The position numbers were made by a program, and so were the translations under genes. A stretch of DNA of 40,615 nucleotides, from positions 1 to 40,615 of the IMG/VR virus record IMGVR_UViG_3300006802_000201. One strand, 5' to 3'. Positions within the stretch are counted from its first letter, which is position 1. The number at the start of each line of letters is the position of its first letter. The DNA is from a virus. This document shows, in pieces, positions 1 through 40,615 of the stretch. The notes under the pieces were generated by a model. It was not told the origin of the DNA. It saw only the letters and a list, made by a program, of their open reading frames with translations, and searched no databases.

Positions 1-1
1 A

Positions 2-577
2 GGCTACGACGCGCGCACGGCACGGCGGTCCCTGAACCTGATGTTCGCTGAGTGGGCCAACCGTGGCCTGAACCTGTGGACCGTGAACCAAGCCACGATC
101 ACCGTGACGCGGGCTGTCGCGACCTACACGGTCAACGCCGACCATGCGGACATCCTCGAGATGGTTCTTCGTCGGGACGGCACAGACTACGAAGTCGAGC
201 GCATCAGCCGCGGGGACTTCTTCCTTCTGCCCAACAAGACCACGCAGGGGCGGCCGTCGCAGTTCTACTACGACCGTCAGATCGCTCCGAAGATCACTGT
301 CTGGCAGGTTCCCGAGAACTCGACCGACCAGTTGATCTACTACTACGTCCGCCGCATCGAAGACGCAGGAGCCTTGCAGAACACTACGGACATGCCGTGG
401 CGGTTCTATCCTTGCATGGTCGCGGGCTTGGCTTATTATCTTGCCATGAAGCGGGCCCCGGACCGGATGGCCATGCTCAAGGCGATCTACGACGAAGAGT
501 TCACGCGCGCGGCCGAGGAAGACGAGGACCGGGTGCCATTGAAGCTGCAGCCTGATGTGGCCTACCTGAGGTTCTGA
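2..577 (+). CDS. Head-tail adaptor-like virion protein, 5' truncated
   Basis: The reading frame is open from the first bases of the window, so the gene begins upstream and 191 C-terminal residues are visible. It opens with the segment YDARTARRSLNLMFAEWANR, which I recognise from conserved head-to-tail joining proteins of marine podovirus-like phages; this is family memory, not a search. An internal ATG at 41 would cut off conserved residues and is not the true start. The next gene starts inside its stop codon (TGATG). It heads a rightward block of small adaptor and virion genes, so a place in the connector or adaptor ring is likely, but the exact role is inferred from position and resemblance. 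Confidence 0.75.
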   Translation, partial: GYDARTARRSLNLMFAEWANRGLNLWTVNQATITVTRAVATYTVNADHADILEMVLRRDGTDYEVERISRGDFFLLPNKTTQGRPSQFYYDRQIAPKITVWQVPENSTDQLIYYYVRRIEDAGALQNTTDMPWRFYPCMVAGLAYYLAMKRAPDRMAMLKAIYDEEFTRAAEEDEDRVPLKLQPDVAYLRF

Positions 578-879
578 TGCCGTATGCCAGTGGGAAAAAG
601 GCTTGGGGTATTTCTGATCGCTCCGGCGTCCGCTTCCGGCTGCGCGATATGCGTAAGGAGTGGACGGGGCTTCTTGTCGGCCCCGACGAGTATGATCCGA
701 AGCATCCGCAGCTCTTCCCGCCAAAGGCCTACCCGGACCCTCAGGCGTTGCGGAACCCTCGCCCTGACCCAGAGGCGGGGCATGTCTATGTCCCCGTCGG
801 CAACACAGTCTTCCCGCCCGTCGGGATCATCTACCCGATGGTCATTTCCGTCGGCTTCGTTACGGTGGTGACCACATGA
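577..879 (+). CDS. Conserved small phage virion-region protein
   Basis: This 100-aa protein starts in a TGATG overlap with the previous stop. Its N-terminal half is basic and aromatic (KKAWGISDRSG, FRLRDMRKEW, LLVGPDEY), followed by a proline-rich stretch (PKHPQLFPP, PDPQALRNPRP) and a hydrophobic C-terminus (FPPVGIIYPMVISVGFVTVV). The same arrangement occurs in uncharacterised genes beside adaptor genes in other phages. No enzyme motif is visible. The hydrophobic tail could be buried in the head-tail joint rather than a membrane. Function is unknown; a minor structural role is inferred from position. Confidence 0.8.
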   Translation: MPYASGKKAWGISDRSGVRFRLRDMRKEWTGLLVGPDEYDPKHPQLFPPKAYPDPQALRNPRPDPEAGHVYVPVGNTVFPPVGIIYPMVISVGFVTVVTT

Positions 880-1526
880 GCTTTACTTACGGCCAGCTGA
901 AGCAGGCTCTGCAGGACTATCTCGAGACCTCAGAGACCACTTTCGTCAACAACCTGCCGCTCTTCATCCGGCTGTCGGAGGAGCGCATTCTCAAGAACGT
1001 CCAGCTGAGCCTGTTCCGCAAGAACGCGACGGCCAACGCGACATCAGGGAATCAATACCTTGCCTGCCCGTCGGACTTCCTCGCGCCCTTCTCGCTGTCC
1101 TACACGGATGCGGGGAACGACAAGGTGTTCACCGAGTTCAAGGACGTCAGCTTCATCCAAGAGTACGCTCCTGATGCCGCCGTCCCCGGGGCCCCCAGAT
1201 ACTACGCTCAGTTCGACAATCAGAACTTCATCTTGGCCCCGGCACCTAACTCGGCCTACACGATGGAGCTCCACTACTTCTACCGCCCCGCCAGCTTGAC
1301 GGCCGGGGCCGACAGTGGGACCACGTGGCTGAGCATCAATGCCGAGCTGACCCTGTTCTACGGCGCGATGATCGAGGCCTACCTGTTCCTCAAGGGTGAG
1401 CCAGACCTTCTTGCCAGCTACGACAAGCGCTTCCAAGAGTCTCTGCTCGGCCTCAAGATGCTGGGCGAAGCGAAGCAGGTCACCGATGAATACCGCAAGG
1501 GCATGGTTGTGAGGGCCAAGGAATAA
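876..1526 (+). CDS. Phage adaptor-like protein
   Basis: This 216-aa protein starts at ATG 876, overlapping the previous stop by ATGA. The N-terminus (YGQLKQALQDYLET, then NLPLFIRLSEERILKN) is helical and resembles phage adaptor proteins that sit between portal and tail. The middle (NQYLACPSDFLAPFSLSYTD, ELHYFYRPASL) looks like beta-sandwich, and the C-terminal helices are charged. With the upstream truncated gene it probably forms the portal-distal ring of the connector. Confidence is moderate for the adaptor role and high that this is a coding gene. A following TAATG overlap couples it to the next gene. Confidence 0.75.
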   Translation: MSFTYGQLKQALQDYLETSETTFVNNLPLFIRLSEERILKNVQLSLFRKNATANATSGNQYLACPSDFLAPFSLSYTDAGNDKVFTEFKDVSFIQEYAPDAAVPGAPRYYAQFDNQNFILAPAPNSAYTMELHYFYRPASLTAGADSGTTWLSINAELTLFYGAMIEAYLFLKGEPDLLASYDKRFQESLLGLKMLGEAKQVTDEYRKGMVVRAKE

Positions 1527-1819
1527 TGTTTGGCGCGAAACTCTCTCTGCCGGAGACCCCGATTGTCACGGTGACGACCACAAGCGGCCGGGGGGAAACC
1601 CCCGAGGAAGTCGCAATGCGTTGCGTAAACAAGCTCATCAGCGTATCGGACACGGCTCCGCAAGAGATCAGGGATCAAGCTCTGGCGTACCGCGCCGCCC
1701 TGCTCAACGTCATTACGAGCTACATGAAAGTCGCTGTCGCGCATGACCGCGTTACGGTGTATAATGCGCTCGTAGAGGCTGGGCACCCACAACTGGCTGC
1801 GGCCATTCAGAAGCTATAG
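1526..1819 (+). CDS. Small helical virion-region protein
   Basis: This 97-aa protein starts in TAATG with the previous gene. After an N-terminal PETPIVTVTTTSGRGETPEE segment, most of it is predicted helix (AMRCVNKLISVSDTAPQEIR, ALAYRAALLNVITSYMKVAV). The position and size are typical of small proteins between adaptor and tail genes. I do not recognise a catalytic or DNA-binding motif. It may be a minor structural or assembly protein. Confidence 0.75.
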   Translation: MFGAKLSLPETPIVTVTTTSGRGETPEEVAMRCVNKLISVSDTAPQEIRDQALAYRAALLNVITSYMKVAVAHDRVTVYNALVEAGHPQLAAAIQKL

Positions 1820-1828
1820 GAGGCCGCG

Positions 1829-2272
1829 ATGGCAATCACTCAGGCAATGTGCACTTCGTTCAAGGACCAAATCCTCGAGGGTGTTCACGACTTCCGCTCG
1901 AGCGGCGGGGACACCTTTAAGTTGGCGCTGTATACCAGCTCGGCCACCCTTGACGCGACCACCACCACGTACTCGGCCACCAACGAGGTGGGTAACTCGG
2001 GGAGCTACTCGGCGGGTGGCGGTACGTTGACCAACATCAGCCCGACCACCTCCGGGACCACGGCCTTCACCGACTTCGACGACATCTCGTTCACGTCGGC
2101 GACCATCACCGCCAGAGGCGCGTTGATCTACAACACGACCCCGGCTCACACCTACACCAACCCGACCGTCGTGGTTCTGGATTTTGGTAGCGACAAGAGC
2201 TCTTCGGCGGGCACCTTCACCATTCAGTTCCCGGCCGCCACCGCTTCTGACGCGATCATTCGCATCTCCTAA
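1829..2272 (+). CDS. Conserved beta-rich virion structural protein
   Basis: This 147-aa protein has a good SD (GGAGG at 1818-1822) ahead of ATG 1829. It starts MAITQAMCTSFKDQILEGVH followed by DTFKLALYTSSATLD, a signature of a conserved structural protein found before fibre genes in many phages. The remainder is rich in Thr, Ser, Gly and Ala with alternating beta pattern and ends IRIS. It is likely a virion surface or tail component, but its position in the particle is not known. Confidence 0.8.
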   Translation: MAITQAMCTSFKDQILEGVHDFRSSGGDTFKLALYTSSATLDATTTTYSATNEVGNSGSYSAGGGTLTNISPTTSGTTAFTDFDDISFTSATITARGALIYNTTPAHTYTNPTVVVLDFGSDKSSSAGTFTIQFPAATASDAIIRIS

Positions 2273-2286
2273 TAGCGGGGGTTTCC

Positions 2287-2637
2287 GTGGGTCTGGTTCT
2301 ATCCGATAGGGTCCTTGAGACCTCCGCGACGACCGGAACCGGTACGTTCTCTCTGGCTGGGGTCACCACGGGCTTCCAGAGCTTTTCCGCTGGCGTGGGA
2401 GACGGCAACAGTACCTACTACACGATCACGCTGGAAGCTTCAGGGGAATGGGAAGTCGGCATTGGCACCTACACGCTGTCGGGTTCTACGCTGTCCAGAG
2501 ACACTGTTCTGTCGTCCTCTAACAGCGGGTCCTTGGTGAACTTTTCGGCAGGGACGAAGAACGTCTTTACGACACTCCCTGCCGAGCGCGCAGGATACAC
2601 GGGTCGGGCCATCGCTATGGCGCTTGTGTTTAGATAA
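2287..2637 (+). CDS. Beta-rich virion protein (GTG start)
   Basis: This 116-aa protein begins at GTG 2287, preceded by a G-rich SD-like stretch. The frame before it carries no better start. It begins LVLSDRVLETSATTGTGTFS, then GDGNSTYYTITL and ASGEWEVGIGTYT, which I recognise as a recurrent phage structural protein close to tail-fibre genes. It is beta-rich and lacks cysteine. The role is inferred to be a fibre-associated or capsid-decorating component. Confidence 0.75.
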   Translation: MGLVLSDRVLETSATTGTGTFSLAGVTTGFQSFSAGVGDGNSTYYTITLEASGEWEVGIGTYTLSGSTLSRDTVLSSSNSGSLVNFSAGTKNVFTTLPAERAGYTGRAIAMALVFR

Positions 2638-2648
2638 GGGGATAACCG

Positions 2649-3023
2649 ATGGCTGCGCCAAACATTGTCAACGTGACGAGCATTATCGGGAAAACTGTGG
2701 TTGCGGACTTGACCACGACCTCCGCCACCTCTGTGCTGAGTAACGCGGCGTCGTCTCACCTAGTCTTCAAGATCAACTCGCTGATCGTGTCGAACGTAGA
2801 CGCGTCTGCAAGCGCTGCGATCACCATCAACCTCTACAGCGCGGCCGCTCTCGGGGGGACCGCGACGCAGATCGCGAACACTATCACCATCCCCGCCAGA
2901 ACTTCTCTTATCGTGATCGATAAGAACAACTCGATCTACCTCGAGGAGGATCGGTCGATTGGCGCGACGGCAAGCGTAGCGAACGACCTCAAGGTGGTTT
3001 GCTCATACGAACAAATCTCTTGA
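2649..3023 (+). CDS. Beta-rich small virion protein
   Basis: This 124-aa protein starts at ATG 2649 behind the AAGGGG SD at 2636-2641. It is a Thr/Ser/Ala-rich beta protein (NVTSIIGKTVVADLTTTSAT, LIVSNVDASASAAITINLY, ARTSLIVIDKNNSIYLEE) with no enzyme motif. Its setting between structural proteins and a glycine-rich fibre suggests a small tail or head-decoration protein with an immunoglobulin-like or jelly-roll fold. That fold is my reading of the strand pattern only. Confidence 0.75.
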   Translation: MAAPNIVNVTSIIGKTVVADLTTTSATSVLSNAASSHLVFKINSLIVSNVDASASAAITINLYSAAALGGTATQIANTITIPARTSLIVIDKNNSIYLEEDRSIGATASVANDLKVVCSYEQIS

Positions 3024-3032
3024 GGCCTTGTC

Positions 3033-3986
3033 ATGACGAGAATGCCGGGCGGCTTTATCTCTACGAAAATTAACTCCGCCGACAACCCCTTGGACCGGAC
3101 TGCGGGGGGTGTTTTCACTATGGCCGAGTACAACAACTGGTTTCTCGCAACAGGGCAAGACGCATACACAACTCCCGGGACCTACTCTTGGGTCGCCCCG
3201 TCGTTCGTCCCCGAGGTTAATGTAGTGGCTGTCGGTGGCGGTGGCGGTGGAACCGCTTCGACCAGTGGTGGCTGTGGTGGCGGGGGCGGGGGCCTCGGCT
3301 GGAAGAACAACATTCCGGTCGCTCTGGGGACTTCTTATACCGTTGTGGTGGGGACCGGAGGGACTTCATCAGCCACTGTAGGCAGCACCACAAACGGGGG
3401 AGCTAGCTCCTTTGTCTCAGCTGCGACAGTTGCAGGTAATGGGGGCGGACGCGCAGACTCAATCACCGGCCCAACGCTTAACGTGGGTGGGACCTATGTT
3501 GGGGATGGCGGCGGTAACGGAGGCACAGGCGGCAGGGGTGCCTCTGCCTCCATCGCACAGGGCGGGGGTGGCGCTGGAGGATACTCCGGGGCTGGTGGTA
3601 ACGCAGCGCTGACGGCTGGCACGAACGCTACCGCTGGCGCGGGTGGTGGTGGTGGCGGCGGCGGCCGTGCCGGTGCCACCAGCACCGCGGGTGCTGGTGG
3701 TGGTGTTGGCATCTTGGGAGAAGGGGCGAATGGTGCGGCCGGGGCTACCTCAACCGGAGACGCTTCTGGCGGTCTTGGCGGTTCCGGTGGTGGCAACGCA
3801 ACGCAAGGCGCTGTTAACACCCAGTTCTACTCTTCGGGCAACCCCTCGCGCCCGGGCAACTACGGCGGCGGCGCTGCGGGCTCCGACGTGAACATAAACG
3901 AAATCACGAACGGTGCGGGCGGTGCGGTGCGGATAATCTACGGTCCGGGCAGGGCCTTCCCGGCAACAAACACGGGGGACCTGTAA
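3033..3986 (+). CDS. Glycine-rich tail fibre-like protein
   Basis: In this 317-aa protein, residues 1-60 form a base domain (GGFISTKINSADNPLDRTAG, AEYNNWFLATGQDAYTTPGT). They are followed by about 230 residues extremely rich in glycine (runs such as GGGGGG), alanine, serine and threonine, with YTVVVGTGG and GGAVRIIYGPG motifs. This matches glycine-rich fibre domains of phages, which form polyglycine-II bundles or collagen-like distal adhesins. It likely contributes to host recognition. The next gene starts in its stop codon (TAATG). Glycine-tract DNA is prone to slippage, so length variation is expected. Confidence 0.8.
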   Translation: MTRMPGGFISTKINSADNPLDRTAGGVFTMAEYNNWFLATGQDAYTTPGTYSWVAPSFVPEVNVVAVGGGGGGTASTSGGCGGGGGGLGWKNNIPVALGTSYTVVVGTGGTSSATVGSTTNGGASSFVSAATVAGNGGGRADSITGPTLNVGGTYVGDGGGNGGTGGRGASASIAQGGGGAGGYSGAGGNAALTAGTNATAGAGGGGGGGGRAGATSTAGAGGGVGILGEGANGAAGATSTGDASGGLGGSGGGNATQGAVNTQFYSSGNPSRPGNYGGGAAGSDVNINEITNGAGGAVRIIYGPGRAFPATNTGDL

Positions 3987-4237
3987 TGCGCCTGTTTATC
4001 CGCATGCTGGACGGGGTTCCGTTTGAGCACCCGCTTATCGAGTCGAACATGCGGGCGGCCTTCCCGTTCGTAGACTTGGATAATCTCCCGCCGCAGTTCA
4101 TGCCGTTTGAGCGGGTCCAGTGCCCCAGAGCGGACGAGGGAAAGATCATCGTCAGCGCAGAATGCCGCTACGAGATTCAGGACGGGGTCGTCCGGGATGT
4201 CTGGACGGTCGTTCAAGAGGATGCCCCTGTCGCGTAA
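3986..4237 (+). CDS. Small protein after glycine-rich fibre
   Basis: This 83-aa protein is coupled by TAATG to the fibre gene. It has no transmembrane segment or cysteine pair pattern of note (two Cys) and reads as a compact alpha/beta protein (MRLFIRMLDGVPFEHPLIES, ECRYEIQDGVVRDVWTVVQE). Small genes directly after fibres are often fibre chaperones or adaptors, so this is the most reasonable guess. I do not recognise the family. Confidence 0.65.
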   Translation: MRLFIRMLDGVPFEHPLIESNMRAAFPFVDLDNLPPQFMPFERVQCPRADEGKIIVSAECRYEIQDGVVRDVWTVVQEDAPVA

Positions 4238-4240
4238 CCA

Positions 4241-4265
4241 CCCCCTGTGCTAGACTACAGGCGGG
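4241..4265 (+). terminator. Short imperfect hairpin in fibre intergenic gap
   Basis: CCTGT (4244-4248) and ACAGG (4257-4261) pair around an 8-nt loop, with further C/G bases outside. It sits in the 59-nt gap between the 83-aa gene and the repeat fibre, with no U tract after it. It may attenuate or process the late mRNA, but could be chance. Confidence 0.2.
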
Positions 4266-4296
4266 TCGAGCTGGCTTAATCTAACGGAGGTGCCGG

Positions 4297-5187
4297 ATGC
4301 TAGGTTTTTATCCGCTGTCATCTGCTCCGTTCAGCTCGAGCGAGCGGCCCAGCTCCGGCCCAGTCACAGTCGTAGACGTCACAGGCGTTTTTGCCACCGG
4401 AGCCGTTGGGACGGTCGCCGTACAGGGCTCCGCCGTCGTCTCTCCCACAGGCGTTTTTGCCACTGGAGAGGTCGGGACTGTCGCGGTAGCGACCTCATCT
4501 ATCGTCCCCGTCACGGGCGTCTCCGCCACTGGAGAGGTCGGGACTGTTGCGGCGGCGAGCTCCATTGATGTTCCAGTCGTGGGCGTCTCCGCCAGCGGAG
4601 CTGTCGGAACGGTTGCTCTGGAAGCCTCTGCGGTTGTTTCAATCCTTGGCGCTGGCTGGGGCGCTGGGCCATGGAGCCGAGGTGGGTGGGGCTCCGCCGC
4701 CCCCTCGTACTTTGCCACGGGCTCCGTCGGAACGGTCACCGCAGGTTCGGCTTCCATTGTTGTCGTCACGGGCGTTTCCGCGACCGCAGCTCTCGGCTCG
4801 GTTACCGTAGACGCTGCCACAGGCGTTGCGGTGACCGGGGTCGAAGGTACGGGGCAGGTGGGCACTGCGTCCGTCTTCAGCCCGGTTGTGGTCCTCCCTA
4901 CCGGGGTGTCCGCGACCGGGGCCGTCGGCACAGTCTCTGTCGCTTCTGCGGTCCTTGTTACGGGCGTCTCTGCCACTGGCCGCGTCGGGACCGTCTTCAT
5001 CTGGGGCCAGATCATCCCTGTCCCGGAGGCCGACTGGGACCCGATCAACCCGGCACCGCCCACCACTTGGAGCGCTCTTTCTCCCTCCCCCGGTTCGACG
5101 TGGACGGAGGTCGATACAGATGCTATAAATTCATGGACCGAGGTGGAGCCAGCACCACCCACCATTTGGACAAACATCGCGGCGTAA
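4297..5187 (+). CDS. Repeat tail-fibre protein (VTGV-ATG-VGTV repeats)
   Basis: This 296-aa protein starts at ATG 4297 behind the ACGGAGG SD (4284-4290). Residues 24-240 contain nine units of about 21-23 residues with the core VTGVSATGEVGTV, likely a beta-helical or beta-solenoid stalk. Between units 4 and 5 lies an insertion GWGAGPWSRGGWGSAA, and a near-identical segment occurs in the nozzle protein starting at 13370. The C-terminus (about residues 245-296) carries Trp-spaced motifs (ADWDPINPAPPTTW, STWTEVDTDAINSW, PPTIWTNIAA) typical of fibre or adaptor tips. A virion fibre role is well supported by context; receptor specificity is unknown. Confidence 0.75.
   Translation: MLGFYPLSSAPFSSSERPSSGPVTVVDVTGVFATGAVGTVAVQGSAVVSPTGVFATGEVGTVAVATSSIVPVTGVSATGEVGTVAAASSIDVPVVGVSASGAVGTVALEASAVVSILGAGWGAGPWSRGGWGSAAPSYFATGSVGTVTAGSASIVVVTGVSATAALGSVTVDAATGVAVTGVEGTGQVGTASVFSPVVVLPTGVSATGAVGTVSVASAVLVTGVSATGRVGTVFIWGQIIPVPEADWDPINPAPPTTWSALSPSPGSTWTEVDTDAINSWTEVEPAPPTIWTNIAA
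4369..5001 (+). repeat. Nine tandem degenerate coding repeats (~66 nt)
   Basis: DNA encoding the nine VTGV-ATG-VGTV units. The first four and the last two are most alike; the unit after the GWGAG insertion is more divergent. This degree of similarity can allow unequal recombination and repeat-number change. Confidence 0.7.
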
Positions 5188-5196
5188 GGAGGCGAT

Positions 5197-6342
5197 ATGG
5201 CCAGCACGTATACGGCGAACAGCGGCATTGAGCTCATTGCGAACGGCGAACAGTCCGGAACTTGGGGCACCACGACCAACACCAACCTGTCGATCATCGA
5301 CCGCTTGGTGAATGGCGTCGGGGCCATCACGCTTTCAGGAACGACCCACACCCTGACCACCTCTGACGGGGTTCTTTCGGACGGACAGTTTGCGGTTCTG
5401 GTGTTTGGAGGAAGCCCAAGCGGCACCAACACGGTGACGATCTCGCCCAACGACGGACAGCACCTCTACATCGTCAGGAACTCTTCCGGGCAAAGCGTGG
5501 TCCTGACCCAAGGTTCGGGGGGCAACGTCACTGTAGCTAACGGCGACACGAAGATCGTGTACAGCGACGGCGCTGGCGCAGGGGCCGCGGTTGTAGACCT
5601 CACTGCCGACTTCGCCATGTCTAGCGTCAACATCACGGGCGGGTCGATCACGGGGATCACCGACCTAGCCGTTGCAGATGGTGGTACTGGCGCATCAAAC
5701 GCCAGTACCGCGCGCACGAACCTCGGCGTCGGAACCGGGGATAGCCCCACTTTTGCCGCTGTTTCCGTGGGGCAGGTGGACATCACCGCGGAAGGCGACC
5801 TCCGCCTGCAGGACACGACGGGCGGCCAGTACATTGCGCTTCAGGCCCCCGGCATGATTTCCACCAGTTTCACGCTGACGTTGCCTGCATCAGACGGAAC
5901 AAATGATCAGGCCTTGGTGACCAACGGCTCCGGCCAGCTCTCCTTCCTGAGCATCGTGACCGCGAACGACCCGGACACCCTGACCAACAAGACGCTGGTC
6001 GACCCGGTCATCACTGGCGCGATTCTGGAAGACATCTTCTCGATCACCGACGCCCCGGCTTTTGAGATCGACCCCGGCAACGGGACCATTCAGCTCATTG
6101 CTCTTGGTGCCAGCCGCACTCCAAAAGCGACCAACTTTGCCAACGGCGAGTCGGTGACGTTTATGGTGGACGATGGCTCGGCCTACACCCTGACGTGGAC
6201 CGACGCGACTTTTGGCGGAACTGGCGTGGTGTGGAAAACCGACGGCGGCACCGCTCCGACATTGAACACGACGGGCTATACCATTATGGTCCTCTTCAAG
6301 GTCGGTGGTCAGGTCTACGGCGCTCGGGTGGGTGACGCATAA
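5197..6342 (+). CDS. Tail fibre / collar-type virion protein
   Basis: This 381-aa protein has an AAGGAGG SD at 5186-5192. The N-terminal segment SGIELIANGEQSGTWGTTTN, followed by TNLSIIDRLVNGVG, is a widely shared phage fibre attachment domain. The middle has the fibre motif GGTGASNASTARTNLGVG and beta repeats. The C-terminal third (about 280-381) is a beta-sandwich-like domain (ITDAPAFEIDPGNGTIQLIA, YTLTWTDATFGGTGVVWKT). It likely anchors or forms part of a fibre and is coupled by TAATG to the propeller gene, so the two products may be partners. Confidence 0.75.
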   Translation: MASTYTANSGIELIANGEQSGTWGTTTNTNLSIIDRLVNGVGAITLSGTTHTLTTSDGVLSDGQFAVLVFGGSPSGTNTVTISPNDGQHLYIVRNSSGQSVVLTQGSGGNVTVANGDTKIVYSDGAGAGAAVVDLTADFAMSSVNITGGSITGITDLAVADGGTGASNASTARTNLGVGTGDSPTFAAVSVGQVDITAEGDLRLQDTTGGQYIALQAPGMISTSFTLTLPASDGTNDQALVTNGSGQLSFLSIVTANDPDTLTNKTLVDPVITGAILEDIFSITDAPAFEIDPGNGTIQLIALGASRTPKATNFANGESVTFMVDDGSAYTLTWTDATFGGTGVVWKTDGGTAPTLNTTGYTIMVLFKVGGQVYGARVGDA

Positions 6343-8396
6343 TGATTGGTGGAAAGCTTCTTAGTGCTACGTCTGGGGGCACACAGACAAAGGCTATTGC
6401 CTTGGGTATCAGCGCTTGGCCTAACGTGCTTGCCTATTCGTGGAGCAGCAGCACGGGCTTTGGCGGGCTCTACAGCAGCCCAACCTCTCTACCAACGTCG
6501 GCTGTGTTTGGCGTGAAGTTCCACCCCGAGGGAACGGCAATCGCGGTTGCTCAAGATAGTAGCCCCTTCGTTTCGGCTTACCCTTGGTCCGACTCTGGGT
6601 TTGGAACTAGGTTTTCTAACCCCGCCACACTTCCGACGGGGAGCGGGCGGGGCTTGGCGTTCAGCCCCGACGGTTCGGCAATTGCCGTGAGCCATTTCAC
6701 GACCCCGTTCGTCACGGCCTACCCTTGGTCCGGGGCCGGGTTTGGGACTAAGTACGCCAACCCCGCCACACTTCCGACGGGGACTGGGTTTGATGTGGAT
6801 TTCAGCCCCGACAATTCCGCGGTCGTGATTGGCCACAACATCACCCCCTTTGTCACGGCTTACCCTTGGTCCGGTTCTGGGTTTGGGTCTAAGTTTACTG
6901 ACCCGGCCACTCTTCCACCAAATATTGTGACTGGTGTTGCTTTCAGCCCCGACGGTTTGGCAGTTGCCGTAGCTCACCCCACGACCCCCTTCGTCACGGC
7001 TTACCCTTGGTCGGGTTCCGGGTTTGGGACTAAGTTTTCCAATCCGGCCACGCTCCCGGCCGGGCAAGGGAACGACGTGGCCTTCAGCCCTGACGGTTCC
7101 GCAATTGCCGTAGCTCACAACACGACCCCCTTCGTCTCGGCCTATCCTTGGTCCGGCTCTGGGTTTGGGACCAAGTACGCCAACCCGGCCACCCTTCCAG
7201 CATCAGGCGGGCAAGAGGTGGCCTTTAGCCCTGACGGTTCCGCAATTGCCGTAACTCACAACACGACCCCCTTCGTCACGGCCTACCCTTGGTCCGGCTC
7301 CGGGTTCGGCACTAAGTATGCCAACCCGGCCTCGCTGCCTGCTATCGATGCAAACGCAGTGGACTTTTCCACGGTCGGCGATCCACGGCCCGCGTACAAT
7401 GAGTATATAGCCGTAGCTCACAACGGCACCCCGTACCTCACGGTCTACCCTTGGTCAAGCTCCGGGTTCGGGGCCAAGTATACCAACCCCGCAACACTGC
7501 CTGCTGGTCTCGGGCTTGGCGTCACCTTCAGCCCTAGCGGCTCGGCAATTGTTATGGCGGGAAACCTCACGGCCTACCCTTGGTCAGGTTCTGGGTTTGG
7601 AGCTAAGTATGCCGATCCAGCTACGCCCCTGCCCGGGACTAGCCAAGGCGCGGCCTTCAGCCCAGACGAGACGGCTATTGCCTTTGCTCACAGCACCACT
7701 CCATTCATTTCGGCGTATTCTTGGTCAGGTTCTGGATTTGGGTCTAAGTTTTCCAACCCCGCCACCCTTCCAAACGGAGACGCGCGAAGCGTGGCGTTCA
7801 GCCCCGACGGCTCGGCGGTTGCGGTTGCTCATGGGACCAACGTCTTTGTCACGGCCTACCCTTGGTCCGGTTCCGGGTTTGGGACTAAGTACGCCAACCC
7901 GGCCACCCAACCAACAGGACAGGGGAACGGCGTGGCGTTCAGCCCCGACGGCTCGGCAATCGCCGTAGCGCATCCCACTTCCCCTTACATCACGGCCTAC
8001 CCTTGGTCCGGTTCGGGGTTTGGCACTAAGTACACCAATCCGACAACACTGCCCCTTGATACCGGCACTGGCGTAGCTTTCAGCCCTGATGGTTCGGCCG
8101 TTGCCCTGTCCATCAGTCACCCCTCAGCCCCGTTTACTGGAGTTAACGCCTATCCTTGGTCAAGCGCTGGGTTCGGGGCTAGATACGCAGCCCCCTCAAC
8201 CCCCACAACGGGGAGCGGGCGAGCCGTGGCTTTTAGCACTAACGGCTTCGACATAGCTGTATCACATGCTACGACGCCTTTTATCTCCGTGTGGCCTCGC
8301 GTCTCCGGCGGGGGTTTTGGGACGAAATACGCTAACCCGGCCACCCTTCCAAACTTAGAGGGCTTTGGCGTAGCCTTTGGTCGAACTCAAGTCTAA
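6342..8396 (+). CDS. 14-repeat beta-propeller tail protein
   Basis: This 684-aa protein starts in TAATG with the previous gene. After about 30 residues it is almost entirely repeats of about 47 residues, each with AYPWSGSGFGTKYANPATLP followed by VAFSPDGSAIAVAHNTTPFV. I count 13 complete units and a 14th that stops after VAFGRTQV. The N-terminal TKAIALGISAWPNVL resembles the strand missing from that last unit, so the ring(s) can close by the usual velcro arrangement. The FSPDGSAIAVAH core is a WD40/YVTN-like blade. Fourteen blades fit two seven-bladed propellers. As the last fibre-region gene it is a candidate receptor- or glycan-binding tip. Units differ mainly in the loop after ATLP, the expected variable surface. 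Confidence 0.8.
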   Translation: MIGGKLLSATSGGTQTKAIALGISAWPNVLAYSWSSSTGFGGLYSSPTSLPTSAVFGVKFHPEGTAIAVAQDSSPFVSAYPWSDSGFGTRFSNPATLPTGSGRGLAFSPDGSAIAVSHFTTPFVTAYPWSGAGFGTKYANPATLPTGTGFDVDFSPDNSAVVIGHNITPFVTAYPWSGSGFGSKFTDPATLPPNIVTGVAFSPDGLAVAVAHPTTPFVTAYPWSGSGFGTKFSNPATLPAGQGNDVAFSPDGSAIAVAHNTTPFVSAYPWSGSGFGTKYANPATLPASGGQEVAFSPDGSAIAVTHNTTPFVTAYPWSGSGFGTKYANPASLPAIDANAVDFSTVGDPRPAYNEYIAVAHNGTPYLTVYPWSSSGFGAKYTNPATLPAGLGLGVTFSPSGSAIVMAGNLTAYPWSGSGFGAKYADPATPLPGTSQGAAFSPDETAIAFAHSTTPFISAYSWSGSGFGSKFSNPATLPNGDARSVAFSPDGSAVAVAHGTNVFVTAYPWSGSGFGTKYANPATQPTGQGNGVAFSPDGSAIAVAHPTSPYITAYPWSGSGFGTKYTNPTTLPLDTGTGVAFSPDGSAVALSISHPSAPFTGVNAYPWSSAGFGARYAAPSTPTTGSGRAVAFSTNGFDIAVSHATTPFISVWPRVSGGGFGTKYANPATLPNLEGFGVAFGRTQV
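6432..8396 (+). repeat. Tandem ~141-bp repeats encoding propeller blades
   Basis: Fourteen direct repeats of about 141 bp (47 codons). Two units depart from that length: the seventh is longer, with an insertion DPRPAYNEY, and the eighth is shorter. Conserved DNA blocks include ggcctacccttggtccgg and cttcagccccgacgg. Third positions vary between units, which points to an old array under protein-level constraint rather than recent amplification. Confidence 0.8.
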
Positions 8397-8415
8397 CCAC
8401 AGAAAGAGGAAATCC

Positions 8416-8679
8416 GTGGAAAATACCGAAGCACCTAAGACCCGTGAAGAAATCCTGCAGATGTCGCTCGAGGCTCGAGTGCAGGAGGTCATGCACTACC
8501 AGATCAACATCGACAACTACACGATTGCGTTGAACGAGATCGCAAAGTTGTCGCAAGAAGAACAAGCCGAGCTCTCCGAGTTCTCCACGCAGCTCCGTGG
8601 CCTGCTCGCCTCCGAGAAGCTAGAGCAGAAGAAGGCAAAGATCATGCTCGAGGTCATCCGGCAGCAGGTCGAAGCGTAA
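8416..8679 (+). CDS. Small helical protein after propeller gene (GTG start)
   Basis: GTG 8416 follows a strong SD (AGAGGA, 8405-8410); upstream in-frame TTG 8377 lies inside the propeller gene and is less likely. The 87-aa product is highly charged and helical (ENTEAPKTREEILQMSLEAR, then ALNEIAKLSQEEQAELSEFS and KIMLEVIRQQVEA). It looks like a coiled-coil assembly factor or small virion protein. No known domain is recognised. Confidence 0.75.
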   Translation: MENTEAPKTREEILQMSLEARVQEVMHYQINIDNYTIALNEIAKLSQEEQAELSEFSTQLRGLLASEKLEQKKAKIMLEVIRQQVEA

Positions 8680-8707
8680 TCCGTCCAACGAACAGAAAGG
8701 ATACACA

Positions 8708-9163
8708 ATGTTCGTCAAGGCCACAAACGGCGCAATCGTCCAGTACCCCTACAGCGTGGGTGCGCTTCGCCGTGACAACCCCAACACCAGCTTCCCGAGG
8801 ACCATCCCCGACGAGGTGCTGGCCGAGTACGGCGTGTACGAGGTCAAGACTCCCCCGGCCCCGGCCCACGATCCGGAGACCCATTTCGTAGAATACGCCC
8901 CCGTCCCCACCTTTGTTGGTGGGGCTTGGGTGTACGCCCCCTCTGTTCGTCCGCTTTCAGCGGAGCAGGTCGCCGAGCGCACCGCTTCTCGGGCCTCGGG
9001 CATTCGCTTTGAGCGCGACCGTCTTCTGGCCGCCACCGACTGGGCGGCGCTGTCTGATGTGACCATGAGCCCGGAGATGGCTGCCTACCGACAGGCGCTT
9101 CGCGACGTCACGGCGCAGCCGGGTTTCCCGGACACCGTAACTTGGCCCGCAAAACCGGAGTAA
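8708..9163 (+). CDS. Tail assembly chaperone-like protein
   Basis: This 151-aa protein starts at ATG 8708 after an AAAGGA SD. Its N-terminal domain (MFVKATNGAIVQYPYSVGAL, RRDNPNTSFPRTIPDEVLAE) and C-terminal motif (RDRLLAATDWAALSDVTMSP, then YRQALRDVTAQPGFPDTVTW) are the hallmarks of the phage tail/fibre assembly chaperone families that end in an FP..VTWP motif. Such proteins help fold or attach fibres and are usually encoded right after fibre genes, as here. I am confident of the family resemblance; whether it ends up in the virion is unknown. Confidence 0.8.
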   Translation: MFVKATNGAIVQYPYSVGALRRDNPNTSFPRTIPDEVLAEYGVYEVKTPPAPAHDPETHFVEYAPVPTFVGGAWVYAPSVRPLSAEQVAERTASRASGIRFERDRLLAATDWAALSDVTMSPEMAAYRQALRDVTAQPGFPDTVTWPAKPE

Positions 9164-9166
9164 GCC

Positions 9167-9409
9167 ATGACCACCGAGATGCTCTGGAGCGCAGGCCTGT
9201 CAGCCATCCTCGCCCTCGTGGGCTGGGTTCTCAAAGGCCATTCCGACGAGGTTCAGCGGCTGCAGATTCTGCTCAATCGCACCCGCGAAGAGATGGCTCG
9301 GGACTACGTCACCAAGACCGACGTGCAGTCCAGCATCAATATGCTCATTGCTCGGATCGACAACCTCGACCAAAAGATCGACTCCCTACTGCGGAGCCTT
9401 GCCAAATGA
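9167..9409 (+). CDS. Membrane-anchored coiled-coil protein, possible i-spanin
   Basis: This 80-aa protein has one N-terminal transmembrane helix (LWSAGLSAILALVGWVLKG, residues 6-24) followed by a heptad-like segment (DEVQRLQILLNRTREEMARD, MLIARIDNLDQKIDSLLRSL). This topology matches inner-membrane spanin subunits, and the next gene, overlapping by ATGA, encodes a small lipoprotein, the expected outer-membrane partner. The identification as a spanin pair is an inference from architecture and neighbourhood; similar coiled-coil membrane proteins of unknown role are also common in phages. Confidence 0.65.
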   Translation: MTTEMLWSAGLSAILALVGWVLKGHSDEVQRLQILLNRTREEMARDYVTKTDVQSSINMLIARIDNLDQKIDSLLRSLAK

Positions 9410-9621
9410 GACTTGCCCTTGTCCTCTTGGTCGCCGGATGCGGCCCTGTTACTGTGTCTTCGGTGGCCTACACCACTGCCTGCCCGAAAGGTGACCGACA
9501 GTGCGAAATTCGGCAGAACGCAGAGACCCTGTATTACATGGCGCACGGAGACGCGGCCAACGAACTGCTTTGCTCTGGCGAGACGCGGGACGTTATGGGT
9601 GCGCTCTGCTCTGTCTACTGA
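9406..9621 (+). CDS. Small lipoprotein, possible o-spanin
   Basis: ATG 9406 overlaps the upstream stop (ATGA). The 71-aa product begins MRLALVLLVAGCGPV, a textbook type II signal peptide with lipobox LVAGC, so Cys12 would be lipidated. The mature part carries four further cysteines (TACPKGDRQCEIR, LLCSG, ALCSVY), unusual for classical Rz1 proteins, which are proline-rich. It could be an outer-membrane spanin paired with the preceding gene, or an entry-exclusion lipoprotein. The 3' part overlaps the probable start of the next gene in another frame. Confidence 0.65.
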   Translation: MRLALVLLVAGCGPVTVSSVAYTTACPKGDRQCEIRQNAETLYYMAHGDAANELLCSGETRDVMGALCSVY

Positions 9622-10283
9622 CGACAGCGGCCGACGCTCAAGTCACGGGCGATCTGAATACCAACAGCGGCAACACCAACTCTACCATCGATAGCAATAA
9701 CGTCTCCACCAGCGAGACGAGGAACTATAATGGTGCAGGCTCTTCGCCGTTCTCTACCCCCGTTCCGACTGCCGCAGCGCCGACAGTCATGGGTGGTGGT
9801 GGTAACGATAGCTGCCTCATCCCAGAGCAGAGCGCCTACCAGATCAGCATCTTTGGCCGAGCCAAGGGTAGCATGGTTCAAGACCCAGAGTGCAACCGCC
9901 GCAAGGATGCGCGCCTCTTAGGCACTCCGCAGGAAAGCGGTGGCCTCGGCCTGCAGGTCTCCGGCATCTCGGTCATGTGCGACAGCCCAGAAATCTTCAA
10001 GGCGATGGCGCTTGCCAGCACCCCTTGCCCCATCTACTCGATTGCTACAGGGAAGTTGCTCGTTGGCAGGGAAGGGTATCTCGCAATGCGTGACGACCCG
10101 TATAATTATGTGGTAGGATACGTCGAAGATCAGGCGTTCTGGGACGCCTTCCTACTCATGAATGAGGAGTTGCCCGATGTTCTGCCTCAAGAAAACAGCG
10201 GCCCTACTCTGTCTGAGCGCTTCCGTCGCTCACGCCGAGCCAACGATGACGAACCTTCAGGGGTCGGCGCAAGCGATCCTTGA
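9570..10283 (+). CDS. Exported protein of unknown function (start uncertain)
   Basis: The frame is open from GTG 9501, but a usable signal peptide appears if translation starts at TTG 9570: short n-region WRDAGRYG, hydrophobic CALLCLLTTA, cleavage after ADA. I chose 9570 for that reason; GTG 9501 (AAAGG upstream) is the alternative. The mature N-terminus is Asn/Thr/Ser-rich (NTNSGNTNSTIDSNNVSTSE), then a Cys-containing domain (SCLIPEQSAYQISIFGRAKG, CNRRKDARLLG, ISVMCDSPEIFKAMALASTP). The 3' 107 nt overlap the next gene. Function unknown; it is exported and may act in the envelope. Confidence 0.6.
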   Translation: MLWRDAGRYGCALLCLLTTAADAQVTGDLNTNSGNTNSTIDSNNVSTSETRNYNGAGSSPFSTPVPTAAAPTVMGGGGNDSCLIPEQSAYQISIFGRAKGSMVQDPECNRRKDARLLGTPQESGGLGLQVSGISVMCDSPEIFKAMALASTPCPIYSIATGKLLVGREGYLAMRDDPYNYVVGYVEDQAFWDAFLLMNEELPDVLPQENSGPTLSERFRRSRRANDDEPSGVGASDP

Positions 10284-10926
10284 CCAGCTTGCGGCCTCTC
10301 AAGACTTGACGGTCGGAGCGGTCTACAGTGCGGGCCAAGGTGACATCCTCGCACCGGGCATTATGCAGGACGCGACCATCACCGAGCAGATGCGTCTCGA
10401 CTACAACTCCGACATTCAGGGGGTGATCGACGCGACGTACTACAACGCCGAGATGTTGTTTCAGGATCAGCACGAACAGGCGATGGTCAATCTCGATTCG
10501 GCTGTCGATAACCTCGTTGCCGCGACTGCGGTTTTGATGGAGGTTCAGGCCGTGGCAAACATGGCTGCGAACGCGGACACCGTGACCGAGCAGATGGCCT
10601 TTCAATCTGTCCTGAGCAGTAACGACATGACCATCAGCGCTGCCGACGTGAGCAACTACAACTCGGCTCTTGGTGCTGTGCAGACCTACGCCCGCGACGC
10701 GGGTGCCTTCTTGGCGGCTTCCCGCAACGCATCCCTGACCGGAGCGACCGACAGCTACGCCGCCAACGCCAACACCAGCCTGTACGGGGCCACGGTGGCC
10801 TACAGTGCTACGGCCGACATCATCAACATCAGCGCCGCCAACGCCTTCGGGATCGGCTTCCAAGGCTTCCTCGGCAGCAACACTGTGACGCTGGCAGAGG
10901 TCTACGCAGCGGGCTACGGCTCGTGA
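10177..10926 (+). CDS. Exported alanine/asparagine-rich protein
   Basis: ATG 10177 has an ideal SD (GAGGAG, 10164-10169), favouring it over in-frame ATG 10162. The 249-aa product has a clear Sec signal peptide (MFCLKKTAALLCLSASVAHA, cleavage after AHA). The mature protein is helical and Ala/Asn/Ser/Thr-rich (SAQAILDQLAASQDLTVGAV, VDNLVAATAVLMEVQAVANM, ISAANAFGIGFQGFLGSNTV) with no cysteine. I do not recognise it. It is the second consecutive exported non-lipoprotein, suggesting a functional pair acting in the periplasm. Confidence 0.7.
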   Translation: MFCLKKTAALLCLSASVAHAEPTMTNLQGSAQAILDQLAASQDLTVGAVYSAGQGDILAPGIMQDATITEQMRLDYNSDIQGVIDATYYNAEMLFQDQHEQAMVNLDSAVDNLVAATAVLMEVQAVANMAANADTVTEQMAFQSVLSSNDMTISAADVSNYNSALGAVQTYARDAGAFLAASRNASLTGATDSYAANANTSLYGATVAYSATADIINISAANAFGIGFQGFLGSNTVTLAEVYAAGYGS

Positions 10927-11354
10927 GCGACGACGCTGAAACCAACGGCCTGAGAATCGCGGGCTTCGACATAAAGGGCTGGTGGCTCGCCGCCGCCCTT
11001 CCTGTCTTGTCCGGCATCAGCGGTACGGTGTACGTTGGCTACGACACCGTCAATCGTTTCTGGGCTGTGGAGGAAAGCGTCGATGGGGTTTTGGGTGTCG
11101 AGAGCCGCGTCCAGACCCTCGAGCAAGCGATACAGGACAACGATGTCCGTGGACTTGCTCCGAAGCTCAGCGCGATCAGCACCCAGATGGGTACGATCCT
11201 CGAGCAGCAAAAAGAGCTGATGGACTTGAGGTCTATGGTCGAGAAGTCGGACAGTGTGACCAGCGGCATCGCCGGGAAGCTGGAGAAATACGACGCCGAG
11301 ATCGAAGACTTGTGGAAAGCTATGGACGATCTGATAAGGAATCCCATGCAATGA
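10923..11354 (+). CDS. Single-TM coiled-coil protein (GTG start)
   Basis: GTG 10923 overlaps the previous stop (GTGA). The 143-aa protein has about 17 polar N-terminal residues, a membrane segment (WWLAAALPVLSGISGTVYVG) and a long coiled coil (VESRVQTLEQAIQDNDVRGL, LEQQKELMDLRSMVEKSD, KLEKYDAEIEDLWKAMDDLI). Within the lysis block it could be an inner-membrane spanin or a holin regulator. Two coiled-coil membrane proteins (this and the one at 9167) compete for the i-spanin role and sequence alone does not decide. Confidence 0.7.
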   Translation: MSDDAETNGLRIAGFDIKGWWLAAALPVLSGISGTVYVGYDTVNRFWAVEESVDGVLGVESRVQTLEQAIQDNDVRGLAPKLSAISTQMGTILEQQKELMDLRSMVEKSDSVTSGIAGKLEKYDAEIEDLWKAMDDLIRNPMQ

Positions 11355-11542
11355 TGAAGATGGAAGCCTTAGTCTGGGGAGCGTTCCTCGCCGCCGTCGC
11401 CGCGATCTTCTGGGTCAGCGGGGACGGTTTCTACCGCTACCCCTGCCAAGACCCCGCGAACTGGGCTGCGCTTGAGTGCACCCCGCCGATTTGCCTTCGC
11501 ACCGGTATGTGTGCCACCGATCTGACAGGAGACTCGCAATGA
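11351..11542 (+). CDS. Small cysteine-rich membrane protein
   Basis: ATG 11351 overlaps the previous stop (ATGA). This 63-aa protein has one hydrophobic helix (LVWGAFLAAVAAIFWVSG) and a C-terminal part with four cysteines (YPCQDP, LECTPPICL, GMCATD). Placement of the cysteines outside the membrane, possibly disulphide-bonded in the periplasm, is likely. It may be a holin or antiholin partner or a spanin-type element. No family recognised. Confidence 0.65.
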   Translation: MMKMEALVWGAFLAAVAAIFWVSGDGFYRYPCQDPANWAALECTPPICLRTGMCATDLTGDSQ

Positions 11543-11820
11543 GCAAGAATAACCCGGAAATGATGGAAGCCAAGCTGCGCTACTTCATCGGCTGCGCCTT
11601 GGTGGTGATTTTGGCAGGCACCATCTTCACCATCCTTTACAGCCTCGTCTTCGTGACCCAGCCTCTGGGCGAAAGCTCCGAGAACGACCGCAAGTTCTTC
11701 GAGCTGCTTACCCCCATCGCCTCGTTTATCGTGGGCGCTCTCGGTGGCGTGATGGCTGCGGGGAACAATCGCAACAAGGGCGGCAACGATGAGCCGCCGA
11801 CACAGGAGTACACCGAATGA
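11539..11820 (+). CDS. Holin-like membrane protein
   Basis: ATG 11539 has an ACAGGAG SD (11526-11532) and sits in an ATGA overlap. The 93-aa protein has two hydrophobic helices (FIGCALVVILAGTIFTILYS, LTPIASFIVGALGGVMAAG) and a charged C-terminal tail (NNRNKGGNDEPPTQEYTE), the size and topology of class II holins. It lies three genes before the endolysin. Holins open the inner membrane to let endolysin reach peptidoglycan. The call rests on topology and context. Confidence 0.7.
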   Translation: MSKNNPEMMEAKLRYFIGCALVVILAGTIFTILYSLVFVTQPLGESSENDRKFFELLTPIASFIVGALGGVMAAGNNRNKGGNDEPPTQEYTE

Positions 11821-12044
11821 TCGGTCGCATCGTCGGAATGCTTGTTGGCCGCAAGCTCAAGGAAAAGGCCGTAGACGCAGTGCTGGACAAGGTCAACTTG
11901 CCTGACCCGGTGGAGAGCGCAATCAAGGTTGCGGCCACGGGTAATGTGGGTGACCTGCTCGGCGGGATGGGCAAGGACATGGCAAAGGAAGCCGTGCTGG
12001 ACGCCGTCACCAAGAAGGTGCCGATCAAGAGACCCAAGAAATGA
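11817..12044 (+). CDS. Small basic protein between holin and nuclease
   Basis: This 75-aa protein is coupled by ATGA to the holin-like gene. It is amphipathic, with an N-terminal MIGRIVGMLVGRKLKEKAVD helix, a Gly-rich centre (NVGDLLGGMGKDMAKEAVLD) and a lysine-rich end (VPIKRPKK). It could be a membrane-associated accessory lysis factor. No domain recognised. Confidence 0.65.
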   Translation: MIGRIVGMLVGRKLKEKAVDAVLDKVNLPDPVESAIKVAATGNVGDLLGGMGKDMAKEAVLDAVTKKVPIKRPKK

Positions 12045-12448
12045 GGTGGCTCGTTGCCCTGCTCATGTCGGCAAGCCCTGCGCTGGCAGCACCATATGAG
12101 ATCACCCGAGTGATCGATGGCGATACGGTCGAGATCGCGGTGGACTTCCTGCCCGAGCCTCTGCCGCCGAAGCTGTCTATCCGGGTCATGGGCATCGACA
12201 CCCCCGAGAAAGCCCCTCGCGCTCAATGCGATGCGGAGGCGGCCCTTGCGAAGAAGGCCAGCGCCTTCACGAAGAACGCCGTGGCCAACGCCCTTGAGGT
12301 CGATATCAAAATCCTCAAGTGGGACAAGTACGGCGGCCGTGTGCTTGGCGAGGTCTACCTAGACCACCAGAGCCTAGCCGAAAGTCTCGTCTCCGCCGGG
12401 CTGGCCCGGCACTACAAAGGTGATGCCAAGCAGTCTTGGTGCGAATAG
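12041..12448 (+). CDS. Secreted staphylococcal-type (thermo)nuclease
   Basis: This 135-aa protein is coupled by ATGA. Residues 1-17 are a Sec signal peptide (MRWLVALLMSASPALA). The rest is an SNase-like OB fold: ITRVIDGDTVEI, then RVMGIDTPE. Spacing of Arg48, Asp53 and Glu56 matches Arg35-Asp40-Glu43 of Staphylococcus nuclease, and Arg100 (KYGGRVLG) fits Arg87, so the active site looks intact. The family cleaves DNA and RNA with calcium. Being exported, it should act in the periplasm or outside the cell, perhaps on host DNA freed at lysis or on incoming DNA of rival phages; the role is inference. Confidence 0.85.
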   Translation: MRWLVALLMSASPALAAPYEITRVIDGDTVEIAVDFLPEPLPPKLSIRVMGIDTPEKAPRAQCDAEAALAKKASAFTKNAVANALEVDIKILKWDKYGGRVLGEVYLDHQSLAESLVSAGLARHYKGDAKQSWCE

Positions 12449-12458
12449 GAGAAACTAA

Positions 12459-13340
12459 ATGAGCCTCATTACCGAAGCCCAATTGGCCGTGATGATCCCA
12501 ACGAATAAAGAAGTCGGCGAGTGGTGCGCGGCTCTTAATGAGATGCTGCCGAAGTACGGCATCACCACCGACAAGCGCATCGCTGGCTTCATCAGCCAGT
12601 GCGCCCATGAGAGCTCTGACTTCCGGGTCTTGCAGGAGAACCTGAACTACAAGGAGGCCACCCTCCTGAAGGTGTTCCCGCGCTACTTTGGCCCCGGCAA
12701 GGAGAACGCCGCCGAGTACGCTGGCAAGCCTGAGAAGATCGCCAACTATGTGTACATGGACAAGAACCGTTCCAAGGCAGGCGCTTTAGGCAATGTGAAG
12801 GAGGGGGACGGCTGGCTTTTTTCTGGAAAAGGTCTGAAGCAATGCACGGGCCGTAGCAACGTGTCGGCCTTTGGCAAGACCGTTGGCATGACTGCCGAGG
12901 AAGCTGCCGTGTACCTCTTGACCAAAAAGGGCGCACTGGAAAGCGCGCTGTGGTTCTGGGGTAGCCGCAACCTGAACGACGTAGCAGACACGGGCGACGT
13001 GGTGAAGCTGACCAAGATCATCAATGGCGGCGACATTGGCCTCGCAGACCGTCAGGCGCGGTACGCCAAGGCCATGGCTGCGCTGGGCGGGAAGGTCTCC
13101 GCTCCGGCCCCGGCCCAAGCTGCTCCGACCTCGGCCCCTGCGGCCGCTGGGAACGAGACCCTGAAACGCGGCAGCACTGGCGCGCTGGTGAAGCAAGTTC
13201 AGGAGAAGCTGGGCATCGACCCTGCCGACGGTATCTATGGGTTTTGGACTTCGAACGTGGTGAAGGAGTGGCAGGCGAAGAATGGCCTCACTGCCGACGG
13301 CGTTGCTGGTCCGAAGACATTGGCTAAGCTGCTCGGGTGA
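12459..13340 (+). CDS. Endolysin: GH19 lysozyme with peptidoglycan-binding domain
   Basis: This 293-aa protein starts at ATG 12459 after an AGGAGA SD. Residues 1-210 are a glycoside hydrolase family 19 (chitinase-like) catalytic domain with the motif FISQCAHESSDFR, where Glu51 is the expected general acid, and the substrate-cleft motif GDGWLFSGKGLKQCTGR. A Pro/Ala linker (APAPAQAAPTSAPAAAG) follows, then a C-terminal peptidoglycan-binding type 1 domain (LKRGSTGALVKQVQEKLGI, ADGIYGFWTSNVVKEWQ, GLTADGVAGPKTLAKLL). No signal peptide is present, so it needs the holin. It degrades the cell wall to release progeny. Confidence 0.9.
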   Translation: MSLITEAQLAVMIPTNKEVGEWCAALNEMLPKYGITTDKRIAGFISQCAHESSDFRVLQENLNYKEATLLKVFPRYFGPGKENAAEYAGKPEKIANYVYMDKNRSKAGALGNVKEGDGWLFSGKGLKQCTGRSNVSAFGKTVGMTAEEAAVYLLTKKGALESALWFWGSRNLNDVADTGDVVKLTKIINGGDIGLADRQARYAKAMAALGGKVSAPAPAQAAPTSAPAAAGNETLKRGSTGALVKQVQEKLGIDPADGIYGFWTSNVVKEWQAKNGLTADGVAGPKTLAKLLG

Positions 13341-13369
13341 TGTAGTATCTCCGTCAACAGGAGACTGTC

Positions 13370-15232
13370 ATGGCACTCACGAAGCTCGTATTCCGGCCCG
13401 GTATCAACCGCGAAACCACCGCCTACGCCAACGAGGGTGGCTGGTGGGATGGTAACCTTGTGCGCTTCCGGGCCGGGAAGCCTGAAAGCATTGGCGGGTG
13501 GGTCAGGTACTCCTTGGAGCCGTCGCTCGGAACCGGGCGCTCCCTCATGACGTGGAGCGCCCTTGACGGGACGATCTACACGGGCATGGGTACCAACCTG
13601 AAGTACTACGTCATCCGTGGTGGTGGCTTGAGTGACATCACGCCAATTCGGGAGACGACCCCCGCTGGTGCAGTCACCTTTGCCGCGACCAACGGGTCGC
13701 CAGTAATCACCGTTTCCGACACAGGCCACGGTGCATTGCTCAACGACTTCGTGACCTTCTCTGGTGCTGTGTCTCTCGGCGGGAACGTCACGGCGGGCGT
13801 TCTTAACACTGAACACCAGATCACGAGCATCATCAACTCCAACAGCTACAGGATTACGTTGGGTGTTTCGGCCAATGCTTCTGATGTCGGGGACGGCGGG
13901 GCCTCGGTCATCGGCGCTTACCAGATCAACACGGGCCTCAATACCTCCATCTCCGGAACTGGTTGGGGCGCTGGGGTATGGTCCCGCGGAACTTGGGGAT
14001 CGGCCGCGTCCACGACTATCCCCGGTTCGCAGCTTCGCGTCTGGACGCAGGACAACTATGGCGAAGACCTCATCATCTGCGTTCAGGACGGGGGCATCTA
14101 TTACTGGGACGAGAGCCTCGGCTTAGCTTCCCGCGCCACACCTCTCAACAGCTTGCCGGGGGCCCAAGCCACACCGACCGTGGCAAAGTCCATCATCGTG
14201 TCGGAACGGGACAGGCACGTCATTGCCTTTGGCTGTGATCCGGAGGGAGACCCCGGGGTCCAAGACCCGCTTGTCATCCGCTTCTCCGACCAAGAAAACC
14301 CGGCGGAGTGGCGGTCCTTGGCGACAAACACGGCCGGGGAACTTCGCATTGGCACGGGCTCAGCAATTATTGCCGCTGTTCAGACAAAGCAGCAAGTCGT
14401 GATCTTCACAGACACCTCGCTCCACGCCATGCAGTACATTGGTCCCCCGTTCACTTTCGGCGTGGGGGAAGTGTCTTCGGCCATCTCGATCATGAGCCCT
14501 AACGCCATGGTAGCCGTGGGCGACATCGTCTTCTGGATGGGCAAGAACGAGTTCTACGCCTACGACGGCGCGGTGACGCAGATTCCTTGCGACGTTAAGG
14601 AATACGTGTTCTCCGGTATCAACCTAAGCCAGACCCTCAAGGTTTTCGCCGGACACAATAGCTCCTTCTCTGAGGTTTGGTGGCTTTATCCAAGCACCGA
14701 CAGTTCGGAAAATGACAGGTATGTCGTCTACAACTACGAGCAGCGCGTGTGGTACTACGGGGGCTTTCCGCGCACGGCGTGGGCGGATCGCAACGTACTG
14801 GGGTTCCCGCTTGCCGTCTCCCCCGACGGGTACGTCTACTACCAAGAGAGCGGCCTGAACGACGGCAGCGCAGACCCACCCGCCCCGCTGGCTCCGTACA
14901 TCGAGTCAAGTGTCGTGGACATCGGCGACGGCGACCAGTTCATGTTCGCCACCCGCATCATCCCGGACCTGACGTTCAGGAACTCGACCAACGCAGCTCC
15001 GACGGCGACCTTTACTCTCAAGGCCCGGAACTTCCCCGGCGGGACATACTTCGCCACAGACAGCGATCCCGTGACTAAGACGGCGTCGGTCCCCGTTGAG
15101 CAGTTCACAGACCAGCTGTTCGTGCGCCTGCGGGGTCGGTCCATGTCCCTGCGGGTCGAGTCTAACCAGACCAATACGGCTTGGCGGCTTGGCGATCCGA
15201 GGCTTGATCTCCGCCCTGATGGACGGAGGTAG
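13370..15232 (+). CDS. Tail nozzle / stabilization protein (P22 gp10-like)
   Basis: This 620-aa protein starts at ATG 13370 with an ACAGGAGA SD. Its N-terminus (LVFRPGINRETTAYANEGGW, GNLVRFRAGKPESIGGW) is characteristic of the proteins called 'stabilization protein' in marine podovirus-like genomes, related in role to P22 gp10, the hub that plugs the DNA channel. It contains GWGAGVWSRGTWGSAA (about residues 200-215), almost the same as a segment of the repeat fibre at 4297, and propeller-like motifs (ITPIRETT, FWMGKNEFYAYDG, WWLYPSTDSSENDRYVVYNY). The short-tail morphology of the phage is inferred mainly from this gene. Confidence 0.75.
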   Translation: MALTKLVFRPGINRETTAYANEGGWWDGNLVRFRAGKPESIGGWVRYSLEPSLGTGRSLMTWSALDGTIYTGMGTNLKYYVIRGGGLSDITPIRETTPAGAVTFAATNGSPVITVSDTGHGALLNDFVTFSGAVSLGGNVTAGVLNTEHQITSIINSNSYRITLGVSANASDVGDGGASVIGAYQINTGLNTSISGTGWGAGVWSRGTWGSAASTTIPGSQLRVWTQDNYGEDLIICVQDGGIYYWDESLGLASRATPLNSLPGAQATPTVAKSIIVSERDRHVIAFGCDPEGDPGVQDPLVIRFSDQENPAEWRSLATNTAGELRIGTGSAIIAAVQTKQQVVIFTDTSLHAMQYIGPPFTFGVGEVSSAISIMSPNAMVAVGDIVFWMGKNEFYAYDGAVTQIPCDVKEYVFSGINLSQTLKVFAGHNSSFSEVWWLYPSTDSSENDRYVVYNYEQRVWYYGGFPRTAWADRNVLGFPLAVSPDGYVYYQESGLNDGSADPPAPLAPYIESSVVDIGDGDQFMFATRIIPDLTFRNSTNAAPTATFTLKARNFPGGTYFATDSDPVTKTASVPVEQFTDQLFVRLRGRSMSLRVESNQTNTAWRLGDPRLDLRPDGRR

Positions 15233-15234
15233 TC

Positions 15235-15531
15235 GTGGCTACAAACGTCCCAGCCCCATTCTTCCCGATGCCCCCGGACGATTACAACCGCCAGTACATG
15301 GCGCAGATCGTCCGTGCCTTCTCGGTTTTTGTCCAACAGGTCAACAACCCCGGCGACGCTATCTACACAAACCTGCAGCTGACGAATCTTCCTACCAATG
15401 ATCAAGGCCTGCAGACTGGAGCCTTGTTCCAGCAGGGCGGTTTTGTTAAGATCACGCAAGCAAACTCGCCGCACGTGGCAGGGGTATCTGGAACCTCGGT
15501 CCTCGGCACAGTCACGGTGGTAATCGCATGA
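15235..15531 (+). CDS. Small virion-region protein (GTG start)
   Basis: GTG 15235 is preceded by GGAGG (15225-15229). The 98-aa product begins MATNVPAPFFPMPPDDYNRQ and continues AQIVRAFSVFVQQVNNPGDA. The segment YTNLQLTNLPTNDQGLQTGA, followed by GALFQQGGFVKIT, looks like a fibre-type trimerising or tail-tip domain. It follows the nozzle gene and overlaps the next by ATGA. Probable minor tail protein; family not certain. Confidence 0.75.
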   Translation: MATNVPAPFFPMPPDDYNRQYMAQIVRAFSVFVQQVNNPGDAIYTNLQLTNLPTNDQGLQTGALFQQGGFVKITQANSPHVAGVSGTSVLGTVTVVIA

Positions 15532-16265
15532 GCCTCCTCTCTACAATCGGAAGCCTCGTTGGCCTTGTTGCTGGCGGCCCGGCTGGCGCAGCCCTCGGCG
15601 GTGGCCTCGGCACCCTCTTCGGAGGCGGGAGCATCTCGGACGCCTTTAAGACGGGCATCGGGTCGCTCGTCACGGGCGGGCTCGGCGGGAAGGCTGGCCT
15701 TGTGGCCGACATGCTGGGCGGGGGTGCGTCTTCGCAGGCGGCCGGGTCGGCGGTGTTTGACGCCTTCAGTGGCGGCGGCAAGGGCGGGAACCCACTGGGA
15801 AGCCTGCTCGGCTTTGGCGGTCAGCCTTCGGCGGCCGCTGCGGCGACCGGGGCCAAGAAGACGCAAGGCCTCGGCGGCCTGCTTCAGGCCTTCGACAACC
15901 CGCTCATGCTCGCCGCAATCTTGAAAGCAACCGAGCCCAAGAACGTGACCATCACCACCCCCGAGCAGCAACGCCAGCTTGAGACAGGCGAGCGGCTCCC
16001 GGACTACAAAGGTACCCCAGCCTTTGACTACCGCTACGGCTCCAACTTTGCCCGCGGTGGCATGGTCGAGGGCCCCGGACATGGAACCAGCGACTCGATT
16101 CGCGCCCGCATCTATCAGGGCGGTCGCCCCGTCCAAGAAGCGCGGCTCTCGGACGGTGAGTTCGTCATGACCAACCGCGCCGTCCGCGGCGCTGGCGGCG
16201 GCGACCGCGCCAAGGGTGCCGCAGAGATGTACCGTATGATGCAGCGCTTTGAGCGGAGGGCATAA
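15528..16265 (+). CDS. Glycine-rich ejection-type protein
   Basis: This 245-aa protein is coupled by ATGA. The N-terminal 110 residues are Gly/Ala/Leu-rich and membrane-active in character (GSLVGLVAGGPAGAALGGGL, SLVTGGLGGKAGLVADMLGG). The C-terminal part has the motif FARGGMVEGPGHGTSDSIRA followed by QEARLSDGEFVMTNRAVRGA, recurrent near the ends of phage internal virion and tape-measure-like proteins. Proteins of this type leave the capsid and form part of the channel across the cell envelope. Assigned from composition, motif and position. Confidence 0.7.
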   Translation: MSLLSTIGSLVGLVAGGPAGAALGGGLGTLFGGGSISDAFKTGIGSLVTGGLGGKAGLVADMLGGGASSQAAGSAVFDAFSGGGKGGNPLGSLLGFGGQPSAAAAATGAKKTQGLGGLLQAFDNPLMLAAILKATEPKNVTITTPEQQRQLETGERLPDYKGTPAFDYRYGSNFARGGMVEGPGHGTSDSIRARIYQGGRPVQEARLSDGEFVMTNRAVRGAGGGDRAKGAAEMYRMMQRFERRA

Positions 16266-17341
16266 TGGCCGATCAAACAGTCCGCCAAGAGAGCATCTCT
16301 CTTCTTCCTGAGTATCAGGAACGGTTTCTAAAAGACCTTCTTGCCAACATCTACAGCGTGGACCCAACCACCGGGCAGCCGTCAGGCATTGCCGCGGTCT
16401 CGCCTCTTTACGGCAAGCCTGTGACGGACGCGCAGGGAAACCCCCTCTACGAGCTCAATGCTGACGGTAGCCCGCGCCTCGACATCCGTGGGCAGCCGAT
16501 CCAGAAGGTCGAGGGCGGCGTTCCGCGGCCCGAGATCATGCCGTTCACGCCGTCTCAGGAACGCGCGGCAAGGATGGCTACGGAGGGCATCGGTGCTTAC
16601 GCCCCCTACCTGCAGTCTGGAACCCAGACCATGCAGCAGGGTGTCGCTGCGCTGGGCGGGACCACGGGTGCCTACGACCCGCAGTCCTACAAGAACTACT
16701 ACGACCCCTTCGTCGAGCAGGTTATCGGCTCGGCTGAGCGCGACATCATGCGGCAGGCTGACATCGAGCGTGACCGCCTCGGCGCTCAGGCTGTGCAGTC
16801 GGGGGCCTTTGGTGGCTCTCGTCAGGCGGTTGGCGAGCAGGAGTTGCAGCGCAACACGGCCGACCAGATGGCGCGCACTGGCGCACAGCTTCGCTCCGCC
16901 GCCTACACTGGCGCACAACAGCAGGCGCAAAGCGTGTTCGAGAACCAGATGCAGCGCGGTCAGAACGCCGCCTCGATCTTCCAGAACTTGGGCACCGCCC
17001 AAGCGGCACTGGGCGAAGCCGCTCAGGGCCTTGGGCAGCGGGACGTCAACGCGCTGTTCAACATGGGCGCACTCGAGCAGGGGCAGCGCCAGTCGGAGTA
17101 CGATGTGCAGCGGGCCGGGGCCATCGAGTCGGCCTACGAACCGTTCCAGCGCTTCTCCTTCATGTCCGACATCTTCCGTGGCGTTCCGTCGTCGGCGTCA
17201 ACGCTGGCTGTCACCAGCGCCCCGACGCCCAGCCCGGTGTCCTCGATCCTCGGAACTGGGATGTCGCTCGGTGCATATGGGCAAAAGTATGGCGGCGGCC
17301 AAGGGATTCTCGGTTCTCTCCTGAACCCAAGCGGAGCTTAA
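16265..17341 (+). CDS. Internal virion / DNA-ejection-type protein
   Basis: This 358-aa protein starts in TAATG. It is mostly helical and Gln/Ala-rich (VQSGAFGGSRQAVGEQELQR, AQLRSAAYTGAQQQAQSVFE, LFNMGALEQGQRQSEYDVQR). The stretch YYDPFVEQVIGSAERDIMRQ, then QSGAFGGSRQA, is a signature I associate with a conserved virion protein preceding the largest virion gene in marine podovirus-like phages. The C-terminus (MSLGAYGQKYGGGQGILGSL) is hydrophobic and Gly-rich. A role in the ejectosome with its neighbours is the best inference. Confidence 0.75.
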   Translation: MADQTVRQESISLLPEYQERFLKDLLANIYSVDPTTGQPSGIAAVSPLYGKPVTDAQGNPLYELNADGSPRLDIRGQPIQKVEGGVPRPEIMPFTPSQERAARMATEGIGAYAPYLQSGTQTMQQGVAALGGTTGAYDPQSYKNYYDPFVEQVIGSAERDIMRQADIERDRLGAQAVQSGAFGGSRQAVGEQELQRNTADQMARTGAQLRSAAYTGAQQQAQSVFENQMQRGQNAASIFQNLGTAQAALGEAAQGLGQRDVNALFNMGALEQGQRQSEYDVQRAGAIESAYEPFQRFSFMSDIFRGVPSSASTLAVTSAPTPSPVSSILGTGMSLGAYGQKYGGGQGILGSLLNPSGA

Positions 17342-17342
17342 C

Positions 17343-18728
17343 ATGTCAGGTGTCTACAACCGCAAGCTCTTCCGTCAAAGCGGCGCTCGCGACGAACTCC
17401 GCAAGCTTGGTGGCATCATGTCCAGCTCCGAGGAGCTGATGCGCGAAGCCCTGATGACCGGGATGCGGGCTCCGGGGCCCGCGGACCTTGGGCCTATGCC
17501 CATGCAGCAGCCCGCAATGGGGATGCCTGCTCCGCCTGTTATGCAGCCGCAGCAGCCGATGATGCAAATGCAGCAACCCATGCCGATGGACATGGGGATG
17601 CAGCAGCCGATGATGCAGCAGCCGATGGACATGGGGATGCAGCAACCCATGGATTCGGGGTTTGGGATGCAGCCGTCGCAGCCGATGATGCAGCAGATGC
17701 CGATCCAGCCGCCGATTGCTGAGCCTGTCTACATGCCGCCGCAGATGCCGCAATCTTTGCAGATGCCGCAGGCGCAGCCCCCGGGGTTTTTCCTCGGCGG
17801 CCTGATCAACCTCGCCCCGACGATGGGTTCCGCAGAGGCCTCTGAAGACCCGGCCTCTCCTCCCGCTCCGGCAGCCCGGCCGAACCCTGCTCGCGCCATA
17901 GGCATCGGGCCTTCGACCGTTCGCTCCGGTCAGCCCGTCGATATCGGGGCTACCGCAGGCACCGTCGTTCTTCCGCCAAAAGTGAAAGCAATTGGCGTGG
18001 ACGCGTTTGTGGAACGGATTGGAGCGAAACTTGATACGGCCTCCCCGGAGGAAGTGGGCGACGACCTCGTGAGAACTGCAGTCGAAGAACCCACGGGTGA
18101 CCTGCAGTTCGATCTTGCCAAGACCCTAGAAGAGATGACCGGAGACCTGTCGGCCTACGAGAAAGACATCGACACCCTGAACCGCGGCATCATCGGTGCG
18201 GCGATTGCGGCCGGAACCTCCGCACGTGCTACGGAGAATATCGCCAAGGGTATGTTGGTCGGTATGGAAAGCGTTAAGGCGACAGAAGAGCGCCGGGCAG
18301 CCGATGCTCAGGCCTTGCAGCTCAAGGCTCTGGAAGTTCGCGCTGCAGAGCAGGCTGCCAGAGAAGCTGAGATCAAGGCCGGGGAGAAAGCTAAGACCGA
18401 GGCCGAAGCTAAGCTGGCAGAGGATGTTCGAAGCGCGTATTCGAGAGCGCGGGATTCTATCATTGAGTCCGGCATCAACAACGTCGGCAAGCTCCCGGAA
18501 GGCATGACCCTGACGCAGTACGCCGAGTCGTTTGGTCGTTCTCAGGCTGAAGCCACGTATGGCAAGGAGGCCGTTGACGCCATCCTCGGGACACCCGCGG
18601 CCCCGGCATCCGGCACTCCCACGTTGGAGCAGTACATGGCGGCGGTGAGGCAGCACCCGAACAACAAGGGACGGACGCTTACCGACGAGCAACTTACGGA
18701 GAGTTATAACCGTAAATACAAGGGCTAA
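17343..18728 (+). CDS. Virion protein with Met/Gln/Pro-rich low-complexity region
   Basis: This 461-aa protein starts at ATG 17343 two bases after the previous stop. Residues 1-45 are basic and helical (YNRKLFRQSGARDELRKLGG). Residues about 48-140 are almost only Met, Gln and Pro (PMMQMQQPMPMDMGMQQP), strongly disordered. Then comes FFLGGLINLAPTMGSAEA and a structured region (TVVLPPKVKAIGVDAFVER). Residues 230-390 are a long charged helical, coiled-coil-like segment (RAAEQAAREAEIKAGEKAKT). The position between two ejection-type proteins suggests an internal virion protein. The low-complexity region is unusual. Confidence 0.7.
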   Translation: MSGVYNRKLFRQSGARDELRKLGGIMSSSEELMREALMTGMRAPGPADLGPMPMQQPAMGMPAPPVMQPQQPMMQMQQPMPMDMGMQQPMMQQPMDMGMQQPMDSGFGMQPSQPMMQQMPIQPPIAEPVYMPPQMPQSLQMPQAQPPGFFLGGLINLAPTMGSAEASEDPASPPAPAARPNPARAIGIGPSTVRSGQPVDIGATAGTVVLPPKVKAIGVDAFVERIGAKLDTASPEEVGDDLVRTAVEEPTGDLQFDLAKTLEEMTGDLSAYEKDIDTLNRGIIGAAIAAGTSARATENIAKGMLVGMESVKATEERRAADAQALQLKALEVRAAEQAAREAEIKAGEKAKTEAEAKLAEDVRSAYSRARDSIIESGINNVGKLPEGMTLTQYAESFGRSQAEATYGKEAVDAILGTPAAPASGTPTLEQYMAAVRQHPNNKGRTLTDEQLTESYNRKYKG

Positions 18729-18731
18729 TTG

Positions 18732-21700
18732 ATGGCTGACTTCTTCGATCCGTTTGATGCCCCGTCAACTCCTGCGGCTGACTTCTTCGATCCCTTCAGC
18801 GCCCCCGGCACATCTCTGCAAACCCCCGAGGCGGGCGCGGATAGCAGCGAGCAGTTCTACGACGACACCGCCCTTGGCGAGATCGGGGAAGGTATTGTCT
18901 CCGATGCTATCGGCATTGGTGAAGGTGTGCTTGGCCTCGGGGCCATGGCCGTCGACGTTGTTGCTGACACCAACTACGGGGATCAAGTCACGCAGAGGGC
19001 AGAAGCTTTGCGCGACGCCCTCGGCGTTGACCCGGAAGGCTTCCTCGGCAAGGGTGCCGAGATCGTTACCCAGTTCGTGGTCCCCGGCCTCGGTGCCGCC
19101 GCTAAGGTGAACAGCCTAGCCAAGGCCGCTCGCGCTGCCAAGGCCGCCAAGGCTGGACCGTGGGCCAAGGCTCCCGGACCTATGACCAAGGCCGAGCGGT
19201 TCTCTCTGGCTGCCAAAGAGCTTGCCGCCGCAGGGGCTGTTGACGCGGTGGTGTCGACAGACAACACCACCACCCTTGGCGACTGGGTCGAAGCCGGACC
19301 TACGCAGACAGAGGACTTGATCGGCCTGAACGGCCGCGAGAAAGCATTGGCCCGACTGGGCAACCGCCTCAAGATGGGCGTCGAATCCACGGCCCTTGGT
19401 GGTCTGGTCCAAGGCGCGCTGGTCGGCGGCGGTCGGACCTTGGGCCAAACCCGGGTGGCCAAGAACATTGCCGGAGCCGCGAACCGCAAGATCGACGAGG
19501 TCGGGCAGAGCATCGACAACCTGTTGATTCGCAGGATGACTGCCGTCCCCGGCAGCGCGGACGAGCTGGGCGGATTTAAGAAGGGGTTGGCCGACGCCAT
19601 CGCCTTCTCTCAGTACCGTGGGTTTCTTCCAGAGCAGGTTGCAACGCGCCGCCTTCTCATGGAGGGGAAGGTGCAGTCGCAGATCAAGCGCGCCGACCGA
19701 CTCCTGAACAGCCTCGAGACCGAGATCGACAGCGCCATCAAGGCTTTCCCCACAGGGCCGGGCGGGAACCTCGACCGCGTCGGCATCATGAACCGGATCG
19801 AGTCGTATCTGACCGAGACGGACCGCGCCGTTAAAGCGCGCGTCCTCAAGGAGCTCCCAAAGAACGTCCGACAGAATGCGATCCGCATGCGGAAGCATGT
19901 CGACGAGCTGTCAGAAGGTGTCCTCAACAGCAACTTCTTGAAACAGAACAACTTCGTCACGCGTGACGGGCAGAACCTGAACGACCTCATCGAGCAGAAC
20001 CTCAACAGCTACCTGCGCCGTCGGTACCGGGTCTTCGAGGACGCGAAGTACACGCCCACGCAGGATTCGATCAAGGTTGCCAACGACTTCTTCCGCTCCA
20101 ACCGGAAGGCTGTCGAGCGCGAGCTGACAACGCTCGCTCGTAACGACCCCTTTGGAGAGGCCGTCACGGACGACTTCCTGATCCGGAATGGTTTGAACCG
20201 CGTCGGGACAGGGCCCGACATGCGTATCGAGCTGGGGGCAAAGGTCACCGATGAAACGGTGGACCGTGCCCGCGAAGCCTTCCTGAACCGCTACAGCATT
20301 AGGAACCGCGAGAAGCTGTCTGGCGGGCGGGTTGCCCGTGACCGCCTCGAGACAGGGCTGTTCATGACTCGCGAGGCCGTGCCAAAGCCGCTGCGGCAGT
20401 TGCTTGGCGAGGTGGATGACCCGAGGGAAGCGTACCTCGGCACCATCGCAGACCTCGCGCAGTTCAACGCTGTCGACGACTACTTCGGCTCGGTTGCAAA
20501 ACTTGCCGAAGGAAACTCCGGACTTGGCAAGCTCTTCGTAAACGGGAACAACCTTACTCCTGACCAAGCCAAGGCGCTCAAGGACCGTGGGTATGTCAAG
20601 CTCGGCGGCGAAGACGGGCAGAGCAGCATGGTCGGCGCTGTCGGGAAAGTCCCCGACGAGATCGACAAGATGGTTGGCCGAGCAGGATGGGGCAGCCTCG
20701 ATGGCTATTTTGTCCCTGCCCCGATCTATAAAAACCTTACGAATCAGGTACTTGCAGAGGACAGCTTTGGTGCCGCGATCACCAACGCCACCGTCGGCAC
20801 CTTCCTGAAAGCCAAGGGCATCTCGCAGTACAGCAAGACCGTCTTGTCCCCGATCACGCAGGTCAGGAACTTCACCACCGCAGTGGCCTTCGCCACTGCG
20901 AACGGGAACATCCCTGTCATCGGCCGGGGCGGGAGCCTGCTTGACTCCGCGCAAGCCATCTTCGCGAACATCAGAAACAAAGGGTCTGACAAAGTATTCG
21001 ACGACATCCTCGACGCCCAGCGGCGCGGGGTGATCGGGACCAACGCAGAGCTCCGCGAAATCCAAGACCAACTCAACAAGGGGCTTGGTCTCACGGCCCG
21101 CGAACCTCGGAACTTTGCAGAGGCTGTGGCGGGCAGGACCGGGGTGGTTGGCGAGAAGATTGTCAGCGGTGTCGGGAAGGTGACGAAGCCCTTTGAGATT
21201 CTGTATCAAGCCTCGGACGACTTCTGGAAGTACTTCAATTACAACGCCGAGCAGGCGCAACTTCGCCACGCTCTGCGTGGTGCGGACGACGCGGCCAAGA
21301 TCAAGTACCTCACGCGGAACGGCACCGATGTTACCCCTGAGATGGCCGAGGCCATCCGCAAGGGCGACGTCGACATCGACGATCTGATCAAGGATCGCGC
21401 TGCACAGATCGTTCGGGACACCGTCCCGAACTACAGCAAGGGCGCGTCAGAGCTGGTCCAGCTCGGCCGTAAGCTCCCGGTTGGTAACTTCATCACCTTC
21501 CCGGCGGAGATGTTCCGCACAAGCTTCAACATTGTGAAGCAGGGCTTGGACGACATGGCCTCGGAGATTCCGGCGGTTCAGGCCCGGGGGCAGCAGAGGC
21601 TTCTCAGCTTCGGCTTCACGACGGCCGTCGTACCTGCGGCCATTGCCGAAACAGCTCACCAGCTTTCTGGCGTGTCTCGCGAGGAGATGGACGCCTACCA

Positions 21701-22937
21701 GCGTTCCTTCGCCGCGCCTTGGGAGAAGGGCTCTATCCTTGTCCCGGTCGAGCGGACCGAGGACGGGAAGATCAGGTACATCAACCTGAGCACCTCGAAC
21801 CCCTATGACATTGTTTCTCGCTTCGCGAACCGTGCTATCAGCGAGGCGGAGAACGCGGCGGCAGAGGGCAAGGACCCGGGTCAGGCTTTGACCAGTGTCA
21901 TGGTCGGCACCCTCACGGAACTCTTCGCCCCGTTCCTCTCGGAAGCCATGCTGACAGAAGCGCTTGTCGACATCAGTCTTCGCGGCGGCCGGACCAGCAC
22001 CGGGGCGGAAATCTACAACCCGCAGGACAGCTTTGGCGACAAGGGTTCCAAGATGTTCTTGCACGTCATGGAGACCATGCTCCCGAACCTCGTCCCGATC
22101 AACGTGTCCGGCGGCGAGATCGAGCCCAGCCGTTTTGCCCGAGGTGTCATCGGCAGCCTGTCCCCGGACCTTGTTGACCCGAAGGACAAGCTCGGCCGCG
22201 AGCGCGAACTGACGACCGAAATCTTCCGGCAGTTCACTGGGATCACCCCGATGGAGTTCGATCCGAAGAAGGGGTTGGAGTTCAACGCTTTCCGGATGCA
22301 GCAAGCGCAGACGGATGCCAAGCGGATGTTCAACCGCGTGACCGACGATGCCAACGCCACCCCCGAAACCTTCCTGAATGCCTACGTCGAGGCCAATCAG
22401 GCGAAGCTTCGGGTGGATCGCGCGTATTACCGGATGATCAAGGACCTCCAAACGATGGGCCTTCCCGAGGACGAAATCCGGCAGATTCTCAAGAAGAACA
22501 ACATCGGTGGATTCGGCGCGTTGATGCGGGGCATGTTCGAGCCCTTCACCATAAGCGAGCGCAACTACCAAGAGATGCAGGACGCGGGAACCATCGACCG
22601 CTTCCCGCAGTCTGAAATCCTCGACCTTCGGAACAGCCTTCTCGAAGTTCCCTTGGAGAGTGTGCCGGACATCGAAGCGCCTAGCGTCGAGGCCCCTGCG
22701 ACAGAAGCACCTAGCTTCTTCGACCCGTTCGAAGCGCCGAGTGGCGGAGGCAGCGGCAGTCGCTCAACACAAGGGGCGGCACCGCCGCCCCCCGCCTTCG
22801 GTTCAGTGCCAGCACCCTCGGCACCACAAATGCCGACGGCACCGGCGAATAGAGCCTCCTTGTCTCCGAGCCTTCTCGGAGGGGACCTCGCGTCGCAGAT
22901 GGCGAATATGGAAATTGCACAGCGCCTCGGGGGTTAG
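18732..22937 (+). CDS. Large internal virion / ejection-type protein (1401 aa)
   Basis: The ATG at 18732 is preferred over in-frame TTG 18729; AAGGG lies just upstream. The product begins MADFFDPFDAPSTPAADFFD, and the FFDPF-x-AP motif occurs twice at the N-terminus and once near the C-terminus (APSFFDPFEAPSG, about residue 1335). Between them is a large helical protein with hydrophobic, Gly/Ala-rich segments (GEGIVSDAIGIGEGVLGLGA, GAAAKVNSLAKAARAAKAAK) and VTKPFEILYQASDDFWKYFN, GNFITFPAEMFRTSFNIVKQ, motifs I associate with the giant virion protein of marine podovirus-like phages. It probably forms the trans-envelope conduit. No lysozyme or transglycosylase motif was seen. It ends on a TAG overlapping the convergent gene's stop. 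Confidence 0.75.
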   Translation: MADFFDPFDAPSTPAADFFDPFSAPGTSLQTPEAGADSSEQFYDDTALGEIGEGIVSDAIGIGEGVLGLGAMAVDVVADTNYGDQVTQRAEALRDALGVDPEGFLGKGAEIVTQFVVPGLGAAAKVNSLAKAARAAKAAKAGPWAKAPGPMTKAERFSLAAKELAAAGAVDAVVSTDNTTTLGDWVEAGPTQTEDLIGLNGREKALARLGNRLKMGVESTALGGLVQGALVGGGRTLGQTRVAKNIAGAANRKIDEVGQSIDNLLIRRMTAVPGSADELGGFKKGLADAIAFSQYRGFLPEQVATRRLLMEGKVQSQIKRADRLLNSLETEIDSAIKAFPTGPGGNLDRVGIMNRIESYLTETDRAVKARVLKELPKNVRQNAIRMRKHVDELSEGVLNSNFLKQNNFVTRDGQNLNDLIEQNLNSYLRRRYRVFEDAKYTPTQDSIKVANDFFRSNRKAVERELTTLARNDPFGEAVTDDFLIRNGLNRVGTGPDMRIELGAKVTDETVDRAREAFLNRYSIRNREKLSGGRVARDRLETGLFMTREAVPKPLRQLLGEVDDPREAYLGTIADLAQFNAVDDYFGSVAKLAEGNSGLGKLFVNGNNLTPDQAKALKDRGYVKLGGEDGQSSMVGAVGKVPDEIDKMVGRAGWGSLDGYFVPAPIYKNLTNQVLAEDSFGAAITNATVGTFLKAKGISQYSKTVLSPITQVRNFTTAVAFATANGNIPVIGRGGSLLDSAQAIFANIRNKGSDKVFDDILDAQRRGVIGTNAELREIQDQLNKGLGLTAREPRNFAEAVAGRTGVVGEKIVSGVGKVTKPFEILYQASDDFWKYFNYNAEQAQLRHALRGADDAAKIKYLTRNGTDVTPEMAEAIRKGDVDIDDLIKDRAAQIVRDTVPNYSKGASELVQLGRKLPVGNFITFPAEMFRTSFNIVKQGLDDMASEIPAVQARGQQRLLSFGFTTAVVPAAIAETAHQLSGVSREEMDAYQRSFAAPWEKGSILVPVERTEDGKIRYINLSTSNPYDIVSRFANRAISEAENAAAEGKDPGQALTSVMVGTLTELFAPFLSEAMLTEALVDISLRGGRTSTGAEIYNPQDSFGDKGSKMFLHVMETMLPNLVPINVSGGEIEPSRFARGVIGSLSPDLVDPKDKLGRERELTTEIFRQFTGITPMEFDPKKGLEFNAFRMQQAQTDAKRMFNRVTDDANATPETFLNAYVEANQAKLRVDRAYYRMIKDLQTMGLPEDEIRQILKKNNIGGFGALMRGMFEPFTISERNYQEMQDAGTIDRFPQSEILDLRNSLLEVPLESVPDIEAPSVEAPATEAPSFFDPFEAPSGGGSGSRSTQGAAPPPPAFGSVPAPSAPQMPTAPANRASLSPSLLGGDLASQMANMEIAQRLGG

Positions 22938-23146
22938 AACTCAAACTTCGGGTTGACCTCGACGGTCAACCCGTGGGCCCCGAACAGCTGAACCAGCTCG
23001 TCGACGTCTTGAAAGACCTCTTCAAAGGCGTCTGCGCTGTAGGCGTCGGCGAGGTTGAGGGCATGCGCCACCACCCTCGTAAACGCTTCGATCTGCAAGG
23101 GGTCCATGTCCTTGAACCCCACGCTCTTAACCTCTTGTCCGTTCAT
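22934..23146 (-). CDS. Small acidic protein, last gene of replication operon
   Basis: This 70-aa protein starts in ATGA with the polymerase stop. It is acidic and helical (DPLQIEAFTRVVAHALNLAD, ADAFEEVFQDVDELVQLFGA) with a beta tail (LTVEVNPKFEF). The tail codons form half of the convergent hairpin, so RNA structure and coding constraint overlap. It could be a polymerase accessory or regulatory protein; family unknown. Confidence 0.75.
   Translation of the reverse strand: MNGQEVKSVGFKDMDPLQIEAFTRVVAHALNLADAYSADAFEEVFQDVDELVQLFGAHGLTVEVNPKFEF
22949..22973. terminator. 10-bp perfect hairpin at the convergent junction
   Basis: CGGGTTGACC (22949-22958) and GGTCAACCCG (22964-22973) form a perfect 10-bp stem with loop TCGAC, 12 nt past the late-operon stop and inside the 3' end of the leftward gene. 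No long U tract follows on either strand. It is well placed to end or stabilise both converging transcripts. Confidence 0.55.
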
Positions 23147-25053
23147 CCAACCTCACCCCAATTGTTGCCAAGCTCTTGGTCCACCTTGCTGGGAACCTTG
23201 AGGGACAGCCCTTCTTCCATGATCTTGGTGATGCGGGCTGCCTGCTCGTCGGACTCCACGTTGAAGCACAGTTCGTCATGCACCGTGAGGAGCGGGACCA
23301 GTCCCTCCTCGTAGCATTCTGCCATGGCGAGCTTGTTCTGATCGGCAGCGGAGCCTTGGATCACACGGTTCAAGGCTTTGTAGGTGAACGCCCGTCTCAG
23401 GCGACCCATCCCACCGTACTCGCGCTGCGCGTCGTCGTACTTCATGGGTTTATTGTACCCGAAGGTCGCGGGTTCCCAAAGATCAAAGCGGCACAAGCGG
23501 CCAAGAATGGTGCGGATGCGCCCCTCTCTTTCGGCCCTTGTCGAGGCAAGGGTGGCCAGCTTCTTCACGAACGGCACCTTCTCTTGGTACTCGCCCATGA
23601 GCGCCTTGGCCTGCGCGTCAGACAGCCCGAGCTGGTTGGCCAGCTTGCCCACGCCCATGCCGTACATGATGCCAAGGTTGATGGTCTTGGCCGCCTTCCG
23701 GCTGATGCCTGCCATGTCTGCCACCATCTGGTGCAGGTCGGCATCCCCGCGCTGGTACTCCTCGACGATGGACTTGACCAGCGGATCGCGCTCCGTGTCG
23801 GGGTGGCTGGCCGCGAAGTGTACCAAGAGCCGCGGTTCTTGGGACGAGTAGTCGAACGATCCCCACTTGCACCCATCTTCCGGGACAAAAAGTCCCCGGA
23901 TTACCTTCTTGATGTAGGGGTCCCGGGCCGGGATTTGCTGGAGGTTCGGGTTCGAAGAAGAGAAGCGCCCGGTCACCGTGCCGCCATCGTCGGAGCGGAG
24001 CTGGTGCATCTCGCAGTGGATGCGGCCGTTCTTCTGGTAGCGCAAGATCGAGTCAATGAACGTGCTGTCCGCTTTGTCCATCTCGCGCAGTGTGACGAGG
24101 GCCTTGGCCACCGGATGCTCCATGGCCTGCAGGAATTGCTTGGTGAAAGACGGCGCTCCGGCCTCGGTCCTTGGATACTCCAGCCCGAGAGCGTCGAACA
24201 TCTTCTGCACCGAGGCGGCCGACCACGGATCGACCTTGACCCCGGACTCCCTGCCGATCCAGTCGGACATCTCGTTGGCCCGCTTGCGAAGCTCCCTCTT
24301 CGCCTGCTCCGCCTTGTCCAGATCGACCTTGACCCCGCGCATCCGCATCTCGATCACGGCGGGCAGGACCCTGTGCTCGAGCGTCAGGACGGACATCAGG
24401 CTTTGCTCCTCGAGCATGGGCTTGAGGCGCTCCCAGAGCTTGAGTGTCAGCACGGCGTCGGCCTCGGCGTAGACGCCCACGTAGCGGGCGGGCAGCTTCC
24501 ACATCTCCGACTTGGGGTCGATGCCCCACTCTGCCGCCGCCTGCCGCAGGACCTTCTCGTCCTTCCGCATGCCGAGGTAGTCCTTGCCCAAGAGGTCGAG
24601 GCGGTAGGACATGCGGTTTTCGTCCAAGAGCGGGGCGGACAGCATGGTGTCAATGATTGGGCCTTGAATATTAACACCCTCGGCCATGAGCCAGCCCGTA
24701 TCGTAGCTGGCGTTGTGCATGACCTTCGTCATGTGGGGCGTGGCCAGTTGCTTCTGCAGCCAGCGCAGCGTCAGCTTCTTGTCGAGGTTCGGCCCGTTGG
24801 CGTGGGCGATGGGGAAGTAGCCAGAGAAGTCCCCAGCCGCGACGGCGATGCCGATGATCTCGCCGTTCTTGGTTGCCCAGCCGGGTCCCATCTCCGTCAG
24901 TTGCGGGTCCCTCGTCTCGAGGTCGATGGCCATCAGCGTGTGGCGCGTCAGGTCAGGGAACTCAGAGGGCATGAACCACTCGACGTCCGGGTTGGACAGG
25001 TCCATCTTCAGCAGGAAGTCGTCCGTGCTGACGTCGAAGCGATCCTTGGTCAT
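23143..25053 (-). CDS. polA: Family A DNA polymerase with 3'-5' exonuclease
   Basis: ATG 25053 is chosen (ATGA with the upstream stop; AGGGGA 9 nt before); in-frame ATG 25062 adds three residues. The 636-aa protein has a DEDDy exonuclease: MAIDLET (Asp44, Glu46), MHNASYD (about 114-118), Tyr195 and Asp199 of YAEADAV. The palm/fingers follow: motif A FDYSSQEPR (Asp401), motif B RKAAKTINLGIMYG, motif C LLTVHDELCF (His592-Asp593-Glu594). There is no 5'-3' exonuclease domain, as usual for phage enzymes. The residue equivalent to E. coli Phe762 is leucine (Leu460), a variant reported in slower-replicating, often temperate phages. It copies the phage genome with the adjacent helicase, primase and SSB. 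Confidence 0.95.
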   Translation of the reverse strand: MTKDRFDVSTDDFLLKMDLSNPDVEWFMPSEFPDLTRHTLMAIDLETRDPQLTEMGPGWATKNGEIIGIAVAAGDFSGYFPIAHANGPNLDKKLTLRWLQKQLATPHMTKVMHNASYDTGWLMAEGVNIQGPIIDTMLSAPLLDENRMSYRLDLLGKDYLGMRKDEKVLRQAAAEWGIDPKSEMWKLPARYVGVYAEADAVLTLKLWERLKPMLEEQSLMSVLTLEHRVLPAVIEMRMRGVKVDLDKAEQAKRELRKRANEMSDWIGRESGVKVDPWSAASVQKMFDALGLEYPRTEAGAPSFTKQFLQAMEHPVAKALVTLREMDKADSTFIDSILRYQKNGRIHCEMHQLRSDDGGTVTGRFSSSNPNLQQIPARDPYIKKVIRGLFVPEDGCKWGSFDYSSQEPRLLVHFAASHPDTERDPLVKSIVEEYQRGDADLHQMVADMAGISRKAAKTINLGIMYGMGVGKLANQLGLSDAQAKALMGEYQEKVPFVKKLATLASTRAEREGRIRTILGRLCRFDLWEPATFGYNKPMKYDDAQREYGGMGRLRRAFTYKALNRVIQGSAADQNKLAMAECYEEGLVPLLTVHDELCFNVESDEQAARITKIMEEGLSLKVPSKVDQELGNNWGEVG

Positions 25054-25337
25054 TCCGCGCATTCCCCTGCGATGGCAGCGTATGCCGCCGCATCAACATA
25101 GTTGTCCTCGTGGTACCCGGCCATCGACCGAGCGGCCTTGAGCATGGTCATCATCCACGCCACATCCTCCGCCTCGACCTTAACAAGACTGTTGTTGCGC
25201 TGGGTCAGGTAGACCTGCCAGAGATCAGCGATGTTCGTCAGATTGTCTTTGACGGGGCCGTAGGAGTCCTGCCGCTCCCCGCCCGTCACCTCGGCGGCGC
25301 GCTTCAGGATTTGGATTCGCTTCGGATCAGAGGACAT
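25050..25337 (-). CDS. DUF6378-like small phage protein
   Basis: ATG 25337 lies in the tail of the helicase gene (11-bp overlap) and the stop overlaps the polymerase start. The 95-aa protein has the pattern QDSYGPVKDNLTNIADLWQV, then VAWMMTMLKAARSMAG and DNYVDAAAYAAIAGEC, which matches my memory of DUF6378, a family widespread in phage replication neighbourhoods. The conserved His/Asp spacing suggests an all-helical, possibly nucleotide-related fold (MazG-like), but no activity is established. Confidence 0.75.
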   Translation of the reverse strand: MSSDPKRIQILKRAAEVTGGERQDSYGPVKDNLTNIADLWQVYLTQRNNSLVKVEAEDVAWMMTMLKAARSMAGYHEDNYVDAAAYAAIAGECAE

Positions 25338-26877
25338 AACGATACTCCTTGTCGGTGTGGACGAACACGAGGTTCTTCTTGGCCCGGCTTCCGCACACGT
25401 ACATGGTCCGGTGTTCGTCGTCGGGGAACTGGGTGTTGACGCAGGCCTTGGTTGAGGACAGATCGACTGCGACGTTGTCCTCCTCGCCACCCTTGGCGGC
25501 ATGCCCGGTCGAGAGTTTGATGCGCGGCTCGCCGGAGATGTCTTCGCCCCGGCGCTCGAGGCCACGGATGTAGTCGGCGTCGTAGCTCCCGAGGTTCAAG
25601 ACCTGAAGCGCGTCCATGCCACGCGCCGCGATCATCCCGGCCGAGGCCACGAGCTGGTCGTAGTCGTAGAGGCCCTCGGGGTTGAAGGCTTCGAGGAGCT
25701 TGGTGGACCCGCGCTTGAGGGCCGCAGCGTCGCCTTGCTTGGGCAGCATCTCATAGAGCGCCTTGATCGCGCCCACCGGGAGAGCCCCGCCTGTCTGCAG
25801 GGTGCGCCACCCCTTGATCGCATCGGCCAGCTTGGGATCGACGGAGTTGCGGCCGTAGACCTTGAACATGTAGCCGTCCTGCCGCAGGCGCTGGGCCCAC
25901 TCCTGCACGTAGGAGTTGGTCCGGGCCAGCACCATCCACTTGCCCTCCCGCAGGTCAAGGTGCCGAGGCCCGATGACCCTGCTCACCGAACCTTCGTGCC
26001 CGGCCGGATGGAACTCCTTGGGCAGGCGGTCGCGAATGCGGCTGGAGATACCGACGCACGTCTCGTAGACGGGGCGAGGCAGGCGGTAGCTCTGGGAAAG
26101 CACCTCGATGTTGCGCGAGCTTTCCATGAAGAGCTTAACCTTGACGCCAGCCCAGCGGTGGATCGCCTGATCGTCGTCGCCTGCGAAGAGGACGCGGTCG
26201 GACCGCTCGGCCAACAGCTCCACCATCCGCCATTGCAAGGGCGTCAGGTCCTGCGCTTCGTCGACCACGATGAGCTTGAGCCTCGGACCTTGGAGCTCCT
26301 GCACCACGACCTCGTTGATCATGTCCACGAAGGAGAACTTGTTGTACGTGCTCTTGTAGAACATGAGCTCCTGCTCGACCTTCTTGAGCATGGGCCACGA
26401 CAGGTTCCAGTCGTTGGTCTCGGAGAACTCCTGCTCAAGGGGAATGCAGCGCATGATCGAGCGCTCGAGGATGGAGACATACTTGTCTCCCCCTACGGTC
26501 TGGGCAATGATCAGGCCGTCTCTGGCAGAGCGATCATCGACACCCTTGATGTCGATGCCAAGGCTCCGGCCGAAGTCTTTCCAATCCGCCTGCGCCATGA
26601 TCTGCGAGGGCGCGATCCCGAGCAGCCGCAGGCCCATGGCATGCAGCGTCTGAAACCACGGCAGGTCCTTGGGCGTGAGGTTGAAGCGGGCGCAGGCGCG
26701 AGACCGGGCTTCCTCCACCGACTTGCGGGTGAAGGACACCATGGCGATCTCGTCAGGCCTCGTCCCCCGGGCCAGCTCCTGCTCCACTTCCCAGATCATT
26801 CGGTGGGTTTTTCCGCACCCGGGGGGACCGAGCAACAGCTTTCTCCGTTCCGTGAAACTTGCCTCTGGGTCGCGCAT
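25327..26877 (-). CDS. UvrD/Rep-like superfamily 1 DNA helicase
   Basis: ATG 26877 has a strong SD (GAGGAG, spacing 7), so the 516-aa form is preferred over the longer open frame. Motifs: Walker A GPPGCGKT (17-24); Ia VSFTRKSVEEA; Walker B IVVDEAQD (203-210); III FAGDDDQAIHRWAG (about 231-244); IV LSQSYRLP; V/VI LSTGHAAKGGEEDNV and YVCGSRAKKNL. It is an ATP-driven 3'-5' DNA unwinding enzyme by family. It lies between primase and polymerase and is probably the replicative or recombination helicase of the phage. Its 5' end overlaps the AlpA-like gene by 125 bp. Confidence 0.9.
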   Translation of the reverse strand: MRDPEASFTERRKLLLGPPGCGKTHRMIWEVEQELARGTRPDEIAMVSFTRKSVEEARSRACARFNLTPKDLPWFQTLHAMGLRLLGIAPSQIMAQADWKDFGRSLGIDIKGVDDRSARDGLIIAQTVGGDKYVSILERSIMRCIPLEQEFSETNDWNLSWPMLKKVEQELMFYKSTYNKFSFVDMINEVVVQELQGPRLKLIVVDEAQDLTPLQWRMVELLAERSDRVLFAGDDDQAIHRWAGVKVKLFMESSRNIEVLSQSYRLPRPVYETCVGISSRIRDRLPKEFHPAGHEGSVSRVIGPRHLDLREGKWMVLARTNSYVQEWAQRLRQDGYMFKVYGRNSVDPKLADAIKGWRTLQTGGALPVGAIKALYEMLPKQGDAAALKRGSTKLLEAFNPEGLYDYDQLVASAGMIAARGMDALQVLNLGSYDADYIRGLERRGEDISGEPRIKLSTGHAAKGGEEDNVAVDLSSTKACVNTQFPDDEHRTMYVCGSRAKKNLVFVHTDKEYRYVL

Positions 26878-27079
26878 AGAGCCACTCCTCAATCTCTTTT
26901 TTCGAGAACCGGGACACCGAGTTCTGATCCATTTCATCGCCAAGTGAATAGGGCTTCGGGAATTTGTCGTCCTTGATCCACTTGTACAGGGTTGATTCCG
27001 ATAGGTTCAGCCAACGGCACACGTCCGCGGCCCTGAGCATTCGGTCGTCCTGCTCAGAAGGGAATACGGGCAGCTTCAT
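26753..27079 (-). CDS. AlpA/excisionase-like HTH DNA-binding protein
   Basis: ATG 27079 with SD GGAG. In this 108-aa protein, residues 12-65 are a winged-helix MerR/AlpA-type domain (RMLRAADVCRWLNLSESTLY, KWIKDDKFPKPYSLGDE, SRFSKKEIEEWLYARP). The C-terminal 40 residues (basic, then Gly/Ala-rich) are encoded inside the helicase gene and look like out-of-frame filler, so the functional part may be only the first 70 residues. AlpA-type proteins act as transcription regulators or excisionases; with no integrase in view, regulation of the replication operon is more likely. Confidence 0.8.
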   Translation of the reverse strand: MKLPVFPSEQDDRMLRAADVCRWLNLSESTLYKWIKDDKFPKPYSLGDEMDQNSVSRFSKKEIEEWLYARPRGKFHGTEKAVARSPRVRKNPPNDLGSGAGAGPGDEA

Positions 27080-28595
27080 CGTTCGTCTCCACTTTCATAT
27101 CTACTTGCTCGTCCTTGTAGGCTGGCACCCACCAGACCCGGACGGTTGTCGTTCCCCCATCCTCTTTCCTCACGCCTTGGTGGCCGTGGCAGGGGCGGCC
27201 GTCGTTCAGGTCCTTGATGAAATTCTGCACCTGCACCCGGCTCACATGGGTGAACCCGCGAAACTTCAGAAACTCCATCAGGCCTGCGAAGGTAAACTTC
27301 GTGAGGCCCTTGTCCGTCCAAGGCTTGCCCATCGCAACTTCCTCGGCCACCATGGCGCGGATGTTGCTGGTGCAATACTCCCGGATCAGGTCTTCGAACT
27401 GGCCGCGCAGCGTCAGCTCCGGCGGGGCCTCGAGGTGGATGGCGGTGTCGAGAAGACCGTTCACCACCTTGTTCCACTCGGCCGCCTTGATCGTGGGCGG
27501 CATGCGGTCAACCTGTTCGACGCATACGTTCTGGAAGGCTGTCTGGCTGGTCAGTTGCTGCGAGGTGATCTCGAGGCGCTTGCCGTCGTAGTCGAGGAAG
27601 AACATCTTGGGCGACGAGTTGAGGATCGTCATCCCCGTCAGCTTCGGGAACTCAACCGCCCCGCCACTGCCGATGCCAAGCTTTCGGCTCCGACACAGGT
27701 CTTTGTTGCAGAAGTTGCAGAGCGGGGTCGCCGTGCACTGATAGCCGTAGTCCTTCTTGTCGTGCTGCTTCTGGAGGCCGACCACCTCTTCGGCAGGCAG
27801 CGGGTTCTCGCAGTAGCGGACGTTGCTCTCCTCAAGCATCCGCTTCCACCCTTCAGAGCTTGCCTTCTTGTGTGCCGTAGTCAGGTTGAACAGGGTGGTG
27901 TTGCGGTAGTCGTTGATCACACCCTGCAGGATGATCTGTTCGAGGCAGGGCGGGTAGTCCTTCAAGTCTTCCCGCTTCTCCACGTGCGGCGCAATCTCCA
28001 GCTTGGACAGCGGGACACGCGTCGCCTCGACCTTGTCGAGAAACTCGACGAGCGTCATGGCCTCGCCTGTTTCCGACACGGCATAGCGCACCGTCTCGTC
28101 GGCGTTGAAGTAGGGCGAGTTGATGAAGTTGCCCACGTCGCCACGGTCGAACAGAATCTTGTCCTGCTTCGGGAAAATCTCACGGCCAGCGTAGCCCAAG
28201 AGAGCTGCCACCTCGGTCAGGTATTCTCGGACCATGGCCGCTGGATACCAGTCGTCCAAGAACAGATAGAGGTGCGCGCCGCCAGACTTCGAGCGGCACT
28301 GCACGAGCGGTAGCTTCTGGCTCTTGATGCGAGCAGCCAGCGCCTTTTGGTCAAGGTCGTAGTCATCGATGTCGATGGCCCCGAACTTGCATTCGTTCTT
28401 GGAATTGATCGGGATCGACCCGACGCCCTGCTTCCCAGCAAGGTGCGCCTTGACGTGCTCCTCCGTCATCAACTCCCGTATGACATAGCTGTTTGCTTCT
28501 GCTTTGCCGTTTCTCGCAACTCGGCCCACGGTCGTTCGACCGTGCGCCAAGTCCGATCCTTCGAAGGCAAGCAGAAGACGTCTGGCAAGGGACAT
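27054..28595 (-). CDS. Archaeo-eukaryotic-type (TOTE-like) DNA primase
   Basis: This 513-aa protein starts at ATG 28595 with SD GGAGA. The catalytic domain has the AEP metal motif FGAIDIDDYD (Asp75, Asp77) and the nucleotide-binding motif SKSGGAHLYLFL (Ser104 to His108), plus IFPKQDKILFD. This is the arrangement of AEP primases of the TOTE class. A cysteine cluster follows (Cys262, then QCTATPLCNFCNKDLCRSRK, Cys287-293-296-301) that could hold zinc or an Fe-S cluster, as in other primase accessory domains. The C-terminal half has helical PriCT-like character. It should lay down primers for the adjacent family A polymerase. Confidence 0.85.
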   Translation of the reverse strand: MSLARRLLLAFEGSDLAHGRTTVGRVARNGKAEANSYVIRELMTEEHVKAHLAGKQGVGSIPINSKNECKFGAIDIDDYDLDQKALAARIKSQKLPLVQCRSKSGGAHLYLFLDDWYPAAMVREYLTEVAALLGYAGREIFPKQDKILFDRGDVGNFINSPYFNADETVRYAVSETGEAMTLVEFLDKVEATRVPLSKLEIAPHVEKREDLKDYPPCLEQIILQGVINDYRNTTLFNLTTAHKKASSEGWKRMLEESNVRYCENPLPAEEVVGLQKQHDKKDYGYQCTATPLCNFCNKDLCRSRKLGIGSGGAVEFPKLTGMTILNSSPKMFFLDYDGKRLEITSQQLTSQTAFQNVCVEQVDRMPPTIKAAEWNKVVNGLLDTAIHLEAPPELTLRGQFEDLIREYCTSNIRAMVAEEVAMGKPWTDKGLTKFTFAGLMEFLKFRGFTHVSRVQVQNFIKDLNDGRPCHGHQGVRKEDGGTTTVRVWWVPAYKDEQVDMKVETNDEAARIPF

Positions 28596-28620
28596 TGTCT
28601 TCTCCGGGCGCGGAAGGTGG

Positions 28621-28640
28621 GAGGGGGCTCACGCCCCCTC
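28621..28640 (-). terminator. 8-bp hairpin between SSB and primase genes
   Basis: GAGGGGGC and GCCCCCTC pair around a 4-nt loop (28621-28640) in the 49-bp gap between the SSB stop and the primase start. No U run follows on the leftward transcript. It may be a partial terminator or a processing/stability element setting SSB above primase expression. Confidence 0.5.
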
Positions 28641-28644
28641 ATGC

Positions 28645-29439
28645 TCAAAACGGGCTGTCGTCGTTTCGAGCGCCGCCGCCGTCGCCACCGCCGTGGTTCT
28701 CGGCCTGTGCCTTGAGCTCGCCGCGCATGACGCCGTCGCGGAAGGCTTTACCCTCCATCAACAGCTCGCGGGTCTCAACCATCCCAACCTTCTCAACAGA
28801 CCAGTTGTAGAAGTCGCCCTTGTCGTTGGTCTCTTCCACGGTCTTCAAGCGCCACATAAATCCGAACACGGGCGGGGATTTGATTTCGCCCGTTTCCGGA
28901 TGCCGCACCTTCAACTGGTTGATGTTTGTCTTCCAGCGGCGCGAGACCTTGAGCTGGGTAGACTTCATGTCGATCACGACAGGCTGGGTGATGCCGTCTT
29001 CCCCGACGATCAGGCAGAAGTGCTGGTCAGACTTCACCAGCTCGTTGCCATTCGGCAGGATTTCCTTCGAGCCATCACGCGAGGTGCGCTGCAGGATCGG
29101 GTCGTTGGCGCTGATCTCGCCCCGGAACCCGCCGCCTGAGGTGCGAGGAACAAACTCCAGATACTTCGTTGTCTGGAAGCAGGGCACCACGACAAGGCCC
29201 GTCTCCCCGGGCCACATCTCCCCGGTCAGCGTATTGTACGCATCGCCTGCCGAGAGGCCTTCGATGTACTCGCCCTTCTTCTTGTTCAGTTGGGGCGACA
29301 GGGACTGTGCCACACGAACAAACGGGATTTGCATCTCCGACGAGTCGAACGATGTGCCCTCCCCAGCCATGTCGAAGATGTCGTTCATCAAGTCGGTAGA
29401 CAGGGCGGTCTCTTTAGCTTTTGCCACAGCAGTGGTCAT
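28645..29439 (-). CDS. ssb: Single-stranded DNA-binding protein-like
   Basis: This 264-aa protein starts at ATG 29439 with SD GGAGGA. It has beta-rich OB-like segments (GEMWPGETGLVVVPCFQTTK, HFCLIVGEDGITQPVVIDMK, PVFGFMWRLKTVEE). The C-terminus is a disordered Gly-rich linker ending NDDSPF, the acidic aromatic tip used by SSBs to recruit replication proteins. The location next to primase supports the call. The family differs from bacterial SSB and is recognised by tail and context rather than by the OB fold itself. Confidence 0.75.
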   Translation of the reverse strand: MTTAVAKAKETALSTDLMNDIFDMAGEGTSFDSSEMQIPFVRVAQSLSPQLNKKKGEYIEGLSAGDAYNTLTGEMWPGETGLVVVPCFQTTKYLEFVPRTSGGGFRGEISANDPILQRTSRDGSKEILPNGNELVKSDQHFCLIVGEDGITQPVVIDMKSTQLKVSRRWKTNINQLKVRHPETGEIKSPPVFGFMWRLKTVEETNDKGDFYNWSVEKVGMVETRELLMEGKAFRDGVMRGELKAQAENHGGGDGGGARNDDSPF

Positions 29440-29441
29440 GA

Positions 29442-29999
29442 TTATTTCCTCCGGATTTCAGCAGCGTTGACGACGTAGGCACCGAACAGGTCGAGGTCGA
29501 TGGGCTTGCCATCCTCGACGCGCTCTTTGACAAACGCTTTCAACGTCATGGGGTGGATGTGGGTCTTCACGTCGGGGTCGAAGCCCTGCTCGCGCAGGAT
29601 GCCGACAGCGTTCTTCGCGGCGTTGTCTTCGCCACGACCAAAGGACACCACCACGTCGTTCTTGATGATGTCGTCGAGGCCGTTGTCGCGCAGCCAACCG
29701 AAGGCCTGCTCCCGCTTCTCGTCAGAGATCGAGGCAGACACGATGAGCTTGCGGGTAACGGTGACGCCGTCCACATCCAACCGATCCACGCCCATCTCGT
29801 CCATGACGCCGGGGATCAATTCGGTGGTGAGCTTCTGGCGCTCCTGCTTGAGACCCTTCAAAGCCTGCTCGGCCTTGTCGATGTCGGAGTCAACGGTCCG
29901 CAGCTTGCGGACGAGGTCGCTCAGGTTCTTGGTCTCTTGGGTGCCCACGTTTGACAGCGCGTCGGCTTCGCTGAAGATGTCGTCAAAGATGTCAGTCAC
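29442..29999 (-). CDS. Conserved phage replication-region protein (coiled coil)
   Basis: GTG 29999 has SD AGAGGA at spacing 7; the frame extends much further upstream, but over the divergent helicase, so I reject the longer form. In this 185-aa protein the first 60-70 residues form a coiled coil (DIDKAEQALKGLKQERQKLT). Then comes ELIPGVMDEMGVDRLDVDGV and a compact domain (AFGWLRDNGLDDIIKNDVVV, THIHPMTLKAFVKERVEDG, PIDLDLFGAYVVNAAEIRR). It is a recurring phage protein beside SSB genes, function not established; it is the first gene of the leftward replication operon. Confidence 0.8.
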   Translation of the reverse strand: MTDIFDDIFSEADALSNVGTQETKNLSDLVRKLRTVDSDIDKAEQALKGLKQERQKLTTELIPGVMDEMGVDRLDVDGVTVTRKLIVSASISDEKREQAFGWLRDNGLDDIIKNDVVVSFGRGEDNAAKNAVGILREQGFDPDVKTHIHPMTLKAFVKERVEDGKPIDLDLFGAYVVNAAEIRRK

Positions 30000-30054
30000 A
30001 AGTATATCCTCTTCAGGTTTGTGGTTGAACAACAAGTCGTCTTGCTGTACATGG

Positions 30055-30085
30055 AGTATATCGGAGGATATGCCATGACTGTCAA
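30055..30085 (-). promoter_or_regulatory. Promoter for the replication operon
   Basis: On the minus strand a perfect -35 TTGACA (30085-30080) is followed after 17 bp by GATATA or after 19 bp by TATACT (30060-30055), leaving about 50 nt of leader to the GTG at 29999. The -35 lies in the first codons of the divergent SNF2 helicase. A weaker rightward candidate is TTGAAC (30025-30030), 17 bp, TACATG (30048-30053). Confidence 0.45.
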
Positions 30086-31529
30086 GCTGAATTTTAAGAC
30101 GACGCCATATGCCCACCAAGTGACCGCGCTTGAGCGGTCCATGGACCGAGAATCCTATGGCTTCTTCATGGAGATGGGAACAGGAAAGTCGAAGGTCCTG
30201 ATCGATACCATCTCGAACCTGCACCTCGAGGGCAAGATTGACTTCGCCTTGATCATTGCACCGAAGGGCGTGTACCGCAACTGGGTTGCCAAAGAAATCC
30301 CGGAGCACATGCCGGACGAGATCGAGAAGCGGGTGATTCGCTGGGTCTCGTCTGCCAACAAGCAGCAAGAGGCGGAGATCAAGTCGGTCGGCAAGGCCTT
30401 CGGTGGCCTGACCCTCTTCGTCATGAACGTCGAAGCCTTCTCTGCTCTCAAGGGCAAGCAGGCAGGCGAGTGGCTGGGCAAGAAGTTCGGGCACCGTGGT
30501 CTGATCGGCATCGACGAATCGACCACAATCAAGAACCACAAGGCCAAGAGGACCAAGGCCCTCGTCAAGATCGCCTCGCTCTTTCGGTACCGCCGCCTGC
30601 TGACAGGTTCGCCTGTGACCAAGTCGCCCATGGATGTCTATGCTCAATGCGAGTTCCTCGGACCTCGGCTCTTGGGCTGCGATAGTTACTACTCGTTCCA
30701 AGGGCGCTATGCCGTGACGCAGAAGCGCAAGATGGGGGCACACAGCTTCGAGCAGATCGTGGGGTACAAGAACCTTGAAGACCTGTCACACCGCATCGAC
30801 CAGTTCGCCTACCGCGTCCTGAAGAAGGAGTGCCTCGACCTGCCGGAGAAGACGTACACCGCCCGCTACGTGTCGATGACCGACGAGCAGTCGAAGATGT
30901 ACGAGGAGATCAGGAAGGACGCATTCACCTTGGTCGATGGGACAGAGCTTGTGTCCACCCCTGTCGTCATCACCCAGCTTCTCCGCCTGCAACAGGTGCT
31001 GTCAGGGCATCTCAAGACAGACGACGGCGAGGTGTTGACGTTCAAGTCGAACCGCATGGAGGCTCTCCTCGAGACCATGGAAGAGCACGATGGCAAGGCC
31101 ATCATCTGGTCTCGCTTCCGGCACGACATCATCGGCATCACCGAGGCGCTTCGCAAAGAGTATGGCGAGAATGCGGCGGCCGCATACTTTGGCGACACCT
31201 CTGACGAGGAGCGCAACCGTATCGTCCGTGACTTCCAGATACCGGGCCACCCGTTGCGGTTCTTTGTGGGCAACCCTTCGACCGCAGGCTATGGTCTGAC
31301 GCTGACAGAGGCGAACCTCGTGGTCTACTATGCCAACAGCTTTGACCTCGAACATCGGCTGCAGTCAGAGGATCGGGCGCACCGCATCGGGCAGCGCAAC
31401 CCTGTGACCTACGTCGATCTGATCACGGAGAAGACGGTGGACGAGAAGATCGTGGCGGCGCTGCGGAACAAGATCGACATCGGCGCTAAGGTTCTGAGAG
31501 AGGAGGCAAGGAAGTGGCTGCAACTCTGA
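30075..31529 (+). CDS. SNF2-type superfamily 2 helicase/translocase
   Basis: ATG 30075 with SD GGAGGA (30063-30068). In this 484-aa protein the motifs are Q-like TPYAHQVTALE, Walker A MEMGTGKSK (GTGKS 35-39), Ia LIIAPKGVYRNW, Walker B IGIDESTTIKN (DEST 147-150), III LLTGSPVTKSP, V GYGLTLTEANLVVYY and VI QSEDRAHRIGQRNPVTYVDL. The last is the classic SNF2 RAHRIGQ signature. Such proteins translocate on duplex DNA and occur in phage replication modules. It is transcribed opposite to all other replication genes. Confidence 0.9.
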   Translation: MTVKLNFKTTPYAHQVTALERSMDRESYGFFMEMGTGKSKVLIDTISNLHLEGKIDFALIIAPKGVYRNWVAKEIPEHMPDEIEKRVIRWVSSANKQQEAEIKSVGKAFGGLTLFVMNVEAFSALKGKQAGEWLGKKFGHRGLIGIDESTTIKNHKAKRTKALVKIASLFRYRRLLTGSPVTKSPMDVYAQCEFLGPRLLGCDSYYSFQGRYAVTQKRKMGAHSFEQIVGYKNLEDLSHRIDQFAYRVLKKECLDLPEKTYTARYVSMTDEQSKMYEEIRKDAFTLVDGTELVSTPVVITQLLRLQQVLSGHLKTDDGEVLTFKSNRMEALLETMEEHDGKAIIWSRFRHDIIGITEALRKEYGENAAAAYFGDTSDEERNRIVRDFQIPGHPLRFFVGNPSTAGYGLTLTEANLVVYYANSFDLEHRLQSEDRAHRIGQRNPVTYVDLITEKTVDEKIVAALRNKIDIGAKVLREEARKWLQL

Positions 31530-31861
31530 CACGGATGCAAGAGCTCGACATCATCACGGGCGACGACATCATGGCGCAGTGGCAGTTCATGAAGGCGGTC
31601 CTCGAGTTTAAGTTCGGGGACCTGCCGAGGGAAGAAGCCCTCGCCCACATGAGTTACTTCAGTGGGCTCGAGGTGTTCTTCTGCGAGATCATGCTCAAGG
31701 AGATGTGCCGGGAGCGCTTGGCCACCCTTATGATTTCTTTCCCGAAGCTTGAACCTTGTCCGCCGCCGTATTACCCCCTGCCGATTGAATCGCGTGGTAC
31801 TTTTCGCGGATCATCACGGCGAGCTGGCGGGCCATCGACCGATCCTCGTGCTCCGCAATGA
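31514..31861 (+). CDS. Small protein downstream of SNF2 helicase (GTG start)
   Basis: GTG 31514 overlaps the helicase end by 16 bp and has SD AGGAGG (31501-31506). Residues 1-70 read as a real helical protein (RMQELDIITGDDIMAQWQFM, AHMSYFSGLEVFFCEIMLKE). The last 45 residues (Pro/Arg-rich) are encoded antisense to the RHH-like gene at 31728-31928 and look like filler. Convergent overlap of 134 bp is odd: either both are translated or this gene has lost its proper stop. Function unknown. Confidence 0.65.
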   Translation: MAATLTRMQELDIITGDDIMAQWQFMKAVLEFKFGDLPREEALAHMSYFSGLEVFFCEIMLKEMCRERLATLMISFPKLEPCPPPYYPLPIESRGTFRGSSRRAGGPSTDPRAPQ

Positions 31862-31928
31862 GCGACAAAAGCTGGTGGTCGTCCGCAGGGACGGCCACGT
31901 TCTTGAAGACCTGATCTTTGTGGGCCAT
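31728..31928 (-). CDS. Small ribbon-helix-helix-like protein
   Basis: ATG 31928 with GGAG ten bases upstream. The 66-aa product MAHKDQVFKNVAVPADDHQL, LSLIAEHEDRSMARQLAVMI, REKYHAIQ has the strand-helix-helix pattern of Arc/MetJ-type DNA-binding proteins (a short beta segment KNVAVPADDHQ, then DRSMARQLAVMIREK). It is the last gene of the leftward early block and could regulate early transcription. The upstream 174 bp contain a possible structured element and a TGTGTA/TATACAC partial repeat near the start. The call rests on pattern only. Confidence 0.65.
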   Translation of the reverse strand: MAHKDQVFKNVAVPADDHQLLSLIAEHEDRSMARQLAVMIREKYHAIQSAGGNTAADKVQASGKKS

Positions 31929-31994
31929 TGTGTGTAAACTCCAACAGGCTTATGTCGGGGTTATACACTTCCTGTGCGCCGGGAACAAGAGTCT

Positions 31995-32086
31995 TTGGTC
32001 GCGAGGGGCGCGATGGTGGATGACTAGCCGTAGCGCAGTCCGGTCTTCGACCAATACAAAACCGCGGTTTCGTGTGCGCCCCTCGT
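31995..32086. other. Cloverleaf-like inverted-repeat element
   Basis: The 174-bp gap between two leftward genes can fold with a 10-bp perfect closing stem (CGAGGGGCGC 32002-32011 with GCGCCCCTCG 32076-32085, G-U ends extend it). Three small arms lie inside: GACT/AGTC (32022-32025, 32037-32040, extended by a GC pair), GGTC-TTC-GACC (32042-32052) and the palindrome AAACCGCGGTTT (32059-32070). TTGGTC (31995-32000) could compete for GACCAA. It lacks tRNA consensus. It may be a structured leader or processing RNA, a protein-binding site or chance. Confidence 0.4.
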
Positions 32087-32102
32087 GGTTTAAGTTACAG
32101 CG

Positions 32103-32414
32103 CTAACCCGTTGCCTGCAAGCGCTTTTCCGCAGCTTTCTTTGCCAAGGCGCGTTCGATTGACGCCTTGCTGGCAGAGAAGACGGGGTTCTTTTTGGGCG
32201 CATCTTTGATCTCGTCAGTCCAGACAAGCAGTGGCTTGGTCTTCGGCGGGGGCGGGGCCCACGACACGCCCAAGGGCAGGGCAATACCGAAGCGCTCGGC
32301 GGCGGAGTCGATAGACTTGCGATGGAAGCCATAGTGTCGGGCCGTTATCGCAGCGTTCCACCCCTTGTTCAAGGCAGCTTCGATCATGTCGCGGGTGATG
32401 TGTCTCTTAGCCAT
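32103..32414 (-). CDS. Small HTH-like DNA-binding protein
   Basis: ATG 32414 sits in TGATG with the upstream gene. The 103-aa product starts MAKRHITRDMIEAALNKGWN, then ITARHYGFHRKSIDSAAERF, a helix-turn-helix pattern as in phage resolvase/transposase-type HTH domains. It continues with a proline-rich linker (APPPPKTKPLLV) and a basic helical tail (SKASIERALAKKAAEKRLQA). A regulator or DNA-architectural protein is likely. A 174-bp non-coding gap follows it. Confidence 0.65.
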   Translation of the reverse strand: MAKRHITRDMIEAALNKGWNAAITARHYGFHRKSIDSAAERFGIALPLGVSWAPPPPKTKPLLVWTDEIKDAPKKNPVFSASKASIERALAKKAAEKRLQATG

Positions 32415-32686
32415 CAGTGTATCTTCTTCTTGAAAGGTTCGTTGGTATCGAGGTGCTCGGCGGTTCCTTTGAGGAACGATGCCGTCATCTTGTCAGAGAC
32501 CCCGCATGTTCGGTTGTAGGTTACCACCGTGGTCAGAAGCAATGAAGCCCCGGCCCTTGGTTCTTCTACGTAGGTGTCCACGAGCAGCATGATAAATGCA
32601 GCCAGTTGCTGGGGCTGCATTGTCTGGGGCATCTGCTGCATGATCTCCTCTATGAGGTCCCCGGTCATTGTCTCTGGTTTCGTCAA
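32414..32686 (-). CDS. Small unknown protein (TTG start)
   Basis: TTG 32686 is in a TTGA overlap with the upstream stop and has an AAAGGA SD; in-frame TTG 32704 is less supported. The 90-aa product is helical and Met/Gln-rich (DLIEEIMQQMPQTMQPQQLA, AFIMLLVDTYVEEPRAGASL) with a C-terminal basic end (EPFKKKIH). Function unknown. Confidence 0.65.
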   Translation of the reverse strand: MTKPETMTGDLIEEIMQQMPQTMQPQQLAAFIMLLVDTYVEEPRAGASLLLTTVVTYNRTCGVSDKMTASFLKGTAEHLDTNEPFKKKIH

Positions 32687-32883
32687 CGGTTGTTCCTTTC
32701 CCAAGGTCTGTCGTCATAGCCATTGGCCTGACGCTTTATGCGGTTCACTTCATCGAGATTCTGTCGGGCCATGTAGAGCACCAGCTCGAGCTGCTCCTGC
32801 GTGACCCAAAGTCCGGGCAGCTTGACGTAACCTGCGGAGCGCAGGGCCCGGGAACCGGGGCTGTCGCTCTCCCCTCGGCCCAT
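32683..32883 (-). CDS. Small unknown protein
   Basis: This 66-aa protein is in TGATG with the upstream gene and TTGA with the downstream one. It contains SAGYVKLPGLWVTQEQLELV then LYMARQNLDEVNRIKRQANG. The start is fixed by overlap. No domain recognised. Confidence 0.65.
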   Translation of the reverse strand: MGRGESDSPGSRALRSAGYVKLPGLWVTQEQLELVLYMARQNLDEVNRIKRQANGYDDRPWERNNR

Positions 32884-33056
32884 CAGTCGCTGTCCGTTGT
32901 GATTTCGTAAGCCACGAGATGCAGGACACCCACGGCAGCGGCGAGGGGCATTCTTCCGCTATACTCATAGACCAGCGCCTTGATGCGGTCGCCCAGTTCC
33001 CCGGTCACGTCCTCGGCCCGCTTGCCATCGCCCTTGAAGATGCGGATGTCAGTCAC
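32883..33056 (-). CDS. 57-aa unknown protein (GTG start)
   Basis: Short gene with GTG 33056 and stop TGA overlapping the next ATG (TGATG). The product runs VTDIRIFKGDGKRAEDVTGE, LGDRIKALVYEYSGRMPLAA, AVGVLHLVAYEITTDSD. It overlaps the upstream gene by 8 bp. The tight coupling on both sides supports it as coding. Function unknown. Confidence 0.6.
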   Translation of the reverse strand: MTDIRIFKGDGKRAEDVTGELGDRIKALVYEYSGRMPLAAAVGVLHLVAYEITTDSD

Positions 33057-33246
33057 GGCTCTCTCCCATCAGTGCCTCTACATCATCCCTATCAGTGAAG
33101 GTGATGTAGCAGTGGTTGCTTTTCCCGATGCCAAGCAGCACATCGTACCTGTGCATGGTGCGGCTTCTCGGGGCGTCCTCGATCCCATTGCGTCGAACCA
33201 ACTCGCGCAGCAGGTCTTCGTCGGTGTAGTTTTGCAGGTCACTCAT
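33049..33246 (-). CDS. Small unknown protein
   Basis: ATG 33246 lies in TGATG with the upstream stop. The 65-aa product (MSDLQNYTDEDLLRELVRRN, GIEDAPRSRTMHRYDVLLGI, GKSNHCYITFTDRDDVEAL) reads as an alpha/beta protein. No family recognised. Confidence 0.65.
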   Translation of the reverse strand: MSDLQNYTDEDLLRELVRRNGIEDAPRSRTMHRYDVLLGIGKSNHCYITFTDRDDVEALMGESRD

Positions 33247-33671
33247 CACATCAGCCCCGCCGCCTGCAACGCCTTGATGGCGATCCGCAGCTCAGGATAG
33301 CCGAAGACCGCGACCCAAGCCGAGATCGACGTGACGCGCAGGACGCCGCCCGCAAGCATAAGACCGCCGAACATCATCCCGGCGACGGTTCCAAGGGCAC
33401 GGGCTATCTTAGAGCCGTCGTCCGCGGCGTCCCAGCCATCCTGCGTGGCGGCCCACAGCAAGCGCCACAGCTTCCACACAATGAGCGCGGCGACCAACTG
33501 CATGACGCCCAGCATCAAGTGGTGAGCGGCCTCCACCCTGAAGGCCAACAGCGCCAGATCGACGGCGTCGGCCCCATACTGATCCACCGCACCCTTGAGG
33601 GCCTCGGCGATCTCTATCATCGCCACGTCCATCTTATCTGACACGGCCTCCACGATCTTCTCATTGTCCAT
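33246..33671 (-). CDS. Small membrane protein
   Basis: This 141-aa protein starts at ATG 33671. It has a polar, acidic N-terminus (IVEAVSDKMDVAMIEIAEAL) and then hydrophobic segments: MLGVMQLVAALIVWKLWRLL and GTVAGMMFGGLMLAGGVLRV, with ISAWVAVFGY at the end. Two transmembrane helices in a short early phage protein fit a superinfection-exclusion or membrane-perturbing role, but that is inference. Confidence 0.7.
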   Translation of the reverse strand: MDNEKIVEAVSDKMDVAMIEIAEALKGAVDQYGADAVDLALLAFRVEAAHHLMLGVMQLVAALIVWKLWRLLWAATQDGWDAADDGSKIARALGTVAGMMFGGLMLAGGVLRVTSISAWVAVFGYPELRIAIKALQAAGLM

Positions 33672-33837
33672 TCTGGCTCTCCTCCATGTTCACATTCGCC
33701 CGCAGATACAGCTTCTTGGACCCGGCCCCGCAGGTCGGGCAAGGCTTCAGGTCGTCAATGACGTTAGAGGCATTAAGCCTCGCAATTGCAGCGGTGTGCT
33801 GGCTACCGAGGCGTTGGATTAGTTCTTCGTCACTCAT
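33661..33837 (-). CDS. Small protein with a CPxC knuckle
   Basis: ATG 33837 has SD AAAGGAGAG inside a 41-bp sequence also present at 34108-34148. The 58-aa product starts MSDEELIQRLGSQHTAAIAR, resembling the N-terminus of the gene at 34110-34370, and has one zinc-knuckle half (PCPTCGAG). A dimer could complete a zinc site. Function unknown. Confidence 0.65.
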   Translation of the reverse strand: MSDEELIQRLGSQHTAAIARLNASNVIDDLKPCPTCGAGSKKLYLRANVNMEESQNGQ

Positions 33838-33868
33838 GGCTCTCTCCTTTGATCTCTGCGAGGATGGC
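33828..33868. repeat. 41-bp gene-boundary repeat, copy 1
   Basis: Matches 34108-34148 with two mismatches, 280 bp apart. On the minus strand it contains the end of one gene (AEIKGES-type tail), the SD and the first codons of the next. A second 34-bp repeat (33962-33995 and 34260-34293, one mismatch) lies inside the two genes. Confidence 0.8.
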
Positions 33869-34117
33869 TTTGATCTCCCTTCGCGGGAAGGTATCAAAGA
33901 AAAATCCGCTAATCGGTTTCAAGCGGACTTCAATCTCCTCTAGCAACTCCGCCGCCTTAGTCAGCTTGGCCGTCAGGGCTTCGATGCGGTCGGCGCGGAC
34001 GTATTGAATGCAGGGCCTGTCGTTGAGCGTCTTGCCCTCGTTGTCGTCCCAATCGCCCTCGCTCCAATCGCCTTCGCGCCAAGTCGCCACCCAAATCCGT
34101 TCTGGTGCGTCACTCAT
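33830..34117 (-). CDS. Ead/Ea22-like small phage protein, copy 1
   Basis: ATG 34117 has SD AAAGGAGAG. This 95-aa protein begins MSDAPERIWVATWREGDWSE, followed by DRPCIQYVRADRIEALTAKL and a helical stretch (AAELLEEIEVRLKP), ending FPRREIKAILAEIKGESHE. YVRADRIEAL is common in Ead/Ea22-type phage proteins. Part of it (ADRIEALT..L and AEIKGES) is shared with the downstream-encoded paralogue at 34110-34370. Confidence 0.7.
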   Translation of the reverse strand: MSDAPERIWVATWREGDWSEGDWDDNEGKTLNDRPCIQYVRADRIEALTAKLTKAAELLEEIEVRLKPISGFFFDTFPRREIKAILAEIKGESHE

Positions 34118-34148
34118 AGCTCTCTCCTTTGATCTCTGCGAGGGTGGC
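34108..34148. repeat. 41-bp gene-boundary repeat, copy 2
   Basis: Second copy of the repeat at 33828-33868, spanning the junction of the 86-aa and 95-aa genes. Its offset from copy 1 (280 bp) differs from the 34-bp internal repeat pair (298 bp), so the intervening sequence has diverged or had indels. Confidence 0.8.
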
Positions 34149-34370
34149 GCAGGAGATGTCGCGCATATCTTTGAATGCTTCTTCCACCTCATAGTCTTCG
34201 CCCCAGATCATTTGCTCATCGCGCTTAGCAATGGCGAGCAGCCCAGCTTCCGCCTTCGACAGCTTGTCCGTCAGGGCTTCGATGCGGTCGGCGGCTTCCC
34301 ACCCATCATGCCCAAGCGGTTCGTATTCATCAGCTTTCCGCAGCCGTGCGATCAGTTCTGCGTCAGTCAT
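34110..34370 (-). CDS. Ead/Ea22-like small phage protein, copy 2
   Basis: ATG 34370 lies in ATGA with the upstream stop. This 86-aa protein (MTDAELIARLRKADEYEPLG, EAADRIEALTDKLSKAEAGL, RDEQMIWGEDYEVEEAFKDM, ending ATLAEIKGESYE) shares its N-terminus with the 58-aa gene and its core and end with the 95-aa gene, a mosaic of neighbouring genes. Function unknown. Confidence 0.7.
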   Translation of the reverse strand: MTDAELIARLRKADEYEPLGHDGWEAADRIEALTDKLSKAEAGLLAIAKRDEQMIWGEDYEVEEAFKDMRDISCATLAEIKGESYE

Positions 34371-34537
34371 TTCACGCAACTCCCCTGCACCCACTGCTTG
34401 TCGGCGGCGATGCACTGTTCGTAGCGCACCTGACCTCGCTCCAAGTCGGCAAAAATGATTTGCCCCATGCCGTAGAAAAATAGCCCCGCAACGGCGGTGA
34501 TTGCCAGCGGCACGGCGTTGTCCCAGAAGTCTCTCAT
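34367..34537 (-). CDS. 56-aa single-TM protein
   Basis: Short gene, ATG 34537 with upstream GAGGTGAG, stop in ATGA overlap. The product MRDFWDNAVPLAITAVAGLF then FYGMGQIIFADLERGQVRYE, QCIAADKQWVQGSCVK has one membrane helix (about residues 8-30) and a small outer domain with two cysteines. An early-expressed membrane protein; role unknown. Confidence 0.65.
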   Translation of the reverse strand: MRDFWDNAVPLAITAVAGLFFYGMGQIIFADLERGQVRYEQCIAADKQWVQGSCVK

Positions 34538-34761
34538 GCTCTCACCTCGTTGATGACGCGGCGCACCTGTGCCCGCATGTTAAGAAGCGCCCGGCGGTCG
34601 GTCTCGCACTTGAGGCCCTTGCCCTTGGGCAGGATGGCGGCCAGCTTCCCGGCCACCCGTACCTTGTAATGCTTGCCACCGTCCTCGACGGTGTATTCCA
34701 AGCCCGCCGCTGACACCTCGTCAAGCGCCGCCTGCACCGCGTTGGGGACGCGCCAAGTCAT
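34534..34761 (-). CDS. HicA/dsRBD-fold-like small protein
   Basis: ATG 34761 lies in ATGA with the upstream stop. The 75-aa product has the alpha-beta-beta-beta-alpha pattern of HicA-like folds: AVQAALDEVSAAGLEYTVED, then GGKHYKVRVAGKLAAILPKG with the conserved GGKHYKV. HicA toxins are mRNA nucleases, but phage versions without a HicB partner are common and may only bind RNA or DNA. No HicB-like gene is adjacent. Confidence 0.65.
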   Translation of the reverse strand: MTWRVPNAVQAALDEVSAAGLEYTVEDGGKHYKVRVAGKLAAILPKGKGLKCETDRRALLNMRAQVRRVINEVRA

Positions 34762-34973
34762 CTGCGCCCCCGGTTCCACGCGAGGCGGCTGATCTTGTTG
34801 GCCAGCTCGTCGAGCTCGGCCACGCTGATGCCGGGGTTGTCAAGCAGGGCAGTGAAGATCGCCCCTGTCAGGCGACGAGACGGCAGGATTGCCGACCCCT
34901 GAATGATTGCAGCTACTGCCTCGGCCTGCACGTCCCGAACAGGCATAGTCTTGTGCTCTCTGCGCCAGAACAT
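34758..34973 (-). CDS. Small unknown protein
   Basis: ATG 34973 lies in TGATG with the upstream stop. The 71-aa product is basic (MFWRREHKTMPVRDVQAEAV, AAIIQGSAILPSRRLTGAIF, ALLDNPGISVAELDELANKI). It ends RGRR. Function unknown. Confidence 0.65.
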   Translation of the reverse strand: MFWRREHKTMPVRDVQAEAVAAIIQGSAILPSRRLTGAIFTALLDNPGISVAELDELANKISRLAWNRGRR

Positions 34974-35623
34974 CAGGCCTCTCCTTCTTGGTCGGTTACG
35001 TCCAGCCCCATGAGCGCCCGCCCGAGGACATAGGTGTTCTTGGCATAGTAGACAGAGGTGGCATTCTTCCTGCCCGGCGCGTAGACCTTGGCGCAGGCGA
35101 TGCTTGAAGTGTCGTGCAGGCGCTGCAACGCTGCTCCTATGGCGTTGTACTTCGTGCGTTGGACCTCGGTTGCTGTCCATGAATCGAACCGCTCGTTGAA
35201 CAGATCAACGTACACCTCGGCCCGGTTCCACACCTCGCCGCCCATGACCACGTCCAGAACCTGCTGCTCAAGAGTCTGACGGGACGGATGGATCGGAGGG
35301 GTCGGTTCGGCGAGCGCGGCGATGGCGGCAAGCGGGGCAGGCTTTGCTTCCTCGCGCGGTTCGTCCCGGTAGACCGCCACCGCCCGCCACGGAACCCGAT
35401 GAGCATGCTCCGGGAAGTTGGGGACGTAGGACACATCGATCACTTCGCCGATCCGCAGGTTGTTCATTCGCGCCATCGCCGGAGCAATGGCCACGGCCTC
35501 GGGCTGGCCCGCGCTTGTGTCGTCACTGATAAACCCGAACACCACGCCTGATGCTGCGGCCGATGCTACTCGGACCTTGGACGTTCGGACCTTGGACGGG
35601 TCGTAATTCAATTCCATAGCCAT
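34973..35623 (-). CDS. Unknown 216-aa early protein
   Basis: ATG 35623 with SD GGAAGGAAAG, the first gene after a palindromic operator region. N-terminal MAMELNYDPSKVRTSKVRVA contains a small tandem duplication (SKVR repeated at DNA and protein level). Residues 10-90 form a beta domain with FGFISDDTSA and RIGEVIDVSYVPNFPEHAHR. The C-terminal half is helical with GGEVWNRAEVYVDLFNERFD and AIGAALQRLHDTSSIACAKV, a possible winged-helix. Its promoter appears independently regulated. Confidence 0.7.
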   Translation of the reverse strand: MAMELNYDPSKVRTSKVRVASAAASGVVFGFISDDTSAGQPEAVAIAPAMARMNNLRIGEVIDVSYVPNFPEHAHRVPWRAVAVYRDEPREEAKPAPLAAIAALAEPTPPIHPSRQTLEQQVLDVVMGGEVWNRAEVYVDLFNERFDSWTATEVQRTKYNAIGAALQRLHDTSSIACAKVYAPGRKNATSVYYAKNTYVLGRALMGLDVTDQEGEA

Positions 35624-35649
35624 GATCTTTCCTTCCGTGTGTTGTGGTA

Positions 35650-35682
35650 ATCGGCCAATTAATTGGCCGATAATTGGCCGAT
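35650..35682. promoter_or_regulatory. Palindromic operator with a third half-site
   Basis: ATCGGCCAATT (35650-35660) and AATTGGCCGAT (35661-35671) form a perfect 22-bp palindrome, and AATTGGCCGAT repeats exactly at 35672-35682, one helical turn away. It lies between the 35684-35962 gene and the 34973-35623 gene. On the minus strand TTGAGA (35687-35682), 18 bp, ATTAAT (35663-35658) forms a promoter covered by the palindrome, as in repressor-controlled promoters. Confidence 0.6.
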
Positions 35683-35683
35683 C

Positions 35684-35962
35684 TCAATGCGCCGTTTCTT
35701 CGGCATGTTCTTCATCGTACATGTCTGCCGTCTTCCGAAGACCTTCTGAGACGGTCTCCCGGCTCATCCCCCAATAGAGGCCGAGGGTGTAGATCGTGCT
35801 GATGAGCGCGGAGATGATCTCTCCGGGGCCATCCAAGTACTCGCTGTAGATCGACATCGTGATGGCGCAGAGCTCACCGTTGCTCATGTCCTTGGGCAGG
35901 GCGGCGAAGACAGCGTCGAGGTGTTCTTTCGTCATGTTCGGGCTGAGTTGTTCGCTTGTCAA
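35684..35962 (-). CDS. Small unknown protein (TTG start)
   Basis: TTG 35962 is in a TTGA overlap with the upstream stop and has AAGGAG eight bases before; in-frame GTG 35971 is less likely. The 92-aa product is acidic and helical (MTSEQLSPNMTKEHLDAVFA, ALPKDMSNGELCAITMSIYS, ISALISTIYTLGLYWGMSRE). No family recognised. Confidence 0.65.
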   Translation of the reverse strand: MTSEQLSPNMTKEHLDAVFAALPKDMSNGELCAITMSIYSEYLDGPGEIISALISTIYTLGLYWGMSRETVSEGLRKTADMYDEEHAEETAH

Positions 35963-36132
35963 AATGGGCACTCCTTGCCTTGCTTGTACCAGTCGCTCGT
36001 CTCCGCTTTGGGATAAACCTTAGACTGGGGGGTTGTCGTAGTATTTTCGATGTGCTTGGGCCGCAGGCCCATCTGTTCCATGAACAGGCCGAAGTCGCCG
36101 TAGACCTCAGGGGTGAGGGTGCGGTCAGTCAT
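35959..36132 (-). CDS. 57-aa unknown protein
   Basis: ATG 36132 lies in ATGA with the upstream stop. The product MTDRTLTPEVYGDFGLFMEQ then MGLRPKHIENTTTTPQSKVY, PKAETSDWYKQGKECPF is small and partly disordered. The TTGA overlap at its 3' end fixes the next start. Function unknown. Confidence 0.65.
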   Translation of the reverse strand: MTDRTLTPEVYGDFGLFMEQMGLRPKHIENTTTTPQSKVYPKAETSDWYKQGKECPF

Positions 36133-36350
36133 TCCGGTATCTCCGTCAGCGTCCCGTCAGCCTCTTCGTAGTAGACAGGCACAGGTTGCCAGCCCCACGG
36201 ACCAAGCTGCTCGACCCGCCAGTTGATGACAGGCGTCTCCGGGCCCTCGTTGCCGAAGATGTCCTTCGCCCGCTGCGTCCCAGAGACGTAGTTGATGACG
36301 CGGATCGCGCCCTCAAAGGACGGCTCGTCTGTCACTTTCCACTTAGCCAT
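36129..36350 (-). CDS. Small unknown protein
   Basis: This 73-aa protein starts at ATG 36350. It looks like a beta protein (MAKWKVTDEPSFEGAIRVIN, YVSGTQRAKDIFGNEGPETP, GWQPVPVYYEEADGTLTEIP). Coupled to its downstream neighbour by ATGA. Function unknown. Confidence 0.65.
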   Translation of the reverse strand: MAKWKVTDEPSFEGAIRVINYVSGTQRAKDIFGNEGPETPVINWRVEQLGPWGWQPVPVYYEEADGTLTEIPE

Positions 36351-36353
36351 GGC

Positions 36354-36581
36354 TCAGTCCTTGACGTTTTTGTACAGGAAGAAGAGGACGTCTTGGTCGA
36401 GGCCCTCGTCGTCGTCATCGTCCAGATCGTCATCGATCCGGCCCACCCCGCCGCAGTTTTCGCAGTCGTCTTCGTACTCCTCAATGAAGCCGCTGTCGTT
36501 GGATGCGGAGTGGCGGTGGACGCGCTCGAAGAGCTGGGTCCCCGAACCTTGGCACTCTGGGCAGGTTTTAGTTGTTGTCAT
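36354..36581 (-). CDS. Small zinc-finger protein (DnaJ-type CXXCXGXG)
   Basis: ATG 36581 lies in ATGA with the upstream gene. The 75-aa product has two zinc knuckles: CPECQGSG and CENCGGVGR, as in the DnaJ cysteine-rich domain, separated by an acidic linker, then a very acidic tail (IDDDLDDDDDEGLD). Possibly a DnaJ-like or DNA-mimic-type protein; the acidic tail could mimic nucleic acid. Function unknown. Confidence 0.7.
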   Translation of the reverse strand: MTTTKTCPECQGSGTQLFERVHRHSASNDSGFIEEYEDDCENCGGVGRIDDDLDDDDDEGLDQDVLFFLYKNVKD

Positions 36582-37450
36582 GCTGCGTCTCCCATTTTTG
36601 GTGCGTGGTATGCTTTCTTGATGCCGAAGGCCGGGTGCCCCGACCAGAAGCCTTCGATCCACTGGTACCAAAGCCCATCCTTGCGGAGCGTGGTGTTCTT
36701 CCATCCCTCCTCGGCCCTGCGCCAGTGGCCCCGCGTGTAGTGCAGTGGCATGCAGCGCACAGGCTCGTCGCGGGTGAGCTTGGCCTTGACCTCTTCGCCG
36801 ATGTTCCACGTGATCTTGTGCCATGCGTCGGCTGCGTAAGTCCCGCTGCGCTTGGCCGCGCGGCGCTCCTGCCTCGATCCGGCAGGCTCTTTGATGGTGA
36901 AGCCGGGTTGGTTCAAGATCGAGCACATGGCGGCAACGGTGAGCGTGTGCATGGAGTAGATTTGTTGGTCCTCTGGGCGATCCACAGATGCGTCATTGGA
37001 GATACGAAGCGAGTCCGCCACCCCAACCCGATAAGACCCTTGAAGCAAGGAACCGAAGTAAGGAGAAGTGATATACACGTGGTACTTGTCGCTCTTAGTG
37101 TCGGCAACGGCAAGGTACATGAATGGAAGGTTCTCTGCCCGGCCCTCAAAGGTGATCCGTGTGCCGGGTGACCAGAACGCACAGACATTCGACGGCAGGC
37201 GGCAGTCGCTGTCCAAGACAAGCTCGTCAGTGGTCTTCCCGCCAAAGGTGTTCTCGTAGACTTGGTCCGTAGCCCGACCAACGCTCTCGTCGATTTGGTA
37301 GAAGTCGCACTCCGTCAGCACTTCAAGCACGTCCTCTGCCAGCTCGATGTCGTCTTCCGTAACGCCCGGCATGTCCTTCACAAGAAGCTGCGCCCTCCGG
37401 CACATCTCCGCCATCTCGACAACGGAGCTCGGCTCTCGGACCTTGGTCAT
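36578..37450 (-). CDS. Conserved phage protein, 290 aa, unknown function
   Basis: The largest gene of the early block, coupled by ATGA at both ends. The N-terminal part (DMPGVTEDDIELAEDVLEVL) is helical. The centre has mixed strands (TRITFEGRAENLPFMYLAVA, YHVYITSPYFGSLLQG). The C-terminal 100 residues are basic and aromatic: GSRQERRAAKRSGTYAADAW, MPLHYTRGHWRRAEEGWKNT, GLWYQWIEGFWSGHPAFGIK. That end I recognise from uncharacterised proteins of Alphaproteobacteria phages. It may bind nucleic acid. Confidence 0.75.
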   Translation of the reverse strand: MTKVREPSSVVEMAEMCRRAQLLVKDMPGVTEDDIELAEDVLEVLTECDFYQIDESVGRATDQVYENTFGGKTTDELVLDSDCRLPSNVCAFWSPGTRITFEGRAENLPFMYLAVADTKSDKYHVYITSPYFGSLLQGSYRVGVADSLRISNDASVDRPEDQQIYSMHTLTVAAMCSILNQPGFTIKEPAGSRQERRAAKRSGTYAADAWHKITWNIGEEVKAKLTRDEPVRCMPLHYTRGHWRRAEEGWKNTTLRKDGLWYQWIEGFWSGHPAFGIKKAYHAPKMGDAA

Positions 37451-37656
37451 TTCTTAAACTCCATGTCGAGTATCGCCTCTTCGGCGCGATATATGTCCGC
37501 CCGCAGGTCCACGATGGCGCTCATCGCCTCGTAGATCACGTCCGCCACGCCCTCTGCCCGCATCATGCGGAACTCTTGGACATAGGTCTTCGATGTCTCT
37601 GCCCTACGGGCCAAACGCTCCAGCCGCGCGACGATGTCGTCTCCGTTCTCTGTCAT
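37447..37656 (-). CDS. Small helical protein
   Basis: This 69-aa protein starts at ATG 37656 in ATGA with the upstream stop. It is a charged helical protein (DDIVARLERLARRAETSKTY, VADVIYEAMSAIVDLRADIY, RAEEAILDMEFKK). Function unknown. Confidence 0.7.
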   Translation of the reverse strand: MTENGDDIVARLERLARRAETSKTYVQEFRMMRAEGVADVIYEAMSAIVDLRADIYRAEEAILDMEFKK

Positions 37657-37823
37657 GCGTGAAACTCCTCTACGCCAAAGTCGCCGCCGCTGATGACGGC
37701 AAAGGCAAACATGCCGGGGTGGTCATTCTCGAACCGCTCTCGCGCCTCGAACTGGGTCTGGCAGGAATAGATTTCGTAGGCCATGTTCAGGTCCTCGTCT
37801 TGCCACATGAAGAGCCAGCGCAT
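37653..37823 (-). CDS. 56-aa unknown protein
   Basis: ATG 37823 in TGATG with the upstream stop. The product MRWLFMWQDEDLNMAYEIYS then CQTQFEARERFENDHPGMFA, FAVISGGDFGVEEFHA is a small mixed alpha/beta protein with two tryptophans at its start. Function unknown. Confidence 0.65.
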   Translation of the reverse strand: MRWLFMWQDEDLNMAYEIYSCQTQFEARERFENDHPGMFAFAVISGGDFGVEEFHA

Positions 37824-38065
37824 CACCAAACCCCCAACTCTGACAGCTTCTTGAACGAGCGGCGGTATGACTTGAGCATCCGATCCACGGCTGCAATGTC
37901 CAAGTCGAACTGCCCAAGGCAGCTCTCAACCTCGTCGGCATGCAGGGCATCCCCGCTGGTGTCGAATCCGGCAAGAGTATCCCGGGTCCTGAGAAGAGAG
38001 TTGCGGTAATCCTCCAACGCGCAGATGACGATGTCGGTTTCTGCGGCTCCGAGTTGAATAGCCAT
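37823..38065 (-). CDS. Small helical protein
   Basis: ATG 38065 lies in TGATG. The 80-aa product is helical (MAIQLGAAETDIVICALEDY, RNSLLRTRDTLAGFDTSGDA, ESCLGQFDLDIAAVDRMLKS). In-frame GTG 38068 is an alternative start. Function unknown. Confidence 0.7.
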   Translation of the reverse strand: MAIQLGAAETDIVICALEDYRNSLLRTRDTLAGFDTSGDALHADEVESCLGQFDLDIAAVDRMLKSYRRSFKKLSELGVW

Positions 38066-38250
38066 CACTCAGTCCTCCGCAAATTTTCCAGCGCAAGGGT
38101 GAGCTTGTCCGCCGTCCCGAACACTCCGTTGATCACCGTGATGCTAAAGCCCAGATTGTCTTCCAGACAGGTCCGCAACTCAGTCGCGGCCCCCAGAAAT
38201 TGCTGGCAAGCGATTTCCGCAGCCTCAAGCTTATCGTTTGTCAGTGCCAT
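38065..38250 (-). CDS. Small helical protein
   Basis: ATG 38250 lies in TGATG and has a GGAGGTGGAG SD; the longer frame to 38283 has no such support. The 61-aa product: MALTNDKLEAAEIACQQFLG, AATELRTCLEDNLGFSITVI, GTADKLTLALENLRRTE. Function unknown. Confidence 0.65.
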   Translation of the reverse strand: MALTNDKLEAAEIACQQFLGAATELRTCLEDNLGFSITVINGVFGTADKLTLALENLRRTE

Positions 38251-38477
38251 CACTCCACCTCCCAGCCAAGCTCGGCAGCGCACTTGCGGATGGCCCCAAC
38301 CACCTGCCTAGCGTGGCCCTCGCTCTCCAGAAGGATCGCGTCCTCGTACCAACCATCGGCCCCCTGCTCAATCACAACCCCCGTGGGCCAGTACGTCTCG
38401 TCCTCCCGCGGGCAGGCAGAGACCTGCGTTTGCAGGCTCTCGTGCCGGGACTTGATCTTGGTTGCCTTGTTCGTCAT
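38250..38477 (-). CDS. Small unknown protein
   Basis: ATG 38477 lies in TGATG. The 75-aa product has a basic N-terminus (TNKATKIKSRHESLQTQVSA) and then TYWPTGVVIEQGADGWYEDA and a helix (ESEGHARQVVGAIRKCAAEL). Looks like a compact alpha/beta protein. Function unknown. Confidence 0.7.
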   Translation of the reverse strand: MTNKATKIKSRHESLQTQVSACPREDETYWPTGVVIEQGADGWYEDAILLESEGHARQVVGAIRKCAAELGWEVE

Positions 38478-38683
38478 CACACCACCTCCCCGTGCGCCTT
38501 CAGCGCGTTTGTCAAGCGCAGCACCAGCGCCGCTCGCTGCATGTAGAACGTCATCTGGGCGACGTCGCCGTAGTCAGGCATCTCGCCAAACGCGCTGGCG
38601 GTGATGTCGTTCTGGGCACACGCCAGAGCTACGTTGGCCTCGTCAAGGATCAAGCAGATCATCTGTTCTTTGTTCTTGGGCAT
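38477..38683 (-). CDS. First gene of the leftward early block
   Basis: ATG 38683 has SD AAGGAG at spacing 6. The 68-aa product is helical (MPKNKEQMICLILDEANVAL, ALACAQNDITASAFGEMPDY, GDVAQMTFYMQRAALVLRLT). It is preceded by the TTGACA promoter and operator-like repeat at 38715-38746. Being first, it is likely made early. Function unknown. Confidence 0.7.
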   Translation of the reverse strand: MPKNKEQMICLILDEANVALACAQNDITASAFGEMPDYGDVAQMTFYMQRAALVLRLTNALKAHGEVV

Positions 38684-38714
38684 TGTAGTCTCCTTGGTTT
38701 GTTGTGTTGGTATG

Positions 38715-38735
38715 ACTTGTGTACTACAAACAAGT
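38715..38735. promoter_or_regulatory. Operator-like inverted repeat over early promoter
   Basis: ACTTGT (38715-38720) and ACAAGT (38730-38735) are inverted around 9 bp, overlapping the -10 and spacer of the early promoter. This spacing suits a dimeric repressor. Confidence 0.4.
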
Positions 38736-38746
38736 TGGGGTGTCAA
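38718..38746 (-). promoter_or_regulatory. Early leftward promoter candidate
   Basis: Minus strand TTGACA (38746-38741), spacer of exactly 17 bp, TACACA (38723-38718). The -35 is perfect and the -10 weak. The first early gene starts at 38683. Confidence 0.5.
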
Positions 38747-38805
38747 GGTTGGGGGTGAGGGGAGCTCGGGTGGGAGGTTCGCGGGCCTCGGACCTTGGTG
38801 CTTTA

Positions 38806-38823
38806 CGAGTTCTCCTTATAGCG
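38806..38823 (-). repeat. 18-bp outward inverted repeat, left copy
   Basis: CGAGTTCTCCTTATAGCG; its reverse complement matches 39036-39053 in 17 of 18 positions. Read leftward it gives CGCTATAAGGAGAACTCG, containing a TATAAG element facing the early genes. Confidence 0.8.
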
Positions 38824-38868
38824 CCAAATCTCAAACAAAAAAAAAAAAAAAAAATAAATTCAAAGTGA

Positions 38869-38893
38869 CCGTAAACACCGTAAAATGCGTAAA
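38869..38893 (+). repeat. Three 9-bp iteron-like direct repeats
   Basis: CCGTAAA (38869), CCGTAAA (38878) and GCGTAAA (38887) repeat at an exact 9-bp period, bracketed by TGACC on both sides, in AT-rich DNA. Reminiscent of initiator- or repressor-binding iterons. Confidence 0.6.
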
Positions 38894-38951
38894 TATGACC
38901 TATAAGTATTTGATTTCCAAAAACATTATTTTTTACACTACGAAAAAGTCA

Positions 38952-38969
38952 TTTACGGTTCATCGTAAA
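38952..38969. repeat. Inverted pair of the iteron core
   Basis: TTTACG (38952-38957) and CGTAAA (38964-38969) are inverted around 6 bp, using the same hexamer core as the iterons. A further TTTACG is at 38802-38807, next to the left inverted-repeat copy. Confidence 0.55.
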
Positions 38970-39035
38970 ATCTTCTCAGTCTGCCCTGTCCACTTTCGTT
39001 TTCTGCAGGCGAAACGCCTCTCGTTTGGGAAAAAT

Positions 39036-39053
39036 CGCTATAAGGGGAACTCG
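39036..39053 (+). repeat. 18-bp outward inverted repeat, right copy
   Basis: CGCTATAAGGGGAACTCG, the partner of 38806-38823. It faces the terminase gene, 73 bp before its start. Confidence 0.8.
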
Positions 39054-39066
39054 GCGGAGGCCCTGC

Positions 39067-39095
39067 TTGTAAAGACTTGCCGCGCCCGGTATGAT
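39067..39095 (+). promoter_or_regulatory. Sigma70-type promoter before terminase gene
   Basis: TTGTAA (39067-39072, four of six), 17-bp spacer, TATGAT (39090-39095, five of six). The terminase gene starts at 39127. Confidence 0.55.
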
Positions 39096-39126
39096 TGTTG
39101 AAACACCACAAGTAGACAGGTGCAGC

Positions 39127-39768
39127 ATGGTTGAGAAGAAGAAGCCGGGGCCAGTGCCTCGCGTCAAACGCGGTATGGTCGTGGACCCAGCGCCCCTCTT
39201 GAAGTCGCAGGCCGAGCTGGAGCTCGAAGAAGAGTTTGGCCGGGAGATCACTGTCAGGCAGCGCAAGTTCTGCGAGGAGTATGTGGAAGGGCGGATGACG
39301 GCGACCGAATGTGCCCGTCAAGCTGGCTACAACGTAGGCTCGGCGGGCGAGATAGCTTCGAAGCTTCTGAACGGTCGCGACTTCCCGCACATCCCCCGAT
39401 ACATCGCCCAGCTCCGCGAGGAAAAGGAGCGGCTTTACGGCGTCACTCTGTCGGGTCAGCTCGAACGTCTTTACAAGCTGTCTCGCGCTGCCGAAGACGG
39501 CGGGCAATTCTCTGCCGCCATCAACGCGGAGAAGATCAGGTCTGCGCTCGGTGGCCTGACGGTTGACCGTCGCGAGAACATCAACACCATCGACCAGATG
39601 ACGCGGGACCAGATCACCGCCCGCCTTGCCGAGCTGCAGCAGAAATACCCGCAGGCTTTCATCGTTGACGCGGAATACACGGAGGTGCCCAGTGGCAGGA
39701 CCAGAGGCAAGGGTGTGGGCAAATATGCGGAAATCGCTGCCCCCGAGGTGCCACGCGACGCGGATTGA
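39127..39768 (+). CDS. terS: Terminase small subunit
   Basis: ATG 39127 with SD GACAGG. The 213-aa protein starts with a basic Pro/Lys-rich tail (VEKKKPGPVPRVKRG), then the small-terminase HTH (ITVRQRKFCEEYVEGRMTAT, ECARQAGYNVGSAGEIASKL), an oligomerisation helical core (SGQLERLYKLSRAAEDGGQF, AAINAEKIRSALGGLTVDRR) and a C-terminal segment that would bind the large subunit. It recognises the packaging site and regulates the motor; the large subunit is not in this window. Its 3' end overlaps the nuclease gene by 77 bp. Confidence 0.85.
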   Translation: MVEKKKPGPVPRVKRGMVVDPAPLLKSQAELELEEEFGREITVRQRKFCEEYVEGRMTATECARQAGYNVGSAGEIASKLLNGRDFPHIPRYIAQLREEKERLYGVTLSGQLERLYKLSRAAEDGGQFSAAINAEKIRSALGGLTVDRRENINTIDQMTRDQITARLAELQQKYPQAFIVDAEYTEVPSGRTRGKGVGKYAEIAAPEVPRDAD

Positions 39769-40150
39769 GAACCGCCACGGCGGCGGCATCCCCGATGTGC
39801 ACATTGCCATCGACGGGGTGAGCTTCTGGGTCGAACTCAAAGCCAATAACAACAAAGCCCCAGCTTTGCGTCCGCAACAGGCTGCTTGGCATGCCAGACA
39901 GGCCTCATGCGGTGGCCTCTCATACGTGCTCTGCGGTTTTTCCACGTCGCCCTACCTGAAAATCTGGAGGGCCTCTGCGCCCTCTCCTACGAGCTCTGCG
40001 GGCATGCTCTGCGGCCCCGCGCTGATCGAGTCCGACAGCATGGCCGAAGCTCTGCGCCTGCTCTTTGCCGACGCCCTGCGGCTGAACGCCGAGCGAAGCT
40101 CTGCGGCCCTGCGCTTGGCGGGCGGATCGGAAAAGACCCCCGACGCCTAA
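39692..40150 (+). CDS. VRR-NUC-type PD-(D/E)XK nuclease (GTG start)
   Basis: GTG 39692 has SD GGAGG (39681-39685) at spacing 6, deciding against the earlier in-frame start at 39626. In this 152-aa protein the nuclease core HGGGIPDVHIAIDGVSFWVE, continuing LKANNNKAPALRPQQ, gives Asp35, Glu48 and Lys50 and a downstream Gln62/Gln63, the VRR-NUC arrangement. The C-terminal half is Ala/Leu-rich. Phage VRR-NUC proteins are structure-specific nucleases, possibly resolving junctions before packaging; the position overlapping terS supports a packaging-linked role. Confidence 0.85.
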   Translation: MAGPEARVWANMRKSLPPRCHATRIENRHGGGIPDVHIAIDGVSFWVELKANNNKAPALRPQQAAWHARQASCGGLSYVLCGFSTSPYLKIWRASAPSPTSSAGMLCGPALIESDSMAEALRLLFADALRLNAERSSAALRLAGGSEKTPDA

Positions 40151-40160
40151 GCGCCGGGGG
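40137..40160. terminator. Hairpin at end of nuclease gene
   Basis: CCCCCGACGC (40137-40146) and GCGCCGGGGG (40151-40160) pair with one mismatch around CTAA, overlapping the nuclease stop codon. No U tract follows. A transcription terminator or 3'-end stabiliser. Confidence 0.45.
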
Positions 40161-40167
40161 CAAGGTG

Positions 40168-40194
40168 GCCGCGTCCGAGGCGGAAGGACGCGGC
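40168..40194. terminator. Second hairpin in convergent gap
   Basis: GCCGCGTCC (40168-40176) and GGACGCGGC (40186-40194) form a perfect 9-bp stem with a 9-nt loop, between the rightward nuclease gene and the convergent leftward gene. Likely bidirectional terminator with the previous hairpin. Confidence 0.45.
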
Positions 40195-40201
40195 GCGGCA
40201 A

Positions 40202-40381
40202 TCAACAATCCAGTGCAAGCCCTGTAAACCCTGTGACGCTGGCCACCCTGCGGCGGCGGTCAAGGTCCAAGAGCCGAAGAGCCAAGGCCTTGGCGTCCGC
40301 ATAGGACGCGGCCCCGACTTCTTCTGTATATTCTGAGGCCCGGCCTGCGGGGGTGCGATAACGCACCGTTATCTGATACAT
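40202..40381 (-). CDS. Small unknown protein
   Basis: ATG 40381 gives a 59-aa product (MYQITVRYRTPAGRASEYTE, EVGAASYADAKALALRLLDL, DRRRRVASVTGFTGLAL), an alpha/beta protein. The frame is open upstream to 40519, but the ATG after the upstream gene's end (stop at 40395) is the natural start. Function unknown. Confidence 0.6.
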   Translation of the reverse strand: MYQITVRYRTPAGRASEYTEEVGAASYADAKALALRLLDLDRRRRVASVTGFTGLALDC

Positions 40382-40394
40382 CACGCGGGCCCCC

Positions 40395-40615
40395 TCAATG
40401 CTGCACAATGGCGACGGATTTAGGCGAGCGTGTCGCAAGCCCCGCGCAAAGCTTGCAAGCTTCGCAGGTTGTCCGCTTGCCCGCCTCTTTGCTGGCCGGG
40501 CACATAACTTCCCGGGCAAGATCGATCTCTGCGACGTCTTGAACCACGCGGAACGTGCGGGCCCCCGCTTCCCAAAAGGCCAGCGCTTGCGCGTATGTGT
40601 CAGCGCTTTGCATGG
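40395..40615 (-). CDS. DUF7227-like protein, 5' truncated at window end
   Basis: An ATG lies at 40613, but the frame is open to the window edge. The C-terminal motif EVMCPASKEAGKRTTCEACK with LCAGLATRS is the conserved end of a family of phage proteins (my memory: DUF7227) that is normally well over 100 residues, so the true start is probably beyond the window. Cysteines CPAS, CEAC and LC suggest a zinc site. Function unknown. Confidence 0.7.
   Translation of the reverse strand, partial: MQSADTYAQALAFWEAGARTFRVVQDVAEIDLAREVMCPASKEAGKRTTCEACKLCAGLATRSPKSVAIVQH

Follow-up and report, generated by a model that had tools for sequence, protein, structure and literature searches.

Genomic context and layout of the locus

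The window analysed here is a virus record of 40,615 bases. By PolA and TerS, the closest named phages were the Pelagibacter phages HTVC023P and HTVC027P, phage 023Pt_psg01 and DSL-LC04. Judged by its TerS, PolA and archaeo-eukaryotic primase (AEP) sequences, the phage is a member of the HTVC023P-type pelagiphage/DSL-LC04 group. The nearest named phages have genomes of 57-62 kb, and the window is thus probably a genome fragment. The 1.1-kb region used as a DNA query gave no match in named phages. The main replication genes (PolA, a UvrD-like helicase, the AEP primase and the phrog_2402 family) run leftward. A SNF2-family helicase gene (30021-31529, plus strand) lies within this leftward block, divergent from a DUF7307 (Pam3 gp33-like) gene. 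The features considered below are as follows.

27054-28595, minus strand: archaeo-eukaryotic primase (AEP-TOTE/PrimPol) with a predicted winged-helix-like C-terminus, candidate initiator
38718-38746, minus strand: candidate leftward promoter outside the left arm, TTGACA-17-TACACA, weak -10, found by inspection and not passing the TAnnnT filter
38802-38807, minus strand: inverted iteron TTTACG, adjoining the left arm
38806-38836, minus strand: left arm, outward-facing; 18-bp core at 38806-38823 with TATAAG, upstream GTTTGAGA
38824-39035, no strand: AT-rich centre (67% AT), a candidate for DNA unwinding, containing a poly-A tract at 38837-38854
38870-38893, plus strand: three direct iterons CGTAAA with a 9-bp period (38870, 38879, 38888)
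38932-38957, minus strand: inverted iteron copies TTTACA (38932) and TTTACG (38952)
38964-38969, plus strand: additional direct iteron CGTAAA
38981-38988, plus strand: CTGCCCTG box, between the iterons and the right arm, conserved in most lineages found through TerS
39023-39053, plus strand: right arm, outward-facing; 18-bp core at 39036-39053 with TATAAG, upstream GTTTGGGA
39067-39095, plus strand: sigma70-like promoter for terS, TTGTAA-17-TATGAT, outside the right arm
39091-39768, plus strand: terminase small subunit TerS (phrog_51), start by inspection probably ATG 39127

The original prediction described an outward-facing inverted repeat around an AT-rich island, and this description held. 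The two 18-mers were present at 38806-38823 on the minus strand (CGCTATAAGGAGAACTCG) and at 39036-39053 on the plus strand (CGCTATAAGGGGAACTCG), identical at 17 of 18 positions, each containing TATAAG and both pointing away from the centre. A degenerate search of the whole window allowing up to 3 mismatches returned no third 18-mer match, in line with none having been noticed by eye; the number of chance matches expected in the window at this threshold is 0.02, and two hits were obtained in 0/100 shuffles. The inverted repeat is longer than the 18 bp noted earlier, extending over 31 nt at 77% identity (38806-38836 and 39023-39053), with 186 nt separating the two halves and the upstream GTTTGRGA forming part of it. 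The 31-nt repeat outscored 60/60 dinucleotide shuffles.

The centre between the cores measures 212 bp, as predicted, and is AT-rich (67% AT in a window of 60.6% GC), being the most AT-rich stretch of its length in the window. Six copies of CGTAAA/TTTACG lie in and beside it, three of them direct at 9-bp steps. Several direct repeats of one short word and an adjoining AT-rich region are among the features by which an iteron origin is recognised, and both were identified here, the unwinding role being predicted.

The locus had been placed between divergent early and late genes. A short leftward ORF is present on one side and TerS on the other, and the terms early and late reflect position only. 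Translation of terS more likely begins at ATG 39127, because the ORF-finder start at 39091 overlaps the -10 of the sigma70-like promoter. Repeat units of the GGGCCTCGGACCTTGG type were observed directly outside the left arm (38780-38801); their copy number differs among relatives, with several in L016.

Conservation of the unit across related lineages

Close relatives were located via TerS, and 20 further stretches were fetched via the primase gene alone. A similar unit was identified in approximately 25 related lineages, comprising GT-framed 9-bp iterons, inverted copies at a further distance of some 60-80 bp and a pair of outward arms. The iteron layout is alike in most of the 25, with direct copies at 0, 9 and (18) and inverted copies near 60-80, and one inverted copy often adjoins the left arm. 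Iteron arrays were also present in most of the 20 primase-fetched stretches, which links the unit with the replication module and not with TerS alone.

The arms recur in relatives. Lineages L003-L026 mostly keep both as TATAAGGGRAACTCG, with small changes, facing outward and approximately 226-241 bp apart; across lineages the consensus is roughly TGGGAAAA-n3-CCTATAnAGGGA. The near-complete G001 contains exactly two arm copies. In most lineages found through TerS, conservation of the CTGCCCTG box is stricter than that of the arms. Of 25 lineages, 18 have a TATA arm at 48-56 bp ahead of the first iteron, where shuffles gave an expectation of 0.82; the nominal P value (1e-24) is overstated, as the lineages are related and not statistically independent. 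TATA alone is uninformative on orientation, since CTATAG and TATATA read the same on both strands (inward control, 15/25). Orientation was therefore scored with a right-arm matrix from which TATA and the lineage's own sequence were left out, and in 20 of 21 lineages the left arm received its higher score in the outward orientation.

The best long-range inverted repeat of the region terminates in outward TATA arms in ten lineages, among them DSL-LC04 and psg01; the arm sequences differ between lineages, and each score was reached by at most 1/60 shuffles. The long inverted repeat was missing or located elsewhere in L030, L031, L036, L046 and the two cultured pelagiphages, HTVC023P and HTVC027P. 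The paired-arm architecture is common in the group, and not universal.

Iteron words and their candidate reader

The iteron word differs between lineages at equivalent positions: GTATGCA in L055, L058 and L062, GTCATCA in L054 and L056, GTAATCA in L036 and L046, and GTCCTCA/GTCCCCA in L031. The primase-fetched lineages carry GTTCTCA, GTAAACA, GTATCCA, GTAACCA, GTAACGA, GTAACAA, GTGACA and GTCTCA. In 12/25 lineages the first word has CA at positions 6-7; the frame is GTNNNCA in about half of the lineages and looser in the remainder. Where the words are distinctive, they concentrate at this single place.

Between L055 and L056, TerS is identical over 197 residues, yet the iteron word is swapped at all six positions, from GTATGCA to GTCATCA. 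A replacement of the whole set under an identical TerS indicates that one protein probably reads all six sites, and that this protein is not TerS, which was ruled out as the iteron reader on this comparison. L055 (284-462) and L056 (471-660) have near-identical terS regions, and the replacement at 6/6 sites represents a natural specificity swap.

The primase was considered as a candidate reader. It belongs to the AEP-TOTE family (PF22548), which was found in 13/13 records tested; residues D75, D77 and H108 are invariant and the catalytic residues are conserved. The primase profile matched CAPP PrimPol structures at 1e-10. The predicted fold (mean pLDDT 79.7; pTM 0.42, which leaves the domain arrangement uncertain) matched CAPP PrimPol (1.6e-9) and RSF1010 RepB' (1.8e-4). 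The predicted secondary structure of the C-terminal domain is winged-helix-like, which makes it a candidate DNA reader; a sequence search with this domain in the PDB returned implausible hits only (sucrose isomerases). Covariation between the C-terminal domain and the iteron word was suggestive for G008/G009 against G003, and contradicted by G016 and G018, which share a recognition helix and differ in their word. The C-terminal domain is thus a candidate iteron reader whose covariation with the word is not clean.

Interpretation of the unit

We infer that the unit is a replication origin. The favoured reading, to which we assign a rough probability of 0.62, is that 38802-39053 is a bidirectional iteron origin in which the arms are paired initiation elements. 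The original prediction had offered an origin or packaging element with two binding sites; its origin half is supported by the iterons, the AT-rich centre and the layout in approximately 25 lineages with an archaeo-eukaryotic primase. A phage-coded initiator other than TerS would bind the short GT-framed iterons (CGTAAA in the window), which lie as direct 9-bp repeats on one side of the AT-rich centre and as inverted copies on the other, and would thereby open the centre. The outward arms would be the paired sites of the unit, one per direction, serving either for synthesis of the first primers or for loading of the helicase/primase, and priming or loading at both would yield two forks. By analogy with the lambda, SPP1 and RSF1010 origins, the arms may mark the priming or loading of these forks. 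Counting against an origin, the unit keeps near terS, as a packaging site would. GC skew gave no consistent inflection at the region and was dropped as an origin marker, being weak and tracking gene orientation.

The unit resembles the phage lambda origin and iteron plasmid origins in having replicon-specific initiator sites arranged in an array next to an AT-rich stretch for unwinding (PMC5043065). It differs from them in its 9-bp repeat unit, its far-side inverted copies and its two outward arms, and no member of the lambda O or plasmid Rep families was identified as the reader here. SPP1 oriL and oriR likewise combine direct repeats with an AT-rich unwinding element in a lytic phage; SPP1, however, relies on gp38 to read its two origins and has both a helicase loader and a DnaB-type helicase, whereas a single unit was seen here together with an AEP primase and a UvrD-like helicase (PMC6316719). 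The ssiA/ssiB sites of RSF1010 oriV provide one priming site per strand, as the arms may, and also work with an AEP primase, RepB' being among the primase fold matches (PMC4434180). Unlike ssiA/ssiB, the arms do not fold into the defining hairpins: no conserved hairpins were formed, and folding was no better than in shuffles in most cases. Single-strand initiation of the RSF1010 type is consequently unsupported in detail.

Paired phage-specific promoters, the other proposal made for the repeat, are disfavoured and now appear unlikely. The arms would be -10-like elements used with a phage activator or an altered host RNA polymerase, the left arm driving early genes leftward and the right arm terS and the late genes rightward. 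The outward orientation, the TATA core and the site between divergent genes in most lineages are consistent with this, and the arms look like start regions of phage RNA polymerases (CTATAAGGGGA), their 3' end reading CTATA and then purines, as in T7-type promoters. However, the PF00940 polymerase was absent from 15 group records (the window itself being a genome fragment), while the T7 control scored 1e-109, and the near-complete G001 has its two arm copies only; T7-like promoters were accordingly rejected. The published transcriptome of HTVC027P describes a phage that has no RNA polymerase gene and uses the host RNA polymerase throughout (PMC12753301). The arms were also rejected as sigma70 -10 elements, as the arm alignment contains no -35 hexamer 16-18 nt upstream and the last base of the TAnnnT hexamer is not conserved, and a promoter scan of the window listed none using either arm. 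Separate sigma70-like promoters lie outside the right arm, at varying distance, in most of 17 lineages tested, although many are individually only weakly above shuffles. Filter-passing promoters outside the left arm were found in fewer lineages than for the right arm, and none in the window. Furthermore, past the left arm L056 and L062 carry a rightward gene, and past the right arm psg01 carries leftward genes only, so the arms persist in three relatives where at least one of them faces no sense gene.

A packaging signal, in which terminase would bind or nick at the arms on either side of a pac or terminal-repeat region, also appears improbable. In every genome where both were located, the unit lies within approximately 0.7 kb of terS, upstream or downstream, and the arms of L055 and L056 stay alike under their identical TerS while the iterons change. 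In SPP1, pac and the start of terS overlap, and the cut is flanked by two TerS-binding parts, pacL and pacR (PMC6316719), giving a similar arrangement of two elements around a core; the iteron words, in contrast to SPP1 pac, are not determined by TerS. The position next to terS therefore accords with the packaging half of the original prediction, whereas the change of words under an identical TerS argues against the iterons as sites read by it. The fixed spacing ties the arms to the iterons, and on inspection no clustering of contig ends at the arms was seen in the fetched loci. It is very improbable that a phage transcription regulator uses the iterons and arms to control the two flanking promoters: multiple sites in both orientations between two promoters would suit an operator region, but distinctive words concentrate at this one place, the distances from the arms to the flanking promoters vary against a near-fixed arm-iteron distance, and the unit persists where the orientation of the flanking genes has changed.

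Beyond the origin reading itself, we tentatively suggest, as a possibility with the odds somewhat against it, that the HTVC023P-type and related aquatic phages share an undescribed class of phage replicator, with a constant frame, an interchangeable word and the AEP primase-initiator as its reader, comparable to incompatibility groups among co-infecting phages. The constant frame would consist of the paired outward arms at a near-fixed distance from GT-framed 9-bp iterons, the word being replaced everywhere at once. If the origin is conserved and its word switchable, origins could be sought computationally in many uncultured phage genomes, and it would become testable how related phages that share a host keep their replication systems apart.

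A small protein carrying an HTH-like sequence is encoded between the primase and the UvrD-like helicase (26753-27079, minus strand). Matches to it were present in 7 of 13 records, and it may be a regulator or an accessory replication protein.
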